Below, one piece after another: positions 1 through 64,000 of a stretch of 64,000 nt of DNA. Source of the stretch: Eucommia ulmoides (Eukaryota > Streptophyta > Magnoliopsida > Garryales > Eucommiaceae); the NCBI GenBank assembly GCA_016647705.1, contig CM028339.1:17316803-17380802 (forward strand), in the 5' to 3' direction. The notes under the pieces were generated by a model. It did not search any database, had not been told where the DNA came from, and saw nothing but the letters and a program-made list of their open reading frames with translations. Positions within the stretch are counted from its first letter, which is position 1; the number at the start of each line of letters is the position of its first letter. The position numbers were made by a program, and so were the translations under genes.

Positions 1-21
1 ATCAAAATCTTGGGATCAACG
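1..21 (-). repeat. inner edge of the 3' LTR of element A, with adjacent polypurine tract
   Basis: The first bases match the right end of the LTR that ends at 5380 and the solo LTR that ends at 61704 (shared core ATCAAAATCTTRGGATCAAC). Immediately to the right, read on the minus strand, lies the purine run AAAAAAGGGAGAGA. That is the expected polypurine tract just before a 3' LTR. The rest of this LTR lies outside the window. Confidence 0.65.
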
Positions 22-1254
22 ATCTCTCCCTTTTTTATGATGACAATTAATTTTGATATTTTCTTCAAAATAAAATATAACAACATTTTCCCTAAATCCG
101 AGAACGAGTTCTTTAACTCATTTAAGCATAATAATGAAGATATTATAAACCATAATCAATAAAGCACAAATTTAATCAATAAGCTCCCCCTTAGTAACAC
201 ATCAATTAATTCTCTCCATTAATAAAACATCAACTAATTCTCTCCCTTTGTCATCTTCAAAAACAAATTTAGGTAGGAGGGGAACACAAAAACATCCCTA
301 CTCTACTCTAGACAAATGTCGTGAACTTTAATTTTCCGCTAGATATTCAGTGAGTATCACAAACTAATTGAACGTATCAAAATTTTCAGCATAACATACT
401 ATTGTCCTGCTTATAAAAACTTCCCCTTTTAAATAATTGTAAACAAGTAAATTCATGCATAGGAGAATAATCCTAAGGCAATCAAAATATTTAAACAATA
501 TAGCATGTAATCATATAATTATCAGTTAAGTCCACATGCCTTACTTATGATACCAAATAACGTCTTCCCTTTATAGAAACAAACTATATGTTCTTTAACA
601 CACTAAAATATGAAACATTTCTCAAGTATTTCATCAATCATAAATCTAGTGCATGCATAATTACGGATAAGTGCATATTTTTCTCATAAAATCTCATTTC
701 TCTTTTAGAATTAATACTCGTTTATAAACCAATAGATATGCAACATAAGAACATATTATCATGCATTAAGAAGCATAAAAACTCAGCTCAATCCAACTTA
801 TTTGAATAAAAGTAAATAACATAAATGATAGCTCATTATACAAATAATCCTACTGAAAATCATATTCAATAAATAATTAGCATAATTTAGTAAGATCACA
901 AATATTCGATTAATCATCTAAATCACATAACATGTTTTATAATTAACACATGATTACTACTTGATGTAAGCATATAAAAACATGTTAATACCCCCTAACT
1001 AAATGTGATTCTCATAATCACTCTATACTGTTTCTAAGATAACAAGTGAACACATTATTGAAAATAGGTTTTAGAAACAATCACCAATTTACCTATTTGG
1101 CAAGTTGGGCACCTCCATCTTTAACAAATTTAATGAATTTAAAATGCGGAGGGTTAGGAGTATCTTATCTATCATTTGGGGTGACTTTACTTTTTACCTC
1201 ATTTGAGCTCATAATTAATTTAGCTGCGCAATTCTTCTTGGCTAGATCATATCC

Positions 1255-2250
1255 TCTCTTCCTTTGATTTTTTTCTATTTGACTCATTGATGATTCTCTT
1301 TGTACGTATCGCTTGTGGTTTTCTGGTGATATCCAATCTTGGTTTTGGTACAATTTTTCTCTTAGTACATATCTTTTGTGATTCTTTTACAACTTCACCT
1401 CTTGTCTTTGGTGCATCTTTTCGCTTTGCACACGTCGCTTGTGCTTCTTTGCTAACTTCCTATTTTGGCTTTGATATAAACTCTTTAACTGTTCCTTCAG
1501 GTTCACTTCTGACATTTTGTAATTCTGCACAAGACATTTCAACAATTTTCTTTGGTATCCATTTCATTTTGGATCCGTTCTTATTAGACATAAACTTAGA
1601 GTTACGAAACGGACATGATAATTTAAAATACCCAACCCTATTGCAGTAATAACATCTCAAATATGATTTATCATAGAAAGCACAAGATGTAAAACATAAA
1701 TCATTTCTAATAATAGAAGCATAACTATCACTGGCCTGTAATGAAAGATGAGGCGATGAAATATATCCATTTTGCTTAGAAAAATCATTTTCAAAATCTC
1801 TCGAAATAGACTTAAGGTCGGATTTTGATTTTTCAAAAATTTTCTTAAGTAAATCGATTTTAGAAACAAAATCTGACATTTGCCTAGAAATCATATCAAA
1901 TTTATTTTTTAAAACTTTATTTTCATTTTCAAGAGAATCCTTTTTAGAGAGCAAATTATTAATTTAAAAAATAACTTCCGAAAACTCTTTTGAACTACAA
2001 TAATCATCAAAATGTATTTTAGATTTTCGAACACTTTTCCACCATTTTCAAAAGAAACAATTTTTCTTTTTAAACTCAAGCTCTCTTTAGCAAAAAATAG
2101 TGTGAAAGAAAATAATTTTTCCATAACAATATGGACATTTTCATTATCATCATCTCTATCACTACCACTGAAATCATAAGAATCATAAACCACATTATCA
2201 TATACGCATTTACCACTATTAAAAGAGGATACACAAAACATATCATTCAT
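1255..2250 (-). pseudogene. gag remnant with zinc knuckle and three 21-codon repeats
   Basis: Two overlapping minus frames (1909-2250 and 1460-1954) carry a Copia gag C-terminal half: an acidic stretch (GSDRDDDNEN), lysine-rich coiled-coil-like sequence, then a knuckle CYYCNRVGYFKLSC and the motif KWIPKK. The usual knuckle is CX2CX4HX4C; here the histidine is tyrosine. Past an in-frame TAG at about 1460, the same frame continues with three 21-codon basic repeats of the form PK...EV.KE.Q..C.KRK (about 1284-1466). The N-terminal gag domain normally expected after the primer site is missing: the frame begins only about 57 bp from it. The copy is broken by a frameshift and at least one stop. Confidence 0.7.
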
Positions 2251-2306
2251 GGTGTGTGCACGTGACCGGTTTAGCTAGGATGTTAAGCCTTACGAGCTAA
2301 AACCAA

Positions 2307-2317
2307 CTCTGATACCA
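2307..2317 (-). other. primer-binding site, initiator tRNA-Met type
   Basis: Read on the minus strand this is TGGTATCAGAG, the standard plant Copia primer site complementary to the 3' end of initiator tRNA-Met. It sits two or three bases inside the LTR end, which fixes element orientation and the LTR boundary. Confidence 0.85.
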
Positions 2318-2722
2318 ATTATTGGCCCAGTAGAATACTCAAGAGGGGGTGAATTAGGTAATTAAAAATATATCAGAATAAAACTTAAATAAATCAAATA
2401 ATTAATTTTATATCTAAATTAATTATTATCTTTATACCACAGCGGAATTAATTAATCAACTAGGTGCACACCCAATTAGTAAAAATAAACAAATTAATAA
2501 TGCAACACACCAAGATATATCCTGGTGCACCAAGCTACTCTTGGCTAGTCTAGTCCTTCAAGCCCCACGGAGATTTGAACCCACTAATTCTCAAGATCCC
2601 TTTAAAGGTAGGAACCAAACTCGCACACCGATTTTTTTACAGGCTCAAAATCAACCTTTACAAATTTTTTTTCTCAGGTTAAGGAATAACCTCTACTTTT
2701 TACAGGCTAAAAATTAACCTAA

Positions 2723-3735
2723 CGGCTTGTTTGGTTGGACGGAATGGAATGAGGGTAGAATGAAATGGAAGAAGTAATAGAATGAGAGAATGAATGAAAT
2801 GGAATTGTCAATGGAATCGCTATTCTATTCTCTTGTTTGGTTGGTAAGGAATAAGGGAAGGAATGAAATAGTGAAATATAGTAAAATTTTTATTATGCCC
2901 TTGTGAAATTATTATTCAATTCTCTTATTTGGTTGGTATGAAATAAGTGAAAGAATGGAATGAAATATAATAAAATTCTCATTATGCCTTTATTACAAAA
3001 TTTTATTATATTTCACTATTCCATTACTTCCCTCATTTTATTATATTTTACTATTCCATTCAATTTTAAGTTTTTGTTCTCTAATTTCTGTTTTTATTCT
3101 CAATTTTCAGTTTCTATTCTTTAATTTCTGTTTCTGTTCGCAATTTTCAGTTTCTATTCTCAATTTTTCGTTCTCTAATTTTCTATTTTTGTTCTCAATT
3201 TTCAGTTTATGTTTTCAATTTTTTGTTTCTGTTCTCAATTTTCTGTTTCTGTTCTCAATTTTCAGTTTCCATTCTCAAATTTCTTTTCTCTAAATTTCTA
3301 TTTTTGTTCTTAATTTTTAGTTTATGTTCTCAATTTTATAGTTATCAATTTTCTATTTTTGTTCTTAATTTTCAGTTTCTGTTCTCAATTTTCAGTTTCT
3401 GTTCTCAATTTTCTGTTTTTGTTCTAATTTTTTGTTCTCAATTTCTATTTTTATTCTCAATTTTCTGTTTTCTAATTTTTGTTTATGTTCTTAATTTTTA
3501 ATTTTTGTTTTCAATTTTCAAAGTTAAAATATAAGGATTATTATGTAATTGAGGTTGTTAATTCTATTGGGTTGGAATCATATTCCACCCTATCTCAAAT
3601 GGAATCTCATTCCACCTTATTTCATTTCAATAGAATCACAAAAGTGATTTCATTGGAGAACCAAACAACGGAATAAAAATCAAGAGCAGAATGCGATTTC
3701 ATTCCGCCCCCGATTCCATCCAACCAAACAAGCTG
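2723..3735. mobile_element. PIF/Harbinger-type (Tourist-like) MITE
   Basis: The ends are inverted repeats: CGGCTTGTTTGGTTGGA at the left and its near-perfect complement at the right (one mismatch, CAGCTTG...). The flanks are a 3-bp TAA duplication (2720-2722 and 3736-3738). TAA/TTA duplications and a TGTTTGGTT-type terminus fit PIF/Harbinger-derived MITEs. About 1.0 kb is long for the class; the interior is swollen by the minisatellite at 3060-3530. The related LTR at about 54770 shows the site without the insertion. Confidence 0.87.
3060..3530. repeat. degenerate T-rich minisatellite inside the MITE
   Basis: A unit of about 20-22 bp close to TTCTGTTCTCAATTTTCAG is repeated about twenty times with drift. 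Open frames across it encode only low-complexity Phe/Ser/Leu sequence and are not genes. Confidence 0.8.
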
Positions 3736-5380
3736 TAATTCTTTTTATCACTATTGCTCAAGAATCAAAACCTCTTACAAGCACTTCAACTATCCTTTTA
3801 TCAGGTAAGGATGGAATCTTTACAAATCACTTACACTAATTCTATTCAGGAAGAATTAATAACTCAATCTCTTTACAGGAAGAGACTGAAATCCAACTAC
3901 CCTTGATTAAATACCCCTAATGATATTTAATTCATCACAACTCACCAATACATAAATTGATAAGTAAATCTCACTCAGGGCTTCTATCACCCCAAATAAA
4001 CAATAACTCAATTAATATCCCAATTAATGATAGAAAATCGTGAGATACAAAAAATCTGATTTTAACAAAATATGGGTAACAAATTGGAGCACGTAATCAT
4101 ATTCAAGAAATTATTTGTAAAAATATTTTCTTCAAAAATCAGAAATGATTTCTAAGATCAATTTTCAAAATATAAACAAGTAATGCAATGAAAGAATATA
4201 ATTGAAAAGATCTCACCCGGAATCCACAGAATAATTAGATAAGCAATGTAACTTCAGATCCGGTAACAGCACAAATTAATAGCAGTTCATCTTCAAGATC
4301 ACTCTTAGAATAACTCACAAACTCTCAGAAATATATCTCTAAGAAAAGCTCACTCTTATGATATGATATGATTTCTCTCTTATTGACTGCTTCATGATAT
4401 ATGAAATTCGCAGATCTATTTAAAAAAATATGTAATCAGCTTTCTAACGGCTAATTTACAAGTGTTATGATAATTAAACTCTCCTATAGACCCCTTATAT
4501 CATAAGGACTTCATTTAGGTTCAATTTCACTTAAAAACAACTTTCAAACTACTCAATTAAATTCCCAAAGTATTTCTCAATCTCAATTAATAAGAATAGA
4601 AATTATTTCATGTACCAAATTGAGAAATATTAATATTTAATGTACCAAATCAATAGGATTTAATTAATATATGAACCATATCTTAAATATCGAGAATATC
4701 CTTTAAATCTCTCTCAAATCTTAACAAAAAACGACTACTTTTGGATTTAAAATTGGATCAAACAATATTCTGAACCAGCACTCCTCAATCGACTGCCCAA
4801 CATCGCTTGCAGCCAAACCATCGCTGCAGCGATCATAAGTCGACCACTTAGTCGACTCGCAAATTCAGAGAGTTTGTCATGCTTTCATCGATCGACCACT
4901 TGATCGACTCGCAGATTAAGAAAGTTAAGATATTTTCATAGGTTGACTGGTCGGTCGACACTTCTCTGATCTCGTTTTTAACCTACTTTGTTTTACGATT
5001 TCGTCCCTTTATCCATTTTTATATTTAAATAAGTTCCACTAATATTCTTATATTCCATTTTAGTCATTCAAAAATATTTCTTTTTAATTCACATAGGAGT
5101 AAATAAATATACTTAACAAAAACACACATCAAAGATAAGATTCATTTTGTGTCATGTGTGTGTTCTTAAATGGGATATTAAGAGTTAATATTTATCTGGG
5201 TTGTTTTTCCTAATTTCTTCAAATTTTTAATACTTCTTCATCATCTTAATATCTTTATTAAACATCCATTCCATTTGACATCTTCACTACTAGAACTGTA
5301 AATCACTGAAACATTTGATCAAACATTAGTTCCACCAAAATATCAATATTTAATTGTTCATCAAAATCTTAGGATCAACA

Positions 5381-5870
5381 ATTATTATTAGAAACTTTGA
5401 TAGTGATTATCAATAAAAAATGACAACAAAAAAGAAAAAGAAAAATATAATTATTTTGGCCAATTTAATATGTCATGTTTATTAAAAAAATAAAAAATAA
5501 AATAGACATTTATTTTGAATTAGAAGAAAATTGTTAATGTGTGTTGGAATAGAAATTTTATTTATTTATTTATAGTTCTTTTATTAAGAGGAGATATATA
5601 ATTTTTAAAATTGTTAATGTGTGTTTGAATAGAAATTTTATTTATTTATTTATAGTTCTTTTAATTTTGTTTTTGAGACTAACTTTAAAATAAAATAATA
5701 GCTCTCACTTTGTATTGTTTAATAGTTATTATTATTAGAAACTTTGAAAGTGATTATCAATAAAAAAATCACAACAAAAAAGAAAAAAATATATAATTAT
5801 TTTGGCCAATTTAATGTCATATTTATAAAAAAAAAAAATAGACATTTATTTTGAATTAGAAAAAAATCAT
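5381..5870. repeat. two direct copies of a ~140-bp AT-rich segment
   Basis: The segment starting ATTATTATTAGAAACTTTGA at 5381 recurs at 5728, including GTGATTATCAATAAAAAA and ATTATTTTGGCCAATTTAAT. A shorter repeat (GTTAATGTGTGTT.GAATAG) occurs at about 5535 and 5612 between them. The right end of element A abuts the first copy. From 5871 to 6447 the sequence is AT-rich and I see nothing coding. Confidence 0.75.
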
Positions 5871-6447
5871 TCAACTATTTGGTAACTAATTAGAATGAAA
5901 AGAATTAATTTAAGTATGAAGGATTCAATTAATTTATATTAAAATGTTAATAAAATTACACTATCTTTAAAAATAAAAAATATGAAAAGTCATAATATTA
6001 TTGTGGGGAGTTAATATTAAGACGGTTAAATAAATCTTGATAATTCATTCATCCAAATGAATAGAAATTGAGAGATAAATAATATTTGAATATGAGGATA
6101 TGTCTTCTGTTTTTATATATATCATATAGATATAGATTAATTTAATTTAATATATTGAGCTAATATTAATCAGATATCTTTTATATTTGATATAGTTTAT
6201 AGTTTCACAGTTAATATTAAGTTTAAATTGAATGTATCGAGTTAAAATGTTAATCAAATATAATTTTTTATTTGATATAGTTGTTGGTGGTGGTGATCGA
6301 TGGAAGTCTGTTGGTTGGTTAGACTACTGGAGCCAAAAAGTTTGGCAGCCAATGGATCATTAACTACTAGAGCTCAAGTAGCCAACAACTCAAATTCAGT
6401 AATACAATGGAAACTAAGTGGAATTTAACAAAAACAATTAAAAATAA

Positions 6448-7991
6448 GGGATAAAGACCTTTTTGGTCCCTGACAAATGCCTCGGGTGTCTAATTGGCCC
6501 CTAACTTTTGCAATTCGACAATTTGGTTCTTGACATTTCAAAATCGTTCCAAATTAGCCCTTGAGTCGGGTTCCATTAGTCAAATTTGGGAAAATTGGAT
6601 GGAAAAAGTCATGTGACGTTTGGCTAAGGGTACATGCGTCATTTCATTCTTATTAATAAATTGGGACCTATTTACATATTTTGTTAAACTTAAGGGGTTA
6701 AAAATATTTTTTTTCTTTAATTTTTTTTCCCAGATCGTCTTCTTCCTCTCTGCTGCTGCTCTCCGATCCTTCGTTCACTTGCGTTATCTTCGTTTTTTTC
6801 GCCATCACTTGCGTCGTCTTCTCCATCACGTTCATCGTCTTCGGTTTCGATTAATTAAGGGAAGTGGAGGTTAGGGTTTCAATTACGAAATCGAAACCCT
6901 GTTTCGATTCGGTTTCATTTGGGTTTCAATCTCAAAATCGAAACCGAATCGATTTTGAGATCACAACCCAAACGAAACCGAATCAAAACAGGGTTTGGAT
7001 TTCAAAATCGATTCAGTTTCAATTTGGGTTTCGATTTCAAAATCGAAACCCAAATCGATTTTGATTATGAACAGGGTTTCGATTAGGTTCGATTTTGATG
7101 GTTTTCGTTGTTTTGGTGGCGATGTTCGGCGGTGTTCTTCAATTTCGAAATCGAAACCGTGGTTCGATTTGGGTTTCGATTTCGATTTCGAAATCGAAAT
7201 CGAAACCCAAATCGAACCACGGTTTCAGTTTTGATTTCGAAATCGAAACCCCTAGGTTCGATTTCTATGGTGTTCGTCGTTTTGGTGGTAATGTTCGGTA
7301 GTGTTCTTCGATTTCAATTTCGAAATCGAAGCTCCAAGGTTCGATTTCGACGGTGTTCGTTTTGATGTTGATGTTCGTTTTCGTGTTGATGTTGTGTTTT
7401 AATATGGGAGCCAAAAAAAAAAATATGATTATGTTCTGTTCCCTTATTTTTTACACAAAATTCTTAGAATATAATGGAATTGTTTTTATTTTCTCTTTTA
7501 TAGATGTTTGTATTTGGTTTGGTTGGATATGTCATTTCTTTTGTATTTTTTGGAGTTTTTCATTCATTTTTTAATGAAAAAAAAAATCAAATAATATTTC
7601 AAAAAAAAAATGTTGTTTTGTTCCCATAAATTTGTTGTTCCCATAATTAAAAATAAATAAATTATTGTTCCCATAATTTGTTATTCAATTGAGAAAGAAA
7701 TACCAAATTAAAAAAAAAAATGATTATGTTCTTTCAATTGAGAAAGAAAGATCAAAAAAAATATTTTGACTCCTTAAATTTAGATGACTTTTCAAAATTA
7801 ACTCCATTGTACGCGTAAAGACTAAAATACCCTTAATGAAACGTTAACCGTTAGTTGACTTAACGGAATCTGCCTCAGGGGCCAATTTGAAACGATTTTG
7901 AAATGTCAAGGGTCAAATTGTCGAGTTGCAAAAGTTAGGGGTCAATAGAACACCCAAGACATTTGTCAGAGATTAAAAAGGTCTTTATCCC
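6448..7991. mobile_element. non-autonomous Mutator-like element (possible Pack-MULE)
   Basis: Long terminal inverted repeats of about 125-140 bp begin GGGATAAAGACCTTTTT on the left; the complement of the right end reads the same, with roughly 85% agreement along the arm. The flanks are TAAAAATAA (6439-6447) and TAAACAATAA (7992-8001), a 9-bp target duplication with one inserted base. Long TIRs plus a 9-bp duplication are the mark of MULEs. The interior starts with a pyrimidine-rich, gene-5'-UTR-like stretch (about 6730-6870) and then palindromic repeats. No transposase is present. Confidence 0.82.
6875..7365. repeat. dense self-complementary repeat (GAAATCGAAA / TTTCGATTTC)
   Basis: Alternating copies of TTTCGATTTC and GAAATCGAAA produce many perfect inverted repeats, such as TTTCGATTTCGAAATCGAAA around 7177-7203. 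A larger unit with the text TTCGTTGTTTTGGTGGCGATG recurs at about 169-bp spacing (about 7100 and 7270, with a decayed third). Overlapping open frames here encode only Phe-Glu-Ile-Glu-Thr style repeats. They follow from the repeat's composition and are not evidence of a gene. Confidence 0.8.
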
Positions 7992-8198
7992 TAAACAATA
8001 AATTGGAAAGAACTAAAAATATATATTGTTCTATAAATATGACAAAAATAAAATAAAATACTATTGGTATCTAAATGTGTTAAAGACCTCGAATTGATCT
8101 GGTTATAGCCTACGTGTATTTTTCTTGTTGAGATGAAGGTGATGTGTCTTGAACATAGATATTAGAGATCGGGATTCTTTTAACCAAGTAAAAATTTA

Positions 8199-8571
8199 CT
8201 ATCGTTGTGTTTGGTACACTGAAATAGAATATGATGACAATTGATTTGGTTATACCTCTCATTTGGAATTTCATTTGATTTATATTCGTATTTGGAATTT
8301 CATTTTATTTATATTTGAATATTTTTTGTTTAAAAAAATTATATATTTTTCAAATAACGACTTTATAGTACATATACATTTCATTCCCGATTTATTCTCA
8401 ACATTAATCATATATTAGAATGAGAATGATCATTCCAATATCACATCTAATCAATTTTGTCAATAGACATCAAACATAAAAATGGTATTAATCATACTAT
8501 TTCATTACCATGCTAAATTTAATCCTATTGTTATTATATTCTATTACAGTGCATCAAACACAACAATAGTA
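8199..8571. mobile_element. MITE of about 370 bp, superfamily uncertain
   Basis: The left end CTATCGTTGTGTTTGGTACA and the complement of the right end (CTATTGTTGTGTTTGATGCA) agree over about 30 bp, continuing into CTG.AATAGAATA. The flanks suggest a TA duplication, but the arms can be extended by a few bases on either side, so the exact end and superfamily are not fixed. Confidence 0.65.
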
Positions 8572-9799
8572 AATCTTGTCAATTTGAAAATAGGTTTTAA
8601 ATTAAAAGTTTCAATATAATTATTTTCAATTAAATCATGAAATTGACACTATGAATAATGTAGATGGGGACCATTGGAAACATAATTTGGTTAGTTGGAG
8701 TCGGAGTAAATAGATTAGATATATATCATTCAATGATGCAATCAACAACCTGATGAACACTAGCTGGCCAACCGACAAAACTACCAAAACAAAATTTCCA
8801 TTCCTATATTTCAGTCCCAAAATAGAAAAAGAAAATTACCCATATCTCCCCCCAAGTTATTTACATTGATTGTACAATTTATAATAGACTCATCGTGCTA
8901 ATAATTAACAATTAGCTCTACAAAAAAAAAAAAAGCAACCCTCAAAATTGTGAATACTAGAGTTGAACCCTCAAACAGGAGAGGTAGAAGCAAACCGAAA
9001 TTTATGGGAGAGAAGCTCTCTCTGGTGATCCATAAAGTGAAGGTCATGAACCACCGGGTTACCGGTTCGACCCGGAGGGGATCCCGGGTAGCCCGACGGC
9101 GAGCACCCACTGCACATATTGTCTCTTTCATATGTTGTCTACATCAAAAACAAATTAAGAAAATTACAATTTGATTTTATGGTAAAATGTGTCTAGACCC
9201 GATTATGCACAGCTTAACTAATCACCCCCGAGTGATTTTAATGACGCACTCTCCCACGTTGGTTTGGTACATTTAAGATTAAATTCAAGATTTTTAATTG
9301 CTTGAGTGCTCCAAGGAAAGTTAAATCCTGGTTGACAGGAAAATGGGAACCTCCCTTGCCAATCAGACTAACACCTCTTGAGTGAAAATAATAATACTAA
9401 TAGTAGTAGTAATCCAACCTTGTGTGCAATCATGTTGAGAACTTCACTTCTTTCATACGAATTCTGTTGGCTGATCACATTGGAATGAAAAATGAGACAA
9501 AAAGAAAAATTGCCCAAACATAAAATAAAATCATAAACTATGGCACCATTATGGTAACCTTTTTTTAAATACATTTTATAACAAAAAATATTTTTACTTG
9601 AAAGAAAAAGCCAAAAGAAAAATCATAAGAGCCATCGATTCTGTGGTAGCCTGTAGTAGAGATAATTTCTTAATATTATTATCAGTATGAAAAATACGTC
9701 TTAATTCAAAATAAGTTCACAGATGGTTGAGAATTTGGATGGTAAAATTTTACTCCATCGATCTCTTTTAAAAAATAAAAAAAAAGTTTAAACCTGATA
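8572..9799. other. intergenic stretch without recognisable genes
   Basis: Open frames on either strand here are short and resemble no family I know. A GC-richer island at about 9040-9110 includes GGTTCGACCCG, similar to a tRNA-type B box, but no convincing SINE could be delimited. Confidence 0.5.
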
Positions 9800-10520
9800 C
9801 ATCTCTATCATACCGGCCAATATCAAGAACACTCCTGTCATTTTCATAATACACACCCCATATCTTTTTAATTTGAGTATCTAAATTTAAGACTCCCTCA
9901 ATCACATCACATTTTGTTGATAAAAATACCCTCGCAACATATTTCTTTTGTTATTTATTTCATATTTTCTATTCCTACTCTCCATATCTCTCTCCCTTGT
10001 TTTTTATTTTTTATTTTTTACTATTAATCTGCATTTTTTATTTTTTTATTTTTTTTGTATGGTATTTATTGAAAAAAAAAATGTTGAAAGTAAAAAAACT
10101 AGAAAAAAAATGAAAAATAAAAATATGATTTGAAAAATAAATAAATAATTAAAAATAAATAAATAAAAACACATTTTTTCCTTTCCTATTTTTAAATCTA
10201 AAGTTTTATTTTTGCTGTCTTTTATGTTTTTTTTTTTTCAATTTTTTTACTTTTTAATTTTTTTTCTATAAATACCATATATAAAAAATAAAAATAATAA
10301 AATAAAATATAAGGAACAAAAAAAATGAAAAATAAAAAACAAGAGAGTAAAAAAATAGAAAACAAAAACGAAAATGAAAATTAAAAAATAAAATGCAAAA
10401 AATATGTTGTGAGTATTTTGTCAACAAAATACGATAGCGTGATAAGATATTATGAAAACTATAGGGATGGTCTTGATATTTTTAGAATTGATATTTTTCG
10501 AAATGACACAGGGTGTTTAG
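9800..10520. mobile_element. fold-back / long-inverted-repeat element
   Basis: Sequence from about 9815 (CCAATATCAAGAACACTCC, TTTTCATAATA, CACATTTTGTTGA, AACATATTTC) reappears in reverse-complement order from about 10490 back to 10400 (ATATCAAGACCATCCC, TTTTCATAATA, GTATTTTGTTGA, AACATATTTTT). The matching continues into A/T-rich arms (GTATGGTATTTAT on the left, its complement near 10270) to a centre at about 10150. The whole is a hairpin with arms of about 300 bp. I could not fix a target duplication, so it may be a MITE or MULE derivative. Confidence 0.65.
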
Positions 10521-10590
10521 AGTACAAACTAGAAAAAATAAAAAAACACTCGGAATTGTATTTTCACATTTTTTTTAATAGCACATTTTT

Positions 10591-10982
10591 TAAGAGCAAA
10601 ACGAAAGTTTTTAAAATTAAGTAATTTTTGTTATAAGCAAGAAAAATATTTTAAAAAAAAAATATTATTAAACTGTGCCTTATATTTTTTAACTGTGCAG
10701 AACAAAAATCATGAGTTATTTGGAACAATACTAAATTCACAAATTAAGAATTGTGATGCATGTGTGTGTATATATTATTTTATTTCGTTTTAAGAGCAAA
10801 ACGAAAGTTTTTAAAATTAATTTTTGTTATAAGCAAGAAAAATATTTTTAAAAAAAACGTTACCAAATGGTACCGTATATTTTTTAACCGAACAAAAATC
10901 ATGAGTTATTTGGAACAATACTAAAATCACAAATTAAGAATTGTGATGTATCTGTGTGTGTATATATTATTTTATTTCGTTA
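10591..10982. repeat. tandem duplication, two units of about 195 bp
   Basis: AAGAGCAAAACGAAAGTTTT begins at about 10591 and again at about 10792. Both units continue through TTATAAGCAAGAAAAATATTT, ATCATGAGTTATTTGGAACA and TATATTATTTTATTTCGTT. The units differ by small indels and a few substitutions. Confidence 0.85.
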
Positions 10983-11025
10983 AGTGTTTCTAACAACATT
11001 AGGATGGAAAACATATAGAGAAATT

Positions 11026-11274
11026 TCAAAAAACCAATTGAGAAGACAAAAACCCGTGTTTGCTGCAACTGAGGGGCTCGAGAAATTCCGGCAAGGCAGA
11101 TCCCAGCCGAAGGGGTTTGGGACAAAGAAGAAGATCATTCCCTCCTCCTCCTCCATAGCCAAGCTTAGAGGTCTCCTCCGATGAACCTGTGCTTGTCTCA
11201 ACCACAAGATTGCTTTTCACTGGTAAATTATGCATCCACTTCTCCCCAAACATAACAACATCAACACATAACAA
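11026..11274 (-). other. possible small exon or gene fragment, unrecognised
   Basis: A minus frame of 82 codons with ordinary codon composition (PVKSNLVVETSTGSSEETSK, then a glycine run) lies downstream, in its own orientation, of a (CT)n tract at 11373-11418. Such CT tracts are common in plant 5' leaders. I do not recognise the protein, an overlapping minus frame (10980-11207) is also open, and no splice structure is clear. This could be chance or a captured gene fragment. Confidence 0.2.
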
Positions 11275-11369
11275 GTACTAAACACAGTATATACTCTCAT
11301 TTCCATATCCCATTTATTGAATTGGTAAACAAAGAATCAGCTCAAATGTGGCCACAAGTTTCATCCCCC

Positions 11370-11372
<3 letters not shown>

Positions 11373-11418
<46 letters not shown>
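11373..11418. repeat. (GA)n microsatellite
   Basis: About 23 uninterrupted GA units. From 11419 to 12246 I see no gene, only a duplicated 20-bp CTACAATGTTGACTAGTTT.-type segment at about 11800-11836. Confidence 0.95.
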
Positions 11419-11423
<5 letters not shown>

Positions 11424-12246
11424 TGAGGAATTGCTAATAAGTGGATCCAACTTGGAGTTGGATATGGTGTTTGGGTGGGAGGAAAATAACACTTGGATGG
11501 CTTAGAGTAGTTTTAGGGTTTGGTCTTTTGACCAGTTCAGTAGTTTTGTCTCCTGAGTTTACTCTGTTTCTCATCTTGCCTATGTTTCATTTGATCCATG
11601 TAAAACTTTTCTTTAGAAAAAAATCAAAAAATTTGTCTGTTATTGCCACTAACCACTAGCTACAAACCGCCATCATTATCATTCTTAATATATGTGTATG
11701 TGTGTGCATTCTGTCATTGGCTTACATTTTCGCAGAGGCATTTGCCCATGCAGGGCCCAATGCGTCCGTTGCACGGGGGCAAGCCTGCCTTCTTTCTACA
11801 ATGTTGACTAGTTTTGACTACAATGTTGACTAGTTTCACCCTGCCTTGGGCTCATATAAATCCGTGACAGCGCGTACCAGCATGCCTGCATGCAGATGAG
11901 TGTACAAGAAAAACATTGCAAAGAACAACACCTTGGCTTATCTTTTGCTATGCCATCCGACAGTTCCTGAAGCAGATGGTCTGATCCTTACGGGACATCC
12001 GAAGTCGAGAAATGTAAAGACATATAATACCATATGCAGAAATAGAATCATGCAATACATAAACGAATCACGTAATATTTTCAAAATCATTATAGTAACA
12101 TGTTTATAAACAAGTATATGTGTACAAATTGCAAAAAATAAGGCAAATTCAATTCTAGTTTCTAAAAAAACATCATAATGAAATCAAACCTTAAAAAGAG
12201 ATCTACCCATAAAAAATCATCAATAAAAATGAAGAATTTGCTTGAA

Positions 12247-14688
12247 TCATAACTGATTTGTGTCCCATTCGAATTTTGGTTGTGAGAAATCCTCATAATC
12301 TATGGATCCATCTACAATATTGTCAACAGTGTGCAGCCCTTGAATCAGGGCTGTCTGAACAGCATCACTATCAGAAGGCATAAATTTATACATTACCAAC
12401 AAACCAAGCGTGAATATGGCCTGTAGCTTGTTGGAATCACCATGGATCGAGAAGAACAAGAGCATGGAGATAAGGAACAAGTCGACACAGAACCTCATAA
12501 TAAACAAAACTGTATCCATCAACCTCCCATCATTGCCAGCAGGAAAACCTCGTACTCTGTACACAAATAGAAAGTTGTACTTATCGACCATGTATCTATA
12601 CCCAAAATAGACCGCTCCAACAGGAACAACCAGAGGGGCGAATGAGGAATATATCAAGGTCAGGGCGAATATTGTCAGATTGAAAGCATAATATTGAGCG
12701 AAATCAAATGTCTGTTTGGGTACGGGCGAGGTTCTGCTGATGGGATATTCGGACAGATCTTGTCCAGGCAAATCAAATCCGTTAGTGTCCAAAAATCCAT
12801 TAATTTCTTCAGGCATTAAGGGTCTCTCCAGGCTACTACCGGAATCCTGATTTTCTAACAGGTAGTCTTCACGTTGTTCTGGTACGAGGTGGAGCATATC
12901 GTTCTTCCTCAACTTCTGAAGCTTCTTCTTTATCCAAGGAATGGGAGCCAATAAATCATAAGAAATTCCAAGAAAAGTGCTTGCGATTAGAAATGCCAGA
13001 GACGAAAGGCATGACCTTGACAAAAACGAGGCACTCATGTACTGCTCGATCTTCTTACAATCCTCACCGTCCAAATAACACCTACCCATCCTCAGCAATG
13101 CACCCTCGAGCGAGGATTCTACAAGACCCCTCAAGAGAATGAGGTTCACCAGAAAGAAGCAGACCATCTTCAATAGTGCAGCTCTTTGTTCCCCTGATAC
13201 AGTAAGATGGCGCTCAAATTTAGAGAGATGAGAGAGAACGGATGGGATCACAATATACATGCTCATGAAAATAAGAACGTTGGGGAGGAACTGAAAGATT
13301 ATGGTTGCAAGCCAGCTTGAGCTTTGAATCCAAGCCAACCACATCTCCGCGTTGTTCACTGCTTCGGCATTGATTATGCGTCCAGCACTTTTGATTGCAC
13401 TGATCACAGCAAGGGGCGAGCTGAAAAACAAGAGCATCAGCAGCAGGCATGTGTTCACAAAGACTCTGCGTAGTTTTAATGAGATCTTCGTGGATCCTAG
13501 GTGGTTCCAATAGATGTCACTAGCGAGTGGAGCTCGCTCAACTCTCCATTGATTCCTCTGCAGCTGCAACTCCATGAGGGAAAAGAACCTCCCAATTCGT
13601 CTCTTCTTCTCGCTACGCAAATCCTGAACCGCTTTATTTGCTGTGTAGACATCCTTAAACACGACGAATGCAACTCCAGCACCACGTGCACGGCCTTCTT
13701 TGTAAGCCGCCATTTCCATCTCAAGATCAGCTCTTTGTTCTTGCAATTTCCTCAATTTTTCTTCGGCCGAAAAACCCAACTCGTCAACCACCTGATTCCA
13801 CAAATCCATCACTCTCCTCCAACAAAAACGCAATCTCCCCACGTAATTTCCTCCGTTTTCTATTTCATCACCCTCATCAAACAGATCACGAGACTCAATC
13901 TTTGCCACCAGCTTTGAAATTTCTTCCCTGACCCTTACCAACTCTGTGGCTAAATCATCTAATGCGCACAAATCCATGGGCATAATAACTTTATAAACCT
14001 TCCCTGGATATTTATGTTGAAAATACTCCAATAAAGGACCCTTGTCTGATCCCAGATTTTTGGGCACCCCTTGTATCATAACAGTAAATATAGCAGTCGA
14101 ATTGGAGCTAGGGTCACTGGGATTCCCATAACCATCTCTAAACCTAGTAATTCTCAATCTCTGTTCCATAGCATTCATGCCGTAATTAACTAAAAAGACA
14201 ACGATAACAGCGTAAAAGAAGTGAACCCAAAGTAAGGGCGAACCTTTGGTAATGTGATTAATTGTAGTCTTTGAGAACTGGTCCACCATGGTGGCGCTCC
14301 CAGCGTAAAGATTGACCATGAGGATGACGAAAACGGCGGGAATCGCGACGGAAACAAGGACAGCGCAGCTGCCGCCCTCTATGAGGAGGAACTGGGCAGC
14401 ATCGGCGCCACAGTGTTGGGCGATCTCGCGGCCGGTGGCGTGCCAAACAGCAAGCAGCTTGTGGGCTATGGCCGTCGGTCCCGGCATGCGGCGGTGGTCG
14501 CTGCGGAGCTTTCCGAAGACGAAGACTAACAGGCAAGTCAAGGCACCGATGGCGGAGATGTTGAGGAGGTACTGTATGTTGCCGTACCAAGTCGTCTCAA
14601 AGTCGAAGTCGTCCCCACCGGAAGAATACGGCGGAGGAGAATCACCGTAATTCATAGTGACCGGCGGTGATGATTGAGGCGGAAGCAT
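12247..14688 (-). CDS. OSCA4.1: OSCA4.1-like hyperosmolality/mechanosensitive Ca2+-permeable channel (CSC1-like)
   Basis: The single 813-codon frame has the full OSCA/TMEM63 layout. One N-terminal membrane helix (about 38-60) is followed by the conserved loop [11 protein letters not shown], then helices near 102-128 and 151-173. A cytosolic domain of about 200 residues (about 200-395) contains a coiled-coil-like part and the RNA-recognition-like [15 protein letters not shown] bundle of seven or eight helices follows (about 405-765), and the tail ends at FEWDTNQL. The motifs [25 protein letters not shown] and [20 protein letters not shown] match the Arabidopsis At4g35870 (OSCA4.1) branch, which is also an uninterrupted frame of similar length. 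OSCA proteins are dimeric cation channels opened by membrane tension; some act at the plasma membrane and some on endomembranes. The first ATG of the frame is used; an alternative is Met12. No stop or frameshift is seen. Confidence 0.95.
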
Positions 14689-15060
14689 GGGATCGATGAC
14701 TTTTAACCGATGAGTCTTACCCTAAAAACCCTAATTCTAGATTGACCGAACTTTTGCCTTCTACTACAATTCTATCTACGCAGAGAAGAGAGACAACTGA
14801 AATCGAAGTCGCCGGAGCGAGAGCGAGAGAGGGGAGCTGAAATCAAAGTTCACCAAGAGGACGACGAGAGAGATTGAGCAATTCATTTTCGAATCTAGGT
14901 TGTATGGGGAATTTTTCGAGATGAGCTTGTCGAATGTGGCTTTCGCGGGAAAATCGTACGCCGTTTCGGCCCATTAGCGAGAAGGCTTGATGAAAGATAT
15001 TGTAACTTTGAAGCCTTTTGGGCTTGGATTCATAGGGAGGAAAGACTATTGCCACCCTCC
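14689..15060 (-). promoter_or_regulatory. presumed 5' leader and proximal promoter of the OSCA4.1-like gene
   Basis: Directly upstream of the start codon the minus strand is pyrimidine-rich (complement of GAGCGAGAGCGAGAGAGG at about 14815-14833), as is common in plant 5' leaders. A 70-codon open frame at 14843-15055 on the same strand has no recognisable homology and is probably leader sequence. No TATA box could be assigned securely. From 15061 to about 15190 I see nothing. Confidence 0.4.
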
Positions 15061-15189
15061 AAAATTTTCATTTGCAAAATTTTTAAATTTATAATTTTGA
15101 GAAATATAGAAAGTTAAAATTGAATTTTGGGATAATGATGAAGTAACAATAGGATTGTTAAAAAGTTATTAATGATACTAATTAACAAA

Positions 15190-17031
15190 CCCCTATATCA
15201 TAATATGATTATAACAGTGGTGGTGAGAGAATTCATTTGCAACACGTCGGCTTTATAGCATTTAACGGATCCATCATAAAGTGTTTTTATTTTAAAAAAT
15301 CACTTGCATCTAATAAGAGTTTTTCTAAGAGGGAGGTCAACGAGATCCTAAGTATAAGTTTGACTGCAATACGAAGTTTCTCGTCCATTACTTTCTGCCA
15401 AAGAGGGTTAGTACTGGTCTCCTTTTAGAATTGAGGCTCATGCAGATTAAGTATAGTAGAAAAATAAGAAAAATGATGAAGATGTGAGAGAGGTTGTGTT
15501 ACCCTGCTAGAATGACTAAGATTGACTAGAATAGGTTTGGTTGGTGCAACATCTGATGATTTTAGGACAGACTTGAGAGAGGCGTCCTTAGATCCGTAGA
15601 AGTTAGTGGGGGTTGTTGGAGGATCTATTTGAGGCTCAACAATATTGTACTTAGATGACTAAGAAATAAGTTTATGGATGAATTAGTAAAATATAGATGG
15701 TTATTAGTAGATGTCAAATAAAATTTGGATATAGAAGAAAACATCGTGTGTTCACAAAAGGTGACATAATGAGAAGTACAAAAACGATTATATATGGGAT
15801 CCTAAACGGTATCCTTTGTGTTCGATTCCATATCCTAGGAAACAACATACTCGAGTCTAAGGTTCCAGTTGGTATGTTCAGGAGGTTGTAAGATGACAAA
15901 GTAGACACACCCAAAGACTTTTCAGAGGTTGTAATTAGGAGATACATCATATAACTTCTCATAAGGGAAAGGAGTATCAACGGTAGGTGAAAGGATCAAA
16001 TCGATTGTATAGGCGGCAGTAAGACCAACTTATCCCTAGAAGCACTCGGAACAATAGGATAAAATGAGTAGTGCATGGACAATATTTACTATCTAGGATA
16101 TGTTGATATTTACGTTCAACTCGATTATTTTGGGCAGAAGTGGCAGGGCAAAATCTATGGGGAAGTATTGTACTCCATGGCATTAATTGTAAAATTTGAA
16201 AATTTTGATTTTGTAGGAAAATTGAGTTTAAACCATGGCACCAAAATTTGAGTAAATTTGAGATAACTTGAAACGTTTATGCATGAGATATGACAAGGTG
16301 TACCTAAAGTAGTCATCAACAAATATAACAAAATATCAGGATCCCTTATTGTTGTAGAAGGTGAGGGTTCTCAAACCTCAAAATGGACTAAGTACAAAGG
16401 TGCAAGAGAGACTAAGTCACTACTAGAAAAAAGTTAGGCATGTTATTTAGCTTGTCGACATAGAAAACAATCAAGATGCTTGGTAGAGACAAGTCTTAAT
16501 TCTCCACTAGATGCTAAAGTGCAGATACATTCAATGGATGCATCACCTAACTGGGAATACGAAAGACTGAGAGAAGATGAATTAGGTGATGATCATGATG
16601 TTGTGGTAGTGGTAGTGATGATGATGGGAACGATATTGATGATGGTGGTAGTGATGGTAATGATGGTGGTGGGATTTCACAAATGGATGAAAGGATAGCG
16701 GGTGGTGGTGGGAATTGGTTTGGAAGGTGGAGGCTACTGAGCTTAAATAGACATACAATTTTACGACTAGTCCCAAAAGTTTTGCCCATCCGAGGCTGCT
16801 ACATAGGACAACTAATATTAGAAAATATTGCTTCAAGTCTCAATTCACTAGGTTGTCCAACAGAAAAAGGATTTAAAGTAAGTTTTAGTAAGAAATACGT
16901 GACACAATTAAAAAAAAAAATATGAAATGAAAATCTAACCAATGTGACTGACACACGTATCAGAGCCATCAACAATATGAATGATAGGAGCATTCACAAC
17001 AAATAGTTTAGATGAGAAGATATTAGGATTG
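15190..17031 (-). pseudogene. Copia pol relic (protease C-part, integrase, start of reverse transcriptase)
   Basis: Minus-strand fragments in the right order but many frames. Just inside 17031 is HMTSNPNIFSS and then APIIHIVDGSDT.VSHIG, the segment after a Copia protease active site. About 16290-16340 gives YFVIFVDDYFRYT from the integrase core. About 16080-16160 gives AQNNRVERKYQHILD, matching the QQNGVAERKHRHIL motif around the catalytic Glu. About 15230-15420 gives NPLWQKVMDEKLR, the entry to reverse transcriptase. Dozens of stops and frameshifts show it is old. It ends abruptly at both sides without visible LTRs. Confidence 0.75.
16589..16700. repeat. imperfect GTG/GAT trinucleotide repeat
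   Basis: A run of mixed GAT, GTG and GGT triplets lies within the Copia relic. It opens frames on both strands with Met/Val or His/Ser repeats that have no family resemblance. Confidence 0.7.
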
Positions 17032-17766
17032 GATGTCATACGGTTACAACAGGCAAAATAAAAACAATAAAAAAAATTACTGGCACACTATTGAATATAC
17101 TTTTCATGACATGAATTACAACAACTCCACAATCAATGCTGCACAATATGTTTTTAAAAAGAAATCAACGAAACCTAATTGTGTTTGGATAATCATAATG
17201 AAATGTTGTAACACGAAATTAATGAAGTATACTATCATTGATGTTCCCTGGTTTGATACGTTATTGGTGTTTGAAATCTCAGCATTCACCACCCGATGTT
17301 CTCTAGCTTCATTTGACAATAAATCATCAACATATTGAATCTGTAGTTGAATATAGAAATGGTGAGGATTATTCATTCAACGATGCAAGGAGAAACTTCA
17401 AACGAGAAAGTGAAAACTTGCATTGTTGTAAGATCGGTCCACATCTCTGGGACGTCAAAGGTTGATTGAATTGTAGTGTGTCTACTCATGCTTTTGCTTA
17501 TCGTAAACAAACAACCTCCAATGTCCCGTCAACGATGTCATTCCTTCAGTATTGATTGGGAAATGCACAAATCTATAATCGTTCAAGAATGCTTTGATAA
17601 TTATCAGGTTCGATATATCAGTCATTACTTTGTTATCTCCCTATGTTATTACATCTGTTTATAGTGTAAACACGAAAAGATTAATAATCCTCATTGGTCA
17701 TGCGCTCGATACAAAAATATAATAACACCGTAATGTAAAAATTTTAACATTTTTGTTACCCAGTAA

Positions 17767-18105
17767 CAACTATTGATGAAGTACGATTGATTCGGCAATT
17801 CCTGACCAATCCCTTTTAACTCGCTAACAATCTTCGTTTGTTCAAGCCACTTCATCTCCATACAGCCGTTAGTAACCTAACATTTAATAAAAAATCATAT
17901 AATGTTACATTCATCTGTATGATTCTCAACTATTGATGAAGTACAACTATTGATGAAATACGACTGATTCGGCAATTCCTGACCAATCCCTTTTAACTCG
18001 CTAACAATCTTCGTTTGTTCAAGCCACTTCATCTCCATACAGCCTTTAGTAACCTAACATTTAATAAAAAATCATATAATGTTACATTCATCTGTATGAT
18101 TCTCG
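17767..18105. repeat. tandem duplication, two units of about 165-178 bp
   Basis: AACTATTGATGAAGTACGAT at 17767 recurs at about 17946 with two changes. Both copies continue through CAATTCCTGACCAATCCC, CTCGCTAACAATCTTCG and ATGTTACATTCATCTGTATG. The units are nearly identical, so the duplication is younger than the surrounding gene decay. Confidence 0.88.
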
Positions 18106-18679
18106 AAAAACACAAAAAGAACATAACACAAAAACATTTAAATAGGCACATTTAATAATCCAGACAATGTTACATTCAACATAACTGTGGATATTATATT
18201 TAACATGACAATCATGTTACATGTAACATGTACAATACAAAGTGTTACATTTTCACAGAAATGTAATATGTGTACATGATGTTATAATGTTACATTCAAG
18301 AAACTGTAACATGAAACAACAATGTTATTTTCAACAACAAAAATAACTTTAACATTCATTATTTTTTTTTAAAACTATCTAATTATGTAAAATGTAACTC
18401 ACAAAATTTGTAAGTTGTGTTTCCCACAACAGCCCGATCAAATCAAGTATAGATACTTGAGCACATGTCCATTCCGCACCCCATACAAAGGCCCTGAAAT
18501 TAAGAAAGACAAAACAAAAATGATGTACATCCCATGTGTGTCGTTCCAGATATATTTAACAAATTTGTAATAAGTAAAACTTAAACTTACTAGACCCCTC
18601 CTCTCGCATGATTAGCTCAAGTTGGTTCCAGTCGGCCGGTGCTATCATTTTTGTAACGGCGCTATTGTGTGACGACAAC

Positions 18680-18760
18680 ACTCAGGGCTCATCGTTGTTG
18701 TGGGCCGATGTATTTGGCTCATCGTTGTTGTGGGCCGATGTACTTGGCTCATTGTTGTTG
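18680..18760 (-). repeat. 30-bp coding minisatellite in the ULP1-like gene
   Basis: GGCTCATCGTTGTTGTGGGC is repeated at 30-bp spacing (two full units and a partial third). It encodes a ten-residue NNDEP.TSAH repeat on the minus strand, and the 30-bp period keeps the frame. Confidence 0.85.
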
Positions 18761-19679
18761 ATTGCAACACCCGTACCTGGATTTGTGGGGGCTGGTACAT
18801 TATACTTTTTTCGTAGTCGTCGTGATCGCTTGATAAGGACATCGTATTTGTGAATTGAATCATCGTCGGTCTTCCGTGTCCTAACGCTACTCTTGACAAA
18901 CAATGTTGGGGTCTTTGTTTCAACCTTTGTAAGCGCGATGTGCCTCAGCTTCAATTTTGACGAGGGTGGCATCTTTGGTGGTGAATCATGTGCAACAATA
19001 ATCGATGCTTGCCTAACGATCATATTATCTCATTTCTCAAGCTTGAGGAGGTAGAACTCCGTCAGTCCAATAATTTTTTTGTTGTGTTCTTTCTCCTTCT
19101 CTATTTACTATATGGCCAAATACACGACAACTTCTTCGAGTTTTTCCACTAGTGTTATCTTCTCAACCACATGCCTCTCTTTCTGAGTAACATTATAAAC
19201 TTCCGATTCTATCAATTTCTCGTCCACTTTCTTTATCTCCTCCATCATCCTCTCTATATCAACTTGCATTTGGTTCTTCGCAACGCCCATCTACTCTATC
19301 TGAGCTTCTAGTTCCCGAATTTGTTTCTTTAATCTTTTTTTCAATTTCTTGCGCTTCGCCCTCAAGGACTCAACCTTCTATGATAATCTCCGGTTACTCT
19401 CAACCAATTCTGTTAAATTTTGAGAACCTCCACAAAATTTAACCACCTTATTGTCAGCAGGAGACATCTTATCTTTTCCCTTAATCTTCTTGCTCGAGTT
19501 GGAAGAATTGGGCTCCGTGTCACCATACATGAGTAGTGGGCTTGAGCTCTGACACCAATTCTGTCGTTAGGCTCCGAGCAACCTAAAATCATTAGTAAAC
19601 ACACGTAGAAAAATATTATATTAGGTAATACAGTCAACAAATACCGATTGTGTTACATTTAACGTTCTTTATCTTGTGT

Positions 19680-19691
19680 TAAATGTAACAT

Positions 19692-19736
<45 letters not shown>

Positions 19737-20923
19737 TATGCTAAGGCTGCATAGTTATACATCAACAAAATGCAGACCTGATTTGCAGTTAAATTGTACA
19801 AATTTAATCCAGATGTGACTGACATCAGCGTCATCATGTCCCATTTCAAAAATCGAGGGATCGCAACAATTCTCGTTGCCACAAAGGAGATCAACCATGT
19901 GTGCTCACACAACCAAAAAAAAAAAAAAAAAAAAACATATTTAAGTTTTGTAAAGGGTTATATATTATATGCAATAACTATAATAAATCACGCACAATTG
20001 TTGTTACCTGCAAGGCTATCACGTAGCCAGTGACGAAACTCGACCTCTAATACCCAATTTCAATTGATGACATTAAATTTGAATGGATGGCATCGGTCCA
20101 TTTGTGAGTTGCCACAGTGTCCAAATCATCGACAAGGTTTAGGTCCGATATTCTAACATACTGCCCTTTGTTCACGAAGAAAAAAGTTGTCAACAAACGA
20201 AGGCAGAGCAATCAAACAACGTCCCTCACATCTTCTTCATCATCACGATTGATGGTAGTATGTAACATATCTTTTATCTGGACGACACTTACCTTGTTCA
20301 CATTCAAACCTTGTCGTGTTAGAAACATGCAATCCTCTTTTTTGCGTATCTACCAGACAGTTGTGTCTGACCACGTAGAAACCCAAAAATAAGTTGCACA
20401 TCGTTGCTCGTGAACTTCACATATTGTAGTCCCAGTTTAAACATTTTTTTTTCTCTAGATGATAGGATTGGATGATGTTTACAATCAGAATGTCGATCTG
20501 ATGAAATGATACCCTGGCCTCCTTATCATTCATTAATGCATTTATTGTGTTCCAAAATAGAATATGGCGTAAGTATTGTATATGTTTGTCACGTAGTACT
20601 ACATCATGAATGATTGATGAGAATTGGGATAGATTGCATCGATATTTGATGGGTCCTGCCAGTGCTTCGCTGGTTGATCTAGAACATTCCCTTCTGGAGT
20701 AGAACAAACAAGAATCAATAGGTCCTAAAAATAATTCAAATATGTAAAGAATAATAGAAACATACATGGTTTTTTTTACCTTCCTTACTGGTTAACGCTG
20801 GTGATTGATCTGGAACATATCTTTCTAAAGTGGAACAACAAAAATCAATAAATGCTAAAAGTAGTTCAATTTTGAAAAGAAAAAAACAGATAAGTACGTC
20901 TTTTTTTTTTTTTTTTTTTACCA
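19680..20923. other. spacer with poly-A/T runs between ULP1-like exons
   Basis: Homopolymer runs occur at about 19695-19735 (A), 19914-19935 (A) and 20901-20921 (T). Apart from the exon-like frame at 20417-20767 nothing coding is evident. From 20994 to 22500 there are only short frames and several copies of the TGTTACATT motif. Confidence 0.5.
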
Positions 20924-23149
20924 TCCTCACTGTTTGACACGCTTGTCGACGTGTCATGTCCGCTATCGACCGCAGGTACTGAATCATCTGCACAATATAT
21001 ATAAGGTGTTACATTTAACGCTCAAATATATGTAAGGTGTTACATTCAACGCACGCAGAGACAAAAAAAACCCTCATAAAGCATAAAACCCCAATGATGT
21101 TACATTCATACTTCAGTGTTACATTTCAACATTCGAAAAGCTAGTTTTTGTAAAAAAAAACAAAAAAAACTGAAATTGTTACATTCCACATGTGCACACA
21201 ATTTTGAAAAATAAAAAATGATGTGCTACATATTTGTTACCCTCACTAAAATAGAAAAAATAAAAAACGTACATAAAAAAACATACAAAATTGCTATATA
21301 GAGAAAGTATTTAACTATACAATGAAGATGTTATATTCAACATCCACCAAAACCGATCTACACCAATACATATGCTTAGTGACAACAGATTATCACGGTA
21401 ACACATTGACCATGATATGGAAATGATAAATAGGACAACTTTTCGAAAAACAACAGTCAACAACTTCAACAAAAATGTGTACCAAATCACCGATCAAACA
21501 CATTGACGTCCTTATATGGTGAAGTCACCAGACATATATGCACACCGATATACTAATAATAAAATATTGTGTATAAAAATCACAAAAACGCAATAGGCAA
21601 AACAGGACTGTATATCACAATCAACAAAACCTAAAAATATTGATTTCCATCCGTTCATTATATGGTTGCATGACATGAACTACATGTTCGAACGCGTTAA
21701 TTAAGAGCTATCGTTGGATTTTTGCACTGAAAAAGCTGAGATCATCGTCAAAGTGCATCAAATATGCTTACCTGTGTCGGAAAGGTTGACAAGATTGTCA
21801 GTAGTATTGGGGTTATTTGTGATCATCTTCCGTTATGTAGTCACTATTGTACTCTGGTTGTGACAAAAATCAAGTAGGTATAGGGCACAACAGTGGAGGG
21901 AGACGGGGTTGCAAAGCAATAGGGGTTTTGATCGGCAAAAGAATATGCAAGGTTTTGAAATCGAGGAGTAGATATGGGCTTATGGGATATGATTACCAAA
22001 ACACGTCATTTCAAAAATGGCATTTCCCTAACAAGTTGTGAAATAACAATTTAATTTGGGGAGAAATCGTGTGTTACACACTTAAATATGTAACTTGTAC
22101 AACATACACAAATATTACATATAACATTCTCTTATATACTACTGTATGTATGAAATGGGGACGTATGTTACATGGAACAATGTTGTTGCATGTCAACCTA
22201 TTGAATGTCATGAATGTTATATGTAACAAATATATCTAAAAAATTAAAAATATTCAAAATGACAAGAGCTTGAATCCAAAAAAAATATCACATTATTGCC
22301 GTGTTGAAAAGTAACATTTATGACTTCAGCTAAAAAATATACAATGTGGAACGTAACAAAACATCTATTATTGCCGTGTTGAATGTAACATCAATGACTT
22401 CATCTAAAAAATCTATTTTTATTTAAAAAAAATATAAAATGAAATTCAACTGTCTACTCTTGAATCCAAAAAATCTCATCAATATAACCCTGTGTTATAT
22501 CATTTGGTATTTGCAAGTCTTTCTGTTGTGTCTCCCCATTTTTCCATTTCTTCTATACTTTCTCTCTTTTATCTCACCTCTTGACGGTATTTTTACTTTC
22601 TTCGGTTAACCTGGTTGTTTTTTTTATGATGGTGGTAATATCACTGTTTTGCTCTCAACCTACATAGGTCGTTCCATTGTTGGTATTGCGTATATGCCTC
22701 TCGAATATGTCTCATGATAAAAATTAACACGAAAATATTCTTCTATGTATTTATGTACCGGCATACTGCTCTTGTTAATTGCTGCACAACCGTGTACGCA
22801 TGGGAAACCCTTTATCTGCCATTGTCTGCAGGGAAAAGTATAATTTAGACCCTCTAACTATTGATACATTTCTAAGTGGTCCCTCTAAATTTCAGCGTTT
22901 CATTTTAAACCCTCTACGTATCGAAATGGCTTTAATTGGTCCTTCCGTTAGAGATTCTGTTAAAACTAACAGAATTTCAGGGGCAAAATGGTCTTTTCAC
23001 GTTTTAAAATTTTTTTAATCATTTTTAATATAATATATTTTTATTTATTTATTTATTTCTCTCTCGCCTTCTTTCTCCTCGCCACCTCTCTCTCCTTCTT
23101 TTCTTCTCCCCGCCACCTCCCTCTCCCTTCCTCCCCATCACCCCCGTAT

Positions 23150-24694
23150 CATCAATGGCGTCGACCTGAGCTCCGTGGTTCAACAGTAGCTTCAAGTTTT
23201 CCATTCGACCCTTAAAGCAAGCTCGATGCAATGACGTCCAACCGTTCTGATCTCTACCGTTCAAATCTGCCCCTTCCGATATGCAACTCCTCAGTGCATG
23301 AACGTCGTCCACCCTCGCCGCCCTCTGTAACACGTCACCCAATTGAAGGGTGTTGAACAGCTGTGAATGACCTTTTTCAGCTGCAATGACGAAAGCTGTT
23401 TTGCCCTCTTTGGTTATGGAGTATTTCGAGTATACGGTTTGATTCAACAGGAACTCGACGGCTTCTCCGTGACCTTCGCTAGCGCTGTAATAGAGAGGAG
23501 TCCACCCTTTATTGTCGGCTATTTCGGAGTCAGCGCCTAGTGAAAAAAGAAATCGACGATCAGCTATGTATTTGGCGGTCTCTCTCTTATCTATTTCTCT
23601 CTTCATTTTGCCTTAACTTTCCATGTTCTCTTTACTCTCTCTCTTCTTCTGGGTATTTAAAAAAAAGATCCGAATTAAGCTTGATCAATATCCATGTACA
23701 TGGATTTCTCTCTCTACACGATTGCATGCCAACCCACATCTCTCTCCCATCCATACAAGTCTCCATACTCCCATGCAATGTTTCCACTATTGCCATGCAC
23801 TCACCTCCACGTCCTACTTCTCTAATTGCTTTGTTATTGATTTCCTCTCCAGTAGGAGAAATAAAAGTAATCTCTCTCTATTTACTTTTTCTCTCTACTA
23901 TCTCTCTATATCACTCTCATTCTGCGCTTTCTCTCTTTATTTTGCCTTATTTTTTTTTCATTTTCTCATTAGTTTCTCTTTTTTTCTAGGTATTCTCTAT
24001 ACCAAGTATCACGTTGTCCAAGCTCCACTACTCACGTTAACCATGCAGGACTTACTCTTTTGTCTTTTATGCACTACATCGATATTACCGGAACGAACCG
24101 CCAACGACATCACCGGATTCCCATCAGAGTCCCAGGAATTCACGTCAGCTCTAGCATCAATCAAAGCCGAAATGATGTAAGAGTTTTCTCTCCCGGTGGC
24201 CGATATCAACAGCGAATTGAGCCATGACTTATCGCAAAACGCAACAACTTTCAACAAAACAAACGCGATCTTGAGGGTTTTGGGAGAAGGGGAGAGAAGG
24301 AACTGGACTACATGGGGACCCACAAAGGATATAGGGACGACGGCGTCCTTGAAGATATAAGGACCAGGTCTCAAAAAAAGTCATCGGAGATCTTCCTGGT
24401 ACACGTTTCCAGTAGGCAACATGGACGATCGGATTAACATGGTGTCGAGAGGGGTAGAGAGGGGAGGGTGGTCAGCGGGCTGAGAAAGGTGGAGGGAGAA
24501 AGAAGAGGTAGAGAGAGGGGGATGATGGAGAAATGGTAGGGGAAGGAGAAGAGAGAGGAGTTGGTGGTGGAGAGAGAAACGGGGACGGACATGGTGTGCA
24601 TGAAGTTGGTAAGCTTGAAGGTTGCAGAGCATTTCTGGCCACTGGTGAAGAACAGATTCAATTCACTCACACCTGGCTTCACCAATCTGTCCAT
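23150..24694 (-). pseudogene. captured MSP-ankyrin (vapyrin-like) gene fragment
   Basis: The minus strand begins at 24694 with MDRLVKPGVSELNLFF and GQKCSATFKLTNFMHTMSV, the start of a major sperm protein (MSP/VAMP-associated) domain. It continues, after one frameshift near 24545 and a TGA near 24380, through PGPYIFKDAVVPISFVGPHV. Ankyrin repeats follow: SALIDARADVNSWDSDGNP..LAVRSGN (about 24080-24200), then, across about 470 bp of pyrimidine-rich sequence that looks like a retained intron, GWTPLYYSASEGHGEAVEFL and GWTSLHRACFKGRMENLKLL (23150-23600). MSP followed by ankyrins is the layout of vapyrin and its homologues. The copy lacks the later ankyrins and cannot encode a full protein. Any expression would start in the MULE terminus. 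Confidence 0.78.
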
Positions 24695-24835
24695 GGCATT
24701 TTTTGCTTGAAGAAACCAAATTGAGTTCTGGGTTTTGTTTTGAACAAGAAATTGGAGATGATGGCGGGGAGAGGGAAGGAGGGGAAGGGAGAGGGAGATG
24801 GTGGGGGAGAGAGAAGGAGAGAGAGGAAGGTGGCG

Positions 24836-24837
<2 letters not shown>

Positions 24838-24895
<58 letters not shown>

Positions 24896-24902
24896 GAGAG
24901 AG

Positions 24903-24976
<74 letters not shown>
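24838..24976. repeat. compound (GA)n-(TA)n microsatellite
   Basis: About 30 GA units (24838-24898) are followed by about 35 TA units (24905-24976), inside the Pack-MULE near its right TIR. Open frames across it (24703-25065) are Arg-Glu and Tyr-Ile repeats with no coding meaning. Confidence 0.97.
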
Positions 24977-24982
<6 letters not shown>

Positions 24983-25339
24983 TGATTAAAAAATTTAAAA
25001 AAATGTTAAAATACCATTTTATCCCTGAGATTCTGTTAGTTTTAACAGAATCTCTAACGGAATGACCAATTAAAGCCGTTTCGATACGTAAAGGGTTTGA
25101 AATGAAACGTCAAAACTTAAAGGGATCAGTTAGAAATGTATCAATAGTTAGAGGGTCTAAATTGTACTTTTTTCTTGTTTGCATGAGCATAACCGTCCCA
25201 CCATATCAACTAGCACTGATGGGGAGGAATGAATCTCATAAAATCTATCGCCAGACGAGCTGATGTTCCATGTTCTTCCTTCATTAATTAATTCACACAA
25301 CTTATTTTTCCTGAACGGTGTGAAGTTTGGTTTGTGTTG

Positions 25340-27137
25340 ATATTTATATAAAAAAAAAAGTTTACGAGATTATTAGAATTTTAATGTGGATATTGGAGAC
25401 GATTATTTTTAGTCGCACGGGGCAGTCCACGAAGAATTTGGGCTATCTATTGGTTAAGATGTTGGTTGTTGCAATATGTTGGTTTGAAATGTTAGATGAA
25501 ATTGATAAATGTTGGTTATGGGATATGACAATGGACTTAAACAGTCATTCCAAGTAAGAAAATTATTGAGGTCGTGGATATGTTGGAATTGAGATAGACC
25601 CAATCCAAGTGAGACTACCGTGATATTTAAAAAATATATTTATTGGTTATAAATATAAAGATATACTTATTGCTATTTTTATCAGAGTAGCACAACTGAA
25701 ACATTTGGAAATATAAGATTATTTGACAATTGGTTATCTGTGTTAGGTGTTACCGACCAAAGTACACCATGTTGAGTGGTGTTAAATAAAGAATGGGCGA
25801 TCGCAAATGCAGAAGTGACAATATATAGTATGGATTTTGTTGGTTATGCATTATGGGTAACTTTCGATTATGGAACCTTACACAGAAACCAATTGTTCTA
25901 GAGTCGAGTGTGACTATCTTGACCGTGTGATGTGAATTTGAATTATTACTATTTTGAACTAAATTTTGAGAACGAAATTTATTTAAGAGGGGTAGATTGT
26001 AAGACCTCAAAAATTTATATTTTATATAAGTTTAATATTTTTGAGTTTATTTTGTAAATATATGGTATAAATAAATATTTGATAATTTTTGGGGAGATAA
26101 GTGTAATTATTAGGTCTAATATGAATTACCTTATAATTATGGAGAGTTAAATGTAATTTTTAAATCTTAGAATATAAGTCACATGTTTGTGGCTATGAAT
26201 TAAAGGGAAAAAAAAAAAAAAAAAGAAAAAAAAAAATGATGACCACACATATATGTATAATATATATGTAGGTTGGACACGTGTAATAATAATAATAATC
26301 AACACTAATTCGAGAGGGAGGGAGATAAGGTTACTGGAGGTGATCAACATGCATATTAATAAGGTGAATTGATTTGAAAAGTTTTTTTGAGCGAAACATA
26401 ATATTTCGGTTTGAATTTCGGTTTCGAATTTCAGGTAGAATTTCTACTGCTTTAATATATGTATTTCATCTCTTATTATATTGTGTGGTTTATAGTATTA
26501 CTGTTATAATTGTTAGTTTTTATGAAGTATTTATGAGTACGTATTATGTGAAAGTTATGTGAAATACACGTTTATGTGTTTATTTGGGGTTTGATTGGAT
26601 ACACGTATTAGAGGGGTTGAAATTCTACTAAACGTTGGCTCACAACCCCACAGTTTTGATTACAAAGCCAGTGAGAATGAAATTGCAGTAGGAATTTTAT
26701 TTGAATTTATATGTAATTTGTAACAGTTGTATTTATTATTTATTGTTGTAAAATTAATGCGATAATTCGATAATTATAAAATTTAATTACATGTTTTGAG
26801 AAACAATTGTAGTAGAAAAAGATACATACCTGATTCATAAGTTTCTTAATCAAATATAAAATTAAATAATTTAGTGTACCATTATTCGATAATGTTCAAA
26901 GATACAATTAGTAATTATTCTATTTATTGTAATAGAACAATTGTATCTATTATTTATATTTATTTTTTTGTAATGGTATTTATTTTTTTTTTTATGTACT
27001 GAAATATTGGGTATAATTATCACCATAATTTGTAACATTTATCAGATTTTATAGAATAAAATATTAGTCATTTGGTTTTAGTATTAATTCTCCAAAGGGA
27101 GAAACCGTGTGGCGGTCCTGGAAAATCGGGTCGTTAC
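25340..27137 (+). mobile_element. 3' end and LTR of a chromovirus-like (Tekay/Del type) Gypsy element
   Basis: The LTR is 25998-27137: it begins TGTAAGACCTC and ends GGGTCGTTACA, complementary-style TG..CA termini typical of Tekay-like LTRs. Just before it lies AAGAGGGGTAGAT, a polypurine tract, preceded by TTTTGAGAACGAAATTTATT, which fits the end of the internal domain. Bases 25340-25985 are degenerate, with no clear pol motif. The element's 5' part is missing. The right edge abuts MULE transposase sequence at 27138, so it sits inside that gene. The LTR contains a poly-A run (about 26210-26236) and (TAA)n. Confidence 0.65.
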
Positions 27138-27620
27138 AAATAATCCCCAAACACATTATTTTGGACCTTTTCAACACCAAGCCACGTGCTGCAATACGAG
27201 ATCTTGAGACCATATTGCCTTTTGAAATTGTCAACAACACCAATGGGACGCGTTTTCGAGTTCTCACACACTTCATTAGTCAAGCAACTAGAAATAATCT
27301 CTGAACTCATTTGTTTGTTTTTGTTTGTGTGGAAAACAGCCCTACACGTGTGTTCATTTACCAAATTTCGGATGTAGAATATACCATTTTCAAGTGTCAC
27401 ATGTATGTGCACAAACCATAGCCATTTCTTTTCCTTTCTTAGTGCACATGCAGCTGTCACATGCACTTTTTCGTTTTTCGAGTAACAAAAATTGAACCCA
27501 ATCTCAATTGTACATTTTTTCAATATATTTCAAAACTCGCTTGTTCCGCCTTTGAATTTTTGTCCCTCTTCTTGGATACCATTAGTCAACGGGAATGACA
27601 ATAGTACCATGTCGTTACTA
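27138..27620 (-). pseudogene. N-terminal part of a MuDR-type transposase
   Basis: The minus frame 27134-27523 contains KKCTIEIGFNFCYSKNEK, VTAACALRKEKKWLWFVHI, NLVNEHTCR and the motif KRQYGLKISYCSTWLGVEK followed by VFGDY. This is the zinc-binding MuDR N-terminal domain and the linker found before the MULE catalytic core. The frame runs into the chromovirus LTR at 27137. It is the upstream half of the same gene as 22520-25330. Confidence 0.82.
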
Positions 27621-28129
27621 TGTTGTAGTATGTTGTCATAACTACCTATGCAATCAAGTTCATTTTTTCTATCGCCACTATTGTTTACTGAAAAGTAATG
27701 CTTGTTGATGCACCATTTGATCCGCTTGAATCATTCAGTCTTCTCTGGATGCATATCTCCAACAATTCAATCTTCATATGGGCTGTTAGCAACAACTTCT
27801 CATTGAAATTGTTTTGGTCGTTAAGCATGCAGTTAGGATGACCGTGTAATGCGTATGACAAATCAAATTTTGATTTAGCTATTTCTAGCCATTTTTTTTA
27901 CAATCTTATTACACAAAACACTAATGTTGTTGTTGTTTGCAATCCTTAACACTGTGGTCACTCCCTCGTACTTGCATAGACATATAATTGAAAAATGCTC
28001 TATGTTGACGTACTAAAAAACAACAGATCATGTTTTTTTTGTCATACCAACTAAATATTAATGATTGTTGAATGGAACATCAACATAATACACCGTTTGT
28101 GAAAATATGTAAAACATATAACAAAATAA

Positions 28130-28580
28130 CGTTTTCATGTTGAATGTAACACGCCCTATGTTTGTGTTTAACATATGTGAAAATGTGTAAAAATGTAACA
28201 ATATAATATTTTCCTATTGAATGTAACATGCCTTATGAATGTAACATCACTGTATGTGCAACATTATGTGAAATATGGAGAAATATAATAATGTAACGTG
28301 TTCATGTTGAAAGTAACGCGCACTATGTTGTGTGTCTATGTTACATTCTACATTGTGAAACTGTGTGAAATCAAATTTGTATTGTCTAAAAACACTACTA
28401 TATACGTCGATCTATATAAAAAAACACTATATCATTCATATATATATGTTGTGTGTGTATGTTGCATTCCACACCGTGAAAACTATGTAAATCGAACTTA
28501 TATCATCTAAAAACACTACTATATACATCGATTTGCATAAAAAAAACATTGTATCATCCATTTCATATATGCTATTCGTA
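28130..28580. repeat. GTAACAT motif cluster and two ~122-bp tandem units
   Basis: From 28130 to 28320 GAATGTAACA-type words recur at irregular spacing. From about 28325 a unit containing TCTAAAAACACTACTATATA repeats once at about 122-bp distance (about 28383 and 28506). No gene is seen from 27620 to 28888. Confidence 0.75.
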
Positions 28581-28888
28581 TACATATGTTCAATAACACA
28601 CATTTGATCGTCGAAAATCGAGAACTTTATGAACATTAACTACACTACTACTATCGAAACCCTAACTATGATATCAACAAATGGTTAAATTGCTATAATT
28701 GGCACAGATCAATGTGAATAGGTATTACCTACTATTACTCGACTCAGAATGATACATCAATTGTCTTTCCATTGCTGCGTCTGCTTTTCGACTCGGAATG
28801 ATACAGTTCGATCAATTTGTATGCGCCGACTATTTCTTGATTTTGAAATTTGAAATGGAATGTCGAATAGGAAACTTTGAATGATTCC

Positions 28889-29618
28889 ATATTTATAGTA
28901 TTTAAGGCTACGACCATGTGTAGCTAAACATATATTGTCTAGGGCTTAATTGACTTCATGTACACTTTGTTTATATAAAATCTATATTTCATTAATGGTT
29001 GTTCGTGTTTATCCGATTGTATTTGTCGTGATTCCATGTTTATATGCTTGTTTAGATATACTGAGAATACGAAGTTTGACCCTCGGGAGAGGTAACCCCA
29101 GATTTGGACTAGGGTTTAAACACAACGCGACGATCTAATAACCCGGGAGGGAGTTAGAAAGTGTGCAATCCGTGACGTTGGGGCAAGACTCATGTGACCA
29201 AGTGTCGTATTGATGGGGACTTCTTCATTGACGCCAAGTCACATATTCATTCACTTTACACTTGGGAGAGGTAATGAATGAGATTTCAATACAGAGATTG
29301 TCGGATAGGATAAATGTCATTAATGTAAACTAGATTGAAATGAACACGTTTAAGTAAACGAAGTTAATCCCTAGGTAATAATTTTCCATAAACGTCATAC
29401 CGCTATATTAGTATAATTAGATTAATTAACTTAGTATTAGTATTAATTAATTATAAACAATTTTTTATCGCCTAGATAAAGTTAGGTTATGATAATTGCA
29501 GTACTCGATGATAATCTCAACCAATTCATGTGGATATGACAATCTTTACTCTTCTCACTTTACTAAAATTTGACCCTTACACTTGCAGTGAAAGTAGCGA
29601 CGTATCTACGCGCTACTA
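28889..29618 (+). repeat. truncated Athila-type LTR (relic)
   Basis: This stretch aligns with the second half of the LTR at 52220-53650: ACCATGTGTAGCTAAACATA, GGGTTTAAACACAACGCGAC, GAGTGTGCAATCC-like text, and an end at GCGACG.ATCT.CGCGCTAC. The 5' half is missing. The right end coincides with the LTR end CTACTA, where a Tat-type LTR piece begins. Confidence 0.82.
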
Positions 29619-30164
29619 GCCCGTAAGGTTCAGGTCGGTGTGACCACTCGATGTCCAACCCGGTGCCCTGGTTAGCCCGCTAATCTTAATGACATGACCC
29701 ATGGGCTTCTCTACTAATTGGTAAAGGCCTAAGCCCATAACTCTAATCTTCTGCAGGCTCTCCACGCGTTGGATTAAGGCAGATAACCGAGGTTAAGCCC
29801 CTAATTTCTGAGATGCTAATGACATTCTCGCCTGTAAAATGAATGCTTTGACCAACCTTTCAAGAGGTTTCAAACAAAAGGCAACAACTTTATTTTATCC
29901 AAGTGAACTCATTTTGTTTTGCCCGAGCTCTTACTCTCACGTCAGAGGACACATGCCGGAAACACCTCGACAGGTCTTGTGTACAGGTACCAACCTGAAG
30001 GCTAGGCTAGACAACTCATCTCCAGCTTGGATAAGTACAGGATTAAGGTTCTGAAGGCTTGTACACTGCAAATCCGTCGAAGACATTCTCCAAATCATTA
30101 CCAACTCTCTACGTGTAGGTTGATTAGACCATACTGTTGGTGGAACCATTTTTCGACACCAACA
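29619..30164 (+). repeat. 3' part of the 5' LTR of Tat-like element E
   Basis: Identified by position: it ends ACACCAACA immediately before a Gypsy primer site and the E gag. The start of the LTR is not visible, because an Athila LTR relic abuts at 29618. Confidence 0.6.
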
Positions 30165-30167
30165 GCT

Positions 30168-30185
30168 TGGCGTCGTCTGTGGGAA
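30168..30185 (+). other. primer-binding site of element E
   Basis: TGGCGTCGTCTGTGGGAA is one base from TGGCGCCGTCTGTGGGAA, the site commonly found in plant Tat/Ogre-type Gypsy elements. From 30186 to 30717 there is leader sequence with no clear frame. Confidence 0.78.
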
Positions 30186-30717
30186 GTGCACAAAAAACTT
30201 TCTCAAATCATTGACTCCTATTACAGCTAAGACTTGATGATCACAAGGTCTGGTCATATTGTATGACCGAGAGATCAAAACACCGTGGTGAACAGTGACC
30301 CCATCAAAGAAGAGAATGCCCATCCTATGGGATAGGCCAGTTTGTTAATTTCGGCCTTAGGCGTCTTCGTAAGCTAAGCATCCAGGGCCGTTGGCTCATT
30401 AAGAATCAATAGTTTGGAGCACTGGCTTGGAGAATTCCAAAATTATTTCCAAGTCCTCATTTATCGCCTACTTTCGTCCCTCATGTAAGGGGGACTGGAT
30501 CTTCATATCGCAAGGGAAGGAGACCGACCTCAAGAGTTCGAAGATCAAGTAATTCACTCCTATGGACATATGCCTTAGTCTCGACCTCTGCGCCGCAACA
30601 GGGCAGTCAGGGATAAGGATCTAGACCCCCTGCTGCGTTGGGGACTTTTTTTAGCCATCTCGCACACGCCGATCTGAAGACAAACTAGGGTCGCCACCAG
30701 CTAGGGCCCCCAGTCAT

Positions 30718-31448
30718 ATGGCCCGAACTGAACACCAATCCCTCCAGACTCGGAAGGTGGATTCTCATTCTCCACAACAAGCCCGGAGGTACGAAGCCCG
30801 AGCCATCGCCAGCCAGGTTATAGTTTTACCAATGGGAGATGTGGCTATGGAGTATCGTATGGCCGAGATAGAGGTCGTACTCAACCAGATCCAACGCGTT
30901 GGAGGTATAGCTGGGTTGTATGCTGGGGTAAGATCTCCCTTTATTGATGAAATTGTGGGGGAGCTTGTGCCTTACAAATTTTCCAACCCTCTAGTAACCC
31001 AGTACGATGGGACCACCAACCCCGTGGATCATCTTTTTATATTTGTATCCTTTATGGATACGCACACAGCCTCAGTGGCAGTAAGATGTAAGTTCTTTCT
31101 CCCTCACTTTGACTGGCCCTGCCAGGACGTGGTTCAACGATCTTTCCTCTGCCTCAATATCAACATTTGTTCAGCTCAAACAACTCTTCTTTACCAAATT
31201 CAGCCGTTTTAAGCGTAGGCCCAAGATTGTGACCCACATCCTTGGCCTTAGGAAAGAGGTTAGTGAGAATTTGGGCGATTATGTGGATAGGTTTTGGAAG
31301 GAGTCTCTCTCTTGTGAAGGGGTCTCGGATGTTGTTACCCTAAATGCCTTCATTGATGGACTGAGGTACAAGAGGTTATCTTACGATCTATGCTCATAGC
31401 CAGCTCCGACCCTCCGAGATGCCTTAGACCATGGAACCAACTTCTATG
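30718..31448 (+). pseudogene. gag of Tat-like element E, first part
   Basis: The frame 30718-31108 includes YKFSNPLVTQYDGTTNPVDH. After a one-base insertion near 31108 the next frame continues TGPARTWFNDLSSASISTF, QLFFTKFSRFKRRPK and VDRFWKESLSCEGV. This is the retrotransposon gag core of Tat elements. A TAG at 31397 follows. The sequence then breaks at about 31449, where the reverse-oriented LTR of element B starts. The next gag segment (RNA-binding part) is 18 kb further on, at 49324. Confidence 0.83.
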
Positions 31449-32562
31449 AGGTCATTCACGAATACATGTTTGATTTAGTTTAGTTTACATTAATGGTATT
31501 CAATCTATCCGACAATCTAGGTATCGTAAACTCGCTCACTACCTCTCTCGAGTGTAAAGTAAGCGAATATGTACTCGTGTCAATACCGATATCCCTATCT
31601 AGCATCTAAATGAGTACATGAGTCTTAACCCAACCTTACAGATTGCACACGTTCTAATAATCTCCCGAAATATTAGAATGTCGCGTTGTATTTAACCCTA
31701 GTCCGAATCTGGGGTTACTCCTCCCGAGTGTCAAACCCCATATTCTCAGATCAACCATAATACCATACAAAGCATACTATGGATGTAATAAAATGGTAAA
31801 CACAATCGGATATAGATGAACATGCACGTTCATGAACTAATCAATCCCTAGATAACAACTACTTAGCCACACATGATCATAACCAAATAGTCATTGAAAC
31901 ATGAGAATAACATCAATACACAAAGTTTAGAAACAAAGAGGGAATGGAAAATATGTACAGTGGATGGTTTCACTTTCGCAAACATCGCACCGAGATCGTT
32001 TCCTCATTCTCTAATGAGCTTTCCTTTTGGTAGGTTTGATCTAGGGCTTCTATTAAGTGTAAAAACATCCAAGGCAAGGTGTGGAATAGGTGGATACTAA
32101 AAGATTTCAAAAATATCCTAAAAATATCTGAAAAGATCTATGCCAGTTGTTGCTTGATCGTTGCAGCGATGAGAAGCATCCCTGCAGCTATGGGAGGTTA
32201 GTAGGGCTTCTACCCTTTCATCGTTGCAGCGATGAAGGCTATCGCTGCAGCAGTGGTTGGGCAGAAGATCCACTAACCTTTGGTTACTGCAGCGATAAAG
32301 GTCATCGTTGCATTGATCAAGGGCCAGTGGCCTTGTGATGCTGGTGCTGCAGCGATGGGTTTCATCGCTACGCGGTGAGGCTGCAGGCTCTCTTTCTGGA
32401 TCTTTTTCAACGTTTCTCCACTGACGTCCTATAGATTTGCAACCATTTTTGCCCCTACACCTGATTTACATAAAAACGAATAAAAATGATTCAAAACATT
32501 ACAAGAATACTCGAAAACTACCAAATTCGGCTTGAAAATATATAGATAAATTCAACCTATCA
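31449..32562 (-). repeat. 3' LTR of element B, truncated
   Basis: It aligns with 48177-49323 from TTCACGAATACATGTTTG onward and ends AACCTATCA, followed by the complement of purine tract AAGTTTGGCGGTATT. A variable array of CATCGCTGCAGCGATG-type palindromes lies at 32150-32385. The outer 250 bp is missing at the left. Confidence 0.85.
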
Positions 32563-34274
32563 AATACCGCCAAACTTGGATTTTTTCTAGTCCTCGAGCA
32601 AAACACCCTTACACTAAAATAAACTATCACAACTAATTAATGAACTTAAATACTAAAAATAGAAAAACACAAACGAACTAAAAGTAACAACATGTGAGTT
32701 TTGAATTCAACTTATCAACCAAAAAGTTTTTCCCTTAACGACCCCCAATCATATCGAGTTTAAGAATAAAATGCACCGTGTGGTGTTCTAAAATTTCAAC
32801 ATTCAATATCGGTAAACGCCATTCTAGATCCATTCCAAGTGTGTGCGCGAAAACTCAATTATACAACCATCGAAAAACCAAATTGGATTATTCATCAACA
32901 AAGCTCATAACTTAAACCATAAAGGTATAGGATATCCATAAGCCTGATTGGGTTCCACTATCCACTAATGTAGGCTTAGAAATTCAAAAAGATCAAAAGT
33001 ATTTGGTTCGGTTTTTGTTACCTGGCCAAGGATATATAGGGGATATAAATCTGGTAAACGTTATTAATTTAGCAATACCCGAGGCACAGCGCTTGGCGCT
33101 CAATCACACTCGTACCCTCAAAGATCAATTTGAAACAACCTTGAACTAACATTTTAAAACATTGTACTTACTTGTCAAAATAAACAAAAAATAAAACTAT
33201 ATTTACATATGTTTTTTTTTTAACCACACCCCCAAACTTATTTGATTTGTACAATTTCACGGGTGTGGAAATATGAAAGAAAAATGACAAGTGAGTACTC
33301 GAATATTGAACCAATCAAAAGTTTGCCCAAAACCCAACCGCTTACTTCAAGTAGCATTTAAAAATGCTCACTTGATTTTAACTAAAATTGTGTCTTAGGT
33401 TTAGCGACAGAGGTTTGGAAAATGTTTTATTGGTCAGGGTATTTGTTACGTGTTCAAAATTGAAACGACTAACATGCTTCGACTGGTTAACGAGAGATAA
33501 AACATATAGTATGGAAGGCTTCAACGGCTCAAGCGATCACAATGAATGCCTAAATCATATCTCCTAAACAACCTTGCCTAGGATTTCGCTTCAAGTTTCC
33601 CCTAAAAATTCTCATGAATTTGCTACTGAATAATCGGTGTCAAATCAATTAGATAGTTAGTACATTGAGTCTACGTGCTCGTGTAAATTAGGATTCAAAA
33701 TTACTTTTACTAAATCAAAATGTCAAGCACAAAGAACACATATGAATGGGCATTACCCTTGACTTCGATAAACAACGAGGGGATAATTCTATCATCGGGT
33801 AATGGCCCAAAAGAACTACAAAACTCAGCACACAACTACTACTTCAAACATAAACACATTTATACTAATACTAAACAAACATGCATACATTACACTAAAT
33901 AACCACAACACAACAATTAACTACTAAACATGCACAAACAAAAATTACATTTTAACTTAAACTTCAAAACGTTTAACAACAATTAAAGTTAACTACATAA
34001 CCAACAAAATGTCTTCAAACTAGAAAAATATACAATACTTAAAGCATAAATAACAAAAAACATAAATATCCCAAAACATAACATAGGCATCCTACATACA
34101 AAACAACATAGACATCCCTTCCAAACTTAGATTGGTCAGTGTCCACAATGACTCATCAGCGATTCCAACAATAGGCATATAGCATGATGATGAAGAGGGT
34201 TGTGAACACGTACTTGGGAGGTGAGACATTAAAGTCTCACCTCCTACTGACCGTCATGAGAAATGTTGTCCCCA
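32563..34274 (-). other. 3' non-coding region of element B, with conserved hairpin
   Basis: No gene is seen. It aligns loosely with 35969-37560 of element C and 62135-63710 of element D (shared text around CGAGGCACAGCG and ATTCTAGATCCATT). Just downstream of ORF3, 34217-34244 forms a perfect hairpin: GGAGGTGAGAC, loop ATTAAA, GTCTCACCTCC. Confidence 0.75.
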
Positions 34275-34663
34275 TCACCATCGTTGTGGTTGTTGAAAAT
34301 GTGCTGGGAACGGGGACATCGCGAGGTAACCGCTCATATCATAGCCTGCCTGCATTCTGAAGTAATACAAAGCCCGATGCATCGTCTGATTGTACTGCTC
34401 TTGGTATACTCGGAATGCAATGTGTTTATTTTGAATCACTGCGGCGTCTAGCCGTAGGGCCTGTAGTTGCTCCTCCAGATACACCATTTGTTGGTAAAGG
34501 CTTTCCATAGTGATTTTTCCTTGGACAGGAGCCTCGAAACTTTGGGCCACAAACGGCCCTGCTTATTTTTCCTCTTGGGGATCAACCTCATTGCTCCAGA
34601 TTCATTTCATTGCCGAGAAATCATAAATCTTTTGGGGAGGCACAAGCTATCTCCATAGATTAC

Positions 34664-35968
34664 TATACGATGATGCGTTTGTTACGCGCTCGCATATTGA
34701 CTACTCGCAAGTGCACGAGGTCCAGTTTTAATATAGTTGATCTTTAAGATCGGATATTGTTCCCACAGGGATGGGTTGAATAATTGAATACCTCAATTGG
34801 CATCATCTCCTATTATCTAGACGGTTAAAGAAATTATTTAAAATTAAACTAATTAAAACTAAGTTAAACTACAATTAGTGGGTTAATCCTAACTAAGTTG
34901 ATTACCTAGGGATTGATTTCGTTCACTTAACATATGTTTGATTTCGTTTAGTTGACAATAACGGTGTTATGGTATCCGACAATCTTGATTCGTAAACTCC
35001 TCCGCCACCTCTTCCGAGTGTAAGACGGGGGAATATGCGACTTCGTGTCAACGAAGAGGTCCCTCTTAACGTCTTAATGACTCTAGGTCACGTGAGTCTT
35101 ACCCCAACGTCATCGATTGCACACTCACTAACACCCTCCTGGGTCGTTAGATCGTAACGACGTGTTTACCCTAGTCCGAATCCAAGGTTAACTTTTCCGA
35201 GTGTCAAACCCTGTATTCTCAAATACAACCCTAATACCTTAACAAGCATACTAAGATCGTCATAAAATGATAAACACAATCAGAATTAAAAATAAACAAC
35301 CGTTAAAGAAACTTATATTAAATCAAACTAGTATTTACACAACTGTATCGATCTCTAGCTAATATTTATCTAATCTAACATGATCTTGGCCATTAAAACT
35401 ACAAACCAAGAGGGATTCATCATCATTTACAATAAAGTATTAAGTTACAAAGAGAGAAACAAAGAGAGATATATCAAATCTTAAAGTGGAGTGGTTTCCA
35501 CTTTTGCCGAAGATCAATCCGCCCATGTTTCCTCTTCTCCGGATGATGATTCTCCTCTTTGAGCTCTAAAAATATCTTATTCTCTGTACAGAGCTGACCG
35601 CCTAGGCGGTGGGTATGTCAGTTAACATTCTGATCGCTCACCACTTAGGTCGTGGGACTGCTCCAAACATTCTGTCTCTTCATGGCCTAGGCGGTGGAAT
35701 TACCGCCTAGGCCGTGGGAGTTGCTCATTTTTAGCACTTCTCTGCATTCTCACTGCCGCGGTGGTGGCTTCAACACTACGGCGGTGGCTCTTGTAATCTT
35801 GAAACCTTATTTCTTCACCATTTTTCCACCGTTTTCGCTCGTTTGTCGCTTGTTTGCCTCCCTACACCTGAATTACATAAAAACTATAAAAACGCAATTA
35901 AATATAACTAATTCACTCGAAAACTATCAAATTCGGCTTAGAAGTAGATAGATATTTTCTACCTATCA
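34664..35968 (-). repeat. 3' LTR of element C
   Basis: It aligns with 39534-40832 along its length (GTTACGCGCTCGC, TATTGACTACTCGCAAGTGC, GTCATCGATTGCACAC, ACCTATCA end). It contains six or more palindromes of the ACCGCCTAGGCGGT and CCGCGG type at 35597-35790. It is longer in the palindrome array than its partner LTR. Confidence 0.9.
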
Positions 35969-36613
35969 AATACCCCCAAACTTGGGATTTTGCTAGTTCT
36001 CGAGCAAAACACCCTACCACTAAATTAAACTAACTACCCTAATTAACTTACGATTAATCTAAAAAAAAAAAACTTTAATAAAGAAGAAGTATATAAATGT
36101 GAGTTCCAAATTCAATCGAAGAAACCAAGTTGGTCCTCCCTCAACATCCCTCAATCTGATCAAGTTCGGGAAATAATACACACCAAGTGGTGTTCTAGAA
36201 TTTCAACACTCAATATCAATAAAAACTATTCTAGATCCATTGAAATGTGTATATGTGAGAGCTCAAATGTATAACTAACCAAACTCCAGATTGGATTATT
36301 CTGTAGCTAAGCTCATGACTTAAACCTTAAAGGATTCAGGAGAACCATACGCTTGACTGGGCTCGACTATCTACTAATGTAGGTTCGAACATTCTTAGAG
36401 ATCAATAGGGCTTGGTTAAGCTTTGGAGAACGAGCAAGGGTATCGCAGGAATAGAAAATAGCAAATTGTTATAATTGAACGATACCCGAGGCACAAACGC
36501 TTGTCGCTATCTCTCTCTCGTAACCCAACAAGTTTAAAACACAATACTGAACAAGAATTTAAGAACGTTGTATTCACTTGTCGAAAGAAACGAAAATAAA
36601 AACTATATCCACG

Positions 36614-36647
<34 letters not shown>

Positions 36648-38028
36648 GTAAACATTGTCACACCCCCAAACTTATTCGAATTTGTACAATTTTAGGGGCG
36701 TGCTAAAAGCATGACAAGTGAATACATTAATACTGAACCCATAACAATTCGTCCGAAACCCGATCGCTCACTTTAAGTTAGCATTAGTCTATGCTACTTG
36801 ATTTCACTCAATTTTGACTTTTAGACTTAGCGACAATAGTTTGGAAAAATTTAATTGGATAGAGTATTGAAACGTGTTTAGAATTTAAAAATTTTAGCAG
36901 CTTCGACAGGGGAACGAGGGAATAAATATTTCAGGTTAGTTTCAAAAGGTTCAAGTGATAAAAATTGAAGACCTAAATCCTGTCTCCAGAATCACCTTAC
37001 CTAGGATTTCACCTCAAGTCTACCCCAAATCAAGTTCTAGATTCCTCTTTTCTGTCATGAACTTATTACTAAATAATCAACGTCAAATCATTCAAATAAT
37101 TATACACTAAGTCCATGAGATCGTGCGATTTAAGGATCATAATAATTTTTACCTAATCGACATGCTAAGCACACAAAACGCACATGAATGGTATTATCCC
37201 CAACCTCGATATACAATTAAGAGATAATTTTTATCATCGGGAAACGGCCCTAGACGAATTCAACAACTCATCAAGCATATACAACTTCATACACACACAA
37301 AACTATATTAAATCTAAATACTAACATACATAAACTAACTAAACATTTAACGTGCAAAAACTTGAAAATTAAACTACAACTTAACTAAAAATTAAAGTTT
37401 TACATACAAAAAATATTTCCATCATTCATATCTTTCTTTAACAACACAAAACGTGATGTACATTCCCCCTAAACTTAAAACAGGCAATGTCCTTACTGAC
37501 TAAGCAGCGAACCCAATAACAATTTATAGCAATGACAAGTAAAATTGGGTGCCGACACATACCTAGGGGTTAAGACGTAAAAGTCTCACCCTCTACCGTT
37601 CGATAGCAGAAAAGTTATCGCCACCACTATCACGTTGGAATAGAAATTATGGCAGTTGCAAAAGGTACGGCGGACATGCGGCATAAGCGGATAAACACTT
37701 ATGTCAATGCCAAAGAGCGCGCCAAAGAACCGTTGGATTTGATTTTGCGCACATACTAATCGCGACGTTTCAAAAAAATATGAATAATGTAGCATACAAT
37801 TTTGTTTCACACAATTTAACGATTCATAGAAACTTAGTTCATCACCAAAAATCAAACCAAAATCCCATAGAAATTGAAAATCGCAAAAATGAGGTTTAAC
37901 TTGATTTTTGGTGGATGATTTGGGGGTGGAAATCACAAATTTTGTAAATGGAAGGATGAAATTGAGGGTTTGAAATGGTTTGGAAAGATGAAAATGGATA
38001 AATTTTGGAGTTTTAGAGGTAGGGATGC

Positions 38029-38719
38029 CCACGGTCCGGGTTCGGCTCGGTTTTATACAAAACCAAAATCAAAACCGCGAAACATATATAAAACCAAAAT
38101 GAAAACCGCCGCTTTCTTTTAAACGGTTTTAAAACCGGACCATTTAATTTTATTCAAAACCAAAGCCAAAACCGCAAAACTATGAAACCGTTTAAGAATT
38201 TTTAATTTATAAAAAAAAATCAAAACCAAAATCGCGAAACCGCAGACCATTGTTTCCTATATATGAAAAAAAATATATAACTAAAATATAACAACAGTCA
38301 TCAAATCATTCTCATACAATTAATTTTTAATTTTGCAAAATCAACTGATTAATTTTGAAGAGAAAATATAAAAAGTAAGATTTGAGAACCCTACCTATAA
38401 CTATATATTTATACTAGGGTTAGTGAGTAAAATCATTAACTTATAAAAAAAAAAAATAGGGATTAAACTGTAAATTTCTTATTTATGTGTGTGTGTGTGT
38501 GTATATCGGTTACAGGATTATACGATTCGGTCACGTGATTCGGTTATACAGTTCGATTACGCGGTTATTATCCCAAAACTAAAACCAAAACCAAAACTGT
38601 TTTGGTTGCTAAATTTAAAACTAGAACCAAGACCAAAACCATTTAGTCGGTTTCAATCCGAACCATTCGATTCGGTTTCTCTCGATTACACGTCGGTTCA
38701 GTTTTTTTGGGCATCCCTA
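38029..38719. mobile_element. hAT-type MITE
   Basis: The ends are TAGGGATGCCCA and its exact complement TGGGCATCCCTA-type right end, flanked by an 8-bp duplication TTTAGAGG (38021-38028 and 38720-38727). The 8-bp duplication and the terminus, followed by GGTTCGG-type text, fit known hAT-derived plant MITEs. The interior is rich in AAACCAAAACCG and its complement, and includes a (GT)n tract at 38486-38502. It lies in the interior of element C. Confidence 0.9.
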
Positions 38720-38767
38720 TTTAGAGGTGGTTGTGGCGTTTTTGTATAGCGGTATGGTTTTAATCAA

Positions 38768-38955
38768 ACAGAGGCCTCACCATTGCGGCGGTGTGAGCGC
38801 CTTTTTAAAATCAATTTTTTCTATCGTTTCACCGCCTAGGCAGTGAAGCGCCTTTTCTAAAAAACTTACACTCTGTTGTTTCACTGCCTCGGCGGTGAGA
38901 CGTTTATGCTGAAAACTTGACATCCTGCAATGTCATCGCCGCGGCGGTGAGCCTG
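38768..38955. repeat. palindrome array in the interior of element C
   Basis: Four palindrome-like words at 40-60 bp spacing: CACCATTGCGGCGGTG, CACCGCCTAGGCAGTG, CACTGCCTCGGCGGTG and CATCGCCGCGGCGGTG. The cores match those in C's LTRs (CCTAGG, CCGCGG) and not those of B. Confidence 0.8.
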
Positions 38956-39507
38956 CTGCTGAATTTTCATTTTTCTTCAAGTTTTCACACAAAATCTCCA
39001 CACCATGCGTTTCTACTTCGCTTGTTAATGTTTTTAAGTACAAAACACATCTCCGAGTATCTTCACTCCTTAATTCTCCTCTAAACACGTTTCGAGACCA
39101 TTCAAGCCTCCAAAAAATAAATAATAGCAAAAATCGGGTAAAATTTGATACCCTCAGTTTTGGATAAAAAAATGTGACTTGCTTGATTTAACGTCCCTAG
39201 CTGGACTTGGTTGAGCATTTTTTACCAAAATCCCTCATAAACAAGGAATTAGGGTTAGTACACTCCGTTGGATCACGATTCATGGTATTGAAGTTGGATT
39301 CTTCTCTCTCTCTTTGTCCTTTTCAACGTACGCTCGATCTTGGGATCAAGAGTCAAGAATTTCAACTTCTTCTACATTGTATGCACTGCTTGATCACAAT
39401 TGACGAAACAATATGAACAAAATAATTAAAAAGAAAATAAAATAAAATAATTGTCTGGATTAATATTCAACTACTTAGTCGCAATATCAATTATATGCAT
39501 TCAATAC

Positions 39508-39526
39508 CATCCCCAGTAATGGCGCT
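39508..39526 (-). other. primer-binding site of element C, tRNA-Asp type
   Basis: On the minus strand it reads TAGCGCCATTACTGGGGAT, a few changes from TGGCGCCGTTGCCGGGGAT, the complement of plant tRNA-Asp 3' ends used by Athila-like elements. It lies just inside the 5' LTR. Confidence 0.75.
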
Positions 39527-39533
39527 AAAAACT

Positions 39534-40832
39534 TATATAACAATGCGTTTGTTACGCGCTCGCGTATTGACTACTCGCAAGTGCACGAGATCCAGTTTTA
39601 ATATAGTGGATCTTTAAGATCGAATATCATTCCCACAAGGACGGATTAAATAATTGAATACCGCAATTGGCATAGTCTCCTATTATCTAGACGATTAAAT
39701 AAATGATTTAAAATTAAATTAATTAAAACTAAGCTAAACTACAATTAATGGGTTAATCCTACCTAAGTTGATTACCTAGGGATTGATTTCGTTCACTTAA
39801 CACATGTTTGATTTCATTTAGTTAACAATAACGGTGTTATGGTATCCAACAATCTTGGTTTGTAAACTTCTCTGTTACCTCTTCCTAGTGTAAGACAGGG
39901 GAATACGCGACTTTATGTCAACGAAGAGGTCCACCTCAACGTCTTAACGACTCTAGGTCGCGTGACTCTTGCCCCAACGTCATCGATTGCACACTTACTA
40001 ATGCCCTCATGAGTCGTTAGATCATAAAGATATGTTTACTCTAGTCCGAATCCAGGGTTACCTCTTCCGAGTGTCAAACCATGTATTCTCAAATCCAACC
40101 CTAATACCTTAACAAGCATACTAAGATCATCATAAAATGATAAACACAATCAGAATTAAAAATAAACAACCGTTAAAGAAACATATATTAAATCAAACTA
40201 GTATTTACACAACTACATCGATCCTTAGCTAATATTTATCTAATCTAACATGATCTTGGCCATTGAAACTAAAAACCAAGAGGGATTCATCATCATTTGT
40301 AATAAAGTATTAAGTTACAAAAAGAGAAACAAAGAAAGAAAGATCAAATCTTAAAGTGGAATGGTTTCCACTTTCGCCGAAGATCAATTCGCCATTGTTC
40401 CCTCTTTTTCGGATGATGATTCTCATTTTTGAGCTCTTCAAGAATGACCAAGGATCACCTCCTAAGGGTTAGGGATGTTCCAGCCTTCCAACCTCTTTAT
40501 GGAAGTGGGAGAATGAGTATTTATAGGTGTAAAGTTTCAAAATATCTAAAATTATCTTCTTCTTTGTGCAGAGCTGACTGCCTAGGCCGTGGGAGTTGTT
40601 CATTTTTAGCACTTCTCTGTATTCTCACCACCATGGCGGTGGCTCTTGTGATCTTGAAACCTTATTTCTTTATCATTTTTCACAATTTTCCACCATTTTT
40701 GCTCGTTTGTCGCTTGTTTGCATCCTTGCACCTGAATTACATAAAAACTACAAAAACGCAATTAAATATAACTAATTTACTCGAACACTACCAAATTCGA
40801 CTTAGAAGTAGATATGTATTTTCTACCTGTCA
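39534..40832 (-). repeat. 5' LTR of element C
   Basis: Partner of 34664-35968. It begins next to the primer site and ends ACCTGTCA before the ATTAC duplication. Only two of the palindromes remain (about 40569-40650), so arrays differ in copy number between the two LTRs of one element. Confidence 0.9.
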
Positions 40833-41581
40833 ATTACCACACCCGTCTTCTAAAATAGCTCAGTGAGTAGAGATGGGAAGGGTAGACCAGTTTTGGTATT
40901 CCGGATTGCATATTGGATGGCCGAATTGATGAGAAACTCGATGTTCAATGGCTCGCCAGTCTCAATAGCATATAGAGTCAAGGATCTATCGTTGGTAACA
41001 TCAATCAGATGAGACGTCTGGTACAGGTTGGCGCATATGAAATGGAACCAAATTTTTAGAAATTTGTGCAAGTACTTGGATGGAAAAATAGTGAGATCTG
41101 GTCCCGTATGTAACCAATGCACATTGCCGGAACATAGCGTCCTGATGACCGTTTCTAAATATTCATGTACCATTTCTTTATCTGAATGTTTTTCTAGTTC
41201 CTTAGGAACCAACCTTAGTAGCTCGTTTATTGTGTCAACATCACACTTCACCACACGAGTCCGAACCTTGGTCTGGTGGTTCTCGGCTTCCACACAATTG
41301 GCGAAGAATTCACGAACTAAAGCTATATTGCCTGGGCCCGGCTGTCTACATAAGTGCTGCCAACCTTTTTCCTGAATCACATTGGCAATTTCATTCGGAA
41401 GTTCATCTATTTCGACAAAATTGCGCTCACGAATGCAATTACGCTTGTGCTCAAACCGATTGAAATGTTTCTCCGCTCATTTTGAAACGAATCGGCTTGA
41501 GTCATAATCCAAGGCGAGATCGTCGGATCGCGAATCGGATCCCTCACCCCTTTGACGCTTGGCAACGATTTTTTTCGGCAT

Positions 41582-42779
41582 GGTTTCTTTTTAATCCAAC
41601 ACACAAAAATCTGTCCCATATCACAATAGATCTTCACAAATGAACAAATAAGACCAAACCTTCAAGAACACCAATAATCCCCAAATGCACACACTAATCT
41701 CAAGATTTAAAAAAAAAATGCATACACTTGTCAACAATACTTGGATCTAACAAACATACCACCACTAAACACAGTGTTCTTCACCAAAAATCGACCCAAA
41801 ATCACATTGTCATGAAAATCGCAATAAGGGTTCAAGGGTTCCATACCAATAATCCACTTTCTCAATCAATCTTCAAATGAACAAGAAAATCAACACAATA
41901 TTGTAGCACACAAGTGTATTGTAGTTTCAAAACAACTTACTTGATGAATTTTTGAGCGCCCACTAGTTGGAAATTGAAGATTTTTCCTCTTTGAACTCTA
42001 ACCCTAGAACCACAAATTTGGGGCTTAAAATGCGATTTTGGTGGTTAATTTGCAGTGGGGATCTTTGTTTTTGAGTATGGGAGGATGGATTTGAGGTTAT
42101 CAAATGGTTTGGAGATGAAATTTGAAGAGTTTTGGGAGTTAGGATTTGATATTTTCGGTTTCATGAAACGGCGCCCCTATTTATCGAAATAAGGGGGCCA
42201 TCGTTGCAGCGATGAAAGTCCAGTGGGCTTTCTGACTTGCCATCGCTGCAGCAGTAAAATCCTTTGCAGCGATGGAACAACATAATGGCTTCTGCTTAAT
42301 GGTTGCTGTAACGATGCTTCTCATCGCTGCAGTGATCAAGGCTACAGTTTTTCAAATGGTTTTTCTGTATTTTTCTTCAAACGGTCTACCACCACTTCGT
42401 TTCCATTCCGCTATTTCATCACGTTCAAAATCATATAACTTCCTCAAATGTCCGAGCTCCTCCATTCACTTACAAACTTGCTTCGTGACCACTTCAACCT
42501 TCAAAGCATTACTATATCAAAAATTAGCTAAAACCAAATCTGTGGGTTGTATATCAAAAAAGGCGCTTGATTTAATGTCCCGAGTTGGACTTAGCAATGA
42601 TCCACATCAGTCGTAAACGAGGAAGATATTCTCCACAACTCGTTCTTTATTCCCAAAATAATGCTTGATTCTCTCCCCATTGACTTGAAAAATTCATCCG
42701 TCGTCACCTTCCAATTCAACTGAGCCGAATAGAAATACTTACTTGATCCAGAACGGTCCGAACCATCTGGACTTCAATT
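41582..42779 (-). other. leader between pol and ORF3 of element B, with palindrome array
   Basis: No open frame of note. At 42190-42335 there are five words of the type CATCGTTGCAGCGATG, CATCGCTGCAGCAGT and CATCGCTGCAGTGATC. Their core CTGCAG is the one found in B's LTRs. Position suggests a leader or promoter for ORF3, but that is inference. Confidence 0.6.
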
Positions 42780-45760
42780 TTTTGGGAAAGAGTCTCAGCC
42801 GAGAGTTGAAAAGTAAGACTTGTTGTCCTGGGTTGAACTTCCTCCTGACGATGTGATTATCGTGCCATTTCTTGGTTTTGTCTTTGTACAACTTGGCATT
42901 CTCATATGACTTATTTCAGAATTCATCCATCTTATTGAGTTGAAGGAGACGTTGGTTCTCTGAAGCATTGAGATCAAAATTTAGCTTATTTATGACCCAA
43001 CAGGCACGGTGCTCCAATTCTACTGGCAAATGGCATGCTTTCCCAAATACCAACCGATACGGTGTTTTAAATGCCATGCGGTATGCCCATAGTGGATCGT
43101 CTAATTTCACCGCCCAATCCTTACGGTTAGAGTGAACCGTCTTCTCCAATATCTATTTTATTTTTCTATTGGACACTTCAGCTTGACCATTTGTTTGGGG
43201 ATGGTAAGGAAGTGCTACCTTATGCCGGACTCTATACTTTGTCAGTAGAGTATTGAATATTTTATTACAGAAGTGGGTCCCTTCATCACTGATGATGGCT
43301 GAAGGAGTCCCGAACCTTGTTATTATGTTCTTCTGAAGAAATTTCAGAACCACCTTGGCATTGTTGGTTGGCATGGCCACAACCTCAATCCATTTTGACA
43401 CGTAATCCACTGCCAGCAAGATATACTCCTAACTAAAGGATGGCGAAAACGGTCCCATGAAATCAATCCCCCAAACATCAAAGAGCTCCAACTTGAGAAT
43501 GGATGTCAAGGGCAACTCATGCCGTCTTGAGACATTGTCAACCCTCTAGCATCGATCACAGGTTTTTCTAAATGTATATGAATCACAAAAAAAACGTCAG
43601 CCAATAAAAATTTGATTGAAGCACCTTAGCGGCCGTCTGTGTTGCTCCAAAATGCCCCCCACTCAGTGATGAATGGCAATGATATAGAATGCTTGCCATT
43701 TTCCCTTCTGGAACACATCGCCGAATGACTTGGTCGGCATAGTTTTGGAACAACATCGGATCATCCCACATATAATGCTTCACATCGAATAGGAATTTCT
43801 TCATTTAGGCACTTGAAAGGTCCGACGACAACACCTTGTACGCAAGATAATTGATTATATCCGCAAACCACAGAAGTTTAGCTTCAACATTGAACAATTA
43901 CTCATTAAGGAAAACTTCTGTGATACAAGAATCATCACCAACATCTTCTAGCACGAGTCGGGAGAGATGATCGGCTACCATATTCTTACTTCCCTTTTTA
44001 TCTCTAATCTCAGCATCAAATTCCTGATGCAAGAGAATCCACTGGATTATACCCAGCTTGGTGTCCTTCTTCGCCAAATAAGTACCGAATGATAGCATGG
44101 TTTGTATAGATAATCACTTTGGACCCTATAATGTAAGAACATAACTTATCACACGCGAAGACCACCGCCAACATCTCTTTCTCATTGGTGGTGTAATTCT
44201 CTTGAGTGTCATTTAGCGTTTTGCTTGCATAGTATATGGATTAAAAAATCTTGTCCTTGCGTTGGCCTAAAATAGCTCCAACTGCATAGGCGCTCGCATC
44301 ACACATGATTTTAAAAGGCTCATTCCAATCTGGAGCGACTATAATTGGAGTTGATATCAACTTCTCCTTCATGGAATTGAACGCTCCCACACAAGCATCA
44401 TAAAAAATGAACGGGGCATCATTTTCAAGCAAATGACATAACAGTTTCACCTTTTTAGAAAAATCTTTTATGAAATGCCGGTAGAAGCCGGCATGGCCTA
44501 AGAAACTTCGGACTCCCTATACATTGATTGGTGGTGAAAGTTTCTTGTCGTCTCAATCTTCGCCTGATCCATGAACACTTCCATTATATCTTCCACCATG
44601 TCCGAAAAGATAGCCATCATACATCGTTGGAACATTGTCGGAGCATTGCAAAAACCAAACGGCATACGACGGTATGCAAAGGTGTCGTACGGGCATGTGA
44701 AAGTTGTATTTTCTTGGTCTTACGGTACAATGGTTATTTGATTGTAGCCTGAATAGCCGTCAAGAAAGCAATAGTGGTCATAACCGGAGAGACGATCCAA
44801 CATTTGATCAATGAACGAGAGAGAAAAATTATCCTTCCGTGTGGCCTTGTTCAACTTTCTATAATTAATACACACTCTCCATCCAGTGATGGTTCATGTG
44901 GGAATTAGATCATGCATCTCATTTCTCACCACCGTCATGCCTCATTTCTTGGGAACCACTTGCACCGGACTCACCTATTCACTGTCTGATATAGCATATA
45001 TGATTACGGCATTTAATAACTTCAACACCTCAGCACGGACTACCTCCTTTATCGCCAGATTTATCCTTCTTTGGTGCTCAATAGAGGGCTTAAATGAGTC
45101 ATTCATCAAGATTTTATGCATGCAAATAGTCGGGCTAATTCCTTTGATGTCGAAAATAGACCACGCAAATGCAGATTTATGTCGTTTGAGGATACTAATC
45201 AATTTGTTCTCTTCTTCTTAAGTTAAAGATGATGAGATGATGACCGGATTGGTTGAGTTTTCCCCCAAGAATGTATACCGAAAGTGATCCGGTAATTTCT
45301 TGAGAATCAACCCACCATTAGGTGGATTTGAGGGATCAGGTGAACTAAATTCGTTATCAAGGGTCTCTACTTGAACCGAATCTACTACGTCTTTAGGTAC
45401 GTATTCCAAAGATAGGACATAGTCCATAACACCATCTTTCGTGGTTGAGCCTTTTTCACCAAAATCCTCTATAGATAGGGAATTTGTGAGAATATGCTCC
45501 AATGGATCCCGATTCAAGTTTTCATGAAAGAATTTTCTAACGCATGAGTCCACCACTTCCACTCGATTGCATGTTCGGTATTCATTTGGAAACTTCATTG
45601 TATTAAAAATATTGAACTTCACTTCATCATCATTCATCCTCAACGTTAAGTTCCCATTGTGAACGTCAATCAACGCCTTCCCGGTGGCGAGAAAAGGCCT
45701 CCCAAGTATTATAAGAATTTCCTGGTCCTCCTCCATTTCCAACACGACAAAATCCACTGA
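42780..45760 (-). pseudogene. pol of element B: reverse transcriptase, RNase H, integrase
   Basis: Reading down the minus strand: the protease tail (about 45650-45757) with ILIILGRPFLATGKALIDV; the reverse transcriptase N-part with VCINYRKLNKATRKD, YSGYNQI and RRMPFGFCNAPTMFQRCMM (about 44600-44870); RNase H text KIMCDASAYAVGAILGQR (44250-44330) and VADHLSRL (about 43970); the integrase zinc finger CHSSLSGGHFGATQTAAK (about 43640-43690); and the integrase core [30 protein letters not shown] and [14 protein letters not shown] (43153-43419). After FMD near 44566 the catalytic loop and about 57 following codons are missing and the sequence resumes at QAKIE, so reverse transcriptase is dead. Numerous stops are present. 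Confidence 0.85.
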
Positions 45761-45769
45761 AAATATAAA

Positions 45770-47683
45770 TTAGTCCACCTTTACTAACATGTCTTCAATT
45801 ATGCCTTTAGGATAGGTCAATGAACGATCCATAGTCGGTTTTGCATCTCCAAGCCCCAACTTTCGGTAAACGGATGACGGCATTAGATTGATATTTGCTC
45901 CTAGATCACAAAGCACCTTCTCAAAGTGAGATTTCCTAATAGTGCACGGAATAGTGAAGCTTCCGGGATCTTTCAACTTTTGAGGCAACTTTTGTTGAAG
46001 GTTCGCACTACATTCCTCTGTTAACTTAACGGTCTCATATTCCTCCAATTTCTTCTTCTTGTTGATATAGATTTTCTTGAAAATATCAAGAAATTTAGCA
46101 AATTGGGAATCCAATTTATTCTTTTTAAACCGTTGCGAATATGGTAAAAGTGGAGCGATTATCAGTGGATTGTCGGAAAATGAGATTGAACCCGGATTCA
46201 CTCGTGGGGCTTCCTTCTTCTCCTCAACCAAAATGGCTTCCTTTTCAACATAAATTTTTTTCTTAGGCTCTTCCTCCGTTGGCATTAGTGCTTCTACTCC
46301 CTTTTTTCTCCTCAAGGTAATGACCTTGCACTCCCTTGGGTTAGTCTCCGTATCACTTGGAAACTTCCCCGAGGATTGCCCTTTTATGGCACTCGCGAGC
46401 TGACCAATTTGAGTTTTCAACGACTTCATAGTTAAATTTGTATTGGTGCACGTTATCTCAATATTGTCATGCTTCGTCTTATGCTTATTGAGCCGATTAT
46501 GCGTTTCTAGTATAATATTTTGTGTTTCCTTTATGAATGAGCCGAGCATGTCTTCCAACGGTGGCTTATGGCTTTACATTGGATTTTGTTGGATATGACG
46601 GTTTTGTTGCATCAGTTGATATCCTTGAGATTGTGACGAGTATCCCGGAGGAGGTCGCAATGTATTCTGATTGTTTGCATAAGAGAAATTCTTATGATTC
46701 TGAATTCCAAGATGGTAATGAGTTGGGATATTATTAGCGGGCCTAAACGTGTAAGCTTGATTGTTGACAAAATGACATTCTTCAAACTCGCTATCAACCC
46801 CTGGCTGCAAAGTACTTACCATATTTTTCGCTTCTCGACTGGACGAGATATCTCTGGTAGAGAAGACGACTAGTTGCTCTGTAAGTTTTGACACCTGGGC
46901 CGACAAGTTAGCAAGAGGATCGGTCTCATGAATAGTGACTACCCTTCGTCCCATATTTCGCTCATTAAGCCATTGGTAGTTGTTGGCCACCATCTCTTCC
47001 AAAAGTGTATGAGCCTCGTTCGAAGTTTTGGATAACAAATAACCTCCCAATGCGGCATCCACAATTGTTCTTGTCTATCTATCCAACCTGTTATAGAAAA
47101 GTTGGGTTTGAAATCAATCTTGATACCCGTGTTGGGGGCACTTTCTCAATAAGTCCTTGAACCGCTCCCACGCCTCAAAGAGTGACTCATAATCCTATTG
47201 GAAAAATTGAGCAATCTCGTCTCTTAACTGTGATGTCTTTGAAGGTGAAAAGAACTTAGTGAGAAACTGTTGCGCTAGTTTCTCCCAAGTCGAGATGCTC
47301 TTCGGTTGGACTGACTGAAACCAACCCCTAGCTCTCTCTCGAAGGGAAAATGGGAATAACCTTAGCCGGATCACATCTTCTGGGACTCTAGTTATCTTCA
47401 CCGTATCACAAATCTCCAAGAATGTTGTCAGGTGGATATTTCAATCTTCGTGAAGATTCCCACCATATTGGTTCTGTTGAACCATGTTGATTAGGGCGGG
47501 TTTCAACTTGAAATTATTTTCTTGGATCGGCTGCCTTAGAATCCCAGAATAGTTATCAAACATGACGGGTCAATAGTAGTCCCCAAGGACCCGTTGTTGA
47601 GCTTCCAGTTCTAGTGGCTGTTGCGGTAACGCCTGAGGCACTGGCGGTTGTCGTGGCATATAATCATCACCACCGTAAACCAT
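45770..47683 (-). pseudogene. gag and protease of element B
   Basis: It starts at 47683 (MVYGGDDYMPRQPP). The gag core follows with RLRLFPFSLRERARGWFQSV and TWEKLAQQFLTKFFSPSK (47195-47419), a linker rich in Asn/Gln (46574-47062), a helical segment (46300-46558: NRLNKHKTKHDNIE..LKTQIGQLA), then the protease with CDLGANINLMP at about 45905. DLGA replaces the usual DTGA/DSGA, as is common in Athila-type elements. At least four stops break the frame. Confidence 0.85.
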
Positions 47684-47903
47684 GTCTTGAGTTCGGTTTC
47701 TCCTCTTTCTCTCTCTTTAGTCTCCTCAATGTATGTTCAATCTCAGGATCAAGAGTTAGGAATTCCAAACTTCGGCTACGTCGCATACATTGTTTGTCAC
47801 CACAACAGATGAAAACAATTTAAACAAAAACAAAATAAAAAAAAAACGTTCAGATTAATATTGAACTATTTGGTAGTAATATCAACTAAATCACTCCTCT
47901 AAA

Positions 47904-47921
47904 TCCCCTGCAACAGAGCCA
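47904..47921 (-). other. primer-binding site of element B
   Basis: Minus-strand TGGCTCTGTTGCAGGGGA, a diverged tRNA-Asp-type site a few bases from the LTR end at 47928. Confidence 0.75.
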
Positions 47922-47927
47922 AAAACT

Positions 47928-49323
47928 TGTTCGCTGTATTTTAACGCTTTGATTTTACTCGCAATTGCACGAGGTCAAGTTTTAATAAAGTGGATCCGAA
48001 GATTGAGTGTCGTCCACTGGGATTTGTCGTAGGATTAGTTAAGTACTACAATTGACATAGCTTAATATTATCTAGACGTTTCAAGATTTGAATTGTGTTT
48101 GCTAATTGAAAACTAATTAGACCTAAAAACTTGGGATTAATTCTATGAAAATGGATTACCTAGGAATTAATTTCGTTCACGAATACATGTTTGATTTAGT
48201 TTAGTTTATATTAACAGTATTCAATCTATCCGACAATTTAGGTATCGTAAACTCGCTCACTACCTCTCCCGAGTATAAAGTAAGCAAATATGCACTCATG
48301 CCAACACCGATATCCCTATCTAGCTTCTAAACGAGTACATGAGTCTTAACCCAACCTCATGGATTCCACACATTCTAATAATCTCCCGAAACATTAGAAC
48401 GTCGCGTTGTGTTTAACCCTAGTCCGAATCTGGGGCTACCTCTTCCGAGTGTCAAACCCTGTATTCTCAAACCAACCATAATACCATACAAAGAATACTA
48501 TGGATGTAATAAAATGGTAAACACAATCGGATATAGATGAACAACCATTAACGAAACATGGATTCACTCAAACATGCATGTTCATGAATTAATCAATCCC
48601 TAGATAACAACTACTTAATCACACATGATCATAACTAAATATTCATTAAAATATGAGAATAACATCATTATTCAATACACAAAGTTTAGAAACAATGATA
48701 GAAACAAAAAGGGAATGGAAAATCTATAAAGTAGATGGTTCCATTTCCACAAAAATCGCTCCGCGATCGTTTCCTCTTTCTCTAATGAGCTCTCCTTCTG
48801 GTAAGTCTAATCTAGGGTTTCTATTAAGTGTAAAAACGTCTAAGGCAAGGTGTGGAATGGGTGGATACTAATAGATTTTGAAAATATCCTAAAAATATCT
48901 GAAAATATCTATGCCGGTTGTTCCTTGATCGCTGCATCAATGAGAGGTCAGTAGGGCTTCTACCCTTTCTCATTGTTGCAGCGGTGGTTGGGTAGAAGGT
49001 CCACTGACCTTTGGTCGCTGCAGCGATGAAGGCCATCGCTGCAGCGATCAAAGGCCAGTGGCCCTGTGATGCTGGCGCTGCAGTGATGGGTTTCATCACT
49101 GCAGCGGTGAGGCTGTAGGCTCTCTTTCTAGATCTTTTTCAATGTTTCTCCATCGACGTCCTACCAATTTGCTCGATTTTCAACCGTTTTCATCCCTACA
49201 CCTGATTTACATATAAAGAAAAAAAAAAAAAAAAAGACAAATAAAAATAATTTAAAACACTAAAAGAGCACTCGAAAAGTACCAAATTCACCTTGAAAAT
49301 ATATAGGTAAATTTAACCTATCA
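47928..49323 (-). repeat. 5' LTR of element B
   Basis: About 1.4 kb, from TGTTCGCTGTATT next to the primer site to AACCTATCA at 49323, where Tat gag sequence of element E resumes. A palindrome array at 48925-49110 includes the pair CGCTGCAGCGATGAAGGCC and CATCGCTGCAGCGATC (about 49015-49050). Confidence 0.9.
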
Positions 49324-52219
49324 AACAACATCCAACCCCAAGGCCTCGATAGCACGGGTACACCCCCCCAGCTTCAATCTTCACTATTTTTGCTAAGAAC
49401 TCCAACAAGGGAAATTTTTTCACCTGCCCCCCACTAAAAGGTAAGCCTATGGAAAGGTCGATCAACAAGTATTGCAAGTTTTACCAAGACCGTGGCCATA
49501 CCACCGAGGAGTACTTTTAGTTGAAGGAAGAGATAGAGGCCTTAATCAAAAGAGAATACCTTGGAAACTATGTGTGTAGAATGAACAGAGAGCCCAAATT
49601 TGGGGGTGGTGACCGCCGAGATGAGTATAGAGGTCAGCAGTGCAGGAGAAATAACAGTTGACCTCCTCCTCGGGACAACAATCTCAGTGATGATGACGAC
49701 CAAAGGGTAGATAAAGAAATCAATGTCATTCACGGCAGGCTGAGTTTTAGGGGTGAAACGTCTTCCTCCCAAAAAATGTATGAGCACAAGGCAAAGAGAA
49801 AGGCCGAGCAAAACGTGTACGAAGTGAGCACGGTTGATGCCGCCACGCACAACATTGTCTCTTTTAGCGAGGCTGACCTCAAAGGGGTGCATACCTCTCA
49901 TGACGATGCCTTGGTTATATTAGCCCTAATCAATCACTTTAAGACAGGAAATATTCTGGTTAACGAGGGCAGATTTGCCGACATAATTTTCAAGTAGGCC
50001 TTCGACAAGATGAATGTGGACTCTAGCGTTATGTAGCCCGTAAAAGCTCATCTCGTCAATTTTGGTTGAGATGTTATAAGCTCGCTAGGATAGGTTTCCC
50101 TGCCCATTACAGTGGGATCCAAGCCCAGGACGGCCACCATATGGTTCAAGTTTCTTATTGTGGACAGACCCGCGCCCTACAATGCAGTCATGGGGCGACC
50201 GACAATAGCTTCCCTGAAGGCCATCTATTCTTCCTATCACCAGATGATGAAATTTTCCACCAGTTCTGGGGTGGAAGAGGTCCGAGAAGATCAAGAGATA
50301 GCTTAAGCTTGTGCAAGGAGGGCAATGGAGAAGAAATAACAATTACTGCAAAGGCCTAAGCCCAAGAAACATCACCCATAATTTCTCGGGCTCATGGCCC
50401 TTGACGGCGAAACCAAGCTCATTCCAATTGACGATCTCTGAGATGAAGAGACCAATCCTTGACCTCATGAAGATCTCCTTGAAGTACCTATCCACTCGAC
50501 CATTGAAGGAAAAACTGTAAAAATAGGAGCTAAGCTCAGCCCGGAACAACGTGTCGAGCTCACCGAGTTGTTGCAAAGGAATTACAATGTTTTTGAATAG
50601 TCTTATAACGAGCTCCTGGAGATTGACCCGAGTATGGCCATGCACCGACTCCATACCGATGTGCACCATCCTCTTGTTCGTCAAAAGATGAGAAAATTCT
50701 ACCCAGATCAGTAGAAGATCATTGAAGAGGAAATGGATAAGCTTATTAAGCCCGATGTCGTGGAGGAAGTCAAATTCTCGGACTGGCTAGCCAATGTGGT
50801 CCTCGCTCCTAAGACCGACAATAATTGGCACATTTGTGTAGATTTCAAAGACCTCAACAAGGCCTGCCCGAAGGATTTTTTCACCCTTCCAAGGATCGAC
50901 ATTGTGATTGACGCCAAAGCTGGGTACGAGCAGTTGAGCTTCCTTGACACCTACGCCAGTTACAATCAGATCCTGATGTACCCACCTGATAAAAGCAAGA
51001 TCTTGTTCGTCACGAACAGAGGCACCTACTACTATAAAATCATGCCCTTCAACCTCTGCAATGCCCGGTCGACTTACCAGAGACTTGTTAAAAAAATGTT
51101 TAAAGAGAAAATTGGGGAAACAATGGAAGTGTACATCGACGACATGCTGGTCAAGAGAAGCCAAGCTCAAGATCACCTCGAACACCTCTAGGCCTGCTTT
51201 GACAAGCTCCGGGCTCACCGCATGAAGCTTAACCCAAGTAAATGTATTTTCAGGGTGTCTGTTGGCAAATTTCTTGGCTTTATGGTATCTCAGCGCAGCA
51301 TCGATGCCAACCCCGACCAGATTAGCATCGTGCTCGGTATGGATTCACCCCGCAACAAAAAAAGGTCCAAATTCTCATAGGTCGGTTAGTAAGCATCATT
51401 CTGGTTAGGGAAGAGGACGGCGTCTAAAGCTCGATCTACTACTCTAATAGAGTCTTCACCGATGTCGAGACGAGATACACGAGATTTGAGAAGTTGGCCT
51501 ATGCCCCGTTGATTGCTTCGAGAAAGCGAAGGCAATACTTACAGGCTCACACCATCGTCGTACTGATTGATCAGCCGTTATGGTAAATTCTCCACTCTTC
51601 TGATGTTTCTAGGAAGTTGTTGAAGTATAGCCTCGAATTGGGAAAATTCCATATCGAATACCGGCCCAGAATGGTAATTAAGGGGCAGGTTTTGGCCGAC
51701 TTCATGGCTGAGCTAACCTTCCCAAACGAAAAGCTCAGCGCCAGTCTGGAAGCAGGTGAGAAGACCCCTCTACTAGCTAAAGAGGTCGGTAAAGCCCAGG
51801 ATGCGGCTTCCAACCTAGGTCCTGATTCATAGCAACTCTTCACCGATGGGTTCTCCAACCAAAACAGCTCTAGTGCCGAGATGGTCCTTGTAGCCCCAGA
51901 TAAGGAGGAGGTAGAATATGCCCTTAGGATGGGATTTCGAGCTACAAACAACGAAACAGAATACCAAACTTTTCTTGCCGAACTAAGATTAGCTCGAGAA
52001 TTCAACATGAAGACTCTCCAGTCTTGTGCGACTCTCAGCTCGTAGTAAACCAAGTGAACGGTGACTACCTAGCTAAAGATCTAAGCATGATAGCATACCT
52101 AGAGAGGGTGAAGGTTTTGATAAATGGTTTCCAAAATGTGCAAGTCAAGCAGATACCCCGGGAATAAAACAAACATACCGACGCGTTGACTAACCTGGCC
52201 TCAGCAGTAGAAAACACGC
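49324..52219 (+). pseudogene. gag end, protease, reverse transcriptase and RNase H of Tat-like element E, second part
   Basis: Segments in order: gag RNA-binding text NKYCKFYQDRGHTTEE (about 49466-49515); protease region HDDALVILALINHFKTGNIL and NEGRFADIIF (49896-49995), where the usual DTGSSAD is replaced, so the active Asp is lost; VDRPAPYNAVMGRPTIASLK (50160-50225); reverse transcriptase 50733-51191 with VCVDFKDLNKACPKD-type text (ICVDFKDLNKACPKDFF), PFNLCNARSTYQRLV and an intact YIDD at about 51132; a gap near 51330 where sequence is missing; RNase H text FHIEYRPRMVIKGQVLADFM (51648-51705) and EVEYALRMGFRATNNETEYQ (51910-51965). Stops and frameshifts abound. It continues the gag at 31448 and is cut at 52219 by element D. 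Confidence 0.85.
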
Positions 52220-53650
52220 TGATAGGTGTAATTAATTTATTTATTCTCAAGCCGATTTTGTTAGTTTTCGAGTATTTTTATAGCATTTTTATATGTTTTA
52301 ATTTATTTTAATTTATTTTGTCTTAAATTAGGTATTTTTGGTGAAAATGGACTAAAATGGTCCTAAACGATCATATCGGAGAGAGCCCAGTGGGAAAACA
52401 AGAAAAAAGAGGCAAGATTCCAAATCAGCAGACCCACCGCCGCGGCGGTAAAAGTGCTAGGAGTGTAGAAATCTCATCGCCGTAGCAATGAAAGTCCATA
52501 GAGTTTGTTGAATGGACCACCACCGCAGCGGTGAAACTCATCGCCGCTGTGGTCAAAATACAGAGAGTTTTCCTACTATTCTACCACTACAGCAATTAGC
52601 CACCGCCGCAATGGTGACCTTGCTGACATGCCCACCGCTGCGGCGGTGACTCTGCAGATATTTTGAGATATTTTAGGATATTTTGAGATATTTAGAATCC
52701 TATAAATATCGTCCCTATTCTCCCCAAACAAGAGGTTGACATTTTCAGGAGTCTTGAGAGCTCTAAGGCCATTCGACCAATAGAAGATCACCACACAAAG
52801 AAGGAGAAAGCGTTCTTGGTGCAGTTTTAGCGGCAGATTTTCAAATAATAGCTAAGTCTTCTCGTTTCTCTCTTCAATTCTTAGTTGGTTGAATGTTTGT
52901 ATATGTTTAACTTGTATTTAGTTGTATTTAGGGCTAAGACCATGTGTAGCTAAACATATATTGTCTATGGATTGATATACTTCATGTAAACGTTGTTTAT
53001 ATAAAATCTATATTTCGTTAATGGTTATTCGTGTTTATCCGATTGTGTTTTCCATTTTTCCTTGTTTATTATGCTTGTTATGATATATTGAGAATACGGA
53101 ATTTGACACTCAAGAAAGGTAACCCCGGATTCGGATTAGGGTTTAAACACAACGCGACGATCTAATAACTCGGGAGGGAGTTAGAGAGTGTGCAATCCAT
53201 AACATTGGGGCAAAACTCGTATGACCTAGTGTCGTTAGACGTTGAGGGGGACTTCTTCATTGACGCGAAATCACATATTCATTCACTTTACACTCGGGAG
53301 AGGTAGTAAATGAGATTTCGATATAAAGATTGTCGGATAAGATGAACATTGTTAATGTAAACTAGATTGAAACGAACACGTTTATGTGAATGAAGTTAAT
53401 CTCTAGGCAATAATTTCCCATAAACGTCATACCACTATATTAGTATATTAGATTAATTAACTTAGTTTAGTATATTATTAATTATAAACCAATTTTTATC
53501 GCCTTGATAAAGTTAGGTTATGATAATTGCGGTACTCGACGATAATCTCAACCAATCCCTATGGATACGACAACCCCTACTCTTCCAATCTATACTAAAA
53601 CTTAACCCATACACTTGCGGTGAAAGTAGCGACGCATCTGCGCGCTACCA
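52220..53650 (+). repeat. 5' LTR of element D
   Basis: It starts TGATAGGTGTAATTAATTTA and ends CGCGCTACCA. The first 70 bases reappear at 63711 with few changes. A palindrome array at 52433-52655 includes CACCGCCGCGGCGGTA, CACCGCAGCGGTGA and CACCGCTGCGGCGGTGA. The 3' half matches the relic at 28889-29618. Confidence 0.92.
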
Positions 53651-53656
53651 AGTTTT

Positions 53657-53675
53657 TGGCGCCGTTATCGGGGAT
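53657..53675 (+). other. primer-binding site of element D
   Basis: TGGCGCCGTTATCGGGGAT, two changes from the tRNA-Asp-complementary TGGCGCCGTTGCCGGGGAT, six bases after the LTR end. Confidence 0.85.
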
Positions 53676-55703
53676 TGTGTTTTAAATTATTGTTGATGTT
53701 GTGAGTAAATGACTTGATTTTAATTTAGGCATTTATTTTGTTTATAATTTTTGTTTGTAGTTTTGTTTTCTATTTCTCATAGAGGGTACTTGAAGATGCT
53801 AGATTAACAAGTATTGATGCATTTATTTCAATGGGATTCCGAGCCATTTTATAGTGCTTGAGATCGATACAAGGAGTTGCTATTTCAGTTTCCGAACCAT
53901 CGTTTCCCGAGGGAGTGTCAACTACTGAACTTCCTCGACGGGTTATAAGTCGCAACCAGAACGTGGGTGGAAGGAGGAAACGGTACCACCTCTTTCTACG
54001 AACAAACTGCGGATGAAATCTTTTGATCGTTTGAGGAATTGGTGGCCTTTGATTATCAGAGTTGGAATTATTCACCAAGTCACCAAAATATGGAGGATTG
54101 TTTTAATACTACGACGCCATGGATTGACATCCTGAACCAACAGAAGGAGTCTTCCCCCGCCCTGGAAGAGCTACTTGCTACAGTTATGGGGGAGACTCAA
54201 GCATTTTGGAGGGAGACGAATGACAGGATCAATGAGCATGAGGCTCGTCTCGACAATATTGAGACGGTCTGCGCCAAAATCGATGCGACCGTAACGTCTC
54301 TTCAGACGCAAATCTATCATCTTATCTACTTAATTGAGACCAAGTCTAAAGTGGTGGTGTTGACCCAGTGAAATACCCAAGAGGGGGGTGAATTGGGTAT
54401 TTAAAAAAATATCAGAGAAACAATACTTTAATAATTCAAATAATTAATTTTAATCATAAATTAATTATTATCTTTATATCACAGTGGAAATATAGAATCA
54501 ACTAGGGGCACATCAAAAAACAAAAATAAATAAAGTAAAAATTGCAGCACACCAGAAATTTATACTGGTTCACCAAACTACTCTTGACTAATCCAGTCCT
54601 CCGAGCCCCACGGAGAGTCTCACCCACTAAACTCAAGATTCTTTTAAAAATAGGAACCAAACTCTCACAAAGATTCGTTTACAGGCTCAAAATTAACCTT
54701 TACAAAATTTCTTTTTCACAGGCTAAGGAATAACCTCTACTTTTTACAGGCTCAAGAATAACCTAATTATTTTTAACACAAAGGCTAAAGAATCAAAACC
54801 TTACAAAACATTCCAAATATCCTTTCACCCGGTAAGAATTAAACTGTTACTAAATCCACACAAAATAATTCAATTCAGGAAGAATTACTACCTCAATATC
54901 TTTACATGAAGAGACTGAAACCAGCTACCCTTTGATTAAATACACCCAACAGTATTTAATCCACCACTTAACTTACCAATTAAAAAATTGACAAGTGATT
55001 TTTCTCAATCGGAGCTTCTACCACCCCAGATAAATTAAAACTCAATTAATATCCCAAAACTAGTGATAGAAAAGTGAGAAACTTAAAATCTGATTTTAAA
55101 CAAAAATGGGTAGCACGTAATCAGATTAATTCAAGAAATTGCTTAAAACTCTCTCTTAATGATATGAAAAACGCAGGTCTATATAAATGGGATTAAAATC
55201 AGCTCTCTAACAGCTAATTCTCATTTGTCATGACGCTTAATTGCTCTTTTAGACCCCTTATATCATTAAGACTTCATTCTGGTTCAATTCACTTAATTAT
55301 AGCTTTTAAATTTCTCAATTAAATCCCCCAAATATTTCTCAATCACAATTAAATAGAATAGAAACAATTATATGTACCAAATTGAGAAATATTTAAACTT
55401 AATGAACCAAATCAATAGGGATAACATAATATGTGTAGCATATCTCAAATAAGATTAAATCCCTAAAATCTCTCATAAATCCTAACAAAAAAATGGCTAG
55501 TAACGGCCACTTTCAGATTAAAATCCGAAATTCCATAATATCATGAAATAAACACACAAGTCGACTGACCAAGATCAGCAATCGACCACTGGATTCAGGA
55601 TGTTGCCAAGGCAAAGATTCTGTGCCCATCAGTCGACCTATCTATTCGACTTAGAGATTCAGAGAGTTCCATTTCTCTTCACAGGTCGACCGCTCTGTCT
55701 ACT

Positions 55704-55876
55704 TGTTGCAATATTCAATATTGGTAGTATTTGTATATATGGAAAGTCAAATATACAGATTAGGAAAATAGTTAATTGTAATTAGTTATTTACCTTTTTT
55801 AGTTCTTAAGTTTTCCTATATGTAGTCTCATATTGTATGATTAATGTGATATACAATTGATTAATTCATTTCAAGT
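55704..55876 (+). repeat. 5' LTR of Copia element F
   Basis: TGTTGCAATATTC... to ...ATTTCAAGT. It differs from the 3' LTR by one substitution (C/G at base 6) and a 2-bp GT indel. Confidence 0.93.
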
Positions 55877-55888
55877 TGGTATCAGAGC
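55877..55888 (+). other. primer-binding site of Copia element F
   Basis: TGGTATCAGAGC, a perfect match to the plant initiator tRNA-Met site, directly after the LTR. Confidence 0.95.
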
Positions 55889-55889
55889 A

Positions 55890-56576
55890 AAAAAAAACCA
55901 AAAAACCCTAGCCTCTGCTCAGCCGCCGGCCCTTTACAAGTTTTCGAAGTTTGCCGCTGGCCATTGCAGTCGTCGACGATGTTCGCTAGCATCCAACGAC
56001 AGCCGACGAAGGTTCGCCAGCGTCTCTTACAGCCAGGCGACGAACGAAAGCTCCCCTACAGCCGACGACGAGCCCTCATTACAACTGACGAAGCCTCGTC
56101 GGTTTTCTACAGCCGCCGACGAACACTCTCCGGCCCTCTACAATCGACAACGAAGCCTCGTCAGTCCTCTATTTGCCGCCCACAGCCTCGCCAGAGCCCT
56201 AGCAGTCGACGAACGGACCCTTGCGAGATCTGTACGAAACAGATCTTGTGATTTCAACTCGATTGCGGCCACCGACGAACACTCGCGGCCACCGACGAAC
56301 ACTCGCCGCCCTAGCCACCGCCACCGCTGCTGGATTTGCTTGAAAACGACAAAACCGAGTCAACTCAGTGATTCTCAGTGAGCCAACTCAGTGATTCTCA
56401 GTGAGCCAACTCAGTGAGTCAACTCAGACGATTCTCAGCGAGTCAACTCAGTGAGTCAACTCAGTGATTCTCAGTGAGTCAACTCAGCATCCAGCAGCTT
56501 GGTTTTGCGAGATTTACTTGTTGAAGGCCAACCCGACAATTCTTAATTTCTGACGGTATTTTCTCTTACCTTTACC
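55890..56576 (+). repeat. leader of element F with two repeat arrays
   Basis: At 55970-56320 CGACGAAC-type words recur, with a direct repeat of GCGGCCACCGACGAACACTC at 56264 and 56285. At 56355-56490 a minisatellite alternates GTGATTCTCAGTGAG and TCAACTCA, at least six units. A 174-codon open frame (55857-56381) starts inside the LTR and runs through the primer site; its composition follows the repeats, and I do not call it a gene. Confidence 0.8.
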
Positions 56577-57483
56577 ATGTCAGACGTTACCTCGGAATCC
56601 ATGCCAAGGTCCAGCCAATTTACCGAACCAAAGCATCTCCCTTCCGAATCCCACTCCATCCAAATCACCTATGTTCGTCTGAATGGAACCAATTTCTTAC
56701 GTTGGTCTCAATCGGTGCGAATGTATATCCGTGGACGAGGACGGATGGGATATCTAACCGGTGATACAAAGGAGCCCTCCATCAAAGATCCGTCGCATAC
56801 GACTTGGGATGCTGAAAACTCCATGGTAATGACATGGCTCGTAAACTCTATGGATGAGGAAATCAGCTCCAACTACATGTGCTACCCTACGGCGAAAGAA
56901 CTTTGGGACAATGTAAATCAGATGTATTCTGATCTGGGAAACCAATCTCAAAATTATGAGTTGACTCTAAAACTCTGTGATATCCGTCAAGGCGAAGATA
57001 GTATCACCAAGTATTTCAATTCATTGAAGAGAATATGACAAGATCAAGATATGTTCGACGATCATGAATAGCAATCGACCGAGGATTATAGCCACTATAA
57101 GAAGTTGGTGGATGATGATCGTGTTTTTAAGTTCCTAGCAGGTCTGAAACCAGAACTTGATGAAGTTAGGGGACGAATCATTGGTCGTCAGCCTCTTCCC
57201 TCAATTAATGAGGTTTTCTCGGAGGTCCGAAGGGAGGAGACCCGTCGGAACGTTATGCTTAACAAGCCACAAATTATCAGCCCTACAGTTGCTCCAATTG
57301 ACCAGTCTGCTTTGGCTGCTGCTAATGCTCACTCCAGCAGATTTCCACGCCGAGCAGAGGAACGCCCTCGTATATGGTGCGACTACTGCAACAAACCCCG
57401 TCATACACGGGAAACATGCTGGAAAATCTATGGGAAACCAACAAATTTGAAGAGCAACAAAATGGGAGAAAAATCTAACTGAT
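56577..57483 (+). pseudogene. gag of Copia element F
   Basis: MSDVTSESMPRSSQ starts the frame, followed by the gag core LNGTNFLRWSQSVRMYIRG and KELWDNVNQMYSDLGNQSQ. TGA at 57036 and TAG at 57069 both fit Trp codons changed by G-to-A. The frame goes on with FKFLAGLKPELDEVRGRI and a canonical zinc knuckle CDYCNKPRHTRETC (57378-57419), then a TGA at 57481. Confidence 0.9.
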
Positions 57484-59039
57484 CCTATCCTTCCGCGCAT
57501 GAAGCTGCCACCACTCCATTCAATAAAGAACAGATTGATCAACTTCTGAAACTGCTGACTGTCAATTCATCATTTGGTACTCCTAATGCTTCCTTAGCTC
57601 AAACAGGTAGTAAATTTAGAGCCTTTTCTTGTTCCTTAAACTCAGCACCTTGGATTATTGATTCAGGTGCTTCTGATCATATGACAAGTTTTTATCACAT
57701 TTTCAATACCTACTCACCGTGTTCTGGTAATGAAAGAATTAGAATTGCAGACAGTAGTTTCTCACCCATTGCAGGAAAAAGCCAAATAACAATCTCAGAT
57801 AGTGTTAATCTAAAAACAGTCCTCCACGTTCCTAAACTTACTTGTAACCTCTTATCTATAAGTAAACTATTGCGAGATTCGAATTATCATGCCATTTTCT
57901 CTAAATCTTAATGTTTCTTTCAGGACCAGAGCTCGGGGAAAATGATTGGCAGTGCTAGATTGGTGGATGGCCTGTATTACTTCGATGATAACTCCTTGAG
58001 GAATAAAACAACTCACGGCACCAGTGGTATGAGTTCAACGTCTGTTCATGATAAAATCATGCTTTGGCACCTTAGATTAGGACATCCAAGTTTTCAATAT
58101 CTTAAACATTTGTTTCTGACGTTATTTACGAATATGGACTATTCTTCCTATTATTGTGAAAGTTGTTTGTTTGCAAAAAGTCAGCGTACTTCTTATATTT
58201 CAAAACCATATCGTACATCTAAACCATTTTATTTAATTCACAGCGATGTATGGGGTCCCTCAAAAATCACAACACTATCCGAAAAAAGAAGGTTTGTGAC
58301 ATTTATTGATGATCATACACGTTTATGTTGGACATATTTAATGCGTGCAAAATCTGATGTAGCAGTTTTATTTAAAGATTTTTGCATTATGCTAGAAAAC
58401 AAATTTCAAATGAAACCTAGCATTCTTCGCACAGATAATGGAACAGAATATTTCAATGAATGTTTAGGCAGTTTTTTGAAAACAAATGGTATTCTACATC
58501 AATCCACGTGTCGTGACACGCCCCAACAAAATGGCATTGCTGAAAGAAAAAATAAACACTTACTCGAAGTCACACGTGCACTCATGTTTTCTATGCATAT
58601 TCCAAAATATTTGTGGGTTGATGCTCTTTTAACAGCCGCATATTTAATAAATTGCATGTCTACACATATTCTAAATTACACCACACCATTTGATAACTTC
58701 AAAACACACTTTCCAGCTTTTAGGATATCAGCTGACCTGCCTCTTAAAATATTTGGCTGCACCTCTTATGTTCATATTCCTAGGCAATTTCGGTCTAAAC
58801 TTGATCTTAGAGCAGAAAAATGTGTTTTCATCGGTTATGCACCAAATCAAAAAGGGTATAAGTGTTACAATCCACAAACCAAGAAAATTCATGTTAGTAT
58901 GGACGTCACGTTTTTGGAAAATATTTCCTTCTTTGAAAAAAATCCCTTTCAGGGGGAGAATGTAATGGAAGGGAATTTTTGGGTCACTGATGATCCTCTC
59001 CCTACCACAGTCTTAGAAATTTTTCCTTCAAATCAGTAA
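57484..59039 (+). pseudogene. protease and integrase of Copia element F
   Basis: The protease site WIIDSGASDHMT lies at about 57651-57686. After a TAA at 57909 the frame 57942-59039 contains the HHCC finger (WHLRLGHPS ... YCESCLFAK, 58063-58175) and the integrase core with its DDE residues: SDVWGP (58243), RTDNGTEYF (58430) and QQNGIAERKNKHLLEV (58525-58570). GYAPNQKGYKCYNP marks the C-terminal part. A TAA at 59037 ends the frame. Confidence 0.92.
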
Positions 59040-59093
59040 AAAACAAGTGATGACAATATTGAAAAACAAAAAGGGATCCCTACTAGTACACAA

Positions 59094-60975
59094 GTGCCGA
59101 GCATAATTCCTTCACAAACAGATGAAGAAATACCACAATCATGTACTGAGTTGCGGGGTTATACTCGGAGAGGTACAAAAAAGAATACAGATCAGCCTAC
59201 TGTTCTAGCACAAGGTCAATCCGACTCCCCAAGCAATGATCCAGATAATCCTATATCTTTACCACCTCCTGATGAATCTTCTCATTCCAGTATTCCTCGA
59301 GATCTTAATATCCCTATAGCCATCAGGAAAGGAGTTAGAACCTGCACCAATCATCCCATATCTAGATATGTATCCTACACAAAACTTTCCGAACCTTATA
59401 GAGTCTTTACTTCTAAAGTTACTAATCTGTTTATTCCAAGGAACATTGAGGAAGCACTAGGTGATACAGGTTGGAAGCTAGCAGTTCTGGAAGAGATGAA
59501 TGCTCTTAAAATGAGTGGTACGTGGAAAATAGTTGATTCGCCAAAGGATACAAAGATAGTCGGGTGCAAGTGGGTATTCACAGTTAAGTGTAAGGCAGAT
59601 GGAAGCATAGAATGGTATAAAGCAAGGCTCGTGGCTAAAAGGTTCACGCAGACATATAGAATAGACTACCAAGAAACATTTTCTCCAGTTGCTAAGATAA
59701 ACTCGATTCGGGTTCTATTATCCTTAGCTGTGAATCTTGATTGGCCACTACACCAATTAGACGTGAAAAATGCCTTTCTAAATGGAGACTTGGAGGAAGA
59801 AGTGTTCATGAGTTTACCACCGGACTTTGAAAGAAAGATAGGATAAGGAAAGGTGTGCAAGTTAAAGAAGTCACTATACGGCCTAAAACAGTCTCCAAGA
59901 GCGTGGTTTGAACGCTTTGGAACTACTGTAAAAGGTTAGGATTATCAACAAAGCCAAGCAGATCATACTATGTTTTATAGACACTCAATTGATGGTAAGA
60001 TTGTCATTTTAATTGTCTATGTAGATGATATTATCTTAACAGGAAGTGATAGTGACGAGTTGAGAAGACTTAAAGGAAAACTTGCTGATAATTTTAAAAT
60101 CAAAGACTTAGGTCCATTAAAATATTTTCTTGGAATGGAATTTGCTAGATCAAAGGGAGGCATATTTGTGAGTCAAAGAAAATATGTACTCGACCTACTG
60201 AATGAAACAGGGTTACTCGGGTGCAAAGCTGTAGAAACTCCAAGTGAACCGAATGAGAAACTACAACTGGTCAAACCTAAAGCTGTGATAAACCAAGAAC
60301 AATATCAAAGACTAGTGGGGCGGTTAATCTACTTATCACATACTCGTCCTGATATAGCCTTTGCCGTAAGCATGGTCAGCCAATTCATGCACTCACCAGG
60401 ACAAGAACACTTCGATGCTGCCTATAGAATACTAAGGTACTTAAAGGGTACTCCTGGAAAGAGAATTTTGTACAAGAAACGTGGCCACCACCTTATAGAG
60501 GTTTACACCGATGCAGACTGGGCTGGGAGCATCATGGACAGGAGATCGACCTCCGGTTACTGTACTTTTGTTGGTGGGAACCTCGTCACATGGCGGAGCA
60601 AGAAACAGAATGTCGTAGCTAGAAGCAGCGCAGAAGCGGAGTACAGATCAGTGGCTCACGGCATCTGTGAAGTGTTATGGATTAACAGATTACTCGGAGA
60701 GTTGAATATATCTAATTTAGTACCTATGAAGGTTCTACTGTGATAACAAATCAGCCATTGCGATTGCTCACAATCCGGTGTTGCACAATCGGACAAAACA
60801 TGTGGAAGTGGACAAGCATTTCATCAAGGAAAAGATCGATAGTGGACAAATATATATGCCATATGTACCGACTACTGAACAGATCGCAGACATTCTAACA
60901 AAAGGATTACCAAAGAAGAGATTCGACTATTTAGTATGCAAGCTGACAATGGAAGATATCTTCATACCAGCTTGA
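59094..60975 (+). pseudogene. reverse transcriptase and RNase H of Copia element F
   Basis: The frame has [41 protein letters not shown] and [22 protein letters not shown] (59844) and a TAG (59937) precede the catalytic YVDDIILTG (60018-60044). RNase H follows with EVYTDADWAGSIMDRRSTSG (about 60499-60558) and SSAEAEYRSVAHG. A one-base insertion near 60730 shifts the frame before YCDNKSAIAIAHNP. The tail contains TKHVEVDKHFIKEKI and ADILTKGLPKKRFD and ends at 60975. Confidence 0.92.
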
Positions 60976-60982
60976 GGGAGAG
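60974..60982 (+). other. polypurine tract of element F
   Basis: GAGGGAGAG immediately before the 3' LTR, the start point of plus-strand synthesis. Confidence 0.9.
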
Positions 60983-61153
60983 TGTTGGAATATTCAATAT
61001 TGGTAGTATTTGTATATATGGAAAGTCAAATATACAGATTAGGAAAATAGTTAATTGTAATTAGTTATTTACCTTTTTTAGTTCTTAAGTTTTCCTATAT
61101 AGTCTCATATTGTATGATTAATGTGATATACAATTGATTAATTCATTTCAAGT
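60983..61153 (+). repeat. 3' LTR of Copia element F
   Basis: TGTTGGAATATTC... to ...ATTTCAAGT, then the CTACT duplication. Nearly identical to 55704-55876. Confidence 0.93.
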
Positions 61154-62134
61154 CTACTTATAGATACAGAGAGTTTATTTTTAAGTACCGGTCGACCTAC
61201 CTATTGACCGAGAGATACAAAGAGTTTTCCTTCTTTATCTGGTCGACTTACCTATCGACTTATGGATGTTGGATCACTTTTCTAAACTCGTTTTTAATTC
61301 ATTCTTATTGACGTTTTTGCCCTTTTAACCAATTTATTTTCTTGGTTAGCTCCACTAACTACTTAACTTCAATTTTAATTAATTATAAATATTTATTTTT
61401 CAATTACACATAGGAGCAATTAATTTATCTAATTAGAATTCTATTAAAAACCACACATATTTATAAAAATCATTTAAAAAACTTTTTGTGTCGTGTGTGA
61501 TCTTAATTCGAATATTAAGAGTTGAAATTTAAACCTGAGTTATTTTTCTTTGGTTCTTCAAATTCTCCAACCTCTTAATCCTTCATCATCTTTATCATCA
61601 TATCTTCATCATTTTGAACTAATAAACTAAAAACACTAAATTAAACCGTTAGTTCCACCAAAAACATTAACCTCTAGTTGTCCATCAAAATCTTAGGATC
61701 AACAGGTGGCACTGAGAGACACAAACGCCACATGCAGTGAAAGCTACCACGAGGAACCAGAAACAAGCGAGAGGAGCTTGGGAGCATTCAAAGATGATTA
61801 TTCGAATGAGCCGGGAACCCAAGCATAGATCGACGATTGTGATTCGTCACCATTGAAGATCCAAATTGTGATGCCAACACCTATCCAAAATGATCATATC
61901 TACGAGGATCCGATGTGGCTCACTTATCATTCGCTGCTAAAAGCAATGTTCTTTCATGCCCACCAAGTACATGAGCAGGTGAAGAGTCTTGTTGAAAGCA
62001 CGAGCCGATCAGAGCCATATCTCACCAGTCTTGAGGGCGGATTAAACTACCCATACTTAGTGTTGTACGACACTTACTATAGGCGGAAGTCGCTCTTTGA
62101 CGAGCACTTTTTTATGTCGAGCCAAGGACAATAA

Positions 62135-63710
62135 ACCACGTGCTTCTTGGGAGGCAACCCAAGTAAAAAATAAATTAGATATATCACTGCCGATTTGATT
62201 CGGAGGTGAGATTATCTCACCTCCTAAGTATGTGTTCTAAACCCCCTTCGTCAGCATGCTTTAATTCTAAATGTTGAGATTGATGATTGACATATTCTTG
62301 ACACTGCCCATTTTAAGTTTGGGGGTGATGTGTAGTATGTAGTATGTAGTATATTAGTATGTTAGTATGTTTTATTGTTTAAATTGTTTGCATGTTTGTT
62401 TAGAGTAGAATGTGTTTATGTTTGTTATTGTTGTTGTATGCTGAGTTTTGAGTTCATCTGGGCCATCACCCGATGATGATATTATCCCCTGATTGTTTTT
62501 CAAGGTCAATGGTAATGCTCATTCATGTGTGTTCTGTGTGCTTGACAATGCATTTTGGTAAAAGTTATTGTGGATCCTAATTTGCATGAGCACATAGACT
62601 CAATGTATAGGTATTCAATTGATTTGAGGACAATTATCAATTAGCCAAACTCATGACAATTTAAGGATTCTAGAACCTTATTAAGGGGAAGCTTGAGGCG
62701 AAATCCTAGGCGAGGTTGTTCAGAAGACGTGATTTAGGCATTCATTTGATTCGCTAGAGCCTTTGAAGCTTACTATGTAATATGTTTATCCCTCGTTACC
62801 CTATAGAAGCCTATAATGCCATTTCAATTCTGAACATATAACAAAAACCCTGACCAATTGAACTTTTTCCAAATCTATATCACTGAGCCGAAGGCACAAT
62901 TTAAGTGAATCAAGTTAGCATTCGTATATGCTACTTGAAGTGAGCGGTTGGGTTTAGGGAGAACTTTTCATTGGTTCGGTATTTGAGGACTCACTTGTCA
63001 TTTTTCTTTCGTTTTAACGACACCCATGAAATTGAAATAATCGAATAAATTTGAGGGTGTGGTTCATTTAAAAAAATATATTTGTAAATATCGTTCAATT
63101 TTCATTTCTTTTGACAAGTGAGTATGCAATTCTAAAATGTTAGTTTAGGGTTGTTTTAAATTTATTTATGGGGGTTCGAGTGTGAGTTTGTGCCAAACGT
63201 TGTGCCTTGGGTATCGTTGAGTTAACAACGTTAGCCTGTTTCATATTTTCGATATACCCTTGGCCACGCTCCTAAACCGAACCAAGACCTATTGATCTTT
63301 TTGAACTTCCGAGCCTATATTAGTGGAGAATTGAACCTAATCAGGCATATGGATATTCTAATCATTAATGGTTAAAGTCGTGAGCTTCGTTGGTGGATAA
63401 TTCAATCCGATCTTGGATAACTATATTATTGAGTTTAGCACACACACGTTGAAAGGATCTAGAATGGCGTTTACCATTATTGAATGTCAAAATTCTAGAA
63501 TACCACGTGGTATGTTTTACTCCTGAACTCGATATGATTGGGGGTTGTTGAGGGCAAATGTTTTGGTCGTTAGCTGAATTCAAAACTCGCATACCGTTAT
63601 GTTTAGGTTGTTTATATTTAGGTTGTTTGTGCTTTTAATTTAGTTGTGTTTTTCATTTTAGTGTCAGTGCTTTGCTCGAGGACTAGCAAAATTTCAAGTT
63701 TAAGGGTATA
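62135..63710 (+). other. 3' non-coding region of element D
   Basis: It opens with TTGGGAGGCAACCCAA, a phrase common at the end of Athila/Tat coding regions, then a perfect hairpin at 62202-62224 (GGAGGTGAGA, loop TTA, TCTCACCTCC). The rest is a long AT-rich untranslated region similar, on the opposite strand, to 32563-34200 and 35969-37560. It ends with the purine-rich AAGTTTAAGGGTATA before the LTR. No gene is seen. Confidence 0.78.
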
Positions 63711-64000
63711 TGATAGGTGTAATTTATCTATTTATTCCCAAATCTATTTTGTTAGTTTTCAAGTATTTTTATAGCGTTTTTATATGTTTTAATATATTTT
63801 TATTTATTTTGTCTTAAATTAGGTATTTGGGGGTGAAAAAGAACTAAAACCGTCCTAAACGATCATATCGGAGTGAGCCCAATGGAAAAACGAGCAAAGA
63901 GGCAAGATTCCAAAGCAGCAGACCCACCGCCGCTGTAGTGAAAGTGGTGGGAGTGTAGAAATCTCACCGCCAATTCTTTAAAATTTTACACTTAAGGTGT
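63711..64000 (+). repeat. 3' LTR of element D (partial, continues beyond window)
   Basis: TGATAGGTGTAATTTATCTA..., aligned with 52220 onward through AACGATCATATCGGAG and CAAGATTCCAAA.CAGCAGA. The first palindrome (CACCGCCGCTGTAGTG) differs from the corresponding CACCGCCGCGGCGGTA in the 5' LTR. Confidence 0.9.

Follow-up and report, generated by a model that had tools for sequence, protein, structure and literature searches.

The Sireviruses of the Ty1/copia superfamily carry element-specific, palindromic repeated motifs upstream of the LTR TATA box and upstream of ENV, and these words vary among elements yet remain palindromic. In the passages available, their authors reported support for an internal promoter, which was not conclusively identified (PMC2829016). 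In maize, Sirevirus palindrome clusters are described as collecting small RNAs, and the Ty3 elements as generally having no structure peak (PMC10760457, in part). An annotated ENV ORF promoter is given for the Arabidopsis element Athila6A (PMC4977677, in part). A further system is VANDAL/VANC, in which family-specific short words in tandem non-coding arrays are matched to a trans-acting factor (Hosaka 2017, PMC5735166, in part).

The window analysed here is a stretch of 64,000 nucleotides of the Eucommia ulmoides genome, and copies of its elements were searched for in the assembly (947 Mb, 391 contigs). Three related Ty3-type families, referred to as B, C and D, were found to carry arrays of ∼16-bp inverted-repeat words in the U3 of their LTRs. 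An earlier note on this DNA knew of no named element of this kind; the arrangement is that of the Sirevirus repeated motifs, as far as the passages of that paper describe them (PMC2829016). A description of such palindromic arrays in Ty3/Athila LTRs was not found among the titles, abstract openings and passages surveyed, most subscription papers lying outside that set.

Word arrays in the LTRs of three related families

B and C are minus-strand LTR elements, with C nested within B, and D lies on the plus strand, with the window ending inside its 3′ LTR. The features of the elements are located as follows.

32150..32385, minus strand: B 3′ LTR array (B1), CTGCAG-type words
35597..35790, minus strand: C 3′ LTR array (C1), six words of CCTAGG and CCGCGG types
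40569..40650, minus strand: C 5′ LTR array (C2), shortened to two words, with breakpoints apparently inside words
40853..41476, minus strand: B third ORF piece, PF20167 (E 3.7e-35)
43156..43428, minus strand: B integrase core piece (rve, E 6.2e-13)
44244-44516 and 44501-44719, minus strand: B RNase H and RT pieces, upstream of the integrase piece
47905..47921, minus strand: B primer-binding site, Asp-type, 3 mismatches
48925..49110, minus strand: B 5′ LTR array (B2), CTGCAG-type words, two of which form, together with their flanks, an inverted repeat of ∼70 bp
52220..53655, plus strand: D 5′ LTR, starting TGATAGGT
52435..52648, plus strand: D LTR U3 array, words at 52435, 52475, 52518, 52539, 52601 and 52633
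near 52584, plus strand: weak extra word of the D array, seen by eye
53657-53673, plus strand: D primer-binding site, Asp-type, 2 mismatches
63711..64000, plus strand: D 3′ LTR, truncated at the window end, with its first word at position 63925

The pieces RVT_1, RT_RNaseH_2 and rve of B, which were searched apart, follow the Ty3 order and precede the PF20167 ORF; no pol piece belonging to C or D themselves was detected in the domain search of the window. A tRNA-Asp type primer-binding site is a feature of the Athila lineage. Such a site was absent from C at up to 3 mismatches, and a similar site scoring at least 17/23 was present at 14 of 30 D loci and 10 of 30 B loci. The Athila arrangement, in which the RT, RNase H and integrase order is followed by an extra ORF past the integrase, is present in B only. 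The Athila-type label is thus plausible from domain order, primer-binding site and third ORF, the RT in the window being broken. The copia genes within D were considered as its own and ruled out, as they belong to an insert nested in the D interior between flanking 173-bp repeats that are 98% identical.

The arrays were compared with 1000 dinucleotide shuffles, a near-palindrome being a non-overlapping 16-mer in which 6 or more of the 8 pairs are complementary. The five arrays, which the earlier note had reported, held 17 near-palindromic 16-mers; the shuffles had 3.4 on average and never more than 10. Taken singly, D, B2, C1 and C2 were each matched by 2–14 of the 1000 shuffles, and B1 was not significant alone, with 80 of 1000 shuffles reaching it. 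The arrays do not show a CpG island signature (CpG observed/expected 0.35–0.94; window 0.82), and their GC content is 52–56% versus 37%.

We then drew 40 scored matches per family from 5745, 3569 and 6259 candidates for D, B and C, respectively, from which 30 D, 30 B and 20 C loci, together with the window copies, were taken. Matches to the word template of at least 12/14 numbered 152 in the D LTRs (n = 30), 115 in the B LTRs (n = 31), 100 in the C LTRs (n = 22) and 0 in a control of 44 kb (window 6001-28000, both strands). The copies contained 214 D, 197 B and 148 C word matches, with 5–9, 4–8 and 3–9 per LTR slice. Aligned tests used 194, 190 and 129 of these units at 7, 8 and 7 positions; positions with fewer than 9 copies and one off-array C group were left out, which removed stray matches but also two real additional D positions, seen in 7 and 5 copies, and one C position seen in 6.

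Each family presented its own word. The commonest D word was CACCGCC-GC-GGCGGTG, accompanied by CGCA variants; the commonest B word was CATCGCT-GC-AGCGATG, and the commonest C word CACCGCC-TA-GGCGGTG, with the two leading C positions of the GC type. The C and D words differ solely in the central two bases (TA versus GC), and the B word stands two symmetric transition pairs apart from that of D. Different cores in different families, as the earlier note had proposed, were confirmed across the genomic copies: T7/A10 occurred in 188 of 197 B units, a TA centre in 90 of 148 C units and a GC centre in 129 of 214 D units. The description of D as mainly CCGCGG was correct in part, since the commonest word at 2 of its 7 aligned positions was CACCGCCGCAGCGGTG, with one pair broken, and at a third was of the CTGCAG type. 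The 16-mers quoted for the families were partly idealised; that of D occurs at 52435, and the exact B and C words are missing from the window. Most units are imperfect, with full 8/8 palindromes accounting for only 6 of 214 in D, 7 of 197 in B and 13 of 148 in C. The genome contains 11,873 occurrences of CACCGC-N4-GCGGTG, with 8 of its reversed control, and 494 of CATCGC-N4-GCGATG, with 0 for the control. The words may also resemble transcription factor sites, candidates being the CACCG of ERF/ABI4 and the GCGGCG of LOB, a likeness that does not enter into the interpretation below.

Arrays also differ in length between LTRs that appear to belong to one element. The two C LTRs differ in unit number, as had been noted before, with six words against two (6 against 3 by a looser count); a 20-bp gap leaves a hybrid word in C2, and further losses are present. 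The B1 and B2 LTRs are separated by two 21-bp gaps and have equal word counts by template. Among apparent D LTR pairs, L007/L012 differ in length by 20 bp and L019/L022 by 40 bp, and in the third pair, L003/L027, the two LTRs have the same number of words and are distinguished by a gap of only 12 bp.

Further variants were observed by the side of these families. In one C copy (L064) the spacers are homologous and, by eye, the words are CCGCGG-like where most copies have CCTAGG, the switch affecting several positions at once. Two apparently nested LTR arrays hold more variants, CACGGCC... in L106 and a mix of CCGCGG and CCTAGG in L108. At 4790-4960 of the window, a fragment of another element carries one B-type word at 4819 and AAGATATTTT at 4928, together with a different inverted word type (GTCGACC...GTCGAC-like), and is probably the array of a further family. 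A perfect 74-bp palindrome lies at 7153-7226, outside B, C and D.

Arrays at the LTR promoter and before the third ORF

In D and C, the LTR array mostly ends at a similar distance ahead of the TATA box. In D this distance is ∼50 bp, with an offset of 52 bp in 22 of 30 copies, and in C it is 49–51 bp in 13 of 22 copies. A canonical TATA was missing within 140 bp of the B LTR array in 30 of 31 copies, for which the slices may end early. The earlier note had placed the words 30–60 bp apart; the measured spacing was mostly 19–21 and 39–43 bp, with 32 bp in D and about 50 bp in C. The 19 modal intervals gave R=0.78 at 10.5 bp, i.e., near whole helical turns, and the 12 distinct within-family intervals gave R=0.72, which random uniform sets reach in 0.14% of cases and, with a free period, in 1.7%. 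Multiples of ∼21 bp could stem from the duplication of a 21-bp module.

A second motif lies past the arrays. AGATATTTT, the reverse complement of the evening element (PMC3639509, in part), was counted on either strand in the 90 bp past the array 57 times in 2700 bp of D, 26 times in 2790 bp of B and 32 times in 1892 bp of C. Before the array, it was counted 0 times in 6800 bp of D, 0 times in 6514 bp of B and once in 4316 bp of C. This concentration is a possible sign of clock or cold input to the promoters.

Words of the same families were also found inside the elements. The features past the D array and at the internal sites are as follows.

52656..52709, plus strand: D LTR, AGATATTTT repeats at 52656 and 52666, then CTATAAATAT at 52700
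42199..42337, minus strand: B internal array, located between the integrase and third ORF pieces, with words of the CTGCAG type
42178..42185, minus strand: TATA-like GATAAATA, directly past the B internal array and within a 30-bp inverted repeat
38778..38949, minus strand: C internal array, four words at steps of exactly 52 bp, with CGCG, CGAG, CTAG and CGCA as sense cores
38717-38724, minus strand: TATA-like CTAAATAG, past the C internal array

The B internal site was surveyed in 21 copies, comprising the window and 20 copies (L112-L131) fetched from 40 scored genome matches. B-core words were present in all 21, with 1–6 matches each and one copy with a single match, and T7/A10 was found in 73 of the 79 internal word matches. 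A TATA-like box lay close behind the words in every copy (GATAAATA in 16 of 21, GATAAATAGGGG in 13 of 21, near variants elsewhere), and the 30-bp inverted repeat around it (42155-42195, minus strand) retained a mean of 9.9 of 13 pairs over the 21 copies. We consider the B internal array and its TATA-like box to be a concrete candidate for an internal ENV promoter. In the window, 6.6 kb separate this array from that of the 5′ LTR and 9.8 kb from that of the 3′ LTR, the latter distance being about 3.7 kb without the nested C element. The C internal cores also occur in the C LTRs, as seen in the one window copy, where the LTR arrays are as close as 1.6 and 3.0 kb to the internal one. Internal arrays were absent from three short D elements, which gave one weak match.

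B internal stretches that were taken blind (L105-L108) were rejected, as three held other, apparently nested, LTR arrays and one held none. L083 and L103 (contig C1:127090) represent a relative of the B internal stretch, at 72% and 67% identity, whose words have CACCG arms and TGCA or TATA cores.

The best evidence for a trans-acting reader is that a family word occurs at distinct promoter-like sites whose intervening sequence is unrelated. On balance, we lean towards the arrays being promoter-proximal cis-regulatory modules of Athila-like Ty3 elements and predicted sites for a dimeric factor. Each word would consist of two inverted half-sites, of the CACCGCC or the CATCGCT type, bound by a symmetric protein dimer, and several words would share roughly one face of the DNA directly upstream of the core promoter. 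With the family word at the LTR U3 and before the third, ENV-position ORF, one trans-acting factor could drive both transcripts. Active lineages, presumably under selection, would have switched the half-site and spread it through word-sized gains and losses (20, 21 and 40 bp indels; hybrid words), and copies would decay neutrally once inserted. The earlier note had offered a hairpin, a dimer site and homogenisation side by side. We favour the dimer site, since the family word is found again at a second promoter-like site several kilobases off (6.6 kb from the 5′ LTR array in the B of the window), which local homogenisation leaves unexplained.

A more specific version, that the families encode their own dimeric reader (e.g., the third-ORF product), an activator or anti-silencing protein co-evolving with the word, seems to us quite improbable. 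If true, it would represent a self-specific lock and key in Ty3 elements, comparable to VANC in VANDAL.

Pairing of the word halves and the alternative explanations

The earlier note had also proposed that both halves of a word change together, and this was found to hold between families only. For the commonest words at 22 aligned positions, 159 of 176 pairs were complementary; permuting right halves across families gave a mean of 136.8 pairs and reached 159 in 0 of 5000 trials, and permuting them within a family gave a mean of 155.9 and reached 159 in 390 of 5000. Some array positions keep non-palindromic commonest words, such as the CGCA type of D. Within aligned genomic copies, cells changed on both sides numbered 42 in D and 32 in B, where 46.9 and 39.1, respectively, were expected, thus giving no sign of compensatory evolution after insertion in either family; half-sites that mutate independently, which the note had named as the observation speaking against it, are what these copies present. 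The C family gave 38 against 28.1 (z 2.6), with its family substructure (L064, mixed word types) uncontrolled. When halves were reshuffled among all units of a family, the mean pairing was 5.19 observed versus 5.18 reshuffled in D, 5.30 versus 5.49 in B and 5.64 versus 5.15 in C, which mixes two word types. Compensatory change therefore fails for single D and B copies and holds for the family words, and C carries the z of 2.6 only.

Among the first 100 rows listed for the genome-wide words, all on contig C1, core halves were mostly homotypic: the partner of a CT half was CT in 64 cases and CG in 9, and that of a CG half was CG in 37 cases and CT in 9, at overall half frequencies of 0.324 for CT and 0.196 for CG. 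Pair 3-14 was weakly coupled genome-wide (494 TT, 3309 mixed, 11,873 CC; F about 0.11), mixed words being about 11% fewer than for independent halves. As half-sites decay independently in D and B, what is constant is the identity of two inverted half-sites and not compensation within copies. Self-complementarity is a property of the family word, i.e., of two inverted copies of one half-site.

Neighbouring words were examined for complementarity beyond that within words. Between close words (18–22 bp) the excess was +5.4 points in B (CI 3.2 to 7.6) and +5.0 points (2.2 to 7.7) in C′, whose loci were chosen for CTAA/TTAG words; it was absent in D (-0.1; -2.5 to 2.5) and C (-2.8; -6.1 to 0.4). 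In C′ the close pairs had cores CTAA then TTAG in 11 of 31 cases and the reverse order in 1, and core complementarity was 89.5% between neighbours versus 66.9% within words. Inverted coupling between neighbouring words gave z -0.3 in D, 2.5 in B and 2.7 in C, and direct homogenisation z -0.6, 0.5 and 2.2, with relatedness uncontrolled in C. The inverted repeat of one B pair reaches into the flanks, where a mean of 11.4 of 16 pairs was found in 26 copies. This neighbour-level complementarity fits either hairpin selection or fold-back copying.

Among the alternatives, hairpins in RNA or DNA survive best, although we regard them as unlikely. Neighbouring words would pair in the transcript, since the genomic RNA contains the U3 at its 3′ end, and would feed siRNA production or RNA dimerisation, with selection acting on complementarity and not on the sequence itself. 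The three arrays that were folded gave strong predicted structures (z -6.8 for D, -13.2 for B2 and -5.8 for C1), maize Sirevirus palindrome clusters attract small RNAs (cited in PMC10760457, in part), and the words of close pairs in C′ and B complement each other more than themselves, which fold-back copying predicts as well. Changes on both sides of the stem of the B pair exceeded shuffles (13 pairs versus 8.1 and 24 cells versus 13.5, 0 of 500), and its within-word structure had no such excess (5 versus 4.6). However, the stem excess comes mainly from a single T-A to C-G switch that 8 sequences share, with relatedness uncontrolled, and the flanks showed no copy-level coupling (296 paired cells versus a permuted mean of 289 and maximum of 302). 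The neighbour excess is missing in D and C and the C′ loci were picked by word. In addition, any two palindromes from one family pair automatically, and a lone 16-nt word places its core in the loop, where complementarity is unneeded. Hairpins also do not predict the helical spacing or the location by TATA boxes.

Purely mutational spread, by unequal recombination, replication slippage or fold-back template switching (quasipalindrome correction) with no function, appears unlikely too, and we place it below hairpins. It is in agreement with the 20 and 40 bp differences within LTR pairs, the two 21-bp gaps of B1/B2, the hybrid word of C2 and the independent decay of half-sites, and fold-back copying yields coupled changes; quasipalindrome template switching is documented in E. 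coli (PMC7202029, in part). On the other hand, L003/L027 and B1/B2 have equal word counts, and mutational spread leaves unexplained both the same family word kilobases apart, with unrelated sequence between, and arrays that stay at promoters while the spacers diverge. Symmetric CpG/CHG deamination, which would have made CTGCAG from CCGCGG and given apparent compensation without selection, is very improbable: the D–B word differences are C>T/G>A on both sides, the D CGCA words resemble an intermediate and 89–93% of CG and CHG changes in D and B copies are of the deamination type (69–90% in C), but CCTAGG requires transversions, and most commonest B words have kept the arm CpGs (positions 4-5 and 12-13) and lost those of the core.

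Comparison with known systems

The arrays are real, abundant and promoter-linked, and they are most likely binding sites for a dimeric factor, as judged from sequence. In comparison with Athila6A, the likeness is a Ty3 Athila element with an internal promoter ahead of the ENV ORF; the difference is that palindrome arrays are not mentioned for that promoter in the passages available (PMC4977677).

The VANC motif arrays may be viewed as the nearest functional analogue of the family-specific words, which likewise turn over between related elements. In contrast to the present families, VANDALs are DNA transposons, their words are not described as palindromic in the available passages (PMC5735166), and a cognate element-encoded protein is known there and none here. 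The thousands of copies of the family words represent natural binding-site variants, which can be exploited for finding the factor and testing element–factor co-evolution.

The Sirevirus layout shares the most with the arrays described here. An element-specific palindromic word stands in the LTR upstream of the TATA box in D and C, with B having no canonical TATA in 30 of 31 slices, and extra copies before the ENV-position ORF occur in 21 of 21 B copies and in one C copy, and in none of the three short D elements. The OPIE-2/PREM-2 word CACCGG...CCGGTG has its outer CACCG/CGGTG in common with the C and D words. The differences are that the host is Ty3, as shown by the RT, RNase H and integrase pieces of B, and not Ty1/copia; that the repeated-motif (RM) arrays of Sireviruses define CpG islands, whereas those seen here do not; and that a TATA-like box adjoins the internal array in 21 of 21 B copies. 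The layout itself is therefore already known from the copia Sireviruses, and what appears to be new is that Athila-like Ty3 elements share it and offer a candidate internal promoter that is clearer. Two unrelated plant LTR superfamilies appear to share a promoter design, which points to a common host factor or rule.
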